Positions 1 through 64,000 of a stretch of DNA of 64,000 bases are shown one piece after another. Position 1 is the stretch's first letter; the number at the start of each line of letters is the position of its first letter. This DNA comes from Melaminivora jejuensis. Lineage in GTDB: Bacteria; Pseudomonadota; Gammaproteobacteria; Burkholderiales; Burkholderiaceae_C. A model generated the notes under the pieces. The model had not been told where the DNA came from, did no database searches, and was given only the letters and a program-made list of their open reading frames with translations. Location: the NCBI RefSeq assembly GCF_017811175.1, contig NZ_JACWIJ010000002.1:1116001-1180000 (forward strand), read 5' to 3'. A program made the position numbers and the translations under genes.

Positions 1-34
1 CGGGCTGCGGGCTGCGGGCTGCGGGCTGCGGGCG
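1..34. repeat. 7-bp tandem repeat GGGCTGC
   Basis: The window opens inside at least four perfect tandem copies of GGGCTGC. The array continues off the left edge, so its size is unknown. No coding function is evident. Confidence 0.8.
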
Positions 35-178
35 AACATGCGGCGGGGTGGTGTGTGGCGGTTACGGGTTGATGGTGGGCGGCAGGTGTCGCTTCTGGTG
101 CCTGCTGCCACCTGCCTGCGCCGCAATATAGCAAAGGCCGTTACCTTTGCAACCGGGTGTAAGCCCAATGCTGTTCAG

Positions 179-1008
179 TTAGCGTGCTTCCTGCCACTGT
201 GGGAGCGGCTTCAGCCGCGAATGCCCATTCATGCCGCTGGAGACATCCAAAGACAACATGCCAGCCAGCAGCGGGTAGCCCACGACCACCAGCAGAACCC
301 CAACGCCTGCCACGGCGAACTGCCTTTGCAATGGCGTCGCGGCATCTGCCCACCGCACCCACACAAGCCAGACCAGAATCACTGCAAAACCCATGGCTAC
401 GGCGGCCATCCACCATGCGCTGGGAGTTGTTCCTGCAAGCACCTCGCCGCTCGCTCGAAAAAAGGTATTCCAGAACCTTTCCCGACGAAATGGCGACACA
501 AAAACCCATGCCAGGAAAGCCGCCACTCCCGCACCAACGGCCATGGGCAGCCCCACGCGGATGGCATTGCGTGCTGAAAGGCTGATCACGACGGCAACCA
601 CACCCAACAATTGCAGGCTGTAGAAATCCGGCTGCGCCAAAAGGCATGCCGCCAATGCCATGCAACCCATGGCCAGCCCCGCATATGCGGCCATGCCAGG
701 CACACGGCGCTGCGAGAACAATGCCAGGGCAACCACAAACGCCACCAAGCCCCACAACCCGAACGCAAGGACGCCACAGGGTAATAACGCCAAGCGCCGT
801 TCTCTTCCACCCCAAGCCATAAAACCAGGGAACACAAGCCGATTGACAGCACAAGCCACGGCCACGGACTGGCCAGATGGCTGCGCAAGAAATGGCCCAC
901 GGCGGCATGGGCCTGGGTATGCAACGGGAGCAGCAGGACGGCCAGTGCCAGCGCCCCCCAGACCATGGCGGGCACTGACATGCCATGCCAAACCAGGCCC
1001 AGCAACAT
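179..1008 (-). pseudogene. Multi-pass membrane protein, one-base frameshift
   Basis: Two overlapping minus-strand frames read as one hydrophobic protein. The N-terminal part (from an ATG at 1008) gives transmembrane-like segments rich in Leu, Val and Trp. The C-terminal part continues in another frame with several more hydrophobic helices and ends near 179. The frames join if one G is added to the G4 run (plus-strand C4 at 810-813). I recognise no family; the pattern of about eight to nine helices would fit a polytopic inner-membrane protein, but no signature motif was seen. Upstream lies an IS5 element, so the 5' end or promoter may be altered. The break may be a base-calling error rather than a real mutation. 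Confidence 0.5.
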
Positions 1009-1134
1009 CAAGAACAACCCCGCCAGAACGGGGACGAAATACTAAGCAATTAATAAATTTAATTCACAAACCCAAATTCTGGATGTGCAAAGAATCCACG
1101 GACAATTTCCGGCATTTGCTGAAGCCTTTCCAAG

Positions 1135-2331
1135 GGAAGGTCTGCAAAACCCTTGGTCACCCCGACTGGTGCTGGGCGTGAACGTCTGGGAAGATGCGAT
1201 GCATGGATCAGATCATGCTCGGCCTTGACCCGCTACCCAAGAAGACCCGCAAGGAGGTCTTCCTCGAAGAGATGAACCAAGTCGTGCCATGGGCTGCGCT
1301 GGTGGCGCTCATTCAAGCGCACGTGCGCGGCGCGCATCAGACGCTGGGCGGACGCCCGCCATTTGCCGTGGAGACGATGCTACGCATCCACTGCCTGCAG
1401 CTATGGTGGAATCTGAGCGACCCGTCCATGGAAGAAGAGTTGCACGAGCGTCCGCTGTACCGTCGCTTCGTCGGCCTGGAGGGTGCGGCGCGCATGCCTG
1501 ACGAGACGACCATCCTGCGCTTTCGACACCTGCTGGAGAAGCACGAGCTGGCGCAGAAGGTGCTGGCCGCGATCAACACCACGCTCGCCGAGCGCGGCCT
1601 CATGCTCAAGACTGGCACGGTGGTGGATGCCACCATCATTGCCGCGCCGAGTTCGACCAAGAACAAGCGTGCAGCGCGCGATCCCGAGATGCACCAGACC
1701 AAGAAGGGCAATCAATGGCACTTCGGGATGAAGGCGCACATTGGTGTGGACGCCGCCTCGGGCTTGGTGCACACGGTGATTGGCACCGCAGCCAACGTCC
1801 ATGACGTAACGCAGGCCGCGGGGCTGCTGCACGGCGACGAGACCGATGCATGGGGCGATGCGGGCTACCAGGGCGTGGACAAGCGCGAGGAGTTCAAGGA
1901 CAGCAAAGTGCGCTGGGAAGTGGCCATGCGCCCGGGCAAGCGCCGCGCCCTCGATCCCGAGCGCGAACTGCATCAGTTGCTGGACAAGGCCGAGAAGCTC
2001 AAGGCCAGCATCCGTGCCAAGGTCGAGCACCCATTTCGCCTCGTCAAGCAGCAATTTGGCTACGCCAAGGCCCGCTATCGCGGGCTGGCCAAGAACACGG
2101 CGCGCCTCACGATGCTGTTTGCGCTGGGCAATTTGTGGATGGCGCGCCGACAGTTGATGGGCGCGCAGGGATAGGTGCGTCTGCAGTGCGCCAAATGGTC
2201 ACGCGAGGGCCAGTAAACGGGTCTGCGCAGCGCTCAAAACGCTAGATTCACGCGTGCGCAACCATCTTGAGAAACAGAAATCCCGCTCGACATGGACGCA
2301 GTCGCCACGAACGGGGTTTTGCAGACCTTCC
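1135..2331 (+). mobile_element. IS5-family insertion sequence (IS5 group)
   Basis: A 1197-bp element with terminal inverted repeats GGAAGGTCTGCAAAACCC at the left (1135) and the complement ending at 2331. The right flank is CTAA, the usual 4-bp target type for the IS5 group, and it lies in the inverse core of an integron attC site. The left flank (CAAG) does not match, so one side was probably deleted or rearranged after insertion. Confidence 0.85.
1203..2174 (+). CDS. IS5-family DDE transposase
   Basis: A full-length transposase of about 323 residues. It has an N-terminal helical DNA-binding region, a DDE catalytic core (first Asp in VVDATIIAAPSS, second in a GDAGYQG motif) and a C-terminal Glu in KVEHPFRLVKQQFG. 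Length and motif order match the IS5 group, where one ORF encodes the whole enzyme. I take the ATG at 1203 rather than 1194 because it begins the usual MDQ-type N-terminus. The gene appears intact, so the element may be active. Confidence 0.9.
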   Translation: MDQIMLGLDPLPKKTRKEVFLEEMNQVVPWAALVALIQAHVRGAHQTLGGRPPFAVETMLRIHCLQLWWNLSDPSMEEELHERPLYRRFVGLEGAARMPDETTILRFRHLLEKHELAQKVLAAINTTLAERGLMLKTGTVVDATIIAAPSSTKNKRAARDPEMHQTKKGNQWHFGMKAHIGVDAASGLVHTVIGTAANVHDVTQAAGLLHGDETDAWGDAGYQGVDKREEFKDSKVRWEVAMRPGKRRALDPERELHQLLDKAEKLKASIRAKVEHPFRLVKQQFGYAKARYRGLAKNTARLTMLFALGNLWMARRQLMGAQG

Positions 2332-2397
2332 CTAACATTTCGTCGCAGCCGACCGGCTTTGCCGGCGGCTGAACTCAGACGTTAGGCGGCGATGCGT
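2330..2397 (+). other. Integron attC site (59-be type)
   Basis: The sequence has an inverse core ending CCTAAC, an imperfect palindrome (GCAGCCGACCGGCTTTGC paired with the following GCCGGCGGCTGAACTC) and a core site GTTAGGC at 2391. These are the R'', L'', L' and R' boxes of an attC site. The first base of the inverse core is lost or replaced because an IS5 element ends exactly here. No integrase gene is present, so this is an orphan cassette site. Confidence 0.75.
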
Positions 2398-2493
2398 GTA
2401 GATGACAATGTTTAGAGACAGTAAACAATATCGTTGACTTTTGGTTACTCGCGAGATATGCTCTGACCCTCGTTCAACCTTCGGAGTACTCAT

Positions 2494-2823
2494 ATGGTAA
2501 AGCAACCTCAGCCGATCCAACCCGACCCGCTGGAACAAGTCATGGCCACTGTCGTTCAGGGCTTCAAGATGACCACGGAAGCGATCCAAGACCTTCGCGT
2601 GCAACAGGCAAGCCTGGAGCAGAGGCTGCAACAACAGGCTCGCGCCGCATACCAGGGAATGACTGGGAGTGGAAAATCAAGATATGCCGAGGAACTTGTA
2701 AAAATCGAGAGCGAGCAGAACCCTCGTGGTGCGCAAGCTCGTGTTGCTGAAACACTTGGCGTTACACCCGGACGCATCACCCAACTGTTGAAATCCGAGA
2801 AGAACCGCAAGAACGGCAAGTAA
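2494..2823 (+). CDS. Small HTH-type DNA-binding protein in an integron cassette
   Basis: A 109-residue protein, first in the cassette after the attC core. An SD-like GGAG lies about 8 bp before the ATG. Residues 20-55 are Gln-rich and likely coiled-coil (VQQASLEQRLQQQ). Residues about 78-102 look like a helix-turn-helix of the Korb/ParB or sigma-like type (ARVAETLGVTPGRITQLLK). This suggests a small DNA-binding regulator, but I cannot assign a target or family. Position between two attC-like sites supports gene-cassette origin. Another possibility is an orphan plasmid-type regulator. Confidence 0.65.
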   Translation: MVKQPQPIQPDPLEQVMATVVQGFKMTTEAIQDLRVQQASLEQRLQQQARAAYQGMTGSGKSRYAEELVKIESEQNPRGAQARVAETLGVTPGRITQLLKSEKNRKNGK

Positions 2824-2851
2824 CGCAAAGTCGCGCGTGTAGATACTTTAT

Positions 2852-2912
2852 GCCTAACTGTGCAGTCAAGCCGACCCGCCTGCGGCGGGCGGCTTACTTT
2901 CATTCTTTACGC
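2852..2912 (+). other. Second attC-like site, degenerate core
   Basis: A perfect inverse core GCCTAAC (2852-2858) is followed by arms AAGCCGACCCGCC and GGCGGGCGGCTTA, which can form the typical attC hairpin. The expected GTTRRRY core is degenerate (TTTACGC around 2906). Length about 61 bp fits an attC. Confidence 0.55.
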
Positions 2913-2928
2913 TTTTTTTGGAGTCTTC

Positions 2929-3234
2929 ATGAATCTCATTGGGGAAGTTGATGTAGAGCTTGTATACGCAAGCGACCCACCGATGAATATTACAATTGAT
3001 TGCTCAAAGTTCACGTGGGAGGACGGCGACAGAAATTATCCAATTTTTGTGTATTTTGGCGAATATTACAATATAAAAATACAAACAACCATTGATAGAT
3101 CAAGGATCGTCGGCGATCCTGACGTATTTGGAGAAGTTACTAATCACCGAGAAATAAGAGATGTGATAATTAGAAGAGTCAACATTAGAAGAGATTTGGA
3201 TATGAATATGGGACCATTTTACGATGATGACTAA
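2929..3234 (+). CDS. Hypothetical AT-rich cassette protein
   Basis: A 101-residue acidic protein, much more AT-rich than its neighbours, starting at an ATG with GGAG about 7 bp upstream. It is rich in Ile, Asp and Tyr and predicted to be mostly beta-strand; it ends in a run of Asp. No domain is recognised. Its base composition and position just after an attC-like site fit a horizontally acquired integron cassette. A 3' attC is not visible because an IS is inserted 24 bp past the stop codon. Confidence 0.55.
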   Translation: MNLIGEVDVELVYASDPPMNITIDCSKFTWEDGDRNYPIFVYFGEYYNIKIQTTIDRSRIVGDPDVFGEVTNHREIRDVIIRRVNIRRDLDMNMGPFYDDD

Positions 3235-3257
3235 ACTGCCACCATTCAGCATAATAA

Positions 3258-4117
3258 GAGCGGCCAACAAAACCAGAAACTTACGCTAAGGCTGGCAGTC
3301 CTTGCCCTGATGAGACTTGCCCTGATCAGCCAAAAGCTCTGGGAAGAACTTGAGCCGCTGGTGCCCGCTGCCAAGCCCTCGCCCAAAGGAGGCCGTCCTC
3401 GGTTGGATGACCGCGCCGCCTTCAACGGCATTTTGTTCATCCTGATGACTGGCATCCCGTGGGAGGAGTTGCCCCAAGAGCTGGGTTTTGGCAGCGGCAT
3501 GACGTGCTGGCGGCGCCTGAGGCAGTGGCAGCGCCAAGGCGTGTGGGACCGGCTGCACCAGGCGCTGCTTTGCCGTCTGCGCCAGTACGACCAGGTCGAC
3601 TGGAGCCGCGCAAGCATCGATGGCGCCAGCGTTGCCAGCCCCCGGGGGCCAGGAAACTGGTCCCAACCCCACGGACCGGGGCAAGCTTGGCAGCAAGCGC
3701 CACATCTTGACCGATGCACGGGGCGTGCCGCTGGCGATCTTGGTCAGCGGGGCAAATCGGCACGACTCAATGCTCTTTGAAGAGTTGTTGGACGCTGTAC
3801 CCCCTGTGGCGGGGCTGCAAGGCAGACCGAGAAAGTGCCCCGACAAAGTTTATGCGGACAAAGGCTATGACTATGCCAAGTGCCGAAGGGCGCTGCGCCA
3901 GCGTGGCATCCAGGCGCGCATCGCACGGCGCGGCATGCACAGCAGCCAGCGGCTAGGACGCCACCGCTGGGTGGTCGAGCGCACGCACGCTTGGCTGGCC
4001 GGCTTTGGCAAGCTGCGCATTCGCTTCGAGCGCCAATTGGACACCCACTTGGCCTTGCTCAAGCTCGCCTGCGCGATCATCTGTCTGCGCTGCGTGGAGC
4101 GGTTTTGTTAGCCGCTC
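3258..4117 (+). mobile_element. IS5-family element, IS427 group
   Basis: An 860-bp element with terminal inverted repeats GAGCGGCCAACAAAACC (left) and GGTTTTGTTAGCCGCTC (right). It is flanked by a 3-bp TAA duplication (3255-3257 and 4118-4120), as expected for this group. A 99-bp MITE later inserted at its right junction. Confidence 0.85.
3310..4111 (+). CDS. IS427-group transposase in two overlapping frames
   Basis: The first frame (3310-3780) encodes the N-terminal DUF4096-like DNA-binding half (WEELEPLVPAAK, RGGRPRLDDRAA-type region). The second frame (3620-4111) encodes the DDE core with GPNPTDRGKLGSKRH, YADKGYD and a C-terminal RWVVERTHAWL Glu motif. The switch must occur near the CCCCCGGGGG tract at about 3640-3650. 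Members of this group often use programmed frameshifting, so the split is not evidence of decay. The slip needed is +1 (or -2), unlike the one-base losses in G/C runs elsewhere in the window. Confidence 0.8.
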
Positions 4118-4120
4118 TAA

Positions 4121-4219
4121 GGAACCTCTGCATAAATCACTCATCGTGATGAACACCCCCAAAAAATCAATAACTTACGTGTGCATAAAACGCGAAAAAC
4201 GGATTTATGCAGAGGCTCC
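4121..4219. mobile_element. 99-bp MITE with 18-bp inverted repeats and CTAA duplication
   Basis: The ends GGAACCTCTGCATAAATC and GATTTATGCAGAGGCTCC are inverted repeats with one mismatch. The unit is flanked by CTAA on both sides (4117-4120 and 4220-4223). It has no ORF. The CTAA target suggests mobilisation by an IS5-family transposase. The left CTAA uses the last base of the neighbouring IS plus that IS's TAA duplication, so the MITE arrived after the IS. Confidence 0.75.
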
Positions 4220-4333
4220 CTAAACATCTGTGAATGTGAACTAAATTTGTTTATTTCTTAGCAATGTTTGATTTTCGAATCCTGCAGCCGAACGCTTCGA
4301 GCAACGTCACTGCATCTTTTTTTGCATAGTACA

Positions 4334-5272
4334 ATGCTTAGATTTCTTCTGCTCTGTCTGCTAGGCCTAACCTTTTCGGTTCATGCGCTCGAGTTCTACG
4401 AGAATTCCACAACCGGAGAAATAGTTGCTACGGGAATAGTAGAGCCACGAGATGCAGAAAAAATCGCAGGAATCATCACACTCGATTATCGGCAGCGGCA
4501 TCACAATGTAAGAAACTTAGTAACAGTGAGTCTTGATTCTCCTGGTGGAAGTCTATTGGGCGGTCTGCGCCTCGGGTATGCTCTGCGTCGGCTTGGAGTG
4601 CATACGAATGTTGGAGCTAATCAGTCCTGCTTTTCTGCCTGCGCGTTGGCGTTCCTTGGTGGTCAGGAACGGACTGTAGAGGGAAGGTACGGTGTTCACG
4701 CGGCATCCCTCAACGCAAAAGCAAAGCAGGGCGACCGCAACGATCAACTTGACACCATTCAACAGCTTAGCGCAATCACCACCGCCTACGTTCACGAAAT
4801 GACCGGGCGAACAGACATTGCGTTGAGAGCACTGTCCACGTCGGCTGCAAAGATCGCGGTCCTAGATGACTCCGAACTGGGATCCATGGGCGCAATTACC
4901 TTGGCTCGCCGCCCGAGCCAGTTTGGTCACCCGGGATTCAAGTGCCCTCAAGAGCATAACTTCACTGTACTAAGTGCAGTCTGCGCTCATATTGATATTT
5001 CATTTCTAGATCAAGAGCTAAACGTCCTCTATGCAAAGATTCAAAAAGAGGGCGCACCGGCTGAACTTTCGACAGAGCAAGATCGTTGGAGACGCTATCG
5101 AAACTCATGCATTAATGATGGAGCGCCTAATGGATATTCAAGCGTCGTGCATTGTGTGCGGGAAGCTTATCTTGTGAGGCGCGATCAGCTCATGTCCATG
5201 TGGTTAGCCATTTCTGCTAAAAAGAGCCGCCCTGGCTCAAGTAATTGGCGTCCCATCGAGCCGCGACGATAG
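4334..5272 (+). CDS. Exported ClpP-like protein with C-terminal LprI-type domain
   Basis: A 312-residue protein. Residues 1-19 are a signal peptide (MLRFLLLCLLGLTFSVHA), so it acts in the periplasm or outside. Residues about 30-200 resemble the ClpP/crotonase-fold serine peptidase clan: a DSPGGS loop, a candidate nucleophile in SCFSACALAFLGG and a YGVHAASL His region. The C-terminal 90 residues carry spaced cysteines and the C...LD.EL...Y pattern of DUF1311/LprI lysozyme-inhibitor-like domains. I chose this ATG because it starts the signal peptide. The domain pair suggests a secreted hydrolase or inhibitor, but substrate and role are unknown. It lies isolated between mobile elements. Confidence 0.6.
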   Translation: MLRFLLLCLLGLTFSVHALEFYENSTTGEIVATGIVEPRDAEKIAGIITLDYRQRHHNVRNLVTVSLDSPGGSLLGGLRLGYALRRLGVHTNVGANQSCFSACALAFLGGQERTVEGRYGVHAASLNAKAKQGDRNDQLDTIQQLSAITTAYVHEMTGRTDIALRALSTSAAKIAVLDDSELGSMGAITLARRPSQFGHPGFKCPQEHNFTVLSAVCAHIDISFLDQELNVLYAKIQKEGAPAELSTEQDRWRRYRNSCINDGAPNGYSSVVHCVREAYLVRRDQLMSMWLAISAKKSRPGSSNWRPIEPRR

Positions 5273-5330
5273 GTTCGGGTCAACCAGTCCCTAAGAGCGT
5301 GTTCACGATCTTCGTGTGCTCGCAGAAAAT

Positions 5331-5761
5331 TGAGCTGCTGCCGGTTTCACAGACACCTTGTTAAGGTGGAAGATAAAACCGGAGGTGGTTCATGGACAGA
5401 AGAAGAGCATTCAGTCGCGAGTTCAAGTTCGAGGCGGTGAAGCTGGTCACCGAGCGTGGCGTGTCTGTGGCCCAGGCGGCCAAAGACCTGGACGTTCACG
5501 AAAACGTACTGTGCAAGTGGGTGCGCGAGCTGCGAGAGGAGCCCCAGGAGGCGTTCCCTGGCAACGGAAAAAAAAGGGCCGCAGATGCTGAGATAGCACG
5601 GCTGTGCAAGGAAGTGGCCAAGCTCAAGATGGAGCGCGACATCCTAAAAAAGCCGCGGCCTACTTCGCCAAGGAGTCGATGTGAGGTTGGGCTTTGTGGC
5701 GAAACACCGAGGGCTCTGGTCGGTCAATCTGATGTGCGAAGCGCTCGGTGTCTCGCGAGGT
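5331..5761 (+). pseudogene. IS3-family remnant, orfA plus start of orfB
   Basis: OrfA begins at 5392 with an HTH_Tnp_1 domain (RAFSREFKFEAVKLVTERG) and a leucine zipper region ending ERDILKK. The A-run before the usual AAAAAAAG slippage site has only six A residues, breaking the frame. OrfB starts at about 5682 and is cut after some 27 codons at 5761 by another IS3 element. The left terminus is probably TGAGCTGCTGCCGG at 5331. The element cannot transpose alone. Confidence 0.7.
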
Positions 5762-5825
5762 TGAGGTTGCCCCTGAAAACTGGAGTTCTTAACCCTTGTT
5801 GAAAATAGCGACAAGGAGTTCAGAG

Positions 5826-6158
5826 ATGAGTGACAAGCAGGTGCGTGCGCAGTACACGCGAGAGTTCAAGCAGGAGGCTGTTCGGCAGGTCCGCTCGGGT
5901 CAGGCGATTGCGGTGGTGGCCAAGGTGCTGGGCATTCCCAAAGCGAGCCTGGGCAACTGGGTACGGCTGTCAGCCAGGGGAGAATTGGACGGTGCGGGCG
6001 GTGGAGACAAGAGCATCCAGGTCTCGCCCGAGCAGATGGAGATAGCCCGGTTGCGTGCAGAGAATGCTCGCCTTCGCATGGAGCGCGACATCGCAAAAAA
6101 AGCCGCGGCGTACTTCGCGCAGGACACGCTGCGAGGTACGCCTGGATTCACCAAATGA
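5826..6158 (+). CDS. IS3-family OrfA (HTH, zipper)
   Basis: A 110-residue protein with an N-terminal HTH_Tnp_1 domain (YTREFKQEAVRQVRSGQ) and a C-terminal leucine-zipper-like stretch (EIARLRAENARLRMERDIAKK). It binds the element ends and oligomerises. Its stop overlaps the OrfB start as ATGA, and an A7 slippery run lies near the end, as used in IS3 elements to make the OrfAB fusion transposase. Confidence 0.85.
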   Translation: MSDKQVRAQYTREFKQEAVRQVRSGQAIAVVAKVLGIPKASLGNWVRLSARGELDGAGGGDKSIQVSPEQMEIARLRAENARLRMERDIAKKAAAYFAQDTLRGTPGFTK

Positions 6159-7024
6159 GAAAGCTGTACCCGGTGAGTGTGTCCTGCGGGGTGCTGGAGG
6201 TCAGCGCAAGCGGGTACTTCAACTGGCTACGCCGGCGTGAGTCTGGCCACGGTGGACCTGCCCGGCGTCACAGCGACGAAGCCCTGCTGGCGTACATGCG
6301 CGCCATCCACGCCGAGGTGAAGGGGGAATACGGCTGGCCCCGCATGCACAAGGAACTGCTGGCCCGGGGCATCCGGGTGGGCAAGGAGCGGGTGCGCAAG
6401 CTCATGCAGCAGCACGGCATCAGGGCCAAGACCAAACGCAAGTTCGTGGTGACTACCGACAGCCGCCACAGCCTGCCGGTGGCGCCCGACTTGGTACAGC
6501 GGCGCTTTAACCCCGAGGCGCCCAACCAGCTGTGGAGTGGCGACATCACCTACATCCAAACCGACGAGGGCTGGCTGTACCTGGCTGCGGTCATCGACCT
6601 GTTCAACCGTCAGGTGGTGGGTTGGAGCCTGCAGCCGCACATGCAGGCCAGCCTGGTCAAGGACGCGCTGGCCATGGCGTGGTGGCGCCGCAGGCCACCT
6701 CCTGGACTGATATTCCACAGCGACCGGGGCAGCCAGTATTGCAGCCATGAGTTCCAGGATGCCTTGAAGGACTGGGGCATGCGTTCATCGATGAGCAGAA
6801 AGGGGAACTGCTGGGACAACGCACCGACCGAGAGCTTCTGGGGTCGGCTGAAAACAGCCAGCGTACATGGGTGCAAATTCGCTACCCGTGAGCAGGCCAG
6901 GCAGGCGGTGATGGACTGGATGGCCTTCTACAATCACCGCAGGCTGCATTCGTCGCTGGGCTACCTCAGCCCGATGCAGTACGAGCAGCGCTGGTACGAG
7001 GCACAGCGTAAAAAGGCCGCGTGA
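6155..7024 (+). CDS. IS3-family OrfB transposase (rve integrase core)
   Basis: A 289-residue protein with an N-terminal HTH_21 region (YGWPRMHKELLARG) and an rve DDE core: Asp in LWSGDITYIQT, Asp in FHSDRGSQYCS and Glu in NCWDNAPTESFWGRLK, followed by YNHRRLHSSLGYLSP. All catalytic positions are present. It supplies catalysis when fused to OrfA by frameshifting. Confidence 0.9.
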   Translation: MRKLYPVSVSCGVLEVSASGYFNWLRRRESGHGGPARRHSDEALLAYMRAIHAEVKGEYGWPRMHKELLARGIRVGKERVRKLMQQHGIRAKTKRKFVVTTDSRHSLPVAPDLVQRRFNPEAPNQLWSGDITYIQTDEGWLYLAAVIDLFNRQVVGWSLQPHMQASLVKDALAMAWWRRRPPPGLIFHSDRGSQYCSHEFQDALKDWGMRSSMSRKGNCWDNAPTESFWGRLKTASVHGCKFATREQARQAVMDWMAFYNHRRLHSSLGYLSPMQYEQRWYEAQRKKAA

Positions 7025-7063
7025 ACCGTGGGTTAAGAGCTACACGAAACAGGGGCAAGGTCA

Positions 7064-7345
7064 GTTTGGGATTTTGGGTATTGGTGGTGGAACACGGAAC
7101 CGAACCCGCGTCCGTAATCCGAGCCAGATAGTAACGCCTCCGCCTTGGGGGCGTGAATTCGACGAGTTGGCCACCCGCGCCTGAGGCCGTGCGCAAGCGC
7201 GTCGTACTCAGCTTGACTGAGGCAATCCATCCCACCCCTACCAAGTAGAAGACAAACTTTCCGAGCTCGGTCGCTTTTGGTCGCCAGTTGGAAAATTCTG
7301 CACTATCCTGTCGTCCTTTACCAATCATCCGACTGGCCCCATTCC
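7064..7345. other. Intergenic leader before the 7.3-18.5 kb operon
   Basis: No convincing gene. On the minus strand it contains GGGTTCGGTTCC followed by CCACCA, faintly like the 3' end of a tRNA or tmRNA, but the T-arm does not pair well. The operon promoter should lie in the last 100 bases; I see no clear -35/-10 pair. Confidence 0.4.
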
Positions 7346-7549
7346 ATGCCCAAAAACACCAGCGAAAGCGGAATCCTGACGATCAAGGAAGTCGCCGAGT
7401 ACCTGAAGGTCACGGAGCGGACGATCTACCGACTCGCGGCAGCCAAGAAAATACCGGCCTTCAAGGTCGGCGGGACATGGCGCTTCCGGGCAACGGACAT
7501 CGACGGCTGGATAGCCGACCAGTCGAAGAAGGCGGAGGGAACCGATTGA
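7346..7549 (+). CDS. Excisionase-family HTH DNA-binding protein
   Basis: A 67-residue protein of the HTH_17/excisionase (MerR-like winged helix) family: ILTIKEVAEYLKVTERTIYRL, then KKIPAFKVGGTWRFRATDIDGWI. Such proteins bind DNA as small regulators or recombination directionality factors. Its stop overlaps the start of the SNF2 helicase gene, so the two are translationally coupled. It is therefore probably the operon's transcriptional regulator or a DNA-targeting subunit rather than a phage excisionase. No integrase is adjacent. Confidence 0.75.
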   Translation: MPKNTSESGILTIKEVAEYLKVTERTIYRLAAAKKIPAFKVGGTWRFRATDIDGWIADQSKKAEGTD

Positions 7550-10484
7550 TCTCCGCCTACCACGCCAAGTACTACGCCCACGAGCTGACGCGGCGGCACG
7601 CCGCCGATGGCGTTGATCGCCTCTCCCAATCGCTGTTCGATGCCAGCGTCGATTTGAACCCGCATCAGATCGAGGCGGCGCTGTTCGCCCTTCGGAACCC
7701 ATTGCAGGAAGGCGTACTGCTGGCTGACGAGGTGGGGCTAGGCAAGACCATCGAAGCCGCGCTGGTGGTTTGCCAATACTGGGCTGAGCGCCGTCGTCGG
7801 CTACTGGTCATATGCCCGGCTAGCCTGCGCAAGCAATGGGCGCAGGAGCTGCACGACAAGTTCGCCGTGCCCACCACCGTGGTGGATGCCGTTTCTCTGC
7901 GCAAGCAGTCCGCTGGCGACATGCTCGCCACCCTGCAACGGCAAGTCGGCAAGGCAGTCGTCATCATGTCCTACCAGTTTGCCGCCAAGCTGGAGGCCGA
8001 GCTGCGCGCCGTGCCTTGGGATGTGGTGGTCATCGACGAAGCGCACAAGCTGCGCAACGCGCACCGGGCCAGCAACCGTACCGGGCAGGCGCTCAAGCGC
8101 GCGCTGCAAGGCCGCAAGAAGCTGCTGCTCACCGCCACGCCGCTGCAGAACTCGCTGATGGAGCTGTACGGCCTGTCGACGCTGATCGACGAGCACCTGT
8201 TCGGCGACGAAACTGCCTTCCGCAAGCAGTTCATGAACAGCGGGACAGGCCTTGACGAACTGCGTGAGCGTCTTGCCAGCTTCGCCAAACGCACACTGCG
8301 CCGTGACGTGCTGGAGTACATCAAGTACACCGAGCGTAAGGCTCTCACCCAGCCGTTCAACCCCACCGACGACGAGCAGGCGCTGTACGAGCGCATCTCG
8401 GCCTTTCTGCAAAAGGAAGACTCCTACGCCCTGCCCAAGCAGCAGCGCCACCTCACAGCACTGATCTTGCGCAAGCTGCTGGCCTCCAGTTCGCACGCCG
8501 TCGCTGCCACGTTGGTCACCATCCGCGAGCGCCTGCGGGGCTTGCTCACAGCAGACAAAGCGGAAGACGATGGCAGCCAGCTGGTCGAACAGCTCATTGC
8601 CGAGGACGACTTGGAGCAGGACTACCTGGAAGAGGAAGCCAGCGAGGCAGAAGAAAACGCCGAAGTCCCGACGCCTGCGCCAGCCGAAGAAGGTAAGCCG
8701 GGCGCGGCAAAAGATGCCCATGCCGTCCGCGCCGCCATCACCGCCGAGATCGCGGAGCTGACTGCGTTCGTCGATGCCGCCCAAGCCCTGAAAACCGACA
8801 CCAAAGCACAGGCGTTACTCAAGGCGCTCAACCTGGGCTTCGGCAAGATGGCCGAGCTACGTGCGCCACGCAAGGCCATCATCTTCACAGAGTCCAAGCG
8901 CACGCAGGAGTACCTGCACCGCTTCCTCTCAGCCAACGGCCACGCGGGCAAGTTGGTGTTGTTCAGTGGCACCAACACCCACGAGGAATCGACCGCCATC
9001 TACCAGCGCTGGCTGGAAGAGTACAAAGGCACGGATCGCGTCACCGGCTCGCCGCAGGTAGATCGCCGCACCGCGCTGATCGACCACTTCCGCAAGGACG
9101 ACGGCACCGGTGCGGAAATCATGATCGCCACCGAAGCGGCTGCCGAAGGCGTCAACCTGCAGTTCTGCGCGCTGATCATCAACTACGACCTGCCGTGGAA
9201 CCCGCAGCGCGTTGAGCAGCGCATTGGCCGCTGCCACCGCTACGGTCAGCGTTTCGACGTGGTGGTCATCAACTTCTTGAACACCCGCAACCAGGCCGAC
9301 CAGCGTGTGCTGGAGCTGCTCACCGAAAAATTCAAGCTGTTCTCTGGGGTGTTTGGCGCAAGCGATGAAGTGCTGGGCCGCATCGAGGGGGGCCTCGATT
9401 TTGAAAAACGCATCCTCCAAATCTACGACACCTGCCGCCAGCCCGCGCAGATCGAAGCCGCCTTTAATGCCCTGCAGGCGGAGCTAGAAGAATCCATAGC
9501 CGACCGCATCAAAGACACCCAGTCCCAGCTGCTGGAGCATTTTGACGAAGACGTTCACGACCGGCTCAAGCTGCGATTGGACGAGGCTGAAGCGCGGCTC
9601 GACAAACTGGGGCGCTGGTTCTGGGGTGTTACCCGCTATGCGCTCAATGACCGTGCGCGCTTCGACGAACAGTCCTACGCGTTCTCTCTGAGCACGCCGC
9701 CAACTGGAGTCGCACAACTAGCCCCCCTGGCCGCTATCAGCTCATTCGCGGTGCGGCGCAGCCGGACATGCTGGCGCACGCCTACCGCCTCAGCCACCCG
9801 CTGGGGGAATGGAGCATTGATGCCAGCCTGAACGCGGCCACGCCCGTCGCCACATTGAAGCTCGACTATGGCAAATACGGTGCGCGTGTCTCCGTCATCG
9901 AGAGACTGCGCGGCAAGTCCGGCTGGCTGACGCTGGCCAGGCTGGAAGTCACCGCATTCGAGACCACTGAGGCGCTGCTGTTCTCTGGCATCACTGACGA
10001 TGGTCAGGTGCTGGATCAGGAAGCCTGCGAAAAGCTGATGGCCATTCCAGCAGCAGGCAAACCCACTCCTTTGAGCACCACCGTGCCCGAGGCACTGCTG
10101 GCCAACAGCCAGCGCGCGGTCGCCGCCACCATTGCCCAGGTACTGGAAGCCAACCAGCGCCTCTTCAATGAAGAACGGGACAAACTGGAACGTTGGGCAG
10201 ACGACAAGCTGCTGGCCGCAGAGGAAGCCTTGAAGAACACCAAGGCGCGCATCGCACAGTTGAAGCGTGACGCCCGCAAGGCTGCCACATTGCAGGAGCA
10301 AGACGGCATCCAGCGCGAGCTATCTGAGCTGGAGCGCAAGCAACGCCGCCTGCGGCAGGAAATTTTCGCCGTCGAGGACGAGATCATTGCCAAGCGCGAC
10401 GAATTGATTGCCTCGCTCCAGCAGCGCCTGCAAGAAAAAACAAGCAATGAGACCCTGTTCAGCGTGCGCTGGCAGGTGCTCTAA
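7546..10484 (+). CDS. SNF2-type helicase/ATPase, first large subunit of the operon
   Basis: About 979 residues once one C is restored to the C6 run at 9722-9727; as written the frame ends near 9831 and continues from about 9730 in another frame. Start is a TTG overlapping the upstream stop codon. Motifs: I LADEVGLGKTIEAAL (about 60), II VIDEAHKLRN (about 163), III LLTATPLQNS, V EAAAEGVNL and VI QRIGRCHRYGQ (about 558). An acidic insert lies at 340-400 and a C-terminal coiled coil at 800-940. These are SF2 translocases of the RapA/SNF2 type found in DISARM-like and R-M-like defence loci. It probably moves on DNA to help discriminate or cut foreign DNA. The restored length is an exact codon multiple. 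Confidence 0.8.
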
Positions 10485-10517
10485 CCCGGTTCAAGTATCC
10501 GGAGATTAGGCCAAACC

Positions 10518-13500
10518 ATGACCAACAAACAGAATCCAAAATTCCAGGAGCTCGTCGCCAAGCTGCGCGAGATCTTCCAGATCGACCGCCCGGAACTCGA
10601 CTTCGGCATCTACCGCATCCTCAACGCCCGCGCGGGCGAGATCAACGACTACCTGCAAAACCGGCTGGCTGAGAAGGTGCAGGCCGCCCTGTCCGCTGGC
10701 AGCGCCGCCAGCGCCCAGCAGTTGCAGACCGATCTGGACGAAGCGATCAAACAGGCACAGGCGCTGGGCGCGAACCCCGACGACCTGCCCAAGGTCAAGG
10801 ATTTACGCGCCCGGCTGAAGGATGCGACCGCAGGCAGCAGCGAACACGAGAACGCAGTGTTCTCGCACCTGCTGGCCTTTTTCTCCCGCTACTACGAGCA
10901 AGGCGACTTCATCAGCCAGCGCCGTTACAAGGGCGACACCTACGCCATCCCCTACGCGGGCGAAGAGGTGATGCTGCACTGGGCCAACAAGGATCAGTAC
11001 TACACCAAGAGCGGCGAGAACTTCAGCAACTACAGCTTCAAGCTGGAAGACGGTCGCACGGTGCATTTCCGCCTCGCCGCTGCGGACACCGCCAAGGACA
11101 ACCGCAAGGACAACGACAAGGAGCGCCGCTTTGTCCTGGTGACGGCCAAGACCGTCACCCGTGTGGATGAAAACGGTGACGAGTACGAGGAAGAGCTCGT
11201 GCCAGTGGAGGAAGCATCGGGCAGTGACGGCAATCAGGAGCTGATCATCCGCTTCGAGTATGCCGCCCAGCCCAAAGGCACCAAGCAGGAGGCGCTGGTC
11301 ACCAAGGCCGTCGAAACCATTCTGGACGATGCGGCGGTCAAGGCCCGCTGGCTGGCCTTGGGCAACCGCGCGCCTACCGAGAAGAATCCGCAGCGCACTC
11401 TGCTGGAAAAGCACCTCTCCGACTACACCACCAAAAACACGGCGGACTACTTCATCCACAAGGATCTGGGTGGTTTCCTCCGGCGCGAGCTGGACTTCTA
11501 CATCAAGAACGAAGTCATGCATCTGGATGATGTGCAGAACGCGGGCGCGTTCGCGGACATCGAAAAGAACCTGCGCATGATTCAGTGCCTGCGCGCCATC
11601 GCGCTGGAGCTGATCGCTTTCTTGGCCCAGTTGGAAGACTTCCAGAAGAAGCTGTGGCTGAAAAAGAAGTTCGTTGTCTCCAGTCACTACTGCATCACGC
11701 TGGATCGGGTGCCGGAAGCGCTGTGGCCGGAAGTGGTAGCGAACGCGCAGCAATGGGCGCGGTGGAAACAGCTGGGCGTGTGGGATGGCGATGCGCCGGG
11801 GACGGTGGAGGACTTGAAGGCTGCGCCGTTTCGTATGCTGGATACCGCGCTGTTCACGGATGATTTCAAGCAGCGACTTCTGGCTAACATTGATGATATT
11901 GATGCTGGCCTTGGAGGCACCGTTATCAACGCCGATAACTTCCAGGCGCTTGCTCTATTGAGCAATCGGATGGCTGATGAAGTCGATTTCGTTTACATCG
12001 ATCCTCCATACAACGCAACCACGAGTGAAATAGCCTACAAGAATGGCTTTAAGCATGGTTCTTGGATCACGCTCATGGAAAATCGGCTGTCTCGGGCAAG
12101 AGCGCTAATGCGCGCTGACGCGCCAGTTTGTGTTGCAATCGATGAGAACGAGAGGGAGCACCTGTCGCTGCTGATGAAAGACCTGTTCTCAGACGGGGAC
12201 ATAACCCAAATCAGCGTGATCCACAATCCGCGTGGCATTCAGGGCAACGGGTTCTCTGTAACAAACGAATCAGCTATTTTCTTCAGGCCTGAAGGCAAGC
12301 TGTTGGGAAAGCGAAGTCTTAGTGATTCGAAGTCCAAGCCGCTGATGAAAACGGGCAGCGAATCAGAGCGGCACACGGCAAAGAACTGCTTCTATCCAAT
12401 TTTCGTTAAGAACGGTGCAGTAGTCGGGTTCGGAGACGTTCCTGCTGATGATTTTCATCCGCGCAGTGCGTGCACTGAACTTGAAAATGGAGTTCTGGCG
12501 GTGTGGCCGATCTCATCGACAGATGGATTGGAGCGTAAGTGGCGTTACGCACGACAATCGGTCGATGCCATTATCGATAATCTTGAAGTTAAGACTGGAA
12601 GAAATGGGCTGCCCTCCATAAATCTCGCAAAGGACAAGGAGTCCTACAGGACTGTTTGGAGCGACGCCGAGTTCAATGCGGCCGAGTATGGAAGCACCCT
12701 GCTAAAGAATATCGTTCCTGGCAATGGATTTTCGTTTCCAAAGTCACTGTATACAGTTCGGCATGCGATCGTCGCAGCGAATTGTCGATCCAATGGGGTG
12801 ATTTTGGACTTCTTTGCAGGGTCTGGAACTACCGCGCATGCGGTAATTTCTTTGAATAGAGAAGAGGAGCTTGATCTTTCGTATTTGATGGTTGAGCAAG
12901 GCGATTACTTTGACACTGTCTTGAAACCCAGACTTCAGAAAATCATTTTTTCCGCAGATTGGTCTGAGGGAAAGGCGACTAATCCAGAGACTGGTATCTC
13001 TCACTGCTTCAGGGTCCTTAAGCTGGAAAGCTACGAAGACACCCTGAACAACCTGCAACTGCGTCGTACGTCCGCGCAGGGCGATCTGCTGAACAGCCTG
13101 CCGCAGCAGGCCAAGGACGACTACCTGCTCAACTACCTGCTGGACGTGGAGAGCCGTGGCTCGTTGCTGTCGGTGGAAGACTTCAAGAAGCCCTTCGACT
13201 ACACCCTCAACGTGGCCGTGGATTCGGCGGGCGCGTTCGAGCCGCGCAAGATCGATCTGGTCGAGACCTTCAATTTTCTGATCGGACTGCGCGTCAAGCA
13301 CATCGACACGGAACCGCAGCGCGGCTTCGTCACCGTCACCGGCACCTTGCCCAGCGGCGAAAGCTGTCTCGTGCTCTGGCGTGACTGCGACGTACTGGAC
13401 TACGAAGGCGTCACCAAGCTCTGCGACAAGCTGGCCATCAACCCGGCGGACAACGAGTTCGACGTGGTCTACATCAACGGCGACCACAACATTCCCACCG

Positions 13501-13603
13501 TGCTGACGCAGACGGCCGAGGAAGGGGGGCCACCCGCGTGCTCAAGCTGCGCCAGATCGAGCCGGAGTTTCTGGAGCGCATGTTCTCGGTGGAGGACATC
13601 TGA
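10518..13603 (+). CDS. Type III-like site-specific DNA adenine methyltransferase
   Basis: About 1028 residues after adding one G to the G6 run at 13524-13529; the corrected frame ends in a TGA overlapping the next ATG. The catalytic motif DPPY is at about residue 495 and the AdoMet-binding FAGSGTT at about 765, the order seen in beta-class/type III Mod enzymes. The first 480 residues are a long extension with no domain I recognise, perhaps target recognition or complex assembly. It should methylate adenine in host sites to protect self DNA. It lies 33 bp after the SNF2 gene and is coupled to the helicase-nuclease. As written, the C-terminus is replaced by about 57 out-of-frame codons. Confidence 0.82.
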
Positions 13604-16600
13604 TGGCACGGCCACGCAAGACCCCTGTCGCCGGTTCGGGCGCAAGCGGCGCAGCCGGTTCCACTCGCGGCGGCAAGAAGCGCAGCTTCCATCAGGAATT
13701 GGTGCTCAACCGCTGGGTGCTGGGCTTCTTTCAGGGCGGCACGCTGGCGGCACTCAAGATGCGCTTGGGCGATGACCGCTTCGAGGGCATCGACGAGGAC
13801 GGCCAGACCAAGTTCTTCCATGAACTGATCCGAGGCCTGTTCGACCCGAACAAGGTGCCCGAGGCCGATCTGCGGCGCTACGACTTGAACGTCGTCGCGC
13901 ACTGGCAGGCCATCACCGCCCAGCGCAATAAGCTGGAAGGCCACGAACTGCAGATGAAGTACTTCCAGTACCTCTCGCTGCTGTTCACCGAGCTGTATCT
14001 GGACTGGTACTTCAACCACCGTCAGGACTTGCTCGATGGCCTGAACGAGGAAATGGTTCGCTACCGCGCCGAGACGGGCGCGGAACCGTTCCGCGATTTC
14101 GAGGCGGATGATCTGAACAAGATCGCCTTCTGGAACGCCACCGGCAGCGGCAAGACCCTGCTGCTGCACGTCAACATCCGCCAGTACCTGCACTACTTCC
14201 AGGCGGGGCGCAGCGATCACTTTCCCGACAAGATCATCCTGCTCACGCCCAACGAAGGGTTGAGCCGTCAGCATCTGGAGGAGCTGCACCTGTCCGGCTT
14301 CGGGTTCTCGCAGTTCTTCAACAAAGCCCAGTCGCCCGCGCGCGGCACCATCGAAATCATCGACATCAACAAGCTGGGCGATGAGATGGGCGACAAGACC
14401 GTCGCCGTGGATGCCTTCGAGGGCAACAACCTGGTGCTGGTGGACGAAGGCCACCGTGGTACGGGCACGGCGGCGGGCGCGTGGATGGCGCGGCGCGATG
14501 CGCTGGTGCGCGGTGGTTTTGCCTTCGAGTACTCGGCCACCTTTGGGCAGGCGGTGGCCAAGGGCATGATCGTGGCGGCGGCGGAAGAAGACATCCAGAA
14601 GAAGCGCGCCAAGATGTTGTTCAACACCACCAGCCTGCGCAACCTGGACGACGGACAGAAGGCGCAACTCGTGCTGACCGCCGAGGACAAGCGCCGCGCG
14701 CGCATCACGGCCACGCGTGAGATCTACGCCAAGTGCATCTTGTTCGACTACTCGTACAAGTTCTTCTACGAGGATGGCTACGGCAAGGAATCGCTGATCC
14801 TCAATATGAGCGGCGACGCCTACGAACAGGCCGACAACGCCGCCAAATACTTCACCGCGTGCTTGCTGGCGTTCTATCAGCAGTTGTTTCTTTGGAGCAC
14901 GCACCGCGACAAGCTGACTGACTTCAACATCGAAAAGCCGCTGTGGGTATTCGTGGGCAACACGGTGTCAGGCGAGGAGTCGGACATCCTGGAAGTGGTG
15001 AACTTCCTCGCGGCCTTCCTCAACAACGACACTCAGACCAAGACGTGGCTGGCCGACCTGATTGCCGACCGAGCGCAGATTCTGGATGCAAAGGGCAACA
15101 ATATCTTCAGCGGGCGCTTCACGCCCTTGATGGGATTTTCCGGGAAGGTGGATGAACTCTACGCAGACATCGTGCTGCGCGTTTTCAACGCCTCAGCGAA
15201 GCAACGGCTGAAACTGGTCAACATCAAGAGCAGCAAGGGCGAGCTGGCACTGCGCGTGGGCGACGCCGAACCCTTCGGCCTCATCAACATCGGCGACGAT
15301 GCGGGCTTCTTCGGGATGGCGGAGGACGTGGAGGCCTTCGATAGCGAACGCGACGACTTCGGCGGCGCGCTGTTCGGCACGCTGAACAACAAGGACAGCC
15401 GCCTCAACGTGCTGATCGGCTCGCGCAAATTCACGGAAGGCTGGAGCAGTTGGCGCGTGTCCACGATGGGTCTGCTGAACATGGGCCAGGGTGAAGGCTC
15501 GCAGATCATCCAGTTGTTCGGACGCGGGGTGCGCCTCAAGGGCAAGGGCTTCTCGCTCAAGCGCACATTGCCGCAGGACCGACCCAAGGGCGTGCATCTG
15601 GACAAGCTGGAGGCGCTGAACATCTTCGGCGTGCGCGCCAGCTACATGGCCGCGTTCAAAGACTACCTGCGCGAGGAAGGCATCACGCCCAGTGACGAAG
15701 TGCTGGAGCTTGACTTCCCAACGCGGGCAAACCTGCCCAAAGGCAAACTCAAGACCTTGGCGCTGAAGGATGGCTACAAGGACAACCAGAAACTTGGGTT
15801 CAAGCGCACGCACTTCCCGTGGCTGTACGAAATACCCACGCAGTTCCAGGGCAAGATCAAGCCCCCTCATGTGGTACTCGACCTGTACCCGCGTGTCGAA
15901 GCGCTGTCCAGCAAGGACAAGGGCACAACCCCCACGACGGAAGCCCGCAACAAGGGCAAGCTGAATCAGACGCTGTTCCCGGCTTTCAATTGGGATCGCA
16001 TCTATCTGGCGTTGCAGGATTACAAGTTGCAGCGCAGCTGGAGCAACCTGCGGTTGGAACGGCAGAAGCTGATCGACTTCTGTGCGGGCACGCAGGATTG
16101 GTACACGCTGTTCATCCCGGTGGCGGAACTGAACGTGACGACCTTCGCCGACATCCGCAAGCAGGAAGACATCCTGCTTCGACTGCTGACGGACTACACC
16201 GACCGCTTCTACAAGGCCCTGAAGACGGGCTACGAGGGCCAGTTCTACGACATCACCCACATCGATGAAGATCACGGGTCGATGCTCAAGCTGTACCAGT
16301 TCGAGATCGAGAACAGCGACGACGGTCTGGAGTATCAGGCGAAGCTGGAAGTGCTGAAGAAGCTGGTGGCGGACGGCAAGATCGGAGAAGCCAGCAAATG
16401 GAACGCACCACACATGGTCGCCATCAGCTTCGACCGCCACTTGTACTACCCGCTACTGGCGTTGGAGGACAAGGATGCAGTGCCGCTGAAACTGCGTCCG
16501 CTGGCCTTTGACGCGCCCAGCGAATGGGATTTTGTCCGCGATCTGGAGGCGTTCTACAACTCCAGCGAAGGCAAGGAAGCGATTGGCCCGCGCAGTCTGT

Positions 16601-16998
16601 ACCTGTTGCGCAATGCGGATCGGGAAGAGAAAGGTCTGGGCTTCGCGTTGGCGGGCAACTTCTATCCTGACTTCCTGCTGTGGCTGGTGGACGATGCCAC
16701 AGGTGAACAATGGCTGACCTTCGTCGATCCGAAGGGTCTGCGCAACCTGGATCTAACCCACCCCAAGTTGGGCCTCTACAAGGAGGTCAAGACGCTGGAG
16801 GCCACGCTGAACAAGCAGGCCAAGACCGACGAGCCACGCCTGGTGCTCAACGCCTTTGTGTTATCGCCGACCAAGTTCTCTGACCTGCTGAACGTCGGTG
16901 ATCCTGCCAAGAAGCAGGATCTGGAAGACCGGCACGTCCTGTTCATGGAGGACGGGCGGGACAAGTATCTAGGCGAGATGTTCTCGCGAATCATCTGA
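13603..16998 (+). CDS. DEAD/DEAH helicase-endonuclease, type III Res-like
   Basis: An 1131-residue protein. A Lys/Arg-rich N-terminal tail is followed by an SF2 helicase core: Walker A NATGSGKTLL (about 180), motif II LVDEGHRG (about 280) and motif VI QLFGRGVRLKG (about 640). Near the C-terminus, YPDFLLWL and FVDPKG (about 1020-1042) form a PD-(D/E)XK nuclease motif, as in type III Res subunits. Its ATG overlaps the methyltransferase stop by one base, so the two form a restriction-modification couple. It is longer than classic Res (about 900-1000 residues). Probable role: DNA translocation and cleavage of unmodified DNA. Confidence 0.82.
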   Translation: MARPRKTPVAGSGASGAAGSTRGGKKRSFHQELVLNRWVLGFFQGGTLAALKMRLGDDRFEGIDEDGQTKFFHELIRGLFDPNKVPEADLRRYDLNVVAHWQAITAQRNKLEGHELQMKYFQYLSLLFTELYLDWYFNHRQDLLDGLNEEMVRYRAETGAEPFRDFEADDLNKIAFWNATGSGKTLLLHVNIRQYLHYFQAGRSDHFPDKIILLTPNEGLSRQHLEELHLSGFGFSQFFNKAQSPARGTIEIIDINKLGDEMGDKTVAVDAFEGNNLVLVDEGHRGTGTAAGAWMARRDALVRGGFAFEYSATFGQAVAKGMIVAAAEEDIQKKRAKMLFNTTSLRNLDDGQKAQLVLTAEDKRRARITATREIYAKCILFDYSYKFFYEDGYGKESLILNMSGDAYEQADNAAKYFTACLLAFYQQLFLWSTHRDKLTDFNIEKPLWVFVGNTVSGEESDILEVVNFLAAFLNNDTQTKTWLADLIADRAQILDAKGNNIFSGRFTPLMGFSGKVDELYADIVLRVFNASAKQRLKLVNIKSSKGELALRVGDAEPFGLINIGDDAGFFGMAEDVEAFDSERDDFGGALFGTLNNKDSRLNVLIGSRKFTEGWSSWRVSTMGLLNMGQGEGSQIIQLFGRGVRLKGKGFSLKRTLPQDRPKGVHLDKLEALNIFGVRASYMAAFKDYLREEGITPSDEVLELDFPTRANLPKGKLKTLALKDGYKDNQKLGFKRTHFPWLYEIPTQFQGKIKPPHVVLDLYPRVEALSSKDKGTTPTTEARNKGKLNQTLFPAFNWDRIYLALQDYKLQRSWSNLRLERQKLIDFCAGTQDWYTLFIPVAELNVTTFADIRKQEDILLRLLTDYTDRFYKALKTGYEGQFYDITHIDEDHGSMLKLYQFEIENSDDGLEYQAKLEVLKKLVADGKIGEASKWNAPHMVAISFDRHLYYPLLALEDKDAVPLKLRPLAFDAPSEWDFVRDLEAFYNSSEGKEAIGPRSLYLLRNADREEKGLGFALAGNFYPDFLLWLVDDATGEQWLTFVDPKGLRNLDLTHPKLGLYKEVKTLEATLNKQAKTDEPRLVLNAFVLSPTKFSDLLNVGDPAKKQDLEDRHVLFMEDGRDKYLGEMFSRII

Positions 16999-17023
16999 TG
17001 GCCCATACATTTAAGGAGAAGCT

Positions 17024-17698
17024 ATGTTCCATACCTTTGGAACCCCGGAGCCACTCAGATCAATCGGGCAGGAATCCATCGATATGGCTGAGGCCAAACG
17101 TCAGGTGGAGATTGCCGTCTTGGACGACAACCCGTTCGCACCCAAGGAGGCGCTGCTGCATCACAAATTTCGCATCACAGAGCTGGGGCCTGACATCAGG
17201 TCTCTGGATCAGGTTGCTACGTTTCCAATCATCGTGTGCGATGTGGCGGGTGTTGGGCGCGCTTTCGGCAGCAGCTTGGAGGGGGCGCACCTTGTCAACG
17301 AGATTCGCAAGGCCTATCCAGACAAGTTTCTCATCGGCTATACAGGGCAGACCCACAGCGTTGCCACCACTAATGCTCTGACCGCTGCTGACAGGCGCAT
17401 GGCGAAGGACGAGAGCATTGAGGCTTGGATAAAAAATCTCGAGGCTGGCATGAGTGAGGTGATGAATCCTCGGAACCGATGGGTCCGGATGCGCAGGGCT
17501 TTGCTCGAGCGTGGCATCGAGCTCTTTGACGTCTTCAAGTTGGAGCAAGCATTCATCAAGGCGGTCAGGCAGGGCAAGCCGGACGTGCTGGCCAACGAAG
17601 CACGCAATCTTGGTATTGCGCAAGAGATTAAGGATTTGGTCATCAAATTCTCGGCGACGGCGGTCGCAGCCCTGATTGGCGCAAGTCTCGGTATCTGA
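17024..17698 (+). CDS. Receiver-domain (response-regulator-like) protein
   Basis: A 224-residue protein with a strong SD (AAGGAG) and 25 bp from the upstream stop. Residues 26-130 look like a REC domain with all key positions: Asp34/Asp35 (VLDDNPF), phospho-acceptor Asp73 (IIVCDVAG), Thr107 (IGYTG) and Lys128 (RMAKDE). No DNA-binding output domain follows. Residues 135-224 are helical and end in a short hydrophobic stretch (ATAVAALIGASLGI) that could be a membrane anchor or packing helix. Its stop abuts the kinase start. Inference: it receives phosphate from the next gene product and controls the restriction complex by protein contact. Confidence 0.65.
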   Translation: MFHTFGTPEPLRSIGQESIDMAEAKRQVEIAVLDDNPFAPKEALLHHKFRITELGPDIRSLDQVATFPIIVCDVAGVGRAFGSSLEGAHLVNEIRKAYPDKFLIGYTGQTHSVATTNALTAADRRMAKDESIEAWIKNLEAGMSEVMNPRNRWVRMRRALLERGIELFDVFKLEQAFIKAVRQGKPDVLANEARNLGIAQEIKDLVIKFSATAVAALIGASLGI

Positions 17699-18475
17699 AT
17701 GCGTTACGACAAGCAGAACCGGCGGCTGGATCGCCTACAAGCCGAGATCGAGGACTTGAGGATGCAGAACACCCGCCTCGTAGCCGAAGCCCAGGGTATC
17801 CAGGCAATCCTGGACAGTACCCTCCACGAAGTGCGCAGGTTCAGCGCTCAACTGACCAAGTTTTCTGAGCGGCTCAGTAGGGAAACAGAAGGTCAGGCGC
17901 AACTTAACCAAACTGCGCTGTCAGTCTTCTATACGGCGGGCATGATCTCGTCGAGATTGGCTTACACCGACATTGAGCTCAACCCCCGCGCACTCGAAAG
18001 TCAAACAACAGTTCGGTCGGGAATCTACAAAAAATTTGACAAGGCCCGGCGAATCCTCGCAGAGGAGGCGCGCGATCACGGAGTGACGATTCGGCTTGAG
18101 GGCGAGTCAAGAATCGAGATTGATGCTCTGCCAGTTTTCGAACTGCTGCCGTTCGTTCTGCTTGAGAACGGAGTCAAGTACTCACCGAGAGGCCAGTCTG
18201 TGACTGTCAGTTTTGAAACCATCAGGGGGTGTCAGTTTGTCACCGTCACGTCCGTCGGCCCAGCTGTTGCAGATGCAGAGCTGCCGCACCTTTTCGAGAA
18301 GGGGTATCGCGGCGCGCAGACAGCAAGCTTGCCGGGTGAAGGGCTTGGGTTATTCTTGGCCAAGCAGGTCTGCAGGTTTCACGACGCTCAGATACGTGCT
18401 GAGATCGGACGCCAAAATCTGTATCAGATGGGCGGCACATCATACTCAGAGTTCCGAATCGTTCTACAGTTTTGA
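17699..18475 (+). CDS. Soluble histidine kinase-like protein (HATPase_c)
   Basis: A 258-residue protein starting directly after the receiver gene. Residues 5-60 form a coiled coil with a candidate H-box, LHEVRRF (His43). The C-terminal half is a GHKL ATPase: N-box LLENGVKYSP (Glu156/Asn157), a G1-like LPHLFEKGYRG and G2 GEGLGLFLAK (213-222). It has no transmembrane segment and no recognisable sensor domain, so it should be cytoplasmic and sense an internal cue or a partner. Pairing with the receiver protein inside an R-M-like operon is unusual. A protein-disassembly GHKL ATPase is an alternative reading. Confidence 0.65.
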   Translation: MRYDKQNRRLDRLQAEIEDLRMQNTRLVAEAQGIQAILDSTLHEVRRFSAQLTKFSERLSRETEGQAQLNQTALSVFYTAGMISSRLAYTDIELNPRALESQTTVRSGIYKKFDKARRILAEEARDHGVTIRLEGESRIEIDALPVFELLPFVLLENGVKYSPRGQSVTVSFETIRGCQFVTVTSVGPAVADAELPHLFEKGYRGAQTASLPGEGLGLFLAKQVCRFHDAQIRAEIGRQNLYQMGGTSYSEFRIVLQF

Positions 18476-18647
18476 TCTAAAGCAACATCCAGATCCAACA
18501 AGGTTGTAGCGGCTCGGCATTTTAGTTTGACTGGGTGCTACGTGCTGCGCACGCCGAGCCTGTAGCCCCGGCCATCCGAGAATGCTCCCTACCGCGCTCA
18601 AAGGGAAAATCCAGCCCACCCCTTCTGCGATCTGATTCGTGAGCAAA

Positions 18648-19163
18648 CTACCTCACAGTTGCCGCCATCTCACTTATCCACACCTGCAACGCCCTCAGTT
18701 GCTCGGCGTTTTCGTGGCAGGACTGGTAGTTGCCTGCGACGGTTCCGGCGACGGCAGAGAGCGCAATGCCTGCGGCGGCCGCATCAGCATCTCCGGCGGG
18801 TTCGGGCAGTTCACCGGCGGCGGCAGCGTCGTGCAGGCGCACAAGGCCACGGTTGATAGTGCAAGCAGCATCGGCTTGAACGGGCACATAGACGGGAACC
18901 TCCTTGATGATGGTGTCACCCTTCTCACGGACGACGCGGACGCGGTCGACGTACTCGGTGACGACCTTGACGGTGGCCTCGGCCTGCCGCTTCTGGACGA
19001 CGGCGGCCTGCAGGGTTTGTTGTTGGATGGCGGCATCCCACTGGGCTTGAACGTGGCCCGCGCCTTTCACCCAGCCGAAGCTGACCAGGGCAGCGGCGAG
19101 CAGGACGAGGGCCAGCCAGCGGTACGGCCAAGGAATCAGGCTTATGGCACGTCCCCAATGCAC
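18648..19163 (-). CDS. Phage Rz-like inner-membrane spanin, left copy
   Basis: About 171 residues from a GTG at 19163. It has one N-terminal transmembrane helix ([17 protein letters not shown]), then a long helical periplasmic region, as in i-spanins that help disrupt the outer membrane in phage lysis. An Rz1-type lipoprotein gene is embedded in another frame, the classic Rz/Rz1 arrangement. The usual ATG before SLIPWPYRW is absent, so the start is uncertain. It lies in a 552-bp direct repeat and is probably a stranded prophage remnant. Its extreme C-terminus differs from the right copy. Confidence 0.65.
18695..18871 (-). CDS. Rz1-like outer-membrane spanin lipoprotein, left copy
   Basis: A 58-residue ORF nested in the Rz gene in a different frame. 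It starts [13 protein letters not shown], a short lipoprotein signal with a lipobox Cys, followed by the Pro-rich [13 protein letters not shown] typical of Rz1. Nesting plus lipobox makes the assignment good despite its size. Confidence 0.65.
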   Translation of the reverse strand: MLLALSTVALCACTTLPPPVNCPNPPEMLMRPPQALRSLPSPEPSQATTSPATKTPSN

Positions 19164-19292
19164 TAGTGGTACTCGGCCTGTCGCCGTGTGGCCAGCCCAC
19201 CGCACAAACGCGCATTCGCTGGCAGCGAACATGGTCCCGAACATGCACTTGACCGACACGGGCCAGTGCTTCCCTATGTACTGGTATGAGGC
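18741..19292. repeat. 552-bp direct repeat, left copy
   Basis: Near-identical to 23385-23936, offset 4644 bp, same orientation. It contains most of Rz/Rz1 and a short piece of a type ISP restriction gene, and weaker similarity extends left to about 18660. Recombination between copies would excise the IetAS module as a 4644-bp circle. Confidence 0.85.
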
Positions 19293-19605
19293 CGTAGGAG
19301 AGCAGGCCGCGACTGCACAGTCCACGATGTTCGACACACAAAACCAACCCGATGCCGATGGCTGCGTGCGCCGCGACTCCGTCACCGACTGGGCCATTTC
19401 GTTCAAGGAAGGCGCGGTGAAGCACATCTACTTCGTAGCGGAAACCAAGGGGTCAATATCCTCGATGGATCTGCGCGAGATTGAGAAAACCAAGATCAAA
19501 TGCGCCCGCAAGTTCTTCGATGAGATGAACCGCCGCTTCGCCCCGGAGAACGTCAAGTACGACGTGGTGGACAGCTTCGGGAAGTTGATGGAAGTGGTGA
19601 AGTAG
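19195..19605 (+). pseudogene. Chimeric restriction-enzyme fragment (type ISP piece joined to type III Res C-terminus)
   Basis: The plus-strand frame reads [14 protein letters not shown] and RRDSVTDWA, resembling an internal part of type ISP R-M enzymes. It then changes to [11 protein letters not shown] and [16 protein letters not shown], the C-terminus of type III Res nucleases, before a TAG. No start or N-terminal domains are present. It is a recombination scar, not a working gene. Confidence 0.55.
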
Positions 19606-19787
19606 TCATCACGGAAAAGCACAGCCAGGAGAGCGTGCAGCCGTTTGCAATCACGCTGTTCACCACGGCGGCAACCTTGAGGGAACTCGCCCCTCGATAA
19701 ATAAAAATGATCGCCCTCAAGGTCGTGGCCGAGAATTCTCTTGGATGCTCGTCGACACCACTCTGAGCGGCTGGGGCTGAGGGGAAG

Positions 19788-22013
19788 TCACTGCACGCGA
19801 ACCGGCAACGTCACCTTCGGCTGGATGGGCACCAGCGTCTTCGCGTAAGCGCGCAGAATCTCGTTGTAGAGGTCTGCATGCTTGGGCGCTTCAACCGTGA
19901 TGATCAGCGCGTAGCGAATTTTCTCGGCGTTGGTCGTCGGCCCGCCAGCTTCTCGGGCGTTGTAGTGGATATCGAACACCGGGTTGTCGAGACTGCGACC
20001 CAGCATGGGTTTGTTGCCGTGCAAAACAGTCTCCCACTTGCCGAGGTCAGAGCGGCGCTCTTCCTCCGTGGCGTACTTCTTCATGCTGAAGAAGCCCGTT
20101 GCGGTGGCGCTGGTCTTGCCGTCCTTGACCTTCTTGTCGCTGGGGCGGAACACAACCTCCAGGCCAGCGCGCGTGTAGGCCACAGCATCTTGCGGGTCTG
20201 TCGGCGATGCATAGCAAAAGGTTGCCTTCAAACGAATCTTGCCTTGCAGGCCGCCTACAGGCAGGGGGAGCGTTGCGCGCAGGTACTTGCCCGGCTTCAA
20301 CTCACCCTGATAGACCACTCGTGCCACGCCGGTCGGGCAGGCGATGACCTCCATCAGGTCTTCCGGAACCTTGCCCCAACCTACTTCGAGCTTGTCGTGG
20401 GTGGAAGAATCGGCGGCGTGAACGAGCAAGGCCTTGATGGCCAGCGGCGTCAAATCCGCGCCGAGAATCGCCCGAACACCGACGGCATTACGCAACAAGT
20501 ATGGCGACGCAAAGCTGGTGCCCAACTGCGGGATCAGCGTCGGCTTCGCGCCAGCGCCCAGCACATGGAAGTACTTGGAGCTGGCGGCGTCTCCACCAAA
20601 TGCCATGAGGTCAGGCTTCACAACGCCCGGACTGCGCCCAGGCCCAACGGCGCTATAGGCGGCACGCGACCACGTCGCATCCACGTTGTCGGCAGCGCCC
20701 ACGGACAAGGCGTTGACGCAGTCCGAGGGCACCTGCACGCGGGCATTACCCACCGAGCGATCCATTTCGCCGTTGTTGCCAACGGCGACGGTCATCAAGG
20801 TATCACCGTCGCTGAGCAGGTCATCGATCACCGATGTCCACGCATGAACGTCGGTGTCCTCAATCGGTAGATCCGGCCCCAGGCTGAGATTGAGGAATTG
20901 GTATTGGCGCGAGAGCAGAACTTCTTCAACCAATCCCAGCGTGCGGTACAGCTCCAGTGGATCTTCCGATTCAGTCTCGCGATCCAGCACGCGCAGGTGG
21001 TCAACGTAGGAGTATGGGCGTGCCGCAGTACTGTTCGGTGTTATTGGGCCGAACAGGAAGGCCGAGGTCACGCCGAGGCCGTGCTCCAAGCCGCTCGGGT
21101 CATCCGCCGCGTTTTCATCCAGTGCTCGGTAGGTTCGCAACCACGGAGCGATGCTGTGCTGTTCGGGTAGACCGCCGTCGAGGATGGCCACCTTGGGCTC
21201 GGACGACAGGGGTTGCTCTGTCGGCAGGCTGCACGCTACCATCACGCCCGCAGAGCGTTGCACCGGACGCATGCCACGCAGTTGCGGCATGGGACGAATC
21301 ACGCGCACAAGGGTGAACTCAGCCAAGCGCTTGATGTTGTGGTGCGTACCCTCGGCTGGAAGGAACCACAGGTTGCCCGCGCTGAACGCCAAGTCGGTAT
21401 GGATCGTCACACCAACATCGGCTGCGTACTTGGCGAACGCGCGTTGCACGAACTGGTCGTTGTCACCGGGAAGCAGATGAATACCAACCTCGAAGAAGCG
21501 ATCTTTTGCCTTGCCTAGCGAGACGATGCGATCCTTGGGCTCAAAGGCAGAAAACCGCTCGATATGCGACAGATCCTTGGCTTCATTCGACCCTTCGCCC
21601 AGTCGCCCGGCCCAGTCTTTCAACTGGCGGAAGGCTTGGCGCTGGCCCACCACGAAAAGCTCCGTGGTGGCCGATTCACGCGGCGGCCCCTTCCTTGACC
21701 AGCCTTCGGGCGTGAGTTTGACGACCCTGCTGCCGACCGAATAGAGGCTCGCGCTCCGCAGCATGGCTGTCGGGAAGAAGGAGCGCGCGATGTAACTCGG
21801 ATTGAGCGTGAGACGAGCCACGCCCAAATCTCCCGGACAGGCTTTATCGGGCACGCTATCGAGGTTCGCCGCAACTTCGGCGAACTGCGGCATCAGTCGG
21901 CTCCTCGCTTGCTGCAACGTGTAGACCTCAGCCTTGTCCATGCCGCGTTTGGGGCCCTTGATCTCGTGGGTCAGCAACTCGCCGCGCCCGATCAGAAAGT
22001 TGGTCTGGCTCAT
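19788..22013 (-). CDS. ietS: Subtilisin-like serine protease of an IetAS defence pair
   Basis: A 741-residue S8 family peptidase without signal peptide, so cytoplasmic. The N-terminal 270 residues are an uncharacterised extension. The triad is visible: Asp in VAILDGG (about 280), His in LEHGLGVTSA and Ser in GTSFASPYLL (about 510), with oxyanion Asn in VAVGNNG. Its start overlaps the upstream AAA+ ATPase stop (ATGA), so the two are co-translated. AAA ATPase plus subtilase is the known anti-phage system IetAS; assignment rests on this pairing. The ATPase probably controls protease activation on infection. Confidence 0.8.
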   Translation of the reverse strand: MSQTNFLIGRGELLTHEIKGPKRGMDKAEVYTLQQARSRLMPQFAEVAANLDSVPDKACPGDLGVARLTLNPSYIARSFFPTAMLRSASLYSVGSRVVKLTPEGWSRKGPPRESATTELFVVGQRQAFRQLKDWAGRLGEGSNEAKDLSHIERFSAFEPKDRIVSLGKAKDRFFEVGIHLLPGDNDQFVQRAFAKYAADVGVTIHTDLAFSAGNLWFLPAEGTHHNIKRLAEFTLVRVIRPMPQLRGMRPVQRSAGVMVACSLPTEQPLSSEPKVAILDGGLPEQHSIAPWLRTYRALDENAADDPSGLEHGLGVTSAFLFGPITPNSTAARPYSYVDHLRVLDRETESEDPLELYRTLGLVEEVLLSRQYQFLNLSLGPDLPIEDTDVHAWTSVIDDLLSDGDTLMTVAVGNNGEMDRSVGNARVQVPSDCVNALSVGAADNVDATWSRAAYSAVGPGRSPGVVKPDLMAFGGDAASSKYFHVLGAGAKPTLIPQLGTSFASPYLLRNAVGVRAILGADLTPLAIKALLVHAADSSTHDKLEVGWGKVPEDLMEVIACPTGVARVVYQGELKPGKYLRATLPLPVGGLQGKIRLKATFCYASPTDPQDAVAYTRAGLEVVFRPSDKKVKDGKTSATATGFFSMKKYATEEERRSDLGKWETVLHGNKPMLGRSLDNPVFDIHYNAREAGGPTTNAEKIRYALIITVEAPKHADLYNEILRAYAKTLVPIQPKVTLPVRVQ

Positions 22014-23167
22014 GCCTCACGTCTCCGTTTCTTGGGAACCACGGTCGAACTGTCGGTGGTGTATTTGCGAATGGTGTCCCGGCTCACGCCGGTGATGTCC
22101 GAGATACTGTGCTGAGACAGGCGCGTCTGCTTTGCCAGCAACACTGCCATGTCGATGCGGCCTTGCCGATCCAGAGAGAGGGCGCGTGCCTTGATGAATT
22201 CTTCGATCAGGTCGGCATCCGGCGTTGTCCCCAACGCCACAGCACGACGAAAGCGCTGTATCTCGCGCTCGATGTCGCTAAAGGACTGTCCGCGAAACGC
22301 GAAAGCCAGAATCTCGATCCAGCGGCCGAACAAGGCAAAGTCCGGCCCCAAGAAGCGCTTGATGGCTTCTTTGACCGCCGCCGCCGCTGGCACCTTGAAT
22401 TCCACAACCAGATCGAACCGTCGCCACAGCGCTGGATCGATCAACTCCGGGTGATTGGTGGCGGCCAGCAGCAATCCCGTTGCTGGCCACTCGTCGACCT
22501 CTTGCAAGATCACGGTCACCAGCCGCTTGAGTTCACCGATGTCCGTGTCATCGCTGCGGCGTTTGGCGATTGCATCGATCTCGTCCAGCAGCAGGACACA
22601 GGGACTACGTTTGGCGAAATCCAGCGCCGCGCGCAGGTTGCTGCCACTGCGTCCCAGCAGGCTGCTCATCACGGCAGTCAGATCGAGCACGTACAACGGC
22701 ACGCCCAGTTGAGCCGCCAACCAGCGAGCCGTCAGCGTCTTGCCCACCCCGGGTTGACCAACAAAGATGGCAGAGCGGGTCGGGGTCAAACCAAGCGTGG
22801 CGAGACGCGCTGCCTGCTTGCGCTCCTGGATCAATTGCCCAAGGGACTCTTCCAGCTCGGCAGACAACAATGGAGCCTTACGATCCGGTGAGTCCTTGAA
22901 GACCTTCAGCAGCGACAGACGCGACTCGTCATCCACCGGCAGCACCTGCTCCGGCAGCGAAGGCGATGTCATTTTGCGCAGCGGTGCCCCTGCCCGATGC
23001 GGCTTGGCCCGAAGGAACAGATCCACCTGTTCGGCCAACTCCGGCTCAGTGCCTCGGTACTTCCTGACCAGCCTCGCAGCAAACAGGCGCACGTCCTCCG
23101 CCTGCTCAGCAAGCGCCAGTCGGACAACCTGGGCTAAATCAGCCTTCAAACCAGTCAACTCGCCCAT
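22010..23167 (-). CDS. ietA: AAA+ ATPase of an IetAS defence pair
   Basis: A 385-residue cytoplasmic AAA+ protein: Walker A GQPGVGKT, Walker B VLLLDEIDAI, sensor-1 AATNHPE and arginine-finger-like ALWRRFD. The N-terminal 120 residues are helical and may bind substrate or protease. The C-terminus ends in a helix-turn-helix (LSQHSISDITGVSRDTIRKY), so it may also bind DNA and autoregulate. It is first in a two-gene operon; the ATG at 23167 follows a palindrome 30 bp upstream. Family members act as anti-phage sensors or effectors together with the subtilase. Confidence 0.8.
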   Translation of the reverse strand: MGELTGLKADLAQVVRLALAEQAEDVRLFAARLVRKYRGTEPELAEQVDLFLRAKPHRAGAPLRKMTSPSLPEQVLPVDDESRLSLLKVFKDSPDRKAPLLSAELEESLGQLIQERKQAARLATLGLTPTRSAIFVGQPGVGKTLTARWLAAQLGVPLYVLDLTAVMSSLLGRSGSNLRAALDFAKRSPCVLLLDEIDAIAKRRSDDTDIGELKRLVTVILQEVDEWPATGLLLAATNHPELIDPALWRRFDLVVEFKVPAAAAVKEAIKRFLGPDFALFGRWIEILAFAFRGQSFSDIEREIQRFRRAVALGTTPDADLIEEFIKARALSLDRQGRIDMAVLLAKQTRLSQHSISDITGVSRDTIRKYTTDSSTVVPKKRRREA

Positions 23168-23196
23168 AGCAATCTCAAGTTATTGATTCATATAGT

Positions 23197-23215
23197 GTTT
23201 TCATTTATTGAAAAC
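23197..23215 (-). promoter_or_regulatory. Palindromic operator candidate upstream of ietA
   Basis: GTTTTCA-N5-TGAAAAC is a perfect 7-bp inverted repeat in an AT-rich patch about 30 bp before the ietA ATG. It is a plausible binding site for the C-terminal HTH of the ATPase or another repressor. No clear sigma-70 pair was found. Confidence 0.45.
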
Positions 23216-23291
23216 GGACTATTTGTATTGTCTCATACTTCTGTGGTGCCTGTGAAGGAGATCGGCACGAGCACGCCACCTCAGGCGTTGG

Positions 23292-23807
23292 CTACTTGAT
23301 GGCGGATGCCATCTCCCTGATCCACGTCTGCAACGCCCTCAACTGCTCGGCGTTCTCGTGGCAGGTCTGGTAGTTGGCAGCAACGGTTCCGGCGACGGCA
23401 GAGAGCGCAATGCCTGCGGCGGCCGCATCAGCATCTCCGGCGGGTTCGGGCAGTTCACCGGCGGCGGCAGCGTCGTGCAGGCGCACAAGGCCACGGTTGA
23501 TAGTGCAAGCAGCATCGGCTTGAACGGGCACATAGACGGGAACCTCCTTGATGATGGTGTCACCCTTCTCACGGACGACGCGGACGCGGTCGACGTACTC
23601 GGTGACGACCTTGACGGTGGCCTCGGCCTGCCGCTTCTGGACGACGGCGGCCTGCAGGGTTTGTTGTTGGATGGCGGCATCCCACTGGGCTTGAACGTGG
23701 CCCGCGCCTTTCACCCAGCCGAAGCTGACCAGGGCAGCGGCGAGCAGGACGAGGGCCAGCCAGCGGTACGGCCAAGGAATCAGGCTTATGGCACGTCCCC
23801 AATGCAC
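23292..23807 (-). CDS. Phage Rz-like spanin, right copy
   Basis: Nearly the same protein as the copy at 18648, except for the last 35 or so residues, which differ at several positions (ending MASAIK). One N-terminal transmembrane helix and a helical periplasmic part. The GTG start is uncertain as for the other copy. An Rz1 gene is nested in it. It is not needed for defence and marks an old lysis-cassette insertion site. Confidence 0.65.
   Translation of the reverse strand: MHWGRAISLIPWPYRWLALVLLAAALVSFGWVKGAGHVQAQWDAAIQQQTLQAAVVQKRQAEATVKVVTEYVDRVRVVREKGDTIIKEVPVYVPVQADAACTINRGLVRLHDAAAAGELPEPAGDADAAAAGIALSAVAGTVAANYQTCHENAEQLRALQTWIREMASAIK
23339..23515 (-). CDS. Rz1-like spanin lipoprotein, right copy
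   Basis: A 58-residue nested ORF with the same lipobox (ALCAC) and Pro-rich segment as the left copy; the last 14 residues differ. Confidence 0.6.
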   Translation of the reverse strand: MLLALSTVALCACTTLPPPVNCPNPPEMLMRPPQALRSLPSPEPLLPTTRPATRTPSS

Positions 23808-23936
23808 TAGTGGTACTCGGCCTGTCGCCGTGTGGCCAGCCCACCGCACAAACGCGCATTCGCTGGCAGCGAACATGGTCCCGAACATGCACTTGACCGA
23901 CACGGGCCAGTGCTTCCCTATGTACTGGTATGAGGC
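23385..23936. repeat. 552-bp direct repeat, right copy
   Basis: Pair of 18741-19292, same orientation. The copies diverge exactly after TGGTATGAGGC on the right side and gradually on the left side. Confidence 0.85.
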
Positions 23937-24579
23937 AGTACAGCAAGGTGCTCCGGCCACGCAGGCAGCGATGTTCGACGCGCAAGACCAGCCTGCTGTC
24001 GATGGCTACGTGCGCCGCGACTCCATCACCAAGGAAGACATCTTCTGGTACGTGTACGGCATCTTGCACTCGCCCGAGTACAAGTCACGCTTTGCGACAG
24101 ACCTCAAGAAGATGGTGCCCCGCATCCCCTACGCGAACGACTTCCGCGCGTTCAGCGACGCGGGGCGGTCGCTGGGCCACTGGCACCTGAACTACGAAAC
24201 CATCGAACCCTATGCCTTGAATGAAGAATCCAAGCGGCTAGTGATGGAGCCAGGTGACTTGCGAGTGGACAAGATGAGCTTTGGCAAGAAAGATGGCAAG
24301 CCCGACAAGAGCGTCATCCTCTACAACGCGCACCTCACCCTGCGGGATATACCCTTGGAAGCCTATGACTACGTGGTCAACGGCAAATCCGCCATCGAGT
24401 GGGTGATGGAGCGCTACGCCGTATCCGTGGATAAGTCCAGCGGCATCAAAAACGACCCCAATCAGTGGTCAAGTGACCCCAGGTATATCCTCGATCTCGT
24501 GCGCCGCATCGTCAGGGTCAGTATAGAGACAGTAAAAATCGTCAAAAACCTTCCTGCCCTACTAGAACAACAGGCGTGA
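23860..24579 (+). pseudogene. C-terminal fragment of a type ISP restriction-modification enzyme
   Basis: About 240 codons end in a normal TGA. Segments such as TKEDIFWYVYGILHSPEYK, MVPRIPYANDFRAF and DPRYILDLVRRIV match the conserved C-terminal region of type ISP (LlaGI/LlaBIII-like) single-chain enzymes, which are about 1500 residues long. The helicase, nuclease and methylase domains are missing, so it is inactive. Its 5' end is fused to the Rz-containing repeat. Confidence 0.65.
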
Positions 24580-24680
24580 TGCACGTCGGCGAGATGCCGC
24601 GATGGGAGACCGCGCACCCGCCCTGGAACTCAGTGATTCGCACCCTGAAAGCCTCCCCGACATTCAAAGCCCCAAACAAA

Positions 24681-24714
24681 AAACCCGTGTAGCATCAACA
24701 CTACACGGGGTTTT
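24681..24714. terminator. Bidirectional rho-independent terminator
   Basis: A perfect 9-bp stem CCCGTGTAG / CTACACGGG with an 8-nt loop, A-run before and T-run after. It lies between the convergent ISP remnant and the H-NS gene and can serve both. Confidence 0.85.
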
Positions 24715-24733
24715 CAGTCCGATTGCCGCAGCT

Positions 24734-25066
24734 TCAGGCCGCAATTAGGTATTCATCGCGGTTCTCGACACCAGCGATCCACCTCGGCGGCTTGCCACGC
24801 CCAGTCCACGTCTGGCCGGTCACCGGGTCACGGTACTTGGGTGCCACCGGACGCTTTTCCGAAGGCTCAGCAATGCCGCGAGCAGCGCCGCGCCCAAACA
24901 CATCCGCCTCCGTCAGATCGTAGGTCTCGATAATTTCACGCACCTGACGCACCGCACTCTGGGTCGCCTCTCGGCGCATCACCGCCAGCTTCTCGTCAAG
25001 CGCCTTGCGCTCTTCCAACAGCTCCCTGTATGTTTTTACAGGTTCCTGGTTTTCGATAGTATCCAT
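24734..25066 (-). CDS. H-NS family nucleoid-associated protein
   Basis: A 110-residue protein. The N-terminal half is a coiled-coil oligomerisation region (ELLEERKALDEKLAVMRREA). The C-terminal half has the H-NS DNA-binding signature YRDPVTGQTWTGRGKPPRWI. Such proteins silence AT-rich foreign DNA and are common on islands and plasmids of Burkholderiales. I use the ATG at 25066 because it gives the usual N-terminus; another lies at 25081. It may silence the defence and plasmid genes nearby. Confidence 0.85.
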   Translation of the reverse strand: MDTIENQEPVKTYRELLEERKALDEKLAVMRREATQSAVRQVREIIETYDLTEADVFGRGAARGIAEPSEKRPVAPKYRDPVTGQTWTGRGKPPRWIAGVENRDEYLIAA

Positions 25067-25173
25067 GGCAAACCCCATCATCGTTGAAAAAATAGACCCC
25101 AGTGGTGGATTCCACCTCGGCAGAGTCGAACAATGATCGAAGTCTAACAGCGGTTTTTAGAAAAAATCAATAC

Positions 25174-25559
25174 ATGGCAAGAAAAAAATCTCCCAGCCTC
25201 AAAAAATTGCCCTCAAAGATCTACCGTATCAGGCGATGGCTCTACGTGCTGGTTCCCATCTCCACCGGCGTGCAGCTCTCCAGTTGCGCCCTGCCCTTGC
25301 CCGATTCGCTCTCTCAGCTCCCCAGCGTCTCACAGATCAAGAATCAGGGCCAGCGCCTGTGGCAGCACGCAAGCCGCCTGTTCCCAACAGCCACGGCCAA
25401 GACTTCTGCCAGCCCTCTCGCGTCTTCAAGCCCAAGCACACAAAAACTTGCTCAAACATCATTCAAAGACTGCAAACAATTCTTTCCAGGGCCGCTGCCG
25501 CCAATGGTTCCCAGCCTGCCCGCAACCCGAGAATTGTGCTTCTCTTCTTTCGCCATTAG
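25174..25559 (+). pseudogene. N-terminal part of a DNA/RNA non-specific endonuclease, truncated
   Basis: A basic N-terminus and a hydrophobic segment with a lipobox-like SSCA precede a Pro/Ser-rich linker and a segment CKQFFPGPLPP...RELCFSSFAI, which resembles the start of NUC1-type non-specific nucleases in Burkholderiales. The catalytic DRGH region is missing because IS sequence begins at about 25560. Not functional as a nuclease. Confidence 0.5.
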
Positions 25560-25562
25560 GAC

Positions 25563-26438
25563 TTACGCAGCCGCCATAGGGACGGATGGACAACGCAGCT
25601 CTTGGCGTAGATAGTTGGATAGCATCTCTTTTTTGAGCTGGTATATGCTTTTTCCTGCTTTTCTAGCAATAGCGGTCAAACGAATCCAGACCAAGACAGC
25701 GCAGGCAATGTGATTTCTTTGAATTCTGGATTTTCTCGCCTGACATTTCTCAACACCTGTCAACTGCTTCAACTCTCGATGAAATTGCTCAATCTTCCAA
25801 CGCAAGGCACACACATTTTGCGCCCCTCGCGTAGTATCTTGCGCCAAGTCGTTGGTCACGACCCAATCCGTGCGGCTGGAAGAAACCACTACCCGGAATA
25901 ATTTCACCTTGTAGTCTTTGGGAAATTCTTTGATCTTGATCGTCTTGCCAAAACCTTCCTCAAAATCGTTCCACTGCAGAGCATCAACACGGCGATAACG
26001 CAGGGTTGCCCCGCTGTCATCGACTTGGCGGTTGGACTTGATGGGGCAGTAAAAGAGCTTGCCCAGGGAGTCGATGAGCAGCATCAGCTCCTTGGTAGCG
26101 TACCAGCTGTCCATCAACACTCTGTCGAAGGGCAACTCTTTGGATGCAACAGCAGCCACCAGCATCTCCCGCACATGATCGAGCTTGCTCTTGCCGTCAC
26201 CGTCAGGATCATAGATCCTGTAATCCACAATCCAATATTGATGTGTTTCTGGGTTGATATAAAGGCAATTGACCATGCCGATGCCTTTGATCAGCCCGTG
26301 GGCGTTGCCACTGTATTGCCATCTGACCATGTCGATCCGATGCGAGTGCCCCTTGTCCAAAATTGAATCATCAAAAACAAGGCAGCCACGAGGGGATCGG
26401 AAAATATCCCCTTGAACATGTTCCCATACAATTTTTCC
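25563..26438 (-). pseudogene. DDE transposase remnant cut by ISL3
   Basis: About 292 codons of a transposase with VFDDSILDKGHSHRID (first Asp), LMDSWYATKELMLL (second Asp) and a C-terminal LRWKIEQFHRELKQLTG (Glu). This looks like the IS4/IS701-type DDE fold; I cannot fix the family. The 5' end is removed by the ISL3 element starting at 26439. Confidence 0.65.
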
Positions 26439-27773
26439 GGCTCCTCGTCGATTCGTGTGGATCCCAACACCCACAATTGGCCCCTGGGGCAACACTGAGT
26501 AGATCAGAAGAAAGATGCAAACCGACATGAGCGCAGGAGCAGGGATCGAGGCGTTGTTCACCACGGCACTGGGCCTGCAGCCGCCCTGGGAGGTGGTGCA
26601 GGTGCAGCTTGAGACGGCCCGCCGGCGCATCGACTTTGAAGTGCGCTGCAGCGCCAAGCGCCTGGCTTGCCCGCACTGCGGCCTGGCCGAGCAAGGCATC
26701 CACGACCGGCTGCGCCGCTGCTGGCGCCACCTGGACTTCTTTCAATACGAAGCCTGGCTGCACGCCGACGTGCCGCGCGTGGCCTGCTCGGGCTGCGGCA
26801 AGACGGCGCAGGCGCCTGTTGCCTGGGCCCGGGAGGGATCGGGTTTTACGGCCTTGTTTGAAGCGCTGGCGCTGTCGCTGTGCGCGCAGATGCCGGTGCG
26901 CCAGGCGGCTGAGCTGCTGCGCTGCTCGGACAAACAGCTGTGGCTGCGCATCGAGCACTACGTCGGGTGCGCTCGCCACGGCGACGACATGAGCGGCGTG
27001 CGCCGCATCGGCATCGATGAGACCAGCCTGCGCAAGGGGCACAACTACATCACCGTGGTGCATGACCTGGAGGCCAAGCGGCTGCTGTTTGCCACCGAAG
27101 GGCGCGACCATGAAACGGTGCACGCCTTCGTGCAGGACTTGCAGGCGCACCAGGGCGATCCCGCCAAGATCGAGCATATCTGCCAGGACATGAGCGGCGC
27201 CTACCTCAAGGGGGTGAGCCAGGCGCTGCCCCAGGCGGCCATCAGCTACGACCGCTTTCACGTGGTGGCCCTGGCCGGCCAGGCCATGGACGAGGTGCGC
27301 ACCAGCGAGTGGCGCAGCCACCCCAAGGCGGTCACGGAGGTCTTTGGTGACAAGGACAGCGAAACCCGCAAGGGCTTGATGTGGGGCATGCGCAAGAACC
27401 CGCAGGGCTGGACGGCCAGGCAAGCCGCCGCCATGCACTGGCTGCAGCGCTCGCATCTTCAGTCTGCCCGTGCCTGGCGCATGAAGGTGCGTCTGGCCAA
27501 GACCATCACCGAACACTTCGATGGCGTCGTGCGGGGGATGCTGGACAACCGCTCCAACGCCTATGTGGAGGCCATGAACGGGCTGCTGCAGCAGGTCAAG
27601 CGGGCGGCCCGGGGCTTTCGCACAGCCAAGAACTTCATCGCGATTGCGCATCTGCGCATGGGCCGGCTCAAGAATTTGCCGCAAAGCCCATTCAAGATGG
27701 CTGAGCCTGGCAATGACACGGGCTACCGCCATGTGTAGTGCCTGTCAGATTCCACACGAATCGACGAGGAGCC
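26439..27773 (+). mobile_element. ISL3-family element, copy 1 (internal 114-bp deletion)
   Basis: A 1335-bp element with inverted ends GGCTCCTCGTCGATTCGTG and its complement. No 8-bp target duplication is found. It is nearly identical to the copy at 51921-53369 but lacks 114 bp in the transposase gene. Confidence 0.85.
26515..27738 (+). CDS. ISL3-family transposase with 38-residue in-frame deletion
   Basis: A 407-residue protein with the zf-ISL3 zinc finger (CPHCG...CSGCG), then the DDE core (GIDETSLRKGH, a QDMSGAYLKG region and the Glu in NAYVEAMNG). Compared with the full 445-residue copy at 51997 it lacks 38 codons after WRMK. The gap is in the insertion region between the second Asp and the Glu, so activity is doubtful although the frame is kept. 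Confidence 0.85.
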   Translation: MQTDMSAGAGIEALFTTALGLQPPWEVVQVQLETARRRIDFEVRCSAKRLACPHCGLAEQGIHDRLRRCWRHLDFFQYEAWLHADVPRVACSGCGKTAQAPVAWAREGSGFTALFEALALSLCAQMPVRQAAELLRCSDKQLWLRIEHYVGCARHGDDMSGVRRIGIDETSLRKGHNYITVVHDLEAKRLLFATEGRDHETVHAFVQDLQAHQGDPAKIEHICQDMSGAYLKGVSQALPQAAISYDRFHVVALAGQAMDEVRTSEWRSHPKAVTEVFGDKDSETRKGLMWGMRKNPQGWTARQAAAMHWLQRSHLQSARAWRMKVRLAKTITEHFDGVVRGMLDNRSNAYVEAMNGLLQQVKRAARGFRTAKNFIAIAHLRMGRLKNLPQSPFKMAEPGNDTGYRHV

Positions 27774-28970
27774 AAACACCCGCGTACCAGGCCGCCAAAC
27801 CCACCATTACCAAGTGCAGCCGCCAGTAGCGCCGCCGCCAGTAACCAGTGGCAATCAGCCAAGCGCCCAGCGCAAATCGTCCAGACGCAACAAACCCGGA
27901 GCGCCCTCAACGCCCCTCCTCGCCAGCAGTCTCGCCCGCCAGCCCTGCGCCAACTTCACCCCGTTGGATAGGGAGGGGATTTGCACCCCCGACACCCCAC
28001 TTGAAGAAACCTAACCGCTACGTACAGCCCGTGTCACGACTGTACGCCCGCACCCTTACGGTAATGCGACCTCCATAACCCGTAGCTCCGAAGAACCCAG
28101 ACGCCTGGAAAAGCACCCTAGACCGGGCCAGCCGCTATTTCGAGAGCCAACAGACCCCCGTGGTTGCGAGACCACCGCCGTGAACCCAACCTACGCGCTA
28201 CTCCCCGCCCCAGTCGGCAGGCCCTCACGCGCACTGGACGCCTATCCAGCAGGTTCCCTTATCACGCTAGCTACAGAGCGCCCCAGAGAGCCAGCAAAGC
28301 GCCAGCAACCCCTACACACCCATCACCCCCATCGAGCCTACTGCGGCCCACCATCGCTCCCTTCATCGTTGCCTACCCACAGCCGCCAGCAGCACACCAG
28401 CAGCCACCCATCGCAGCGCAGTTCCACAGCTCCCCACCAGCAGCTCCCCAGCAGTCCTCAGCACGCTTTCCCTCGCGCCAAAAACCCCAGAAAACCACCC
28501 AGCAAGCAGCCGCAACACACACGCAGCGCCACGCCCAAAACAGTACACACGCCGCCCCGGACAACACCAAAGTTGCTCAAATTTTCAGCAGTTCAGTGCC
28601 GAAATCGTTCAATAAACACGTTCTGTGCCCGCCTCTGTGTTGAACGAAGCGCGTAAGTGCTTGTCACCATTGAGGAATTCGACCGAGATATGACACTCTG
28701 TGTTGGTCTGTTGTGAATTCCAAAAAAGCGCACTACCCCTATAGGGCAGTGGGCGCAACAAAAAAAACGGGTCAGCCGAAGCTGCCGTTTCTTTCGCCCA
28801 TTGCGGGTCAAGAGTTGCCAGACATTTCCGCAAAAGCGGTGTTGGAAAGTGGTGCATGGCTCTAGCAAACCATGCGTGGGGGCCAGCGTAGCACGGCCTG
28901 GGCTGATCGTGCAGTGCAAATGAGAGCGCAAACGCAGCGCCTTTCAAATTTGACTCAAAGCCTTCTTGCT
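27774..28970. other. Region without convincing genes
   Basis: The plus strand is strongly C- and A-rich up to about 28600, which produces spurious Pro/Ser/Gln-rich frames. No domain, start signal or conserved motif supports any of them. The last part contains a terminator hairpin and leads into the parC-like array. It may be degraded plasmid DNA. Confidence 0.5.
28720..28762 (-). terminator. Hairpin terminator candidate
   Basis: An interrupted palindrome around CCCCTATAGGG with outer GCGC/GCGC pairing, flanked by A-run and T-run on the appropriate sides for minus-strand reading. No clear minus-strand gene precedes it. Confidence 0.5.
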
Positions 28971-28990
28971 TGAGACTGAAGGCTGACCCG

Positions 28991-29130
28991 CGCCACTTTT
29001 GGACAAATTCCGCCAATTTCGGACAGGACTGTCCAGATTTGGACAAATTCCGCCACTTTTGGACAGGACTGTCCACTTTTGGACAAATTTCGCCAATTTT
29101 GGACAGGATTGTCCAAATTTGGACAGCGAA
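28991..29130 (+). repeat. Phased iteron array, candidate plasmid centromere (parC)
   Basis: Seven GGACA boxes start at 29001, 29021, 29041, 29061, 29081, 29101 and 29121, exactly 20 bp apart. They form three 40-bp units, each containing the palindrome GGACAG-GA-CTGTCC or a close variant. Two helical turns of spacing place all boxes on one DNA face. Directly downstream are ParR-like genes and parM, so this is probably the partition site and the autoregulated promoter region of a type II (actin) par locus. Confidence 0.7.
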
Positions 29131-29385
29131 CAGCAAGACGCAAACAATGAGCAAGCCAGCGAAGAACACTCCCGCCCTACCCCATCCGTGCGCCTGCGGC
29201 TGTACTTTCACCGGGCCGAGTGGTCTCTCAGGGAGCTTTTCTCGCTGCTGGCGGCCATGCCTACCGAGAGTGAAAGAGCGGGGGCTATCCGCCATGTTTT
29301 GACATTTGGGTGCAGGCTGCCTTCACCTGCCCAACCAGTGGCCCCTCCCCAGAGGTCTCAGCCCTGTCCGTGCGCATCACCTTGA
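29119..29385 (+). CDS. ParR-like ribbon-helix-helix partition adaptor (candidate)
   Basis: About 88 residues from a TTG right after the iterons. The core VRLRLYF (beta strand), SLRELFSLLAAMP (helix 1) and ERAGAIRHVLTFG (helix 2) fits a ribbon-helix-helix fold like ParR of actin-type partition loci. ParR binds parC and recruits ParM filaments. The start is uncertain because no ATG lies in frame. A similar unit occurs in the next frame, so these could be two genes or one gene split by an indel. Confidence 0.5.
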   Translation: MDSEQQDANNEQASEEHSRPTPSVRLRLYFHRAEWSLRELFSLLAAMPTESERAGAIRHVLTFGCRLPSPAQPVAPPQRSQPCPCASP

Positions 29386-29729
29386 GCGCGAGAGATCCCT
29401 GGCTGCTGTCGCTGCTCCAGGAGATCACCCAAATCAACACCCCGGCAGAGAGAAGCACCTTCGTCAAGCAGCGATTATCCAAAATATATTCCTTGGAAAA
29501 TAACTCGCTGGCCTTTAAGCAAATAGAAAATACAACGGGAAAAATTCAACCTATTCAAGACGCCGCACTGGAACAACCTCAACATCAAGGGGTGCAATCT
29601 CAGCAGCAGGAGATGGCACCACAACCCTTTACCGCATCCTTGGCCCCATCTGAGCCGCCAGTAACCATCAAAACACCGGCCAATCAAAGCACCACTGCCG
29701 ATCTGACAGAAATGCCCCACCCACGTTGA
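29310..29729 (+). CDS. Second ParR-like/RHH protein (candidate)
   Basis: A 139-residue frame overlapping the previous one. It contains VRITLSARDPWLLSLLQEI and ERSTFVKQRL, the same strand-helix-helix layout as the upstream unit, then a Gln/Pro/Thr-rich tail with no domain. It could be the true ParR, a paralogue, or the C-terminal half of a frame-broken tandem protein. Its stop overlaps the start of a small third gene. Confidence 0.45.
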   Translation: MQAAFTCPTSGPSPEVSALSVRITLSARDPWLLSLLQEITQINTPAERSTFVKQRLSKIYSLENNSLAFKQIENTTGKIQPIQDAALEQPQHQGVQSQQQEMAPQPFTASLAPSEPPVTIKTPANQSTTADLTEMPHPR

Positions 29730-29917
29730 AGGAGAGCCTAGACACGCACCCACCCAAGGAATCCCCACCCAAAATGTCCAGCAGCTCCCAGCATCCAACC
29801 GAATTGGTTCCCGATGCAGGACAAGCTCGGGACGAAATAACAATCGTCACCAAAAAAAGCGCTTCTTTCAGGGAAAAAATGCGCATGTCGGCCAATATGC
29901 TCAAGCAGCAAAATTGA
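29726..29917 (+). CDS. Small hypothetical protein between parR-like and parM genes
   Basis: A 63-residue hydrophilic protein from a TTG overlapping the upstream stop; an ATG at 29774 is an alternative. It ends 13 bp before parM. The Lys-rich C-terminus (KKSASFREKMRMSANMLKQQ) is helical. No family recognised; the position suggests an operon partner in partition. Confidence 0.4.
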   Translation: MKESLDTHPPKESPPKMSSSSQHPTELVPDAGQARDEITIVTKKSASFREKMRMSANMLKQQN

Positions 29918-30402
29918 TTGGAACCCAAGATGGAAACAAAAGTAATCGCAATCGACGTTGGATACGGCAACACCAAGGCCGTCTGGAAAAACGGCATAGA
30001 CAAGCTCGGGCGTGAGCGCTGGGGGGAAATCTGCTTTCGTTCAGTTGCACCCTTGGCCCTGGTGGATGAAAAATCCTCTGGCATGAGCCACAGTCACAAC
30101 AAGGTTCTGCTCTCGATCAACGACCGCAACTATTACGCCGGGCCGGGTGCATCGCTGGGCATCGAATCGCGGGCGCTCGACCCCAATTACATCGAATCCG
30201 ACGAACATGAGGCTTTGCTTCGGGCCAGTTTGCACTTTGCCATGCGCGACATGAACTGTGTGTTTGAAGAAATCGACATGCTGGTCGTGGGCTTGCCCGT
30301 TTTGGGATTCAATGCCCGCAGCAAACGCCTGGAGCAAATCGCCTCTCAGCCTCGCACCATTCCCGTTCCAGGCGCGCTTCAGGAAAAAGGACACCCTGAA
30401 AG

Positions 30403-31459
30403 GGCTTTGTTGCACAAATCGCCACGACGACGCCCGTAGACTGACGGCGTGACAGATGCGAAGAAGAGGCAGCGGAGCAAGTACCGCACGACGAACTGGA
30501 AGGCGTACAACGCGGCGCTGAAGGCGCGAGGCTCGTTGACGATGTGGCTCGATGAGAGCATGCAGTGGCGTGGCACGCCGACCGGCAAGCGTGGGCGCAG
30601 CCCGACCTTCTCGGACACAGCGATCCAGTTCTGCCTGAGCATCAAGTGCCTGTTCGGCCAGCCCTTGCGCCAGGCGCTGGGCATGGTGCAAAGCCTGCTG
30701 CAGTTGGCCAAGCTGGACTGGCCGGTACCGGACTTCAGCACGGTCTGCCGACGCCAGAAGACCTTGCAGGTCGAACTGAGCTACCAGCCGAGAAAGTCGC
30801 CGTCGCCGTTGCAGTTGCTGGTGGACAGCACTGGCATCAAGTTCCTGGGTGAAGGCGAGTGGAAACGCAAGAAGCATGGCGCCGAGTACCGGCGCGAATG
30901 GCGCAAAGTCCATCTCGGCATCGACGCGCAAACGCTGGAAATACGCGCCATCGAGGTGACCAGCAATGCCATCGGCGATGCACCGATGCTGCCAGAGTTG
31001 CTGGCCCAGATCCCCGCCGACGAACCCATCGAGAGCGTCTGTGCGGATGGCGCCTACGACACGCGAGGCTGCCTGGACGCCATTGCCGAGCGGCAAGCGA
31101 TGGCGGTGATACCGCCGCGCAAGAACGCCAGCCATTGGAAGAAGTCGAGCCCGGGCTCGGCGCACCGCAACGAGGCTATTGGCGCGTGCCAGCGCTTGGG
31201 CCGCAGTATCTGGAAGAAGTGGAGCGGCTACCACCGGCGCAGCCTTGTGGAGACGAAGATGCACTGCTTCAAGCGACTGGGCGAACGGGTGACCGCGCGC
31301 ACGTTCGACCGCCAGGTTGTGGAGTTGCATGTCCGCGTGGCCTTGCTCAATCGCTTCAGCCAGATCGGCCGTCCCCAAACCGTGCCGGTGGCTGCCGTGG
31401 CATAGGTCCGTCCGGGGTTGGGGTCATACCGTCTGCAACTCGATTTGTGCAACAAAGCC
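30403..31459 (+). mobile_element. IS903-type element (IS5 family), copy 1
   Basis: 1057 bp, the same size as IS903, with ends GGCTTTGTTGCACAAATCG and the inverse. It is flanked by a perfect 9-bp duplication CCCTGAAAG (30394-30402 and 31460-31468). Recent insertion into parM. Confidence 0.9.
30449..31405 (+). CDS. IS903-group transposase
   Basis: A 318-residue DDE transposase: first Asp in LLVDSTGIKFLGEGEW, second in VCADGAYDTRGC and Glu in RRSLVETKMHCFKRLG, with the usual C-terminal LNRF tail. All catalytic residues are present, so it can act in trans on the decayed copy at 61727. Confidence 0.9.
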   Translation: MTDAKKRQRSKYRTTNWKAYNAALKARGSLTMWLDESMQWRGTPTGKRGRSPTFSDTAIQFCLSIKCLFGQPLRQALGMVQSLLQLAKLDWPVPDFSTVCRRQKTLQVELSYQPRKSPSPLQLLVDSTGIKFLGEGEWKRKKHGAEYRREWRKVHLGIDAQTLEIRAIEVTSNAIGDAPMLPELLAQIPADEPIESVCADGAYDTRGCLDAIAERQAMAVIPPRKNASHWKKSSPGSAHRNEAIGACQRLGRSIWKKWSGYHRRSLVETKMHCFKRLGERVTARTFDRQVVELHVRVALLNRFSQIGRPQTVPVAAVA

Positions 31460-32019
31460 CCCTGAAAGCATCACCGTCACCGCAAAACAAGTCAAGGTAC
31501 TGCCTCAGCCCTACGGAGCACTGCGTTATGCAGCCCAGCATTTGCCCGAGGACGATGAGATGTTTGCCGACCGAGCACTGTCCATGGTGATCGACCCTGG
31601 TTATCGCACCTTCGATTGGTTTGTTGCCAACTCCATGATGCCAGAACTCAAACTCAGCGGCTCATTCGACGGGGGTGTATCCAGCATCTTACGGCAGGTG
31701 AGCCATCAGATCGGCCATGACCACGGCACGGGCAGCCTGGAGTTCGACCAGGTGGAAGAAGGACTCACACGGGGCCGCATCAACCTGGGGTATCAGGTGA
31801 TCGATACCGGCCCTTATCAAAGCACTGTTCTGGACGCGGCCCGTAAAGAAGTCCTGGCTTTCCTGAGCCGTATTGACGCCAACAAATCCCGCTTGAGTCG
31901 TGTTTTTCTTGCCGGAGGTGGAGCGCACTACTACCGCCAAGCCTTGCAAGAAAGGCTGCCCGGCTACGATATCCAGCTCCTGAGCAACAGCGTCATGAGC
32001 AATGCGCGCGGTTACTGGC

Positions 32020-32258
32020 TCAGTGGCTGCGATGACTTTCAAGATTGAGGCCAGGCATCAATCCTTTGATGCCAGCGTGCGTCACAGGCACGCGCAACGG
32101 CGCAGCAAAACCCTTGGAAGTCATCGGGGTGATGATCACAGTCCTCAAGTGGTCGTACAGCTCAGCGGGCGACGCCACGACGAGGGGCACGACCTCCTGA
32201 TTTCGCTACCTATGGTCGGCTCGAGGTTCACGAGCCAGATTTCACCGTGCCTTACCAC
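32020..32258 (-). pseudogene. MazF/PemK-type toxin, one-base break and 3' truncation
   Basis: The GTG at 32258 overlaps the antitoxin stop. It reads VVRHGEIWLVNLEPTIGSEI, the MazF N-terminus, then loses frame at the G4 run 32184-32187. With one extra base the frame continues VVASPAELYDHLRTVII and PVTHAGIKGL, conserved MazF segments. The last 20 or so residues are replaced because the gene runs into the 3' end of parM. So even if the base loss is an error, the toxin is truncated. Confidence 0.7.
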
Positions 32259-32515
32259 GCCAGCTCCACATCCCCCTCGTTGCCGAACTCGCCCATGACC
32301 AGCCCGTCATCGCCCTCGGCGGCGAGCCTTCGGGCGGCTTGTGCCCAGCCTTGGCGCGGTGGCTTGGCAGGTTTGCGCAAGATGATGGCCCCGCCTTCGA
32401 CGGTCATCTCGGCATCGGTCGCATCCTCCAGACCCACTTGCGCCAATACAGTCTTTGGCAGGACAACGCCCCGGCTGTTGCCGATGGGGCGGATAGTGAC
32501 GTGAATGGCCTGCAT
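32252..32515 (-). CDS. MazE-like AbrB-fold antitoxin
   Basis: An 87-residue protein. The N-terminal swapped-hairpin AbrB domain is clear (VTIRPIGNSRGVVLPKTVLAQ), followed by an acidic C-terminal toxin-binding tail. It normally neutralises the downstream MazF and represses the operon with it. The partner here is broken, so this is an orphan antitoxin. The start at 32515 gives a typical MQAIHVTIR N-terminus. Confidence 0.8.
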   Translation of the reverse strand: MQAIHVTIRPIGNSRGVVLPKTVLAQVGLEDATDAEMTVEGGAIILRKPAKPPRQGWAQAARRLAAEGDDGLVMGEFGNEGDVELAW

Positions 32516-32582
32516 AGTGCCCACAACGTTATTACCGACACCTTCCACCGTCAAATCCTCGTAGCAACATGGTTGCAACTGC

Positions 32583-33818
32583 TCAGGCAGATCGGCTCAG
32601 GGGGACGACGCCTGCCGGCACCACCACATGGTCACAATGCCGCGCCCAATCGGCCATCAGGACGCGGCGCTTTTCAAACAGGCTCCCACGCTGATAGGCG
32701 GCCTCGGCCTTGTCCTTCAACTGGTGCGCCAGCGCATGCTCTATGACCTCGCGCGGGTGGTTGGTGGCCTCACCGCTCCAGTCCCTGAAGCTGGATCTGA
32801 AGCCATGCACGGTCAAATCCTGCCGGCCCATGCGCTTGAGTAGTGCCAAGCCGGCCATGTTGGACAAGGGCTTTTGGAGCTTGACTCCAGGGAATACATA
32901 GTCCCCTTTGCCATACACATCAGCCTGCATTTGCAGCACGTTCACGGCGGCATCTGACAGCGGTATGACGTGCTCTTTGCCCGCCTTCATGCGAGCAGCT
33001 GGAATCGTCCAGGTGCGCTGCGTCAGGTCGATCTCGCGCCACTCGGCGTTGAAGACTTCGGACGTACGGCAAGCGGTCAGGATGACCAGTTCGACGGCTC
33101 GCGCGGCAGCACCTTGTTGGCTGCGCAGCTCGCGCATGAAGGCTCCCATCTCGCGCCAAGGCAGGGCAGCATGGTGTTCTGTCTTTTGTACCTTCGAGCG
33201 TGCCGGCAGCAGCTTGTCCAGGTGTCCACGCCAGCGGGCCGGGTTGTCCCCTTGGCGGTAGCCGTGCACCGTCGCCCAATCGAGGATGCTCTCAATCCTG
33301 CCGCGCAGGCGTGCAGCGGTCTCGGCTTTGGTGCGCCAGATCGGTTCCAGCACGCGCATGACGTGCGTGGTCTCGACCTCGGCAATGAGCAGCCCACCAA
33401 TGATGGGATAGGCATAGGTCTCCAGGGTCGCCGTCCACTGGGCAGCGTGTTTTGCACTCTTCCAGCCGGCCTCGTGCGCCTTGATGTAGTCGTCAGCACA
33501 TGACGCAAAGGTGCGGCTGTTGCTGAGCTCCAAGCGGGCCTGTCGCTGCACCTCGCGCCTTTGCTCAATCGGGTCTATGCCATCGGCCAGCAGCTTGCGT
33601 GCCGCCTGGGCACGCTCGCGCGCCTCTTGCAAGGTGAATGCGATGACACTGCCCAGACCCATCTCGCGCGCCCTGCCGGCGATGGTGTAGCGCAGCACCC
33701 ATGACTTGCTGCCACCACGCGCCACTTGCAGCCACAGGTTGCCGCCATCGGCGTAGTAACCTGGCACCTTTGCCGTTTTGACTTGCAGCGCGCTCAAACG
33801 ATTGATTGCCCTTGCCAT
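32583..33818 (-). CDS. P4-type tyrosine recombinase (island integrase A)
   Basis: A 411-residue integrase. The N-terminal DUF4102/arm-binding domain includes YYADGGNLWLQVARGGSKSWVLRY; the catalytic domain has Arg in LTACRTSEVFNAEW, HGFRSSFRDW (His-X-X-Arg), the second His in HALAHQ and the Tyr in AAYQRG. All are present. It starts about 150 bp left of an att-like CGCCCTCTCCGCCA sequence, with TACCCACRT repeats near its start as possible arm sites. It should drive integration of the element to its left. Confidence 0.88.
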   Translation of the reverse strand: MARAINRLSALQVKTAKVPGYYADGGNLWLQVARGGSKSWVLRYTIAGRAREMGLGSVIAFTLQEARERAQAARKLLADGIDPIEQRREVQRQARLELSNSRTFASCADDYIKAHEAGWKSAKHAAQWTATLETYAYPIIGGLLIAEVETTHVMRVLEPIWRTKAETAARLRGRIESILDWATVHGYRQGDNPARWRGHLDKLLPARSKVQKTEHHAALPWREMGAFMRELRSQQGAAARAVELVILTACRTSEVFNAEWREIDLTQRTWTIPAARMKAGKEHVIPLSDAAVNVLQMQADVYGKGDYVFPGVKLQKPLSNMAGLALLKRMGRQDLTVHGFRSSFRDWSGEATNHPREVIEHALAHQLKDKAEAAYQRGSLFEKRRVLMADWARHCDHVVVPAGVVPLSRSA

Positions 33819-33962
33819 TTTTACCCACATTTCTACCCACGTTACATGGAACGATTGTATGGGATACTCTCGGATTCTTCAGGATCAAACTTAAACCTAA
33901 GTCATTGTTTTACATTGCTTTTTTAGCTTATTTCGAACTACCCTAGACTGCTAAGTGACGGA

Positions 33963-33976
33963 CGCCCTCTCCGCCA
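33963..33976 (+). other. att core repeat CGCCCTCTCCGCCA, left
   Basis: Identical to 46365-46378, same orientation. The ...CTCTCCGCCA end looks like a tRNA-Ser 3' end, a common integration target. It separates integrase A from the next island. Confidence 0.7.
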
Positions 33977-33985
33977 AAATAGATG

Positions 33986-34020
33986 AACCCTTGTAAGTCA
34001 TTGATTTGCAAGGGTTTTTT
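33986..34020 (+). terminator. Rho-independent terminator
   Basis: Stem AACCCTTG / CAAGGGTT with a 15-nt loop and a T6 tail, just after the att core. It may have been the terminator behind the original tRNA gene. Confidence 0.65.
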
Positions 34021-34039
34021 CTTTTTCAGGTTTGGTGAC

Positions 34040-34062
34040 TTACCACACGCAGTTACCACACG
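34040..34062 (+). repeat. Integrase arm-site repeats, left island end
   Basis: Two copies of TTACCACACG at 34040 and 34053, 13 bp apart. The same sequence with the same spacing occurs three times at the other end (46266-46300), next to integrase B. Confidence 0.7.
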
Positions 34063-34128
34063 CCCAGGTGGTTGATCACCCCCAGAGGCTCCCACGATTT
34101 TTTACCGCAAACTTTCGAGGTCTCACCC

Positions 34129-34535
34129 CTAAGCAATACTGTGCCGAGTTCCCCCGTGCCGGGGGTGTAGTGTGGCTGTGCTTGCACTCCCTGAATAAAG
34201 GAAGTCTTCGCTCTCGGTGACCACGGCGAGGGTGTCCCCTTCATATACCCAGCGCCAGCAGGTAGGCGGTGGAACGCCTTGGCTTCTGGCTTGTAGCTGC
34301 GCATGATCAGCTTGTAGAGGCCGGACTCGGAGACGGTCGTTAGACGCTGGCACCCACCAGGGGTGTTAAAAGTTTGAATACCCTTCTCAGCTTCATCCAG
34401 CGGGCGCACAGCGTTGGCAGTGTTGTTCAACCCAAGAACACGGCAAGCATCAACCGCAGCGAACCAGGGCTGGCCGTTGATGGTGATGACTCGGATGTTG
34501 TTGGTGTTGAAGTTGAAGGTGGACACGTTGTTCAT
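34129..34535 (-). pseudogene. Bro-N antirepressor fragment
   Basis: Starts at an ATG with a strong leader (CAGGAGAACACC). The Bro-N domain is partly preserved: IRVITINGQPWFAAVDACRVLG, then SESGLYKLIMRSYKPEAKAF. After that a segment is missing and the frame slips at the C4 run 34236-34239; the corrected frame reads LAVVTESEDF. Bro-N proteins are phage antirepressor-like DNA binders. It shares its leader sequence with the KilA-N fragment at 35516. Confidence 0.6.
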
Positions 34536-34639
34536 GGTGTTCTCCTGTGGAGGTGGTGGTGGTGGATGCAAAGCTCTCGGATGTTCTTGGGATGGGACTC
34601 GCTTGTGTGGAGTCACTCCACAGTAGCCCAGTGCCCTAC

Positions 34640-35260
34640 CATCCACATGGCAGCCCCTCGGGCAGGGTCTCGGTGGTCTTCTGCTCGTTGAACCACTGAC
34701 GAAGGTGTGTGGGGTGTGAGACCGTCACACACCTCATCCCCTGTGGGAAAGCTGGTGTCATCGCCGCCGACACCTCGGCCAACCACATGGCAGCACTTCG
34801 GGCAGGGACTCGGTGGTCTTCTGCTCTCGTGCCCACTGACAAAGGCGGTGAGGGTGAGTGGCATCTACTGGACAGCCGCTGTCTAGTGGAGGATCGTCCG
34901 ACTCCACGCAGACAGGGTGTAATTTGAGAGGGCGCTCATCACATCTGGTGAGCGGGTCGGTAGTAAACAGGACAAATCTGTCCCTTTTACAGGGCTGGCC
35001 CAACCGTATGGCAGCACTTCGGGCAGGGTCTCGGTGGTCTTCTGCTCGTTGAACGCCTTTCTGATCCACGTCGGGTGGGTCACCTCGTTATCGGAGGCTC
35101 CGACAACGGCCCAGTGTTCCGCGAACCACATCCTGATGCGGGTCGGGTGTGACTCCGAGGTGTCCAACGGTTGGACACCAGCCTGTGCAAACCACATGGC
35201 AGCACTTCGGGCAGGGACTCGGTGGTGTGACAGCCTGTCCTACCTCGGCCAACCACATGG
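34640..35260 (-). repeat. Mosaic of four roughly 40-60 bp repeats
   Basis: The block GGCAGCACTTCGGGCAGG (variants) plus CTCGGTGGTCTTCTGCTC recurs at about 34645, 34783, 35004 and 35191, all in one orientation, with extra shared pieces such as CTCGGCCAACCACATGG at 34774 and 35243. Translated on the minus strand, three copies give variants of FNEQKTTETLPEVLPCGW in different frames. No intact gene spans them. They look like repeated shuffled fragments of antirepressor genes. Confidence 0.65.
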
Positions 35261-35516
35261 TGTAGGCATAGGCCAGTTCCATGCAGACGTAGGTTCCACC
35301 GTAGCGACCAGCGTTCGAGATCACAGGTTGGTAACTCTGCGAATCCGCAGAATTAGAAAGTTCAACCATTAGTTCGGCGGTCTCTTCACGACGCAGAAAG
35401 AAGGCTGGTTGATGGTTCGGCTCACCACCCGCTGCCTTGTGCAGATCGTTCAGGCAGTAGCGGCCTGCGCTGTCAGTTTTGATGGTGGTGTTGTCGAGGG
35501 TGATGGTGTTGTTCAC
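35088..35516 (-). pseudogene. KilA-N domain fragment
   Basis: From a GTG with the same leader as the Bro-N fragment. It reads DSAGRYCLNDLHKAAGG, PAFFLRREETAELM and GGTYVCMELAYAYTMWLAE, the first two thirds of a KilA-N domain (phage DNA-binding). It then enters the repeat mosaic and loses similarity. The remaining frame to 35088 is mosaic sequence. Confidence 0.65.
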
Positions 35517-35697
35517 GGTGTTCTCCTGTGGCCGGAGGACACACCCACAGGCTCTACTCCTGTGGATCAAAAGGTACTCCCTGTGAGCCACCCAAAATCA
35601 ACCTCTGCCGCTTGGATCATTGCTGTTGATTTTTAATGAGCCACCGCCTATGATGTGAGCCATACATTGTGAGCCATCCTGGCAGGAGCCATTCCCC

Positions 35698-36282
35698 ATG
35701 TCCTCAGTCATCGCCTACGTCCGAGTCAGCACCGACGACCAAACCAACGAGAACCAGCGCAGGGCCATAGAGAGCCGCTACAAGGTCTCCAGATGGTTCG
35801 AGGAGGAAGGAGTATCGGGCAGCATCCCGGCCTCTCAGCGCCCTGCTATGAGCGCCTTGCTGTCCTACGTGCGTGAGGGTGACACGGTGGTGGTGGTTGC
35901 CATCGACCGCCTTGGCCGTAACACCATCGACGTTCTTAGCACGGTGGAAGCACTCCAGGCTAAGAAGGTCTCCGTGGTCTCGATGCGAGAAGGCTTCGAC
36001 CTCGCCACCCCTGCCGGGAAACTGATGCTCACCATGCTGGCAGCAGTCGCTGAACTGGAGCGGGAGAACATCAAGGCACGGCAGATGGCTGGGATCGAGA
36101 GAGCCAGGGCCGAGGGGAAGAACCTAGGCCGCGAGAAGGTGATCAACGATGAAGAGGTGCGCCAATGGCGACAGGCCAACAGCGCCAGCATCAAGGCCAC
36201 AGCAGAACACTTCGGCATCTCTACGGCCTCGGTCAAAAGGGCGTTTCAGGGAGGCGCAGGAAGGGCCTTGGCGGCCTCATAG
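35698..36282 (+). CDS. Serine recombinase (resolvase/invertase family)
   Basis: A 194-residue small serine recombinase. Catalytic Ser in AYVRVSTDDQTNENQ, conserved VAIDRLGRNTIDVL, the E-helix AAVAELERENIKARQ and a C-terminal HTH (IKATAEHFGISTASVKRAF). All expected residues are present and length is normal. It sits beside a mosaic of repeats, so it may resolve or shuffle sequences there, or may simply be the resolvase of the island. It is transcribed away from the mosaic. Confidence 0.88.
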   Translation: MSSVIAYVRVSTDDQTNENQRRAIESRYKVSRWFEEEGVSGSIPASQRPAMSALLSYVREGDTVVVVAIDRLGRNTIDVLSTVEALQAKKVSVVSMREGFDLATPAGKLMLTMLAAVAELERENIKARQMAGIERARAEGKNLGREKVINDEEVRQWRQANSASIKATAEHFGISTASVKRAFQGGAGRALAAS

Positions 36283-36389
36283 AGGCCTCGTGGAGGGAGA
36301 GTGAAGGCAAGAGTCAGGAAGCGCCATCAAGGGCAGTAGCAAGGCCCTCTGCCCCTGCAAAACCCATAGCTTCATATGCAAAAACGCAT

Positions 36390-36587
36390 ATGAAATCGAC
36401 GTTTAATGAAATGCCCGCAGTCCTGGAGGAGATGCAAGTCTCCCCGGAGGAACTCAAGGGAGCGGCTCAGGTGAAAACCGACGACTTCTGCCTCCGTACC
36501 AACGATGTTAAGTACCGTGGACAGGACTGCTCTGGATCGCTGGTCATTCACCCTTCCCTGGGTGGACGACCCACCGGAGTAAGCTGA
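36390..36587 (+). CDS. Hypothetical small protein
   Basis: About 65 residues from ATG 36390, acidic N-terminal half (MPAVLEEMQVSPEELKG). No domain is recognised and there is no strong SD. It may be the tail of a decayed gene that once followed the recombinase. Confidence 0.3.
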   Translation: MKSTFNEMPAVLEEMQVSPEELKGAAQVKTDDFCLRTNDVKYRGQDCSGSLVIHPSLGGRPTGVS

Positions 36588-37460
36588 ACATCCACCAAGA
36601 CGGTTCAGGAAGTGATGCACCCTGGATGAGGTCGGTACCCTTGATCACCACCCCCAAAGGTGGAGGACTTGGCTCATCGGTGGATGCGGAGGAATCTAAG
36701 GGAAGCAGCTAGGTGAATACTTAGTTGTCTCCCTTGATGAAATCATCCTTGATAGAACCATAGTGATCTGCACTCATGGGACTACTTCAGTTGATCTTCG
36801 GTGAACTTCCAGACACCACACCAGTGGTCACGGAAGTCCAGACTGAAGGTATGGCTGAAGGGATGCTGGTGATGTGATCCATCCTGGTCAATACCATCAA
36901 GAATCACCAAGAACCATGATCACCATGGTCAGTCGCTTCCATCAGCGGCTGTTCCTGGCGGAGAGATCAACGGAGGATTTTCTCCGTTTGAAGACTCAGG
37001 GATTAACGCGGAAATTTCCGCGTAAGTCTTCCACGGCATCAGACCCACTGCTGATCGAGGCCCCCACACTGACTACACCCTCTCCCGTGACGTTGCCTCC
37101 CACTTGGCGATGCAGGCCATCTTGGTTACTGACCAAGATCGAGACCTTGCGTCAGAAAAGCTGAAGTCATCTTCCGGTGAACTTCCAGTAGCCACACCAG
37201 TGGTCACGGAAGACAGGACTGAATTGGCTCTTCAACCTGCTCCCGATAGCACCTCCAACATGGTCATTCACTGACCCATCCATCCCCTTGATTCAGGGGG
37301 ATGACGCGGCCATCCACGGCCAATTTCCAACCAAGAACCTTCTTTGGCTGGAGCCCTCCCGCCTTGCCGCAATGCGGTATAGGTTTCATGTGTGTCCTGT
37401 CTTGGGCCGCATTGTGGGTGGACTCGGCTGGAGGGTTTCAACCAAAGAAAGACACACACC
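36588..37460. other. Gene-poor stretch with an internal 50-bp duplication
   Basis: No intact gene. A block GTGAACTTCCAG...CCACACCAGTGGTCACGGAAG occurs at 36796-36847 and again at 37170-37222. A further decayed reading frame is described separately. Confidence 0.5.
37060..37274 (+). pseudogene. Possible antirepressor (AntA-like) fragment
   Basis: The frame reads HTDYTLSRDVASHLAMQAILV, similar in style to phage AntA/Rha-type antirepressors, then a Thr/Pro-rich tail ending at a TGA. No start codon or N-terminal half is present. Confidence 0.35.
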
Positions 37461-38084
37461 ATGAACAAGACACAAACAGGGCAACCCGCAAGGCACTCGT
37501 GCCGAGCACTCGCAAATGCCGCTGTATTCGTCCACACCACGTTTGAGCACGAGGCATTCGGGACAATCCGAATGATCCACCACCGTGAGGAGCCGTGGTT
37601 TGTTGCTACGGATGTCTGCAAAGCCCTCGGCTACAAGAACACCACGGTCGCTGTCGATACGCACGTAGAGCCAGAATGCAAGGCTAAGTTTTCCTTAGGC
37701 TTGGCTGGCAGTGCCCCCGTGGTCATCAATGAGGAGGGTCTGTATTCCTTGATTCTTGGAAGCCGCCGACCTGAAGCCAAGGCATTCAAGCGGTGGGTCT
37801 TGGGCACTGTGCTTCCCTCGATCCGTCAGCACGGCGGGTACTCAAAAGGCCAGGAGGATTTGTCTCCGACCCTAGTGGCGACTCTTCACAAGACCATCAA
37901 GGAAAACGCCCTGCCTGCACTGCGCTACTACGACAAGCTCACTGAACACGATCACTGGAAGTCCCCGGCCAGATGCCGAGCGAGTGCCGAATGGGCAATC
38001 CAAGAGACTGCCCTGAAATTCGACCTCCCTGTTTCTCTGGTGGAGAAGCTCACCATGCAGGGTGTTTCCGTCATTGAGGCATGA
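37461..38084 (+). CDS. Bro-N family phage antirepressor
   Basis: A 207-residue protein. Residues 25-130 are a complete Bro-N domain: IRMIHHREEPWFVATDVCKALGY, VVINEEGLYSLILGSRRPEAKAFKRWV and VLPSIRQHGGY. The C-terminal 75 residues are helical and not recognised. Bro-N proteins bind DNA and often counter phage repressors. Its stop overlaps the start of the next gene (ATGA), so the two are a unit. It is the only intact member of the antirepressor cluster here. Confidence 0.8.
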   Translation: MNKTQTGQPARHSCRALANAAVFVHTTFEHEAFGTIRMIHHREEPWFVATDVCKALGYKNTTVAVDTHVEPECKAKFSLGLAGSAPVVINEEGLYSLILGSRRPEAKAFKRWVLGTVLPSIRQHGGYSKGQEDLSPTLVATLHKTIKENALPALRYYDKLTEHDHWKSPARCRASAEWAIQETALKFDLPVSLVEKLTMQGVSVIEA

Positions 38085-38608
38085 AACAGGCCAAGAGCCT
38101 CTCAGGAGGGCCTTCAAGCCCTTCAAAGACTTACCCCTCAACCAGCCCCTCAACACCACTTGCTGGCCCTGTAAAGCGGAAGGCACCACAGGCTTCAGGT
38201 GTGCTGATTGATGTTGCCAACATGATCCAGGCAAAGCCCCCAGGACGGGAGACTGTCAGCAAGAACAGCAAGGCATGGCACAAGCTCATCGAGCGTTGGA
38301 ACAGGACTGATGCGGGGCACTTGAGGGGCTACCTTCACCGTGCTGGGATACGGATTGCCAACATGCAAGAACCCACCACGTACCCCAGGCTCCATCAAGT
38401 GCTGCGGCGTGTGGGGGTCTCGGGTGCTGACATCACCAAGAGCGTTGGCCTTGTCTCGGAAGGCTTCAAGACGACAGTTCCCAATCTGCCCTTATGGGCT
38501 GCTTTTGCCCTGGTGCTGGAGAGCCTCAGCGAGGCCACAGGACGCTTCCGTCCACAAGGCAATCGTGTCGCAAAGCCTTCGGGCTGCGCCCTTGAGCACT
38601 TGCGTTGA
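38081..38608 (+). CDS. Hypothetical protein coupled to the Bro-N gene
   Basis: A 175-residue basic protein. The first 45 residues are Ser/Pro/Lys-rich and disordered. Residues 60-110 read SKNSKAWHKLIERWNRTDAGHLRGYLHRAG, suggesting a helical nucleic-acid or protein binding fold. No family recognised. The ATGA overlap and shared terminator show it is co-expressed with the Bro-N protein. Confidence 0.6.
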   Translation: MKQAKSLSGGPSSPSKTYPSTSPSTPLAGPVKRKAPQASGVLIDVANMIQAKPPGRETVSKNSKAWHKLIERWNRTDAGHLRGYLHRAGIRIANMQEPTTYPRLHQVLRRVGVSGADITKSVGLVSEGFKTTVPNLPLWAAFALVLESLSEATGRFRPQGNRVAKPSGCALEHLR

Positions 38609-38624
38609 TCCACGATCTCAAGAC

Positions 38625-38667
38625 AACCCCTTCTCATGGCCTCACCGCTTTGAGGAGGGGTTTTTTT
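38625..38667 (+). terminator. Rho-independent terminator of the Bro-N operon
   Basis: Stem AACCCCTTCTC / GAGGAGGGGTT with one wobble pair, followed by T7, 17 bp after the stop codon. Confidence 0.75.
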
Positions 38668-38821
38668 GGTGCAAATGAGAAAAATTATCATTTGATCCAT
38701 GCTATCTGTGGGCCTTAACCCCCCAGCACCGCACCAGTCCAACAGCAGTCCAACCACAGCCCCTGAAGTTCGCAAAGCCCTCGGGCTGCGCCCTCGCTGA
38801 AGCTCACACACCACAGCCACT

Positions 38822-41800
38822 TCAGTGCAACCCGGCACCCATCCCCTGGTACACGCTCTGACCAGCCCCTGAGTAGTTCTCGTAGATGTGGGCGTAGGTC
38901 TTGGATCGCTTCTCTTTCTTCAACTCGATGGTGTACGCCTTGGGCAGTTGGATGAAGAAGTCCCTGATGGTGCGCTCCACATCGGCCTTGGTTTGGGTCT
39001 TGAGCTTCCAGTCCAGCACCAGCTTCTCGGCCTTGAGCTTCGCCAGCAACTCCTTGGCGACCTTCTTCACCTCGTCCTTTTCCTTCTCGGATAGGGCAGG
39101 TTCGGGCTGAGTCAACAAGTCGAAGATCGCCAGTTCTTCCTCGGTCAGGTTTTCCCGGTGTGCCCGCTGCTCCTCCTCAGTCAGGTTCTGGGCAAAGCTC
39201 ATCAGCTCCTTGAAGAACCCTTCCAGGTTGTGGCTGGATGCGTTGTAGGACTCGATCAGCTTCTGGAACTTCTCCAGGAAGTCGATCCGGCCCTTGTTCT
39301 CCCTGACCATCTTGTCCAGCTTCTTCTCGATCTGGCCCTTGAGCTTCTCGGTCTCGGTGGCCTTCTTGCCTTCCTCGAACTTCTTCTGCAAGGCAGCGAA
39401 GTCGATCTGGGACAGGTCGATCAAAGCCTCTGCCTGTGGGCGTTCACCAATGCGGTAGCCCTCCGTGGCAATCGAATCATCCAGCAGAGCATCCAGGTCG
39501 CTCATGACCCCTGAGATGTCTGGTGGTGGCCTCAGGGCCTTGATCATGGCCCCCAGGTACGACACCAGCACCGAGGTGGGAGCATGGGCGTTGGCCTCTG
39601 GGTCAGGCAGGATGGCCTTGAAGGTACGGGCAACCTGACCAGACAGCAGCAGGTACGCCTTGGTCTTGTCTTCCCCCGCCTCTAGGATCACGTCCATCGC
39701 CTTCTGAAGGGCCTCCAGGCGCTTGGCTGGTGGTGTAGCTACGATCCCATTCAGGTCGATTCCAAGGCCCGTACAGAACGCCTGAGCCTCTTTCAGCAGC
39801 CCCTCCAGTTGCTCCACCAGGGCAGCCTTCTCTTTGATGGGCAGTTGCCCCGGCTGGTTGGGTTTGGCATAGATGCGCAGGGCATCCTGAAGGTTGCGGA
39901 AGATGCCCACGTAATCGACGATCAGCCCTGCTGTCTTGCCTGCTGCCACCCGGTTAGCACGGGCGATGGTCTGCATCAGGGTGTGGTTGCGCATGGGCTT
40001 GTCGAGGTACAAGGTCGAGCAAGTGGGCACATCAAACCCAGTGATCCACATGGCACAGACGAAGACCAGCCGCAGTGGGCCATCAGGGTCTTTGAACTGA
40101 TCGTCCAGGTTCTCACTGACCATGCGCTGTCGGTGTGGAACGATGTCCAGGCCCTTGGCCTTCAGGTCTTCAATCTCGTTCTGAGACTGCGACACCACCA
40201 CGGCCATGTCGGTGGTTTCCATCACCTTGATCTTGTCGATCAGGGTCTCTCTAGCATCGCCCGTGGCGGTCTTCAGTTGCCCCTTCAGTTCGGCCAGATG
40301 CTGCTTCCAGTGGGCCTGCACCTTGTCGTACATCTTCACCGCCGTGGCTTTGTCGATGCAGACCATCATGGCCTTGCCCCGATAGCCCCGCCCGAGGAAG
40401 TGCTTGACCAAATCAGCAGCCACCGTCTCCAGCCGGTCATCGCGGGTGATCAGGTGGTACTCCCTGGCGAACTCCCGCTCCAGTTTCTTCTCCTGTTCCT
40501 CGTCGAGTTCTGCCTCTTCCAGCAGTTGCTCAATGTCCTGGTTCAGGTTCTCGTTGGTGATCTGGAGTTCGGGTGTGCGGTTCTCGTAGTACAGCGGCAC
40601 CGTGGCCCCATCCTCGATGGATCGTGCAAAGTCATAGACCGAGACGTACTCACCGAAGACCTCGCGGGTACGCTCCTCCTCACCAGCAATCAGCGGGGTG
40701 CCCGTGAAGCCCAGGAAGGCTGCATGGGGCAGGGCGTTACGCATATTCAGAGCGAACACGTCGTACTGGCTGCGGTGTGCCTCGTCGGTGATGACGATGA
40801 TGTCGTCCCGATCAGAAATCTTGGGGTACGCCTCGCCCTTCTCGGTGCGGAACTTCTGGATCAGGCTGAAGACATAGCGGTGGTCTTCGCGCAGCAACTG
40901 CTTGAGGTTCTCTGCACTGGTGGCCTGCACCTCTGCCCCGGTGATGGCCCCGGTGGCAGTGAAGGTCTTGTAAATCTGGTCATCAAGTTCGGATCGGTCA
41001 GTGACCATCACGAACGTCCACTTGCCAGGGAGCTTGCGTAGCACCTTCTGGGTGAAGAACACCATCGACAGACTCTTGCCGCTGCCTTGTGTGTGCCAGA
41101 ACACACCAAGGCGTTTGGCTGCCTCTCGGTCACCCGACTCACGCAGCTTAATCATCTGCTCGATAGCCTTATTCACACCGAGGTACTGGTGGTTCTTGGC
41201 AACCTTCTTGATCAGGCCACCCCGTGCAGTCTCAAAAACGGTGAAGTTCTCCACCACATCAAGCAACCGGCGCTTGTCGCACAGGCCCCGCAAGGCTGTC
41301 TCCAGCGAGGTCGATCCTGCCTCGGTCTCATCGTCAATGCGCCGCCACTCGAAGAAGTGTTCCCAGGGGCTGGTGAGCGTTCCCACACGGGTCTGGGAGC
41401 CATTGGAGAGGATGATGAATGCGTTGGGGTGGAACAGTTGCGGGACGCTCTGGCCCTTGTAGTCCTTCAGGTTGTCGTCGTAGGCCGACTTCAGGGGAAC
41501 GTGGGGCGCCTTCAGTTCGATGAAGACCAGCGGGATGCCATTGACGAAGCCCACGAGGTCACAGCGGCGCTTGTACATCTCCCCTGAGACCCACATCTGC
41601 TGGGTGAGGAAGAAGTCGTTGTTGTCTGGGTTCTTCCAGTCCACCACCGATAGCTCCACCGTCTGCGGGTTGCCATCGTCGTCCGTGATCTCCACCTTCA
41701 CCCGGTCACGCAGCAGCTTGTAGAACGCTTGATTGGCATTGACCGGAATCTGCTTGGAGCGGTCTTCTGTGAGCTGATTGATGGCCTGTTCGTAGGCTGT

Positions 41801-42028
41801 GGCTGGGTGGCCAGGGTTGATGCGTTCCAGGGCCTTCTTGAGGCGTGGCACCAGGATGACCTCTGCAGAGGATTTGCGTCCCTCCGTGCCGTCAACCCCG
41901 AAGGTCTCGTTGTAGAGGTTGGCCGTTTCCCACCCCAAGGAAGCAAGGCAGTCGATGGCTGGTAACTCGACGAGTGCGAGTTCCCCGTAACCGGCAGTCA
42001 CGTCTTTGGTGGTGAGAACGGCATTCAT
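38822..42028 (-). CDS. hsdR: Type I restriction enzyme R subunit
   Basis: A 1068-residue motor-nuclease. The N-terminal PD-(D/E)XK nuclease is visible at about 155-178 (CDLVGFVNGIPLVFIELKAP). The SF2 motor has Walker A HTQGSGKSLSMV (about 320), motif II ITDEAHRSQYD and motif III GFTGTPLI. A helical C-terminal region binds the methylase core. Length is typical. Its start overlaps the HsdS stop by 4 bp; the operon order is M-S-R on the minus strand. HsdR translocates DNA and cuts unmodified foreign DNA. The frame is intact. Confidence 0.93.
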   Translation of the reverse strand: MNAVLTTKDVTAGYGELALVELPAIDCLASLGWETANLYNETFGVDGTEGRKSSAEVILVPRLKKALERINPGHPATAYEQAINQLTEDRSKQIPVNANQAFYKLLRDRVKVEITDDDGNPQTVELSVVDWKNPDNNDFFLTQQMWVSGEMYKRRCDLVGFVNGIPLVFIELKAPHVPLKSAYDDNLKDYKGQSVPQLFHPNAFIILSNGSQTRVGTLTSPWEHFFEWRRIDDETEAGSTSLETALRGLCDKRRLLDVVENFTVFETARGGLIKKVAKNHQYLGVNKAIEQMIKLRESGDREAAKRLGVFWHTQGSGKSLSMVFFTQKVLRKLPGKWTFVMVTDRSELDDQIYKTFTATGAITGAEVQATSAENLKQLLREDHRYVFSLIQKFRTEKGEAYPKISDRDDIIVITDEAHRSQYDVFALNMRNALPHAAFLGFTGTPLIAGEEERTREVFGEYVSVYDFARSIEDGATVPLYYENRTPELQITNENLNQDIEQLLEEAELDEEQEKKLEREFAREYHLITRDDRLETVAADLVKHFLGRGYRGKAMMVCIDKATAVKMYDKVQAHWKQHLAELKGQLKTATGDARETLIDKIKVMETTDMAVVVSQSQNEIEDLKAKGLDIVPHRQRMVSENLDDQFKDPDGPLRLVFVCAMWITGFDVPTCSTLYLDKPMRNHTLMQTIARANRVAAGKTAGLIVDYVGIFRNLQDALRIYAKPNQPGQLPIKEKAALVEQLEGLLKEAQAFCTGLGIDLNGIVATPPAKRLEALQKAMDVILEAGEDKTKAYLLLSGQVARTFKAILPDPEANAHAPTSVLVSYLGAMIKALRPPPDISGVMSDLDALLDDSIATEGYRIGERPQAEALIDLSQIDFAALQKKFEEGKKATETEKLKGQIEKKLDKMVRENKGRIDFLEKFQKLIESYNASSHNLEGFFKELMSFAQNLTEEEQRAHRENLTEEELAIFDLLTQPEPALSEKEKDEVKKVAKELLAKLKAEKLVLDWKLKTQTKADVERTIRDFFIQLPKAYTIELKKEKRSKTYAHIYENYSGAGQSVYQGMGAGLH

Positions 42029-43230
42029 GCTGCGATGGCCTCCCCAGGTTCAGGCAGGTTGGACACGTCGAGTTCACCGGAGATCAGCTTGGGGAGCAGT
42101 AGGTCTCGGGTGGTGCGGAGGTTGGCGTTCTGGAATTGAAGATTCCATGCGAGATTAAACAATGGCAACACTGCCTCGTTGTATTTTTCGAGAAAGGTGT
42201 CGCCAGGAGTCAGCATTTTTGCATTATCCAATCCCTCAATTGTTATTTGTGGCTGTGCCGCACCACCAATAACATCATTTAGCCCCCTGTATTTCAATGC
42301 TTGGAACAACCAAAGCATCCCGTTGGGGTTTTGGGGATTGATGGTAAATGAGTTATTCGTCACAAAACATCTTGGCAGTGTGATCTGAGGAACTCCAACA
42401 CTCCCTCGGCAGCCAACAATCAGGGTTCTATTTTCACAAGTGTACTCATTGAATCGACCGATAATTTTTGCAGCCCCATAAACAGGGTAATCACCATTCT
42501 CGACAAGATATTTAGTGGGAAGACCCTTCCCGTACTTAACGGTGGCAATAGTAGTAATTGGCTTGAAGCTCCACCCCTCCGGTATCAACCCCAGTTCCGA
42601 CTCCACCATCTTCACCTGTTCATGCCCTGGAAAACGGAAGTGGACAAACCACTCCTCGTAAATCCTCCGGGCCATTTCCTCAAGGATGGCGATACGGCGG
42701 GTATTGTTCTCGATCAGGTCGTCGTAGGCGGACAGGATGAAGGCTATGCGGCGCTGCTCTTCAAGCGGTGGAGCATGGATACTGATATCTGCCAACTCAG
42801 AACTGCGAATTCCCTTCTGAGCTGCACCCGTAATAATCGCTTCTATACGCGACCGCCCAATAGGACTTCGAAAGTAGTAGTAGTAAAAACGCGGTAGAGT
42901 ACGTGAAGTGTCAAGACGAACGCGGATAATAGATGATTCAAATACTGTCGGCTCGGAAAGGTTTTCAACGATGACACACTTCCCTGCACCAGCCTCGATC
43001 AAACTTCTACGAGCAAACAAAAGGTCTCCATTGGAGACACCGAACCTCGCCAACTCTATATTGGTAACCTGAAGGCGCTTCATTTGTTGACATCCAACAA
43101 ATGGATATGCAAAAAGTTCGCCCATGTTGATTATCTTTGCGCCATCGCCATGGAACTCTTTCGCCTTATAAAGGCCGTTGCGTGACGGCTCTAGGAAAAG
43201 CGAGCCAAACCGCATCTCGGGCCAACTCAT
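42025..43230 (-). CDS. hsdS: Type I restriction enzyme specificity subunit
   Basis: A 401-residue protein with two target-recognition domains. The conserved repeats flanking them are visible as [27 protein letters not shown] (centre) and a related segment near the C-terminus ending [14 protein letters not shown]. It decides which DNA sequence is methylated or cut. It overlaps both neighbours by 4 bp, so subunits are made together. The TRD parts are more AT-rich than the rest, as is common for exchanged specificity domains. Confidence 0.9.
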
Positions 43231-44775
43231 GATCGATCCTCAAGAAAGGACGCTAGGTTCATCTGAATACGTTCTTCGAGTTCCTTTGCTTCAAAATTCA
43301 TCAGCGTCAACTCTTCAGCGAGAACTTCCAGTCGTTCCAAAAAATCAAAGTCATCAGACCCACGATCAGCCACCCCCACATAGCGCCCAGGGTTCAGGCT
43401 CCACCCCTGCGCCTCAATCTGCGCCAGCGTCGCAACCTTGCACACTCCTGGCACATCCTGATAGCGCCCCTCCGGGAAGTGCTGCTGGATCAACTCCTGG
43501 CTACCTGCCTCAGTCTCAACGGCTTCAATGCGCCACAGCCGCACGATGTTTGCCAGGAACTCGATCTGCTCAGGCAGAAAGTCACGGTGCGCACGGCTCA
43601 CCTGCCGGTAGAAGCTCCGCGCATCAATGAACAGCACTTGGTCTTTGCGCCAGCCCTTGGCTTTGGCCTTGTCAAAGAACCACAAGGTGCAGGGCAGCGT
43701 GACGGTGTAGAAGAAGTTGGAACCCACCGAGACGATCACATCCACACCACCTGTCTGGATCAGCTTCTTGCGAATCTCCAGCTCAGTGCCCCGTGCATCC
43801 CCGCCGAGTTCGCCATGACAAAGCCTGCACGACCCTGCTCATTCAGTGCGGTGTAGAACAGTTGAATCCACAGGTAGTTGGCGTTGTCCGTATTGGGGAT
43901 GCCGTAGGAGAACCGGGGGTCATCGCTCAACCGCTCCTTGTCCACCCCTGAGACGTTGAAGGGCGGGTTCGCCATGACGAAGTCGAACTTGCCCAGGGCC
44001 TTGTGGGGGTCTTCGTAGTAGGTGTTGGACTCCCGGATGTCACCAGACAGGCCATGCACTGCGAGGTTCATCTTCGCCAGCTTCACCGTGTCGTTGGCCT
44101 TCTCGGTGCCGAAGACGGTCAACTCCTCGGCTGCCCGCTTTTTGTGACGGCTGACGAACTGGGCACTCTGAACAAACATACCCCCGATCCACAGGCAGGG
44201 TCAAAAATCTTGCCGTGGAAGGGTTCGATGATTTCGACGATCAGCTTGACGATGCTGGTGGGGGTGTAGAACACGCCCCCCTTTTGGCCTTCTGCCATTG
44301 CGAACTTGCCCAGGAAGTATTCGTAAATCTTCCCGAAGGCATCGCCCTCGATCTCTCCCAGGCCATTGAGCACACGCAGCAACTCGACCAGGACGGTGTT
44401 GGGCAGCTTCCCGTAGGAGCGGGGCAGCACACCCTTCAACTCTTCGTTCTCGGTCTCCACAGCAGACATCGCCTCATTGACGGCTCGGCCCAGATCATGG
44501 TCTTCTGCCAGATCAAGCAGGTAGGTGAAGCGGGCGTTCTCTGGCAGATACAGCGCACCCTCGGCCTGGTAGTCGAACTTCTCAATCTCGGAGACATCCA
44601 GCCCCTTGTCGAGCAGCGTGGTTTCAGCCTCGTGGAACTTCTTCTCTGCATAGCGCAGGAAGATCAGGCCCAGCACAGGGTTGGAGAACTCGGAAGGCTT
44701 CAGCCCTGTGTTGGCCCACATTTGGTTGGCAGTGGCCCAGAGGCGGTTTTCGAGCTGGTTCAGGTCAATCGTCAT
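43227..44775 (-). pseudogene. hsdM: Type I methyltransferase subunit with two one-base breaks
   Basis: Three frames join into a 516-residue HsdM of normal length if one base is added to C5 at 44181-44185 and one to C4 at 43799-43802. The N-terminal helical domain begins [18 protein letters not shown]; motif I is FDPACGSG and motif IV is NPPF. Both breaks are in G/C runs and restore perfectly conserved sequence, so they may be base-calling errors and the enzyme may be active. If real, both methylation and restriction would be lost, since HsdR needs the M2S core. Confidence 0.85.
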
Positions 44776-44971
44776 TTTTCTTGCTGCACTCCCATAGCAC
44801 AGTGTTCTTCAAAGGGGAAAGCCTCACAGGTTTCTGTGACTGCCCGTAACTGATGAATCTACCATGCGACCGCCCCGTTGCTCAGACCAAAGCCGCTGGG
44901 ATCATCTGAGTTCCTGGACTGCTTCAGCCAAGGGTCTTCACGCGAGCTTCGGGAAGGTCTCATCCCCAGCC

Positions 44972-46231
44972 TCACGGGTAGCGAATCTTCTCGATAGCAT
45001 CCTTCATAGAGGCTAGCGAGTGCCCTCCTGAGTACAGCCCGTAGGTGATGCGGGGCTTCTCGTGGCCCACAATGTCCGCCGTGAGGTTCTCAGAGACCCC
45101 AGCGTCTTCCAGCAGGGTCACCACGGTCTTTCTGATCGAGTGGAAGACCTTCTTCTCGGGGAACCCAAGGGATGCCTTCAGTCGCCCGAAGCGTTTACCG
45201 ATGGCATTGGAGCGGTCACCGTACTTGTTGAAGGTCAAACCGGACAAGAGGTAGCCATCCTGGCTGGCAGCCATCAAGCGATCCACAACCTCAACCAGTG
45301 CGGAATGGACAGGCACCTGCCTGATCCCGGCATCCGTCTTGCTGTCGGTGATGGACAAGACTTCCTTGGTGCAGTTCTCGACCTTCAGCGCACACAGCTC
45401 CTCAATACGCGCCCCGGTGTACATACCCAGCCTGATGAGATCGGCCAACTCCTGGTCACCCTTTTCCACGGCGGCGTTGAGCAGGGATACCACCTCATGG
45501 GGAAGGAACGGTTCCCAGCCTCCCTTGCCGGTGGTTGCCTTGGTGGCTGCCTTCTTGCTGAAGGACGGAACGACGAAGGGCTGAATCTCACCAGGGGCCT
45601 TCTCAATCTCTTGCAGGTAGCCCCAGAAGCTGCGCGAGAAGCTCACGATGCGCTTGATGGACGACTCGGATGCTCCTGGCTTTGCTGCTGCGCCTTGTGA
45701 GGCGGGGGTTCCACGCATCAACATCCTGACCCACTCCCTCACCCCTTGGCCGGTGATGGCCTGTACGGTGCCGAAGTGCTTGATCATCAGCCGCACGTCC
45801 TTCTTCATCTGATCAACTGTCTTGGGCGTGTGTGACAGTTGAGCAGCCCAGTCATCAAAGTGGGGCAGCAGTGGCTCGTGTGTCCCGGTAGCCACGCCGT
45901 AGAAGGCAGCACCAGCATCAGGCCCTTGGGCACGGGCGAACTTCTTCGCCTCTTCTTCGATGAGATCACGAACAACTTCAGCAGCCTCGTTGGTCTCGAT
46001 CTCCTGTCGCCACATCAGGGCCTTGTCAATGAAGGGGTCAGATTCACCCCGTGCGGCAGCTATGCGGGCCTTCCACTTGGCAACCAAGGGGGCAGCCCTG
46101 GTCTCAGCGACTCGCTTGTCAGTGGTCTTCAGGGTCTCAAACAGCTTGGCTTTGCCGATGATGTGCTGCACGTCTTTGGGTACGTGCAAGGTGGCGTACC
46201 AAGTGTTTCGACGGCGTTCGATGTTAGCCAT
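44972..46231 (-). CDS. Tyrosine recombinase (island integrase B)
   Basis: A 419-residue integrase with the DUF6538-type N-terminus (RRRNTWYATLHVPKDV) and a catalytic core: Arg in LGMYTGARIEELCAL, HSIRKTVVTLLEDAG (His-X-X-Arg), VGHEK and the Tyr in TYGLYSGG. I chose the ATG at 46231 since it begins the conserved MANIERR region. Arm-site repeats and the att core lie 35-150 bp upstream. It should mobilise the 12.4-kb island carrying the type I R-M genes. Confidence 0.88.
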   Translation of the reverse strand: MANIERRRNTWYATLHVPKDVQHIIGKAKLFETLKTTDKRVAETRAAPLVAKWKARIAAARGESDPFIDKALMWRQEIETNEAAEVVRDLIEEEAKKFARAQGPDAGAAFYGVATGTHEPLLPHFDDWAAQLSHTPKTVDQMKKDVRLMIKHFGTVQAITGQGVREWVRMLMRGTPASQGAAAKPGASESSIKRIVSFSRSFWGYLQEIEKAPGEIQPFVVPSFSKKAATKATTGKGGWEPFLPHEVVSLLNAAVEKGDQELADLIRLGMYTGARIEELCALKVENCTKEVLSITDSKTDAGIRQVPVHSALVEVVDRLMAASQDGYLLSGLTFNKYGDRSNAIGKRFGRLKASLGFPEKKVFHSIRKTVVTLLEDAGVSENLTADIVGHEKPRITYGLYSGGHSLASMKDAIEKIRYP

Positions 46232-46265
46232 GAGGGGGTAACAAAACGGTGGCGGAGATAGTAAT

Positions 46266-46300
46266 TTACCACACGTATTTACCACACGGATTTACCACAT
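46266..46300 (+). repeat. Integrase arm-site repeats, right island end
   Basis: TTACCACACG at 46266 and 46279 and a TTACCACAT variant at 46292, 13 bp apart, matching the pair at 34040-34062. Confidence 0.7.
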
Positions 46301-46364
46301 CATGCCACGTAAGTGCTTGATACCATTAAGAATCAACGACTTAGATGCTCTAGGCGGAAAGTCC

Positions 46365-46378
46365 CGCCCTCTCCGCCA
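46365..46378 (+). other. att core repeat CGCCCTCTCCGCCA, right
   Basis: Direct repeat of 33963-33976. Together they bound a 12.4-kb island with its integrase next to this end. Confidence 0.7.
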
Positions 46379-46410
46379 GAAAAATTTTCTAAGTTGTTGA
46401 TTTAGAAGGA

Positions 46411-46437
46411 AAAAAGCCACCGAAAGGTGGCTTTTTT
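46411..46437 (+). terminator. Rho-independent terminator
   Basis: Stem AAGCCACC / GGTGGCTT with a GAAA tetraloop and T6 tail. Confidence 0.85.
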
Positions 46438-46489
46438 GTTGTCCACCCAACTCTCTAACCATATTGCTTTCGTGGCTGCGGTTAATGTG

Positions 46490-47780
46490 GAAGACACCCG
46501 CCACCGTACGTGCAGACACCTGACCTGAGGCAGGCCAGGGCCGCAAGGTCAGCGGGCTGATCGAGTCTGAGGCGGCAGCGGGCGTGGCGATGAAACCGTG
46601 CTTGCGCAACATTTTGATCCAGCGCGGCGCGTTGCGCTGAACGTTCAGCGCCTCGTAATCGACTTCCTTGTCCTGGTAGTGACTGCCGTTGCTGAGCATG
46701 GCATAGATGGTGCGCAGCATCTTGTGGGCCAGGGCCACCACTGACTTCTTGTGGCCCTTTCGGATGGTCAGCGCGTCGAACTTGGCCTTGAGTGCGCAGC
46801 GCGTTCGTGCTGCAGCCTGGGCGAACTCGCACGGCAGCCTTCTGACCCAGGCGTTGCCCTTGCGGATGCGCCCGGTTTTGCGCTTGCCGGCGCTCTCGTT
46901 GTTGCCCGGGCAGATGCCCACCCAACTGGCCAGGCGCTCAGCACTGCCGAACACGCTCATGTCCGCGCCAATCTCCACCAGCAGCATGGCCGCACCCTGC
47001 TCGTCGATGCCCGGCAGGGTCTGCAGCAGCCTGAGCTGCGGCTGCCAGGGCCGCAGGCCCTGCAGCAGGTACTGGTCCATGCGGGCGATGCGCTGCTCGA
47101 TCTGCTCAATGTGCTGCATGATCTCCTGGCACTGCGCTGAACTGCTGGGTGCTCAAGGCCTCGCACAGTTCTTGACGGCTCGCTCGCAGCCGACCCTTGT
47201 GGTCCAGCACCTCGTGCATGGGTTGGCCCGCAATCAAGGCTTTGACCATGGCGCGCGCGCTCTGTCCGTGCATGTCGGCCACCAGCACGTTGATGCGAAT
47301 GCCCGCGTCCACCAGCACCTTGTGCAGCCGGTTCTTCTCGGCGCTGCACATGCCCACCAGCTTCTGACGCTGGCGTGCCACCAAGCGAAGCTGGCGCATC
47401 TGCACCGGCGCGATGAACGAGGCGCGCAGCAAACCTGCACGTGCCAGCGTGGCCAGCCACTGCGCATCAGCCATGTCGGTCTTGCGACCGGGCACGGCCT
47501 TGACATGCCGCGCGTTGACCACCCACGCGATCAGGCCCACCGCCTCCAGCGCCACAAACGGGCTCTTCCAATACAGCCCTGTGCTCTCCATCACCACGAC
47601 CTCAGGGGCGATCTCCAGCGCCCACTGCGCCAAGGCGCGGCGGTCGCGTTTGAAGGCGCCGAAGTCTCGCTTGGTGACCTCGACCTGGCCATCGTCATGT
47701 TCGATAACGGCGCAGGCCGTGATCTTGGCCTAGTGAACATCCAGCGCAATGACGCGCTTGTGCATCGGGGTCAAATCCAT
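46490..47780 (-). pseudogene. IS110-family transposase, nonsense and frameshift
   Basis: A DEDD transposase beginning VIALDVH at 47780. An in-frame TAG at 47731-47733 replaces the usual Gln codon after VIALDVH. A second break near 47120-47130 separates the RuvC-like half (PGRKTDMADAQWLATL) from the transposase_20 half (LPGIDEQGAAMLLVEIG, SWVGICPGNNESAGKRK). The second break needs +2 or -1, so it is not the usual one-base run loss. Exact element ends are unclear. Confidence 0.75.
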
Positions 47781-48236
47781 TGCGGCTCTCCTGCAGCTTC
47801 AATGACAATCACAAGGGTGCGGACCAGCCAAGGTGCCGCCGACCAACGGCCTGCCGGGCAAGCCCGGCGGCTCTCTTTAATGTGGGCTGTCAGGCGCGCT
47901 CTGACGCGGCTGGGTCTGTGCAACGCCCGCAGGCAATCCTGGGTACGAGTGGTCGGCAGCGGGTCAAGTTAGCGATCGCGGTCGAGTGCCATCAAAGAAT
48001 TGACCGACCTCTACCCGTGCTGGCCCGCACGCCTGCAGTGTCTTCCATCATCCAGGGTGAACCAACTGGGTCATGACAGTTAGCCCCCCATTGCCACAAT
48101 GTCACAGCCATTGGAACAACACCTGATGCCGCACACGGCCAAACTTTGACCTGCCATTTTGCAGGCGCACGCGAATCTGCCCGCGCTGTGTATGATGTAC
48201 AGAATTTTGCACAATTCTCGTCAACCGGAGGCCCCT

Positions 48237-48528
48237 ATGGCAATCTCAGCCAGCGACGTGATCCCCTGTCCCACGCTCGTGCCAACTTTTCTGAGCTGGC
48301 TGAGGATGTCAGGGTGGTGCTGAAAAACTCATCACCAAAAACGGTGAGGCCTACATCGCCATCATTGACGCGAAGCGGCTCGACTACTACCACCAGCTAG
48401 AGCGCGAGCGCATCCACCTGCTGCTGATCGACGAAGCATCCAAGGGCCTGGATGACGTGGTGGCAGGACGCACCCAAGATGCTCGCTTAGCACTGTCAGC
48501 CATCAAAAAACGACGTGCAGTCGCTTGA
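48237..48528 (+). pseudogene. Phd/YefM-type antitoxin, two one-base breaks
   Basis: The ATG follows an SD-like GGAGG. Restoring one C in the C4 run 48263-48266 and one G near 48312-48314 gives MAISASDVIPLSHARANFSEL, LITKNGEAYIAIIDAKRLDYY and a C-terminal helical toxin-binding tail. This is the Phd fold. It would neutralise and co-repress with the downstream toxin. The breaks are in G/C runs and may be artefacts. Confidence 0.65.
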
Positions 48529-48544
48529 GTCCCGTTGGCATCCC

Positions 48545-48985
48545 ATGACCAACCGCGTGACCATCAAGCTCACCGCCAACTTCGAGCGGAACCTGGCCGA
48601 CATCGAACAGTTCCTGACCGAGGCAGAAGCTCCTAAGGCATTCGACGGATTGATCGACGAGTTGCTCGGCACGGTGCTGCCCAACCTGGAACGGTTTCCA
48701 GAGCTAGGCCGGCCTTTTTTCAACCGTGCTGTCGGCTCTGCGGAGGCCACCAACGCCACTGCCGCACTGAAAGCCAAGCTGGCTGCTCTGGTGGGCACCT
48801 CGTTGACCAGCTTGCGTGATTACGTGATGAACCACTACCTAGTGCTGTACGTGCAGGTTGAAGACACCCTTTTCCTGCTGTCGATCAAGCACCACAAGCA
48901 ACTGTCATTCGACTTCGAGGGCATTGGGGAGGCAGTGCGTGAGCGAAGCAAAAAGAATCAACGGGATGTCGAGCGAGGGGGCGCA
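48545..48985 (+). CDS. RelE/ParE-type toxin, fused in frame to the next ORF
   Basis: Residues 1-125 match the RelE/ParE style: TIKLTANFERNLADIEQFL, LPNLERFPELGRPF and YVMNHYLVLYVQVEDTLFLLSIKHHKQLSFDF. Normal toxins stop shortly after this; here the frame runs on through EAVRERSKKNQRDVERGG into the ATG of a second protein. The join suggests a deletion that brought two genes together. The fused tail may inactivate it. It follows the antitoxin by 16 bp. Confidence 0.65.
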
Positions 48986-49411
48986 ATGAAGTTTGTCAGT
49001 AACGCTGGATCTGATCGGGTTTTGGACTTGATCCGCCCCTGGCTCAAGCCCAACCATCGGATGGACATGGTGTCGCCATCCTTCTCGCTCTATGCCTTCT
49101 CCGAAGTCTTGACTGAGCTGCCGCACCTGTCGAATGCGCGCCTGGTGGTGCCACCAACCTCCACCGCACCAACAAAGGGCACAGAGCAGGAGCAGTTGGG
49201 CTTGTTGGGGACGGCGGCTGACCGAGCCTCCCGAAACAAGTTGCAAGCTCCCTGGCTTGCGAGAAAGTTGGCTGCTTGGCTCGAAAGCAAAGCCGATGTT
49301 CGTCACGCCAGCGGCCCCATTCCCCAGGGCACCTTGGTTTTGAGGGATTCACAAGGCTCCGCACAACAGGCTGCACTCGGCTCCTTTTCGTTCAGCAGCG
49401 AAGGCTTGGGG
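48986..49411 (+). pseudogene. PLD-like N-terminal fragment of a defence helicase
   Basis: Starts MKFVSNAGSDRVLDLIRPWL; continues SPSFSLYAFSEVLTEL and LGLLGTAADRASRNKLQAPWLARKL. This resembles the phospholipase-D-like N-terminal region found on some SNF2-type helicases of defence loci. It is cut after about 142 codons by a Tn5-like IS at 49412. The family call rests on recognition of sequence style and should be tested. Confidence 0.45.
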
Positions 49412-50369
49412 CATCTCGTTATACACAACCCTCTACCATCCACATTTCTCCGTAAAGAAGCAAACCGATGAGCTGGGCAGCACAGGAATTTGAAACCCTC
49501 GATCTGGGCGATGCACGGCTGAACAAGCGGGCGGTGCTGCTGGCCGAACGCCTGGCCGCCAAGCCGACGGCGAGCATCCCCAACGCCTGCAGCAATTGGA
49601 CAGAGACGATTGCGGCCTACCGTTTCTTGAACAACGACCGCCTGTCCTGGGAGGACGTGATGCAGCCGCACTGGCAAGCCAGCGTCCAGCGCATGGCCGC
49701 GCACCCGCTGGTGCTGTGCCTGCAAGACACCACGGAGCTGGACTACAACGGCCAGCAAATGCAGGGTCTGGGGCCGCTGAGCTACGAAGCCCAGCGCGGC
49801 ATGTACCTGCACCCCACTTACGTCATCACCCCGCAGCGTGAACCGCTGGGCGTGACCGACGCCTGGATGTGGGCACGCGAGCCCAAGCCGCTCGATGGCC
49901 AGCGCCCAGGCGTTGTGGAGAGCCTGCGCTGGATTGAGAGCTATGAGCGCATCGCAGAGCAGGCCGCGCAGCTGCCGCAAACGCGCCATGTGTGCATCAG
50001 CGACCGCGAAGGGGACATCATGGCGTTGCTCGAACGCGCGCACGAGCTGGACTATCCAGCCGATTATCTGGTGCGCTGCAAGCACAACCGCGTCCTGCCC
50101 GAAGGCGGCAAGCTGTGGCAAAACGTGATGGACAGCGCGCCGCTGGGGTGCGTGCGCTTTGAGATTGCCGCCGGTCGTGGCCGCAAGGCGCGCAGCGTCA
50201 AACAAGAGGTGCGCGTGCGGCGTGTCGTTGTCAAGGACAGCCGCCAGGGCCGCATCGAAGTCAGCTGCCTGATCGCCACCGAGATCGATCCCCCGCCGGG
50301 AGTGCAGCCCGTGGTCTGGCGGCTGCTGAGCAACCGCCAGACCGTCACCTTGGAGCAGGCCTGTGAGCT
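49412..50369 (+). mobile_element. Tn5-like IS (IS4 family, IS50 group), truncated copy
   Basis: Left end CATCTCGTTATACACAA and the transposase start are the same as in the full copy at 57596-58995. Similarity stops abruptly at about 50369, leaving 958 of 1400 bp. Confidence 0.85.
49468..50369 (+). pseudogene. Tn5-like transposase, 3'-truncated
   Basis: The first 300 residues equal those of the intact copy, including the Tnp_DNA_bind N-terminus (WAAQEFETLDLGDARLNKRA) and the first two catalytic Asp regions. The Glu-containing YREK-like region is missing; unrelated codons follow to 50508. Confidence 0.85.
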
Positions 50370-50660
50370 ACCAGACGCAGCCCCGAACAACCATCGACCA
50401 GCAAGTGCTGGCCTGATTGGAGCTGCTTTGCGGCGCGCGGGTCGAACTGCACGGTACAATTTCTCCTGTGTCTGGCGTAGGTTTTTTTGCCAACCTGGCG
50501 TAGCGTAAGAAACTACGCCAAAGCCTACGCTAGGACGTAAGTGTAGATGGGTTTTGCTGGGTTCTAAATTGCCACGCCGCGAGCAGCAAGCGAGTACAAT
50601 CCACCAGAAAATCAAGCACTTACAGTAGAAATCCCTGGTAAATCAGAAACTTACGAGAAT
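50370..50660. other. Spacer before tRNA-Gly
   Basis: No gene seen. It contains several short ACTTACG-type motifs and CCTACGCTAGG-like inverted pieces; the tRNA promoter should lie here but is not obvious. Confidence 0.4.
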
Positions 50661-50734
50661 GCGGGCGTCGTTCAATGGCAGGACCTGAGCTTCCCAAGCT
50701 CAAGACGTGGGTTCGATTCCCATCGCCCGCTCCA
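50661..50734 (+). tRNA. tRNA-Gly (CCC)
   Basis: A 74-nt cloverleaf with CCA encoded: acceptor GCGGGCG / CGCCCGC, anticodon stem TGAGC / GCTCA around loop TTCCCAA (anticodon CCC), T-arm GTGGGTTCGATTCCCAT. The 3' end is the att core of the island to its right and remains intact. Confidence 0.95.
50717..50734 (+). other. attL, 3' end of tRNA-Gly
   Basis: TTCCCATCGCCCGCTCCA is repeated perfectly at 62876-62893. The integrase starts 240 bp inside this end. Confidence 0.88.
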
Positions 50735-50974
50735 CTTCGACTTTCCAGGGACTTCCACCGAACGCCAGGGAACGTCGTAAGTCATTGTCAGGATTGAGAT
50801 TTTTGCCTGATCTCAATCCACTGACATCCAGCGAAATCCACTCCCAGCCGGTTCTAACTGGTACGTTGAGCGGTACACTGGCAATACGGAGGTCCCCAAA
50901 ACCGTATTGTTGCTGGAGGAGCCGGGGTTCCGTCGGGAACATGGCATCCAACTCGCTTCGCAGGAGTTGGACTC

Positions 50975-51920
50975 ATGCTTTCAGACCTCCAGGTTCGACA
51001 GGCCAAGGTGACCGGCAAGGCGTATTCGCTTGTCGATTTCGACGGTCTCTACTTCTACATCTCCGCCACCGGCTTCAAGGCCTGGCACTTCCGCTTCACT
51101 TGGGGCGGCAAGCGCGAGCGCATGTCCTTCGGTGGCTATCCCGCGCTTTCCCTGAAAGACGCTCGCAATCTGCGCGACGAGGCCCGGGCCATGCTGGCCA
51201 AGGGCATCAACCCGCATTCGGAGCGCAAGCGCCACGCCATCGTCCTGGCGGGCGAGCACACCTTCCAGGCCATCTACGACAAATGGCTGGCCCACCGCAG
51301 CCTCTCTCTGGAAAATGAGGGCCGCCAAAGTACGCCCAAGCAGATCGGGCGCGTCTTCGCCAAGGACGTGTTTCCCGTATTGCGCCACCTGACCATCTAC
51401 GACGTCACCCGCGCCCACCTGCTGGACATCATCGGCAGAGTGGAAAAGCGTGGCTCGCTGTCGGTGGCCGAGAAGCTGCGCACCTGGTTCAGCCAGCTAT
51501 TCACCTACGCCTCGGTGGTGGTGCCCAACATGGGCGACAACCCGGCCAAGGATTTGGACGTGGTGGCGATGCCGCTGCCCCCGGTGGAGAACAATCCCTT
51601 TTTGCGCATGCCCGAGCTGCCGGCAATGCTGCAGACGTTGCGCAAGTACAGCGGTCGCCTAAATACGCAACTGGGTCTACGTCTGCTGCTGCTCACGGGC
51701 GTGCGCACCGGTGAATTGCGCTACGCCACGCCCGATCAGTTTGATCTGGAGCGCGGTCTGTGGATCATCCCGGTTGTCAGGCTCAAGCAACGCAAGCAGC
51801 TCACCAAGAAGAAGCGCCAGCGTTTCGCCGACATCCCGCCATACATCGTGCCACTGTCGTTGCAGGCACAAGAGGTCGTTCGTCATTTGCTGGGAAATCT
51901 GAAGCCAGCACAGGTGTATC
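50975..51920 (+). pseudogene. P4-type tyrosine integrase, 3' end lost to ISL3
   Basis: Residues 1-315 of a DUF4102 phage integrase: SLVDFDGLYFYISATGFKAW, core-binding domain, and catalytic Arg in LLTGVRTGELRYATPDQF with KKKRQRFADIPPYIVPLS. The HxxR, second His and Tyr are missing, and no continuation is found after the ISL3 element. The island can no longer excise with its own enzyme. Confidence 0.88.
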
Positions 51921-53369
51921 GGCTCCTCGTCGATTCGTGTGGATCCCAACACCCGCAATTGGCCCCTGGGGCAACACTGAGTAGATCAGAAGAAAGATGC
52001 AAACCGACATGACCGCAGGAGCAGGGATCGAGGCGTTGTTCACCACGGCACTGGGCCTGCAGCCGCCCTGGGAGGTGGTGCAGGTGCAGCTTGAGACGGC
52101 CCGCCGGCGCATCGACTTTGAAGTGCGCTGCAGCGCCAAGCGCCTGGCTTGCCCGCACTGCGGCCTGGCCGAGCAAGGCATCCACGACCGGCTGCGCCGC
52201 TGCTGGCGCCACCTGGACTTCTTTCAATACGAAGCCTGGCTGCACGCCGACGTGCCGCGCGTGGCCTGCTCGGGCTGCGGCAAGACGGCGCAGGCGCCTG
52301 TTGCCTGGGCCCGGGAGGGATCGGGTTTTACGGCCTTGTTTGAAGCGCTGGCGCTGTCGCTGTGCGCGCAGATGCCGGTGCGCCAGGCGGCTGAGCTGCT
52401 GCGCTGCTCGGACAAACAGCTGTGGCTGCGCATCGAGCACTACGTCGGGTGCGCTCGCCACGGCGACGACATGAGCGGCGTGCGCCGCATCGGCATCGAT
52501 GAGACCAGCCTGCGCAAGGGGCACAACTACATCACCGTGGTGCATGACCTGGAGGCCAAGCGGCTGCTGTTTGCCACCGAAGGGCGCGACCATGAAACGG
52601 TGCACGCCTTCGTGCAGGACTTGCAGGCGCACCAGGGCGATCCCGCCAAGATCGAGCATGTCTGCCAGGACATGAGCGGCGCCTACCTCAAGGGGGTGAG
52701 CCAGGCGCTGCCCCAGGCGGCCATCAGCTACGACCGCTTTCACGTGGTGGCCCTGGCCGGCCAGGCCATGGACCAGGTGCGCACCAGCGAGTGGCGCAGC
52801 CACCCCAAGGCGGTCACGGAGGTCTTTGGTGACAAGGACAGCGAAACCCGCAAGGGCTTGATGTGGGGCATGCGCAAGAACCCGCAGGGCTGGACGGCCA
52901 GGCAAGGCGCCGCCATGCACTGGCTGCAGCGCTCGCATCTTCAGTCTGCCCGTGCCTGGCGCATGAAGATGAGTTTGCGTGAGGTGTACGCCAGGGCGCG
53001 TGAACACAACGACTCGGGCAGCGCGCAGCTTGAGCTCAGGCGCTGGCTCAGCTGGGCCAGGCGAAGCCGCCTGAAGCCCTTTGTGCGTCTGGCCAAGACC
53101 ATCACCGAACACTTCGATGGCGTCGTGCGGGCGATGCTGGACAACCGCTCCAACGCCTATGTGGAGGCCATGAACGGGCTGCTGCTGCAGGTCAAGCGGG
53201 CGGCCCGGGGCTTTCGCACAGCCAAGAACTTCATCGCGATTGCGCATCTGCGCATGGGCCGGCTCAAGGATTTGCCGCAAAGCCCATTCAAGATGGCTGA
53301 GCCTGGCAATGACACGGGCTACCGCCATGTGTAGTGCCTGTCAGATTCCACACGAATCGACGAGGAGCC
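51921..53369 (+). mobile_element. ISL3-family element, copy 2 (full length)
   Basis: 1449 bp with ends GGCTCCTCGTCGATTCGTG and the inverse, same orientation as copy 1 at 26439. No target duplication at its flanks. Inserted in, or recombined into, the integrase gene. Confidence 0.88.
51997..53334 (+). CDS. ISL3-family transposase, full length
   Basis: A 445-residue transposase with zf-ISL3 zinc finger (CPHCG, CSGCG), HTH_ISL3 region, DDE core (GIDETSLRKGH, QDMSGAYLKG, NAYVEAMNG Glu) and the 38-residue insertion segment MSLREVYARAREHNDSGS onward that copy 1 lacks. Probably active. Confidence 0.9.
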   Translation: MQTDMTAGAGIEALFTTALGLQPPWEVVQVQLETARRRIDFEVRCSAKRLACPHCGLAEQGIHDRLRRCWRHLDFFQYEAWLHADVPRVACSGCGKTAQAPVAWAREGSGFTALFEALALSLCAQMPVRQAAELLRCSDKQLWLRIEHYVGCARHGDDMSGVRRIGIDETSLRKGHNYITVVHDLEAKRLLFATEGRDHETVHAFVQDLQAHQGDPAKIEHVCQDMSGAYLKGVSQALPQAAISYDRFHVVALAGQAMDQVRTSEWRSHPKAVTEVFGDKDSETRKGLMWGMRKNPQGWTARQGAAMHWLQRSHLQSARAWRMKMSLREVYARAREHNDSGSAQLELRRWLSWARRSRLKPFVRLAKTITEHFDGVVRAMLDNRSNAYVEAMNGLLLQVKRAARGFRTAKNFIAIAHLRMGRLKDLPQSPFKMAEPGNDTGYRHV

Positions 53370-53470
53370 ACTGCGGGCAGCTTCAAGAAGTACCTCTAAA
53401 CCTTGACCTCCAGTTCGTAACAATCACGGAACGGCGGATTTCGTCCCCCGCATGAAAGCATCGATCTCCG

Positions 53471-56400
53471 CTAAGCTCCGTCGTACTCCTCTGTATTCCG
53501 TTTGACTCGCTCAAACAGCTCCTGCCAAGTCTCTCCAGGCACCTTTAGGTCCATCCACCAATCCATCTCGTCCCACTGACGATGGATGCGAATGCGCGAT
53601 GCGGTCTTGCCTCGAACCTTCGCCAACGCAAGCTTCTCAACTGTGTCGTACCCCTCGCGAACACAGTTTCCAAGCTTTTCGAGTTCGACCGAGACAAGCT
53701 CACCAATCTCCAAAGATAATTCTTCCTCCGTCAAGTATCGGCGAACGAGCTCTGGAAGAGAGAAGATATAGGCGAGTTCCGGAAGTACCCGCAGGACGAA
53801 CCGTCGAGCATGCTCGCAGTGCTTCCGCTGTTGGGTCGTGGGCTTCAGCTGCTGAATTTCTGCCAGCGTCCGCCCGGCAACCCAAGCCTTTAGCGCTTCA
53901 AGCACAACGTCTACGGCGAGCTTGCCTCGCTCCTCATCGCCTTCTATCGACTTGAACGGTTCGCCCATATAACCATCCAAGCTCTCGCGCCTAGTCATCT
54001 GTGCGATGAGGGTGGGGCGTTCGGTCAACCATGTTGCAGTCCACGTGAACCAGTCCAGCGTCGTTCGACCAAAAGGAGGCGACTTCTCAAGCCGAACCTT
54101 GAGTTCGCGCAATACGTCCGATGGTGCGCCATAGTTGGCGGCCATCTTATCGGCCCAGTCGGGCTCTTCATCCAGCTCTTGAAGCTTCCTGCGCGCGCGC
54201 AGTGCATGATTGATACGATCGTTCAGCAGATTCTCTCGCGCTTGCTTCCTTAGCTTGAAGGCCGCGAATGACTTGCTTAGAAGCGTCTTGGCAGGGCCAT
54301 CGACGTCTGCGGCCTGTGTTGAGATAGGGAGCCGACGTAGAAGGTAGTCCGCATCGCCTCCGGCATGCTCGCCAAGCTCCTGGATACGGTCGAGGATGGC
54401 ATCCAGCGGGTCTTCGATGGCCAAGCATTGATCGCTCTGCGAGAAGATGCCTTGAAGATCCCTCCAATGTTTGCCAACCCGATTATTCGAGTCATCGATT
54501 TCTATGACTCTACTGGGAATAACTAGCACGAGACCATACGAACTCTGACCTGCCCGCCCAGCCCTGCCGGCGGCGTTGAGCAGGTCATGCGCCTTCATCT
54601 GCGCCAACTGCTTGTTCTCCTCATCAAACTTGCTGTCACCTGCGATGATGACAACGTGGCTTGGAAGGTTCATTCCCTGCGCCAGGGTGGATGTAGCAAC
54701 GAGCACGGACACGCCGTCCGGACGCTTGAAGAGAGACTCATGTAACTGCCGCTCAGTCGGCAGCAGAAGTCCGTGATGACAGAGGCTTGCCCACCGCACG
54801 CGCGTGCCTTCGACAACGTCGATGTAGAGCGCCGAGTCGTCGCCCAACTCATCCCGCGTCAGGTCGTACAGATGTTGCTCTTCTTCCGTGAAGGCAATAT
54901 TTGCTTCTCCGAGATGCTGGCCTGCTATCTCCTGAGCGCTCATAGCGTATGGTACTGTCTGGGCGAAGATCAGCGCTTTGCTGCCCTCACTGCGGGATGA
55001 GAGCGCAGCAAGCTCAGCGGCCACTCTATTCACATTCGGAGTGAGCCTCCAAGTTGTTGGGCTGACCGAAAGTAGCATTTCGTGGTCTGAGAGTGGAAGC
55101 AACGTGTAGTCGTCTCGACGCATCGAATCCCATCGAAATCTCAGTCCAATAAACCCCAGCGGTCGAGCTTTGAGTTCGCGCTTTAGCGCAGCTGGCGGTC
55201 CGGACTTGCGCTTGCCTGCCGCCACCAATTCATGGCGCTTTGCCGACAGCCTGTTGTGTAAATTAGTGATTTGGTCGCTCGGAAAAACCACTGAGCCACG
55301 CACTTGTCGCGTCGGCTTCCATGCCATGTTCAGCGATAGACATTGCCGACCGGTGAGCTCCGTCAACCAAGCTGCCACCTCCTCAGCGTTGCTCATCATG
55401 GCCGAAAGCAATAGGTAGTCCGCATCCGGAGCGTGCGTAGAGAGGTTCAAAATGCATAGCATCGCATCAACGGCACGCCGGCTACGGTCGTTCACGCCCG
55501 CGTGTAGCAGGTGACACTCGTCAAACACGAGCAAGCCAACATTCTGGAAAAGTTCCTCTTGAAACCCCATCAACGCCAAGCAGCGCTCTGGCGTCATCAC
55601 CGATATCGGCGGAAGACGATCGCTTACGTCAAAGTCGAAGGGGTTGTCATTCCCCCGCTCACGGCTCAGCCGCGCGTCAGGAAAGGTCTTCTGGAGTGCG
55701 CGCGCGGTCTGGTCAACTAGCGCCAATGTCGGCGCCAGAAAGATAGTGTCCTTCCCTTGACATAGGTTCGAGAGAATCTTGAGCTCGGATAGTGTGGATT
55801 TCCCGGCCCCCGTGGGAAAGCTGATAGCAGCCGAAACACCAGGGGTGAGATACCCCTGCGCAACAGCGCTCCGGTGATTTATCCAAAGATACGGCCGGGT
55901 ATTAGCAATGAGTGTTAAGCCCGAAATCCAAAGAGAGGCGCTGACGTCAGGCGGCGCCGGCAGACGGGCCAAACTGTCGACTGGAAGCTCACGACCTACG
56001 GCCCTCAACAAAGACGCCAAGTGGCGAGGACCAGGGAATCCGCTATTGCCAAGTCGATCTTGGAACTGCACAACCGGCTGCGTGCAGATGGCTTCAACAC
56101 GCTCAAGCTCGGGTAGTGACGGCTGATATCCGGGTCGTCCGAGCACCTCAGCCGCGATGCTCTGAACGCACCGCTGCAACATTAGGTAAAGCGCACTCGC
56201 TCCAACCTCGGCCATCGTCAAATGACTATCCAAGGATGGCGGTTCAGGAACGTTCGAGTCTGCAAGCAGTGCGGCAAGATCGCCCGTTGCAAGCCGTTTG
56301 ATGTCCTGCAAGAGCCTCCGCTCGACTTGCGGCAAGCCATCAGGAAGATGAATTTGGAGCGACATCTCGGCGGCGTCCGGACTAGCGCCGGCAGCAAGGA

Positions 56401-56797
56401 ATAGAAGCGTCGCTGAGACCTCCGGCGCAATTCCGCCGACCGTGAGCGGACCATAATCGTCTCGCTCATCCGGGGCCGCCAGCCGCTGCGCTTGCAGGGT
56501 CACATAATGCGCCGTCGCTGCCAAAAAGGCCGCACCACGTCGTTGAGATCCTTCAGGATTTACGGAAGCGATGGCTTCTTGGGTAAATGCAATCTTCCGG
56601 AGCCGCTCAAGCTCAGGTCGTAGCGCCTCCAGCAGATCAGCGGCGTTGGACGCCCCGTTCGCCATCTTTCGGAGGCGCAGCCGTACTGCAACGATTTCGG
56701 CGAAGGCCTTGGTAAGAGCCTTGGGCAATGAGTCGGGATCTAAGCCAGACAGTTCTGGGGCAGATCGGATGAGCTCGGAGGTGGGGTCATCAAACAC
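53471..56797 (-). CDS. SF2 helicase of a Hachiman-like defence pair (HamB-like)
   Basis: An 1108-residue helicase. Residues 1-310 are a helical N-terminal region. The motor has Walker [12 protein letters not shown] (about 328), motif [13 protein letters not shown] (about 425), motif III LSAMMSN, motif [14 protein letters not shown] and motif [12 protein letters not shown], in Ski2-like style. It starts 9 bp after the nuclease stop, so the two are co-transcribed. Nuclease (DUF1837/HamA type) plus large helicase is the Hachiman/AbpAB arrangement: the helicase senses damaged or foreign DNA and releases the nuclease. Assignment is by architecture; a close homologue is not proven. Confidence 0.7.
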
Positions 56798-56806
56798 GCG
56801 TCGCTC

Positions 56807-57580
56807 TCAGTCAGTAGTTGCCAAAGACTCAGCCTTCTTAATGGCCACCTTCGCCAAGTCATCCATCCATTTGCGAAGGCCCATCACTTCAAAAACTTCA
56901 GCGCGCCGCCGCTCCACCCCGCCAGGAACATTTTTCTCGTACCCCTTGAACAGCTTGGCCTGTGACTGATCCGTACTCTGCCCGTCCGTGATGCTCAAGC
57001 GGTAGCGACGGGCCTGCTTCCACATAATGTCAGCTACCGCATGCTGGGGGTCAGAGTGCCCAGAGCTCTTGAGGAGCAGAGTCACCTCGGCAGCAACAAG
57101 GTGCTCGTTTTCGCCAGTTTCGAACTCCATGAATCCAGGCCACACCTTGCTGGTCACCATAGACCGAGGGTTTTCCGTCGCCTTATCCTCGAAGAGTACG
57201 ACGGCAGTGACCTTCTCGGCTCCGTCGATGGACACCTGCAACCCATCCAAGCCCTTGTGGGCATGAATCATGTGAGGGGTGTTCATCAGCGCACCCGGGG
57301 TGCGCAACTGGGCAGCAAGCCAGGACATGACCTGGAACATCCAGCCATCCCGGTGCGCGATATTGCCAGATGAGGTAAGGAGCTTGATCGCCCCCTTGAC
57401 CGCGCCTTTGGTGGTGGTTTTTGCAGCCAAGCCTGCAGCGTGCAAGATGTTAGCGACATGAAGGGCTTGGCCTACCGCGATAATGGCGATGGCGTTTGCA
57501 AGCTCGTCAACGGAGGGCACGCTCCACGTACAGCCCTCCCATTCTTTCTGAACAGTAAATGCTGTCAGAGTAATCGGCAT
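56807..57580 (-). CDS. PD-(D/E)XK nuclease of a Hachiman-like pair (HamA/DUF1837-like)
   Basis: A 257-residue protein from ATG 57580, chosen because AAAGGGGG lies 5 bp before it; the frame extends 10 codons upstream into IS sequence. Core motif: GLDGLQVSID followed by VTAVVLFEDKATE (Asp...Glu-X-Lys, residues about 115-140), preceded by a helical region and followed by basic helices. This fits DUF1837/HamA nucleases paired with HamB-type helicases. A Tn5-like IS ends 16 bp before the ATG, separating the gene from its native promoter. Confidence 0.65.
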   Translation of the reverse strand: MPITLTAFTVQKEWEGCTWSVPSVDELANAIAIIAVGQALHVANILHAAGLAAKTTTKGAVKGAIKLLTSSGNIAHRDGWMFQVMSWLAAQLRTPGALMNTPHMIHAHKGLDGLQVSIDGAEKVTAVVLFEDKATENPRSMVTSKVWPGFMEFETGENEHLVAAEVTLLLKSSGHSDPQHAVADIMWKQARRYRLSITDGQSTDQSQAKLFKGYEKNVPGGVERRRAEVFEVMGLRKWMDDLAKVAIKKAESLATTD

Positions 57581-57595
57581 ATGTCCCCCTTTACG

Positions 57596-58995
57596 CATCT
57601 CGTTATACACAACCCTCTACCATCCACATTTCTCCGTAAAGAAGCAAACCGATGAGCTGGGCAGCACAGGAATTTGAAACCCTCGATCTGGGCGATGCAC
57701 GGCTGAACAAGCGGGCGGTGCTGCTGGCCGAACGCCTGGCCGCCAAGCCGACGGCGAGCATCCCCAACGCCTGCAGCAATTGGACAGAGACGATTGCGGC
57801 CTACCGTTTCTTGAACAACGACCGCCTGTCCTGGGAGGACGTGATGCAGCCGCACTGGCAAGCCAGCGTCCAGCGCATGGCCGCGCACCCGCTGGTGCTG
57901 TGCCTGCAAGACACCACGGAGCTGGACTACAACGGCCAGCAAATGCAGGGTCTGGGGCCGCTGAGCTACGAAGCCCAGCGCGGCATGTACCTGCACCCCA
58001 CTTACGTCATCACCCCGCAGCGTGAACCGCTGGGCGTGACCGACGCCTGGATGTGGGCACGCGAGCCCAAGCCGCTCGATGGCCAGCGCCCAGGCGTTGT
58101 GGAGAGCCTGCGCTGGATTGAGAGCTATGAGCGCATCGCAGAGCAGGCCGCGCAGCTGCCGCAAACGCGCCATGTGTGCATCAGCGACCGCGAAGGGGAC
58201 ATCATGGCGTTGCTCGAACGCGCGCACGAGCTGGACTATCCAGCCGATTATCTGGTGCGCTGCAAGCACAACCGCGTCCTGCCCGAAGGCGGCAAGCTGT
58301 GGCAAAACGTGATGGACAGCGCGCCGCTGGGGTGCGTGCGCTTTGAGATTGCCGCCGGTCGTGGCCGCAAGGCGCGCAGCGTCAAACAAGAGGTGCGCGT
58401 GCGGCGTGTCGTTGTCAAGGACAGCCGCCAGGGCCGCATCGAAGTCAGCTGCCTGATCGCCACCGAGATCGATCCCCCGCCGGGAGTGCAGCCCGTGGTC
58501 TGGCGGCTGCTGAGCAACCGCCAGGCCGTCACCTTGGAGCAGGCCTGTGAGCTGATCGACTGGTACCGCGCGCGCTGGGAAATCGAGCTGTTCTTTCTGG
58601 TGCTCAAGGAAGGCTGCCAAGTCCAGCGCCTGCAGCTGGGCAACACGCAGGCGCTGCAAACGGCCCTGGCGCTGTACATGGTGATTGCCTGGCGCATCAA
58701 CCGCTTGATGCGTCTGGGACGCACCCTGCCCGAGCTGCCCGCCGATCTGCTGCTGGAGACCCAAGAGTGGCACGCGGCGTTCATCTTGAACAAGAAAAAA
58801 CCACCCAAGGAGGTGCCCCAGCTCAATACGGTGCTGCGGCTGATCGCACAGCGCGGTGGGTTTCTGGCACGCAAGGGCGATGGTGAACCCGGCGCCAAGA
58901 CGATCTGGTTGGGAATGCAGGACGTAGCGGCGTTTGTGGCCGGGGTGCGCTACATGCGCGAGGCCGGGCTGGGGTGAGTTGTGTATAACGAGATG
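57596..58995 (+). mobile_element. Tn5-like IS (IS4 family, IS50 group), complete
   Basis: 1400 bp with terminal inverted repeats CATCTCGTTATACACAA and the inverse, and a perfect 9-bp duplication CCCTTTACG (57587-57595 and 58996-59004). It lies between the nuclease gene's SD region and its upstream promoter DNA, oriented divergently from that gene. Confidence 0.93.
57652..58977 (+). CDS. Tn5-like (IS50-group) transposase
   Basis: A 441-residue enzyme: N-terminal Tnp_DNA_bind domain, first Asp in LCLQDTTELDYNGQ, second in CISDREGDIMAL, Glu in the signature YRARWEIELFFLVLKEG (Y-(2)-R-(3)-E-(6)-K) and a C-terminal Tn5-type dimerisation tail. All catalytic residues present; probably active. Confidence 0.93.
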   Translation: MSWAAQEFETLDLGDARLNKRAVLLAERLAAKPTASIPNACSNWTETIAAYRFLNNDRLSWEDVMQPHWQASVQRMAAHPLVLCLQDTTELDYNGQQMQGLGPLSYEAQRGMYLHPTYVITPQREPLGVTDAWMWAREPKPLDGQRPGVVESLRWIESYERIAEQAAQLPQTRHVCISDREGDIMALLERAHELDYPADYLVRCKHNRVLPEGGKLWQNVMDSAPLGCVRFEIAAGRGRKARSVKQEVRVRRVVVKDSRQGRIEVSCLIATEIDPPPGVQPVVWRLLSNRQAVTLEQACELIDWYRARWEIELFFLVLKEGCQVQRLQLGNTQALQTALALYMVIAWRINRLMRLGRTLPELPADLLLETQEWHAAFILNKKKPPKEVPQLNTVLRLIAQRGGFLARKGDGEPGAKTIWLGMQDVAAFVAGVRYMREAGLG

Positions 58996-59375
58996 CCCTT
59001 TACGGCACTACGTGCCGCCCTGACGTTTTCCTTGAAAATTGTAACCCGCAGAAACAATCTAGGTAGTGCTCTATCAAGCGCTTCACGCAAGATCTTTGGA
59101 CACATCGAAAGTGCCGTGTGAAGCTATTTAACGTATGAATCCGGTGATGCTTGGATTCCTATTGTTTGCGGCCTGAAGTCGCCCTGATCTCCACGATCAA
59201 GCCATTGCTGATCACACAGGAATGGCGCGATGGTGGCTTCGATCTGGCTGCGCGCCGCGCATCGCGGCGTGCCCCTTCTTCCCCTTGTTCTGGTGACGGC
59301 CCTCCTGCTGGGCCAGTCGCCGATGGCCCGTGCCGAAACGCCGGTACAGCGGCGCGCCCGGACCTCGATGAGACA

Positions 59376-60284
59376 CAAATGCACGACGTGACCTGGATCG
59401 GCTCGCGCTTCTTCACGGACACCGGCGGCTACTACGACAGCTATCGCTCCAGCACACCACGCGATGACTGGCCCTACGACAGCAACCGTGATGCCGGGCT
59501 TGCGCAGGTGGCCAGCGGTGGCGGCTATCCGTCCTGCAGGCAGTGGTGGGCCGATGGCAGCAATGGCCTGCGCGCACGCCTGCTGGGGCAGGTAGACCCA
59601 AGCCTGCTGAATCGCCTGGCGGGCTGGGCCGGCTTTCTGAGCCGAGCCGAGGTGGACGACTCGGTAATCCGCACCATCGCCTCGCCGCGGCAGCAGAAAC
59701 TGAACCAGGGCAACGTCTATACGGACTACGGCGGCCAAATCGACAAGACCCTGCCAAACATCGTGACGCGGGCCACGGGCGACGTCGGCATGGCTGTCGG
59801 CGCGATTGCCGCGTTTCCCGCCATGGACGTGGTGCGCCAAGCGCTGCCCATGGTGCTCGGCTTGCTCAAGATGGCGCTGGTCATCTGCATCCCGCTGGTG
59901 CTGGTTGTGGGCACCTATGACTTGAAGACGGTCGTTACCGTGAGCGTCGTGCAGTTCGCGCTGTTCTTCGTCGATTTCTGGTTCCAGCTCGCGCGCTGGA
60001 TCGACAGCACCATCCTCGATGCGCTTTATGGCTGGGGCTTCGGCTGGAACCGGCCACACGCCAACTTCGATCCACTGGTGGGGCTGAACAACGCCTTTGG
60101 CGACCTGTTGTTGAACTTCGTTATGGGGACGATGTTCATCGTGCTGCCCACCTTTTGGATCGGTGCGCTGACCTGGGCCGGAATCCGCGCTGGAACGATC
60201 GCAAACAGTTTCTCAGCAGGTACGAGGGACGCAGGCGCTGCCGGTGGAAAAGGAGCTGGCGCAATGTCAAGGAAGTTGAAGTGA
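59376..60284 (+). pseudogene. C-terminal part of an ICE conjugation membrane protein (TraG N-domain-like)
   Basis: The last 300 residues contain RATGDVGMAVGAI, ALPMVLGLLKMALVICIPLVLVVG, FALFFVDFWFQLARWIDSTILDALYG and a final hydrophobic hairpin. This pattern is that of the TraG-like mating-pair protein of PFGI-1/clc-type integrative elements. Several transmembrane segments are evident. Such proteins are longer than what remains here, so the 5' part is probably missing; ATG 59376 is only nominal. It is an ICE remnant. Confidence 0.6.
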
Positions 60285-60303
60285 CGCACGCTCAAGCCGA
60301 GTG

Positions 60304-60621
60304 TCAGTCATCATCCTTGTACATCTCATGAGATGTGTCGTTGTAGAGATTCGGGTCATAACCCGGTGTCTCTCGAAGTTCTTCCAAGGTGGTAGGAAAC
60401 TGCAAATGGAACTCTTCGTCTGAATGGCTCTGATTTGCTGCCCATCCCACAGCCACGACACAAACCAACAGCAGTGCCAGCCAGAACGCGGAATAGAGCA
60501 GTACACCGAGCACGGCCAGCTTGACCACCCACACAACAGCACGGTGGCACCAACTACCGGCACGCCCCTGTACACCAACCAGCTCGACGCCCGCCGTTCG
60601 CCACGCGCATAGGCGCGCCAT
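60304..60621 (-). CDS. DUF3742-like ICE membrane protein
   Basis: 105 residues with one strong hydrophobic region (VVKLAVLGVLLYSAFWLALLLVCVVAV), then a hydrophilic tail ending YDPNLYNDTSHEMYKDDD. The layout matches DUF3742 proteins that sit next to TraG-like genes in PFGI-1-type ICEs, convergent with them as here. Function unknown. The start may be further truncated. Confidence 0.6.
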   Translation of the reverse strand: MARLCAWRTAGVELVGVQGRAGSWCHRAVVWVVKLAVLGVLLYSAFWLALLLVCVVAVGWAANQSHSDEEFHLQFPTTLEELRETPGYDPNLYNDTSHEMYKDDD

Positions 60622-60706
60622 CCACGGCCAAAGCTACGGCCGAGGCGTTCTGCGGTGCTGATGCGGGTCGTGGTGTTTATGGTCGTCTCCTGCTACTGAG
60701 GGATGC

Positions 60707-61165
60707 CTATTCCAGTTTGCTCCAATCCTGCTTGCTTGCCTGTACCAATGCCCTCCATTCGTCCGGCGGGTTCCCGCGCCCGAGCATCTTCTCGAACACG
60801 GCATACGGGTCTGATTTGCTTCCCGAAGACCGCAGGGTCTGTTCATCGTTGACCCAGGTGTACACGATGACCTTCGCCTTCGAGTCGTAGCGGAAGAACA
60901 GCCGGTATCGCCTTCCGAGCTTGGCCCGCCGCCAGTGGCGGTGATCCGACCCCAGGGTGTTGCCCTGGCGGTATTCGTCACGCGCCGGATCATTCGGTAT
61001 CACGTCTTGTATCAATTGAACCAAGGCCCGGAAGAACTTGACGTTGGCGTTCGATCCGAACCCTTCCGGGCCGTTCTCTTGGGCGCGTAGCACGGCCGCG
61101 CGCAGCTTCATCATCTGCTCGATCAGGTTGTCGTGAAACAGCAGAGTCCAGCCATGCTGTTGCAT
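60707..61165 (-). CDS. yhaV: YhaV-type ribonuclease toxin
   Basis: A 152-residue RelE-superfamily toxin. Typical YhaV segments: GWTLLFHDNLIEQMMKL, FFRALVQLIQDVIPNDPARDEYRQGNTLG, HWRRAKLGRRYRLFFRYDS and VYTWVNDEQTLR. Length is normal and the frame intact. Its ATG overlaps the antitoxin TGA by one base (TGATG). It cleaves RNA when not bound by PrlF. It probably helps keep the island. Confidence 0.92.
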   Translation of the reverse strand: MQQHGWTLLFHDNLIEQMMKLRAAVLRAQENGPEGFGSNANVKFFRALVQLIQDVIPNDPARDEYRQGNTLGSDHRHWRRAKLGRRYRLFFRYDSKAKVIVYTWVNDEQTLRSSGSKSDPYAVFEKMLGRGNPPDEWRALVQASKQDWSKLE

Positions 61166-61482
61166 CAGATTTCCACTTCCTCATCGAAATCATCGCCCAG
61201 GTCCACCTTGTGTCCCGCGTGCTCCAGCATGGTGCGAGCCACATCCTCGGGCAGGCCGCGCACATTCCGGCCCGCTTCAATGTCGCGGGCCAGCAAGGTC
61301 AGAAACGCGGCAATGGCCGGGTCCTCGTGCTCGGCATCGGCGCGGGTCACGACGACCTCACTGCCACGAAGCTCGAACGCAAGCTTGCTACCAGTATCGG
61401 CACCAAGCGCCTGCCGGATGGATTTGGGCAGCGTGATCTGACCCTTGGAGGTCAGCGTGGCAACTTCGTGAATGGCAGGCAT
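61165..61482 (-). CDS. prlF: PrlF (SohA) antitoxin
   Basis: A 105-residue protein with an N-terminal AbrB-type swapped-hairpin domain (ATLTSKGQITLPKSIRQALG) and an acidic C-terminal tail that would bind YhaV. It should neutralise the toxin and repress the operon through the palindrome in its promoter. ATG 61482 follows GGAG by about 9 bp. Confidence 0.92.
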   Translation of the reverse strand: MPAIHEVATLTSKGQITLPKSIRQALGADTGSKLAFELRGSEVVVTRADAEHEDPAIAAFLTLLARDIEAGRNVRGLPEDVARTMLEHAGHKVDLGDDFDEEVEI

Positions 61483-61509
61483 GGCGGCTCTCCTGATCGC
61501 AATGCTCGC

Positions 61510-61538
61510 ATTGTAAGGAAAAATCCTTACATGATCAA
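61510..61538 (-). promoter_or_regulatory. prlF-yhaV promoter with embedded operator
   Basis: On the minus strand TTGATC (61538-61533) and TACAAT (61515-61510) are separated by exactly 17 bp. A perfect palindrome TGTAAGGA-N4-TCCTTACA (61512-61531) fills the spacer and overlaps the -10. Binding by the antitoxin or the TA complex would block RNA polymerase. Confidence 0.75.
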
Positions 61539-61726
61539 TAAAAGGGCTCACCGGGGTTCTCCAGCATCCAACAATGAGCCTCATCGTAGGGCGGGAACAG
61601 CCAGCCTTCCCGCATCAATCCGGCCTCACCACCCCCACATTGACGGTGGACGACCAATGTCCACCGCTCTATATCCAAAGACTTCTAAGGGCCAAAGGGC
61701 CAAATGGCAAGGGAATGGGGTGCAAG

Positions 61727-62777
61727 GGCTTTGTTGCACAAATCGAGTTGCAGACGGCATGACCCCCACCCCAGACGGATCTATGCCACGGCAGCCACTG
61801 GTACGGTTCGAGGACGGCCGATCTGGCTGAAGCGATTCAGCAAGGCCACGCGTACATGCAACTCCACCACCTGGCGCTCGAACGTGCGCGCCGTCACACG
61901 CTCGCCCAGTCGCTTGAAGCAGTGCATCTTCGTCTGCACAAGGCTGCGTCGATGCTAGCCGCTCCACTTCTTCCAGATGCTGTGACCCAGGCGCTTGCAC
62001 GCAGCAATGGCTTCGTTGCGGTGCGCCCAGCCCGGACTGGACTTCTTCCAATGGCTGGCGTTCTTGCGCGGCGGGATCACCGCCATCGCCTGCCGTTGGG
62101 CAATGGCGTCCAGGCAGCCTCGCGTGTCGTAGGCACCATCCGCACAGACGCTTTCGATGGGCTCGTCGGCGGCAATCTGGGCCAGCAACTCGGGCAGCAT
62201 CGGTGCGTCTCCGATGGCGTTGCTGGTCACCTCGATGGCGCGTATCTGCAGGCTCGTGGCGTCGATGCCCAGATGGACTTTGCGCCATTCGCGCCGATAC
62301 TCGGCACCATGCTTGTTGCGTTTCCACTCACCTTCGCCCAGGAACTGGATGCCGGTGCTGTCCACCAGCAACTGCAGCGGCCACTGGGGTCGCTGGTAGC
62401 TGAGTTCGACCTGCAAGGTCTTGTGGCGTCGGCAGACCGTGCTGAAGTCAGGCACTGGCCAGTCCAGCTTGGCCAGCCGCAGCAGGCTTTGCACCATGCC
62501 AAGCGCCTGGCGCAAGGGCTGGCCGAACAGGCTCTTGATGCTCAGGCAGAACTGGATTGCTGCGTCCGAGAAGGTCGGGCTGCGTCCGCGCTTGCCACTC
62601 GGCGTGCCAAGCCACTGCATGCCCTGATCCAGCCACATCGTCAACGAGCCTCGCGCCTTCAGCGCCGCGTTGTACGTCTTCCAGTTCGTCGTGCGGTACT
62701 TGCTCCGCTGCCTTCTCTTCGCTTCTGTCACGCCGTCAGTCTACGCGTGGCAGCGAGGCGATTTGTGCAACAAAGCC
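61727..62777 (-). mobile_element. IS903-type element, copy 2 (decayed, inverted)
   Basis: 1051 bp, inverted relative to copy 1 at 30403. Same ends. No 9-bp duplication (left GGGTGCAAG, right CAATCAACC), so it is probably a product of rearrangement. It lies just inside the right att site of the tRNA-Gly island. Confidence 0.88.
61781..62731 (-). pseudogene. IS903-group transposase with premature stop
   Basis: Matches copy 1 but has TAG in place of the Tyr codon after WKKWSG (about 61955), removing the catalytic Glu region. It also differs by two residues in the YQ...PLQLL segment and by several substitutions, so it is an older copy. Confidence 0.85.
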
Positions 62778-62875
62778 CAATCAACCCACAAATTCAACCC
62801 ACACTTTCCTGCCCATTTTTTGAGCATGAAACTTGGTAAGTTGTTGTTTTATTGAATAAATGTGATGTAGGGTTT

Positions 62876-62893
62876 TTCCCATCGCCCGCTCCA
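62876..62893 (+). other. attR of the tRNA-Gly island
   Basis: TTCCCATCGCCCGCTCCA, a perfect copy of the last 18 nt of tRNA-Gly(CCC). The backbone resumes after it. Confidence 0.88.
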
Positions 62894-62921
62894 GCCCGCC
62901 ACCCTCGGCAGGGCCGGCGCT

Positions 62922-63854
62922 TCAGCCCTCTACCCCCTCCCAATCACGTAAATCTCGCAGCCGCAAGGTACTGACGAAGTGCTGCCGCTGCCCCGTCAGT
63001 GGATCGGTGAACTGCAGTTTGCGCGCCAGCAACTGCAGCGGGTTAGACCAATCCCCAGGCGCCGCATCATTGACCTGCGGGTACAGCGTATCGCCGACCA
63101 GCGGCAGCCCCAGCGCCGCCATCTGCACGCGCAACTGGTGGCGCCGCCCGGTGATGGGCTCCAGCCGATAGCGCGCCAGCCCTGCCGAGCGCTCGATCAC
63201 ATCGATGGCGGTGATGGCATTGGGCACGCCCGGCACCTCGTGCATACGAAAGAAATGGCCGCTTTCCTCCAGCCGGCTTTGCTGCACGCGCGGCAGGGGC
63301 AGGTCGGCGCGCCAGGGCGCGATGGCCTCATAGACCTTGCGTATCGCGCGCTCACGAAACAGGGCCTGGTAGCTGCCGCGCGTGGCGCGCTGGACGGAAA
63401 ACAGTACCAGGCCAGCAGTGCCGGCATCGATGCGATGCACGGGCGACAGCTCCGGCAGGCCCAGACGGCGCTTGAGGCGCACCAGCAGCGTCTCCTGCAG
63501 GTACTGCCCGCCTGGCACCACCGGCAAGAAATGCGGCTTGTCAGCCACCAGCAGGTGCTCGTCGTGATACAGCACGCGCTCATGGAACGGTAGCGCCAAC
63601 TCATGCGCCAGCTCACGGTAGTAGTAGTAGCGCAGGCCGGCAGTGAACACGGTGGCTGCGCCGGCGGCCCGGCCATGCTCATCGACCACCTCACCCGCCG
63701 CCATGCGCCGCAGCCAGTCGGCGCGTGCCACCGCCGGCAGGCGCTGGCACAGGAAGTCCAGCAACAGGCCCGAGCCCGTGGACGGCAGCACGACGCAGCT
63801 TGGACTGACACCATCGCGCATGGGCAGGACGCGTGGGTCGTGGGGGTTGTGCAT
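62922..63854 (-). CDS. RluA-family pseudouridine synthase
   Basis: A 310-residue enzyme isomerising uridine to pseudouridine in RNA (probably rRNA). An S4-like N-terminal part is followed by the catalytic region LLVADKPHFLPVVPGG and LSPVHRIDAGTAGLVLFS, in which the HRID Asp is the nucleophile (usual motif HRLD). The C-terminal motif RLEPITGRRHQLRVQMAALGLPLVGDTLY is complete. Subfamily target is not clear. It is an ordinary housekeeping gene and marks the chromosome beyond the island. Confidence 0.92.
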   Translation of the reverse strand: MHNPHDPRVLPMRDGVSPSCVVLPSTGSGLLLDFLCQRLPAVARADWLRRMAAGEVVDEHGRAAGAATVFTAGLRYYYYRELAHELALPFHERVLYHDEHLLVADKPHFLPVVPGGQYLQETLLVRLKRRLGLPELSPVHRIDAGTAGLVLFSVQRATRGSYQALFRERAIRKVYEAIAPWRADLPLPRVQQSRLEESGHFFRMHEVPGVPNAITAIDVIERSAGLARYRLEPITGRRHQLRVQMAALGLPLVGDTLYPQVNDAAPGDWSNPLQLLARKLQFTDPLTGQRQHFVSTLRLRDLRDWEGVEG

Positions 63855-64000
63855 GGGGGCGCCATTGTAGCGGCGCCAGACTCTCAGCTTGCTATTCCTT
63901 CAATAGCTTGCAACGCTTGACTGGCAAGGGTTTGAGCCATTTTTTACCCTAATCCGGTCATGCAGCAGGCTCGAACACGCCCGGCAGGGGCGGTTGGTGC

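Follow-up and report, generated by a model that had tools for sequence, protein, structure and literature searches.

The six genes at this locus are probably best read as a mobile four-gene type III-like restriction-modification (R-M) core that carries a separable receiver-kinase pair in a slot after the Res gene, the pair being an accessory module with perhaps an anti-phage function. The window, meaning the whole stretch of 64,000 nucleotides that was analysed, spans positions 1116001-1180000 of a 3.7 Mb contig. Reading of the open reading frames (ORFs) recovered the six genes in the order and spacing given by the initial annotation (Table 1). The start of the SNF2 motor gene overlaps the end of the HTH gene by 4 bases, 33 bases separate SNF2 from the methylase gene (Mod), the start of Res overlaps the end of the Mod tail frame by 1 base, and gaps of 25 and 0 bases precede the receiver gene (REC) and the kinase gene (KIN). 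The claim of a type III-like core with an SNF2 motor was supported by the MTase_III, REase_III and SNF2 models. The receiver and the kinase were likewise found to be genuine, the kinase having no recognised sensor domain. The HTH protein is probably the operon regulator. No promoter-like or terminator-like site was found between Res and REC, which counts as weak evidence.

Table 1. Genes of the operon and the segment that bounds the cassette downstream, in window positions.
Feature	Position	Strand	Basis
HTH protein, 67 aa, excisionase/MAD1-like	7346..7549	+	HTH_17 68.7 bits; NF047737 MAD1 81.7 bits, cut-off 80
SNF2 (DrmD-like) motor gene	7546..10484	+	SNF2-rel_dom and Helicase_C; NF038318 629.7 bits
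Mod, type III-like N6-adenine methylase	10518..13603	+	MTase_III PDLC03646 1142 bits; N6_N4_Mtase; PDB match EcoP15I Mod
Res, type III-like helicase-nuclease, 1131 aa, intact	13603..16998	+	REase_III PDLC03654 1620 bits
REC, receiver domain (about residues 26-152) and four C-terminal helices	17024..17698	+	No recognised output domain
KIN, histidine kinase	17699..18475	+	Long helix with His43, second helix, HATPase domain; no recognised sensor domain
Phage Rz-like spanin gene segment, first copy, bounding the cassette downstream	18664..18963	-	phrog_4952; Rz-like spanin models, weakly

The uninterrupted genes that the initial annotation implied were not found for SNF2 and Mod, each of which is broken in frame once, as seen in the ORFs and, for SNF2, by tblastn. 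The frame change in SNF2 was placed at 9711-9726 by tblastn with an Aeromonas homologue; the front ORF, in the frame that starts at 7546, stops at 9831, with the tail carried by a second ORF (9768-10484). In Mod the frame changes at about 13514-13529, so that a different frame encodes the last 29 residues; the long ORF continues past the change to 13775. Both breaks sit at runs of six C or six G. Each of the two genes is in a single frame in Aeromonas (L044), in Thauera (L092) and in genome G1165 (L094).

Mod belongs to the type III methylase family by its match to PDLC03646, and it also matches the Mod subunit of EcoP15I (4zcf, E 4.2e-18). Res adjoins Mod and matches REase_III; phmmer found no relative of Res in the PDB. 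Type III R-M enzymes carry out ATP-dependent cleavage of head-to-head unmethylated sites. As in EcoP15I Mod-Res, Mod here has the order DPPY then FAGSGTT, and Res has GSGKT, a DEGH box and a PD...DPK nuclease-like motif, the usual meaning of these motifs being assumed. Unlike in EcoP15I, Mod is longer than the 644 aa of EcoP15I Mod, and the HTH and SNF2 genes precede it. The SNF2 motor is DrmD-like, which recalls DISARM; however, its scores, obtained with the front part of the frame-broken gene only, are 629.7 against a cut-off of 950 (NF038318) and 286.2 against 610 (NF038317). DrmA, DrmB and DrmC did not appear as separate proteins among the matches listed for the seven frames scanned (for SNF2, the best 25 of 50); a DrmA model matched the SNF2 protein itself at 149.8 bits, below the 626.5 of DrmD. 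The HTH protein passed the MADS cut-off for MAD1 (Table 1), and no other mad model was among the matches listed for the same seven frames. These matches from seven frames do not suffice to support membership of the locus in DISARM or in MADS.

Relatives of Res were present in 27 plasmid records (E up to 1e-50), and the eight that were opened came from Proteobacteria, Bacteroidota, Bacillota, Thermotogota and Halobacteria. Res was also found in 9 of 369 genomes of the class, its own included (E up to 1e-60), and in 6 of 101 genomes of the Thauera family (E up to 1e-100). Judged from sequence relationships, HTH-SNF2-Mod-Res forms a type III-like R-M core of wide distribution.

The genes that accompany this core vary. 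The initial annotation had proposed to ask whether receiver and kinase genes co-occur with the methylase and helicase genes in distant species. REC and KIN profiles were run on 30 Res loci and gave a match in Thauera (L007) alone. The pair was absent from the 27 loci with readable downstream DNA; L039 shows no DNA downstream of Res and L098 only 646 bases. The Thauera Res gene lies on two contigs, broken at residue 468; its front part is with HTH-SNF2-Mod and its back part with REC-KIN, and we infer that the six genes form one operon there. Two ORFs with no assigned family stand between Mod and Res in Thauera (L092), and HEC-01A/B occupies that place in Aeromonas. Among three close relatives that are 94-95% alike over Res (L036, L037, L038), a GmrSD gene follows Res in L037 and L038, and nothing recognised follows it in L036. 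The restriction operon thus looks like a core with accessory slots whose content can be exchanged: REC-KIN, GmrSD or HEC-01.

Asp34, Asp35, Asp73, Thr107 and Lys128, the phosphotransfer residues claimed for the receiver, and the kinase motif LHEVRRF with His43 are all present. Across the REC loci collected, window included, the three aspartates and Thr or Ser107 are kept in 24 of 24 and Lys128 in 23 of 24. His43 is kept in 22 of 23 KIN proteins (Ser in L022) and Asn157 in all 21 that are readable, the window again included. The dN/dS values between the window and Thauera were 0.060/1.04 for REC and 0.104/1.23 for KIN. As read from these comparisons, both genes are under purifying selection with conserved phosphotransfer residues, and by residues and folds they form a two-component pair. 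Pfam recognised no sensor domain in the longer kinases, which have 119-145 residues before the histidine. VIA matches to REC mostly span residues 23-151 and barely reach the four C-terminal helices.

In PADLOC, the pair distantly resembles the candidate PDC-M43, in which A is a receiver and B a kinase: REC scored 48.1 bits to PDC-M43A and KIN 44.7 to PDC-M43B, and four other REC-KIN pairs scored 53-58 and 45-61, respectively. These profiles are only partly covered by REC and KIN, the models are given no curated cut-off, and KIN scored higher (57.8 bits) to a general kinase model than to PDC-M43B. The literature search found no paper that names PDC-M43. Two-component signalling by a kinase and a receiver is shared with Detocs, which comprises three genes and is known above all in a form with a PNP effector (PMC11249213). 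Unlike three-gene Detocs, there are two genes here and no recurring third. Apart from REC and KIN, each family occurs in at most two of the 22 outside loci and the window (L093 excluded), and Detocs membership was rejected on this count; for the same reason, no effector is in sight.

Outside the window, 23 REC-KIN loci were collected: 11 from GTDB contigs, 9 from IMG/VR (5 + 4), one from a plasmid, and L061 and L093. A further KIN search gave 19 matches, from which 10 general kinases with no REC were dropped and 5 fell on contigs already in the set. KIN directly follows REC in all 22 outside loci with both genes, at gaps of -25 to 16 bases; in L017 REC is present and the contig ends before any KIN. 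KIN had no match in 72,556 plasmid records at 1e-20, one phage record has a REC match, and no REC-KIN-like DNA was found in the E. coli genomes searched. Only Thauera, whose locus L007 has this Res, carries this R-M type among the 23. At 21 of them a BLAST search aimed at this Mod and Res, rather than at R-M of every kind, found no relative (1e-4), with less than 1 kb shown upstream in L016 and L019. The initial annotation held that its six-gene set would fall if homologous operons almost always lacked the last two genes, or if those genes were found mainly in other contexts. Both are largely what the 27 Res loci and these 21 pair loci show, and a fixed six-gene system was rejected, with Res mostly lacking REC-KIN and REC-KIN mostly lacking this Res.

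The other surroundings of the pair are diverse. In L069 a different Mod and a ResIII gene precede it, a retron-type reverse transcriptase adjoins it in L009, and in L011 SNF2 is weakly matched about 5.4 kb away from KIN. L021, L022 and L067, where few neighbours were scanned, have phage terminase or tail genes nearby. Altogether 81 neighbours, picked from 142 listed ORFs and one longer list entry, were scanned at 1e-10, and no defence model was matched by more than two of them.

The association of Res with the pair was also approached through contig sizes. Among 120 listed Res relatives, four have a longest contig of the same size as a REC or KIN cluster: 14698 (REC and KIN), and 11537, 83770 and 4661 (KIN). 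With sizes shifted by 1-60 either way, the mean was 0.53 and the maximum 3, and none of the 120 shifts reached 4. As a positive control, the REC and KIN lists have 46 sizes in common. The same comparison with part of the lists gave a mean of 0.39, a maximum of 2 and a positive control of 34. This linkage is indirect and was drawn from the best 120 of 7830 Res and 120 of 175 KIN matches. The DGRDKYL..MF tail shared by the window and Thauera Res occurs in 7 of the 120 relatives. Three of these seven tail carriers are linked, against 1 of the 113 others (Fisher p 0.0005); a looser tail pattern gave 3 of 12 against 1 of 108 (p 0.003). A scan of viral contigs found no Res with this tail.

The seven tail carriers are 90-97% identical over the Res body to the nearest fellow and 87-91% to P0321, in which the strict tail is missing. 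With P0229, where that tail is missing too, the window Res body shares 95.7% identity, and with tail carriers at most 86.3%. It tracks P0229 to about residue 1020 and is nearer the tail clade from residue 1021 (DNA about 16663). Identities from 1021 on, P0281 versus P0229, were 30 versus 27 of 30, 27 versus 22 of 30, 20 versus 19 of 20 and 17 versus 15 of 18, and of the last 13 residues 10 match P0281 and 3 match P0229. Over residues 1021-1118, P0324 and P0348 fit the window about as well as the tail clade does, and only the last 13 residues single out that clade, which makes the mosaic signal a modest one. Over the last few hundred bases of Res, DNA identity to L036 and L037 drops from 94-99% to 41-49%, and that to Thauera stays at 84-86%. 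Thauera Res switches later than window Res, within its last residues. The window Res looks mosaic, and because it is nearer the tail clade from about residue 1021, the cassette and the 3′ end of Res probably arrived together through recombination inside Res.

In the favoured reading, homologous recombination inside Res would bring in the REC-KIN cassette with the Res 3′ end, and the cassette would then ride on the operon transcript. Mod-Res-SNF2 would restrict unmethylated DNA. KIN may sense a cue linked to infection, either by its N-terminal helix or via a partner, autophosphorylate His43 and pass the phosphate to Asp73 of REC, whose helical tail, once REC is phosphorylated, may act on a protein partner. 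An accessory module in its own right is rated likeliest because the pair occurs in viral contigs, adjoins a retron-type reverse transcriptase and is also found where no defence genes are recognised. A defence role for it is weakly supported since few recognised defence genes are among its neighbours. That scarcity, the 9 of 23 loci from IMG/VR, three of them with phage genes nearby, and the absence of a recurring effector would also suit a non-defensive regulatory cargo of prophages or islands, tuning host or prophage genes via a protein partner. We consider this unlikely: the pair follows two different Mod-Res operons and adjoins a retron-type reverse transcriptase, and REC resembles the candidate defence family PDC-M43A.

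The gating model of the initial annotation, worded here as phosphorylated REC binding Res, Mod or SNF2 and licensing cleavage, draws on the retention of the whole set in Thauera with low dN/dS for REC and KIN, on the higher linkage of one tail-bearing Res clade to the pair, and on the separate Mod-Res-REC-KIN array of L069. The last two count against an autonomous module and could mean a functional tie. Such a tie between R-M and REC-KIN is possible, given Thauera, the four size-linked Res relatives and L069. However, each unit mostly occurs without the other in the loci collected, so an autonomous module is rated likelier than a Res gate; moreover, because the tail is encoded right beside REC, its covariation with the pair is explained by plain linkage. 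Gating is therefore given little credence. Still more doubtful is that the Res tail (GRDKYLxxMFxRI) and REC-KIN coevolved in one clade, the phosphorylated receiver docking on the tail to arm or disarm cleavage, with gated and ungated cores interconverting by recombination at the Res 3′ end. Compatible with any of these readings, the R-M core may be dead in this strain, leaving only REC-KIN perhaps under selection here. The two frame breaks at six-base runs point that way, but Res, REC and KIN are open and assembly errors typically occur at runs of six C or G; this state of the core is conceivable, though we lean against it.

The set of R-M and REC-KIN genes is not described in the available parts of the literature searched, including PMC12839542, PMC11249213, PMC10952713, PMC12255303 and PMC13092281; a figure legend in the last lists HATPase and REC among the domains of predicted systems. 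The R-M type is a known one, the signalling pair is distantly like candidate PDC-M43, and the two probably came together by a module swap. The operon would then be a docking site for exchangeable modules (REC-KIN, GmrSD, HEC-01) with a likely recombination junction in Res. The sensor-less kinase-receiver family, itself uncharacterised, could serve as a minimal unit for signalling infection. Since Res genes that are about 95% alike exist in nature both with the cassette and without it, gating can be tested directly, and if docking on the tail were true, a restriction enzyme would be under phosphorelay control.

Just upstream of the operon lies a transposase pair (5796-7024), which we take to be of the IS3 type. 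The stretch 7073-7173 was considered as a tRNA/tmRNA attachment site, which Rfam did not support; it matches four plasmid records at 88.2%. Downstream, the spanin segment recurs 4644 bases on (23308-23607, 96% identical), with an IetAS pair between the two copies. Homologous spanin DNA follows the Res-GmrSD genes in the prophage contigs L037, which carries phage tail genes, and L038, which carries terminase and portal genes. Judged by these flanks, the locus resembles a defence hotspot in which remnants of prophage lysis genes persist.

The Mod-ResIII-REC-KIN locus of L069 is a restriction-receiver-kinase array separate from that of the window (REC, receiver; KIN, histidine kinase). A second class of the kinase was observed in which 119-145 residues lie N-terminal to the histidine (loci L015, L016, L021, L052, L061, L063, L067-L069 and L093). 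No Pfam domain was found in these residues, and the stretch could be a sensor domain of a new kind.

Other modules were located within and after the restriction-modification core of related loci, and in the window itself. In L092 of Thauera, unassigned ORFs are placed between Mod and Res, the position held by HEC-01A/B in L044 of Aeromonas. The frame breaks in SNF2 and Mod of the window may represent either sequencing error or real inactivation.

Features of the window and of related loci
Feature	Location	Strand	Remarks
Transposase pair	window 5796-7024		just 5′ of operon
SNF2 frame break	window 9711-9726		at six-base C or G run
Mod frame break	window 13514-13529		at six-base C or G run
Phage spanin segments, two copies	window 18664-18963 and 23308-23607		96% identity between copies
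IetAS-type defence pair	window 19788-23167	minus	subtilase IetS, AAA ATPase IetA
HEC-01A/B candidate defence pair	L044:7200-8977		between Mod and Res, Aeromonas plasmid pE31A
GmrSD-type gene	L037:5915-7750		post-Res slot, prophage contig, spanin DNA alongside
GmrSD-type gene	L038:5525-7357		post-Res slot, prophage contig, spanin DNA alongside
Mod-ResIII pair unlike window's, then REC-KIN	L069:3856-10753		IMG/VR contig

Upstream of the operon, a 100-base stretch (window 7073-7173) matched four plasmid records at 88.2%; it has no annotation, and an Rfam search with it gave no match. Downstream, the IetAS-type pair is flanked on both sides by the near-identical spanin segments.
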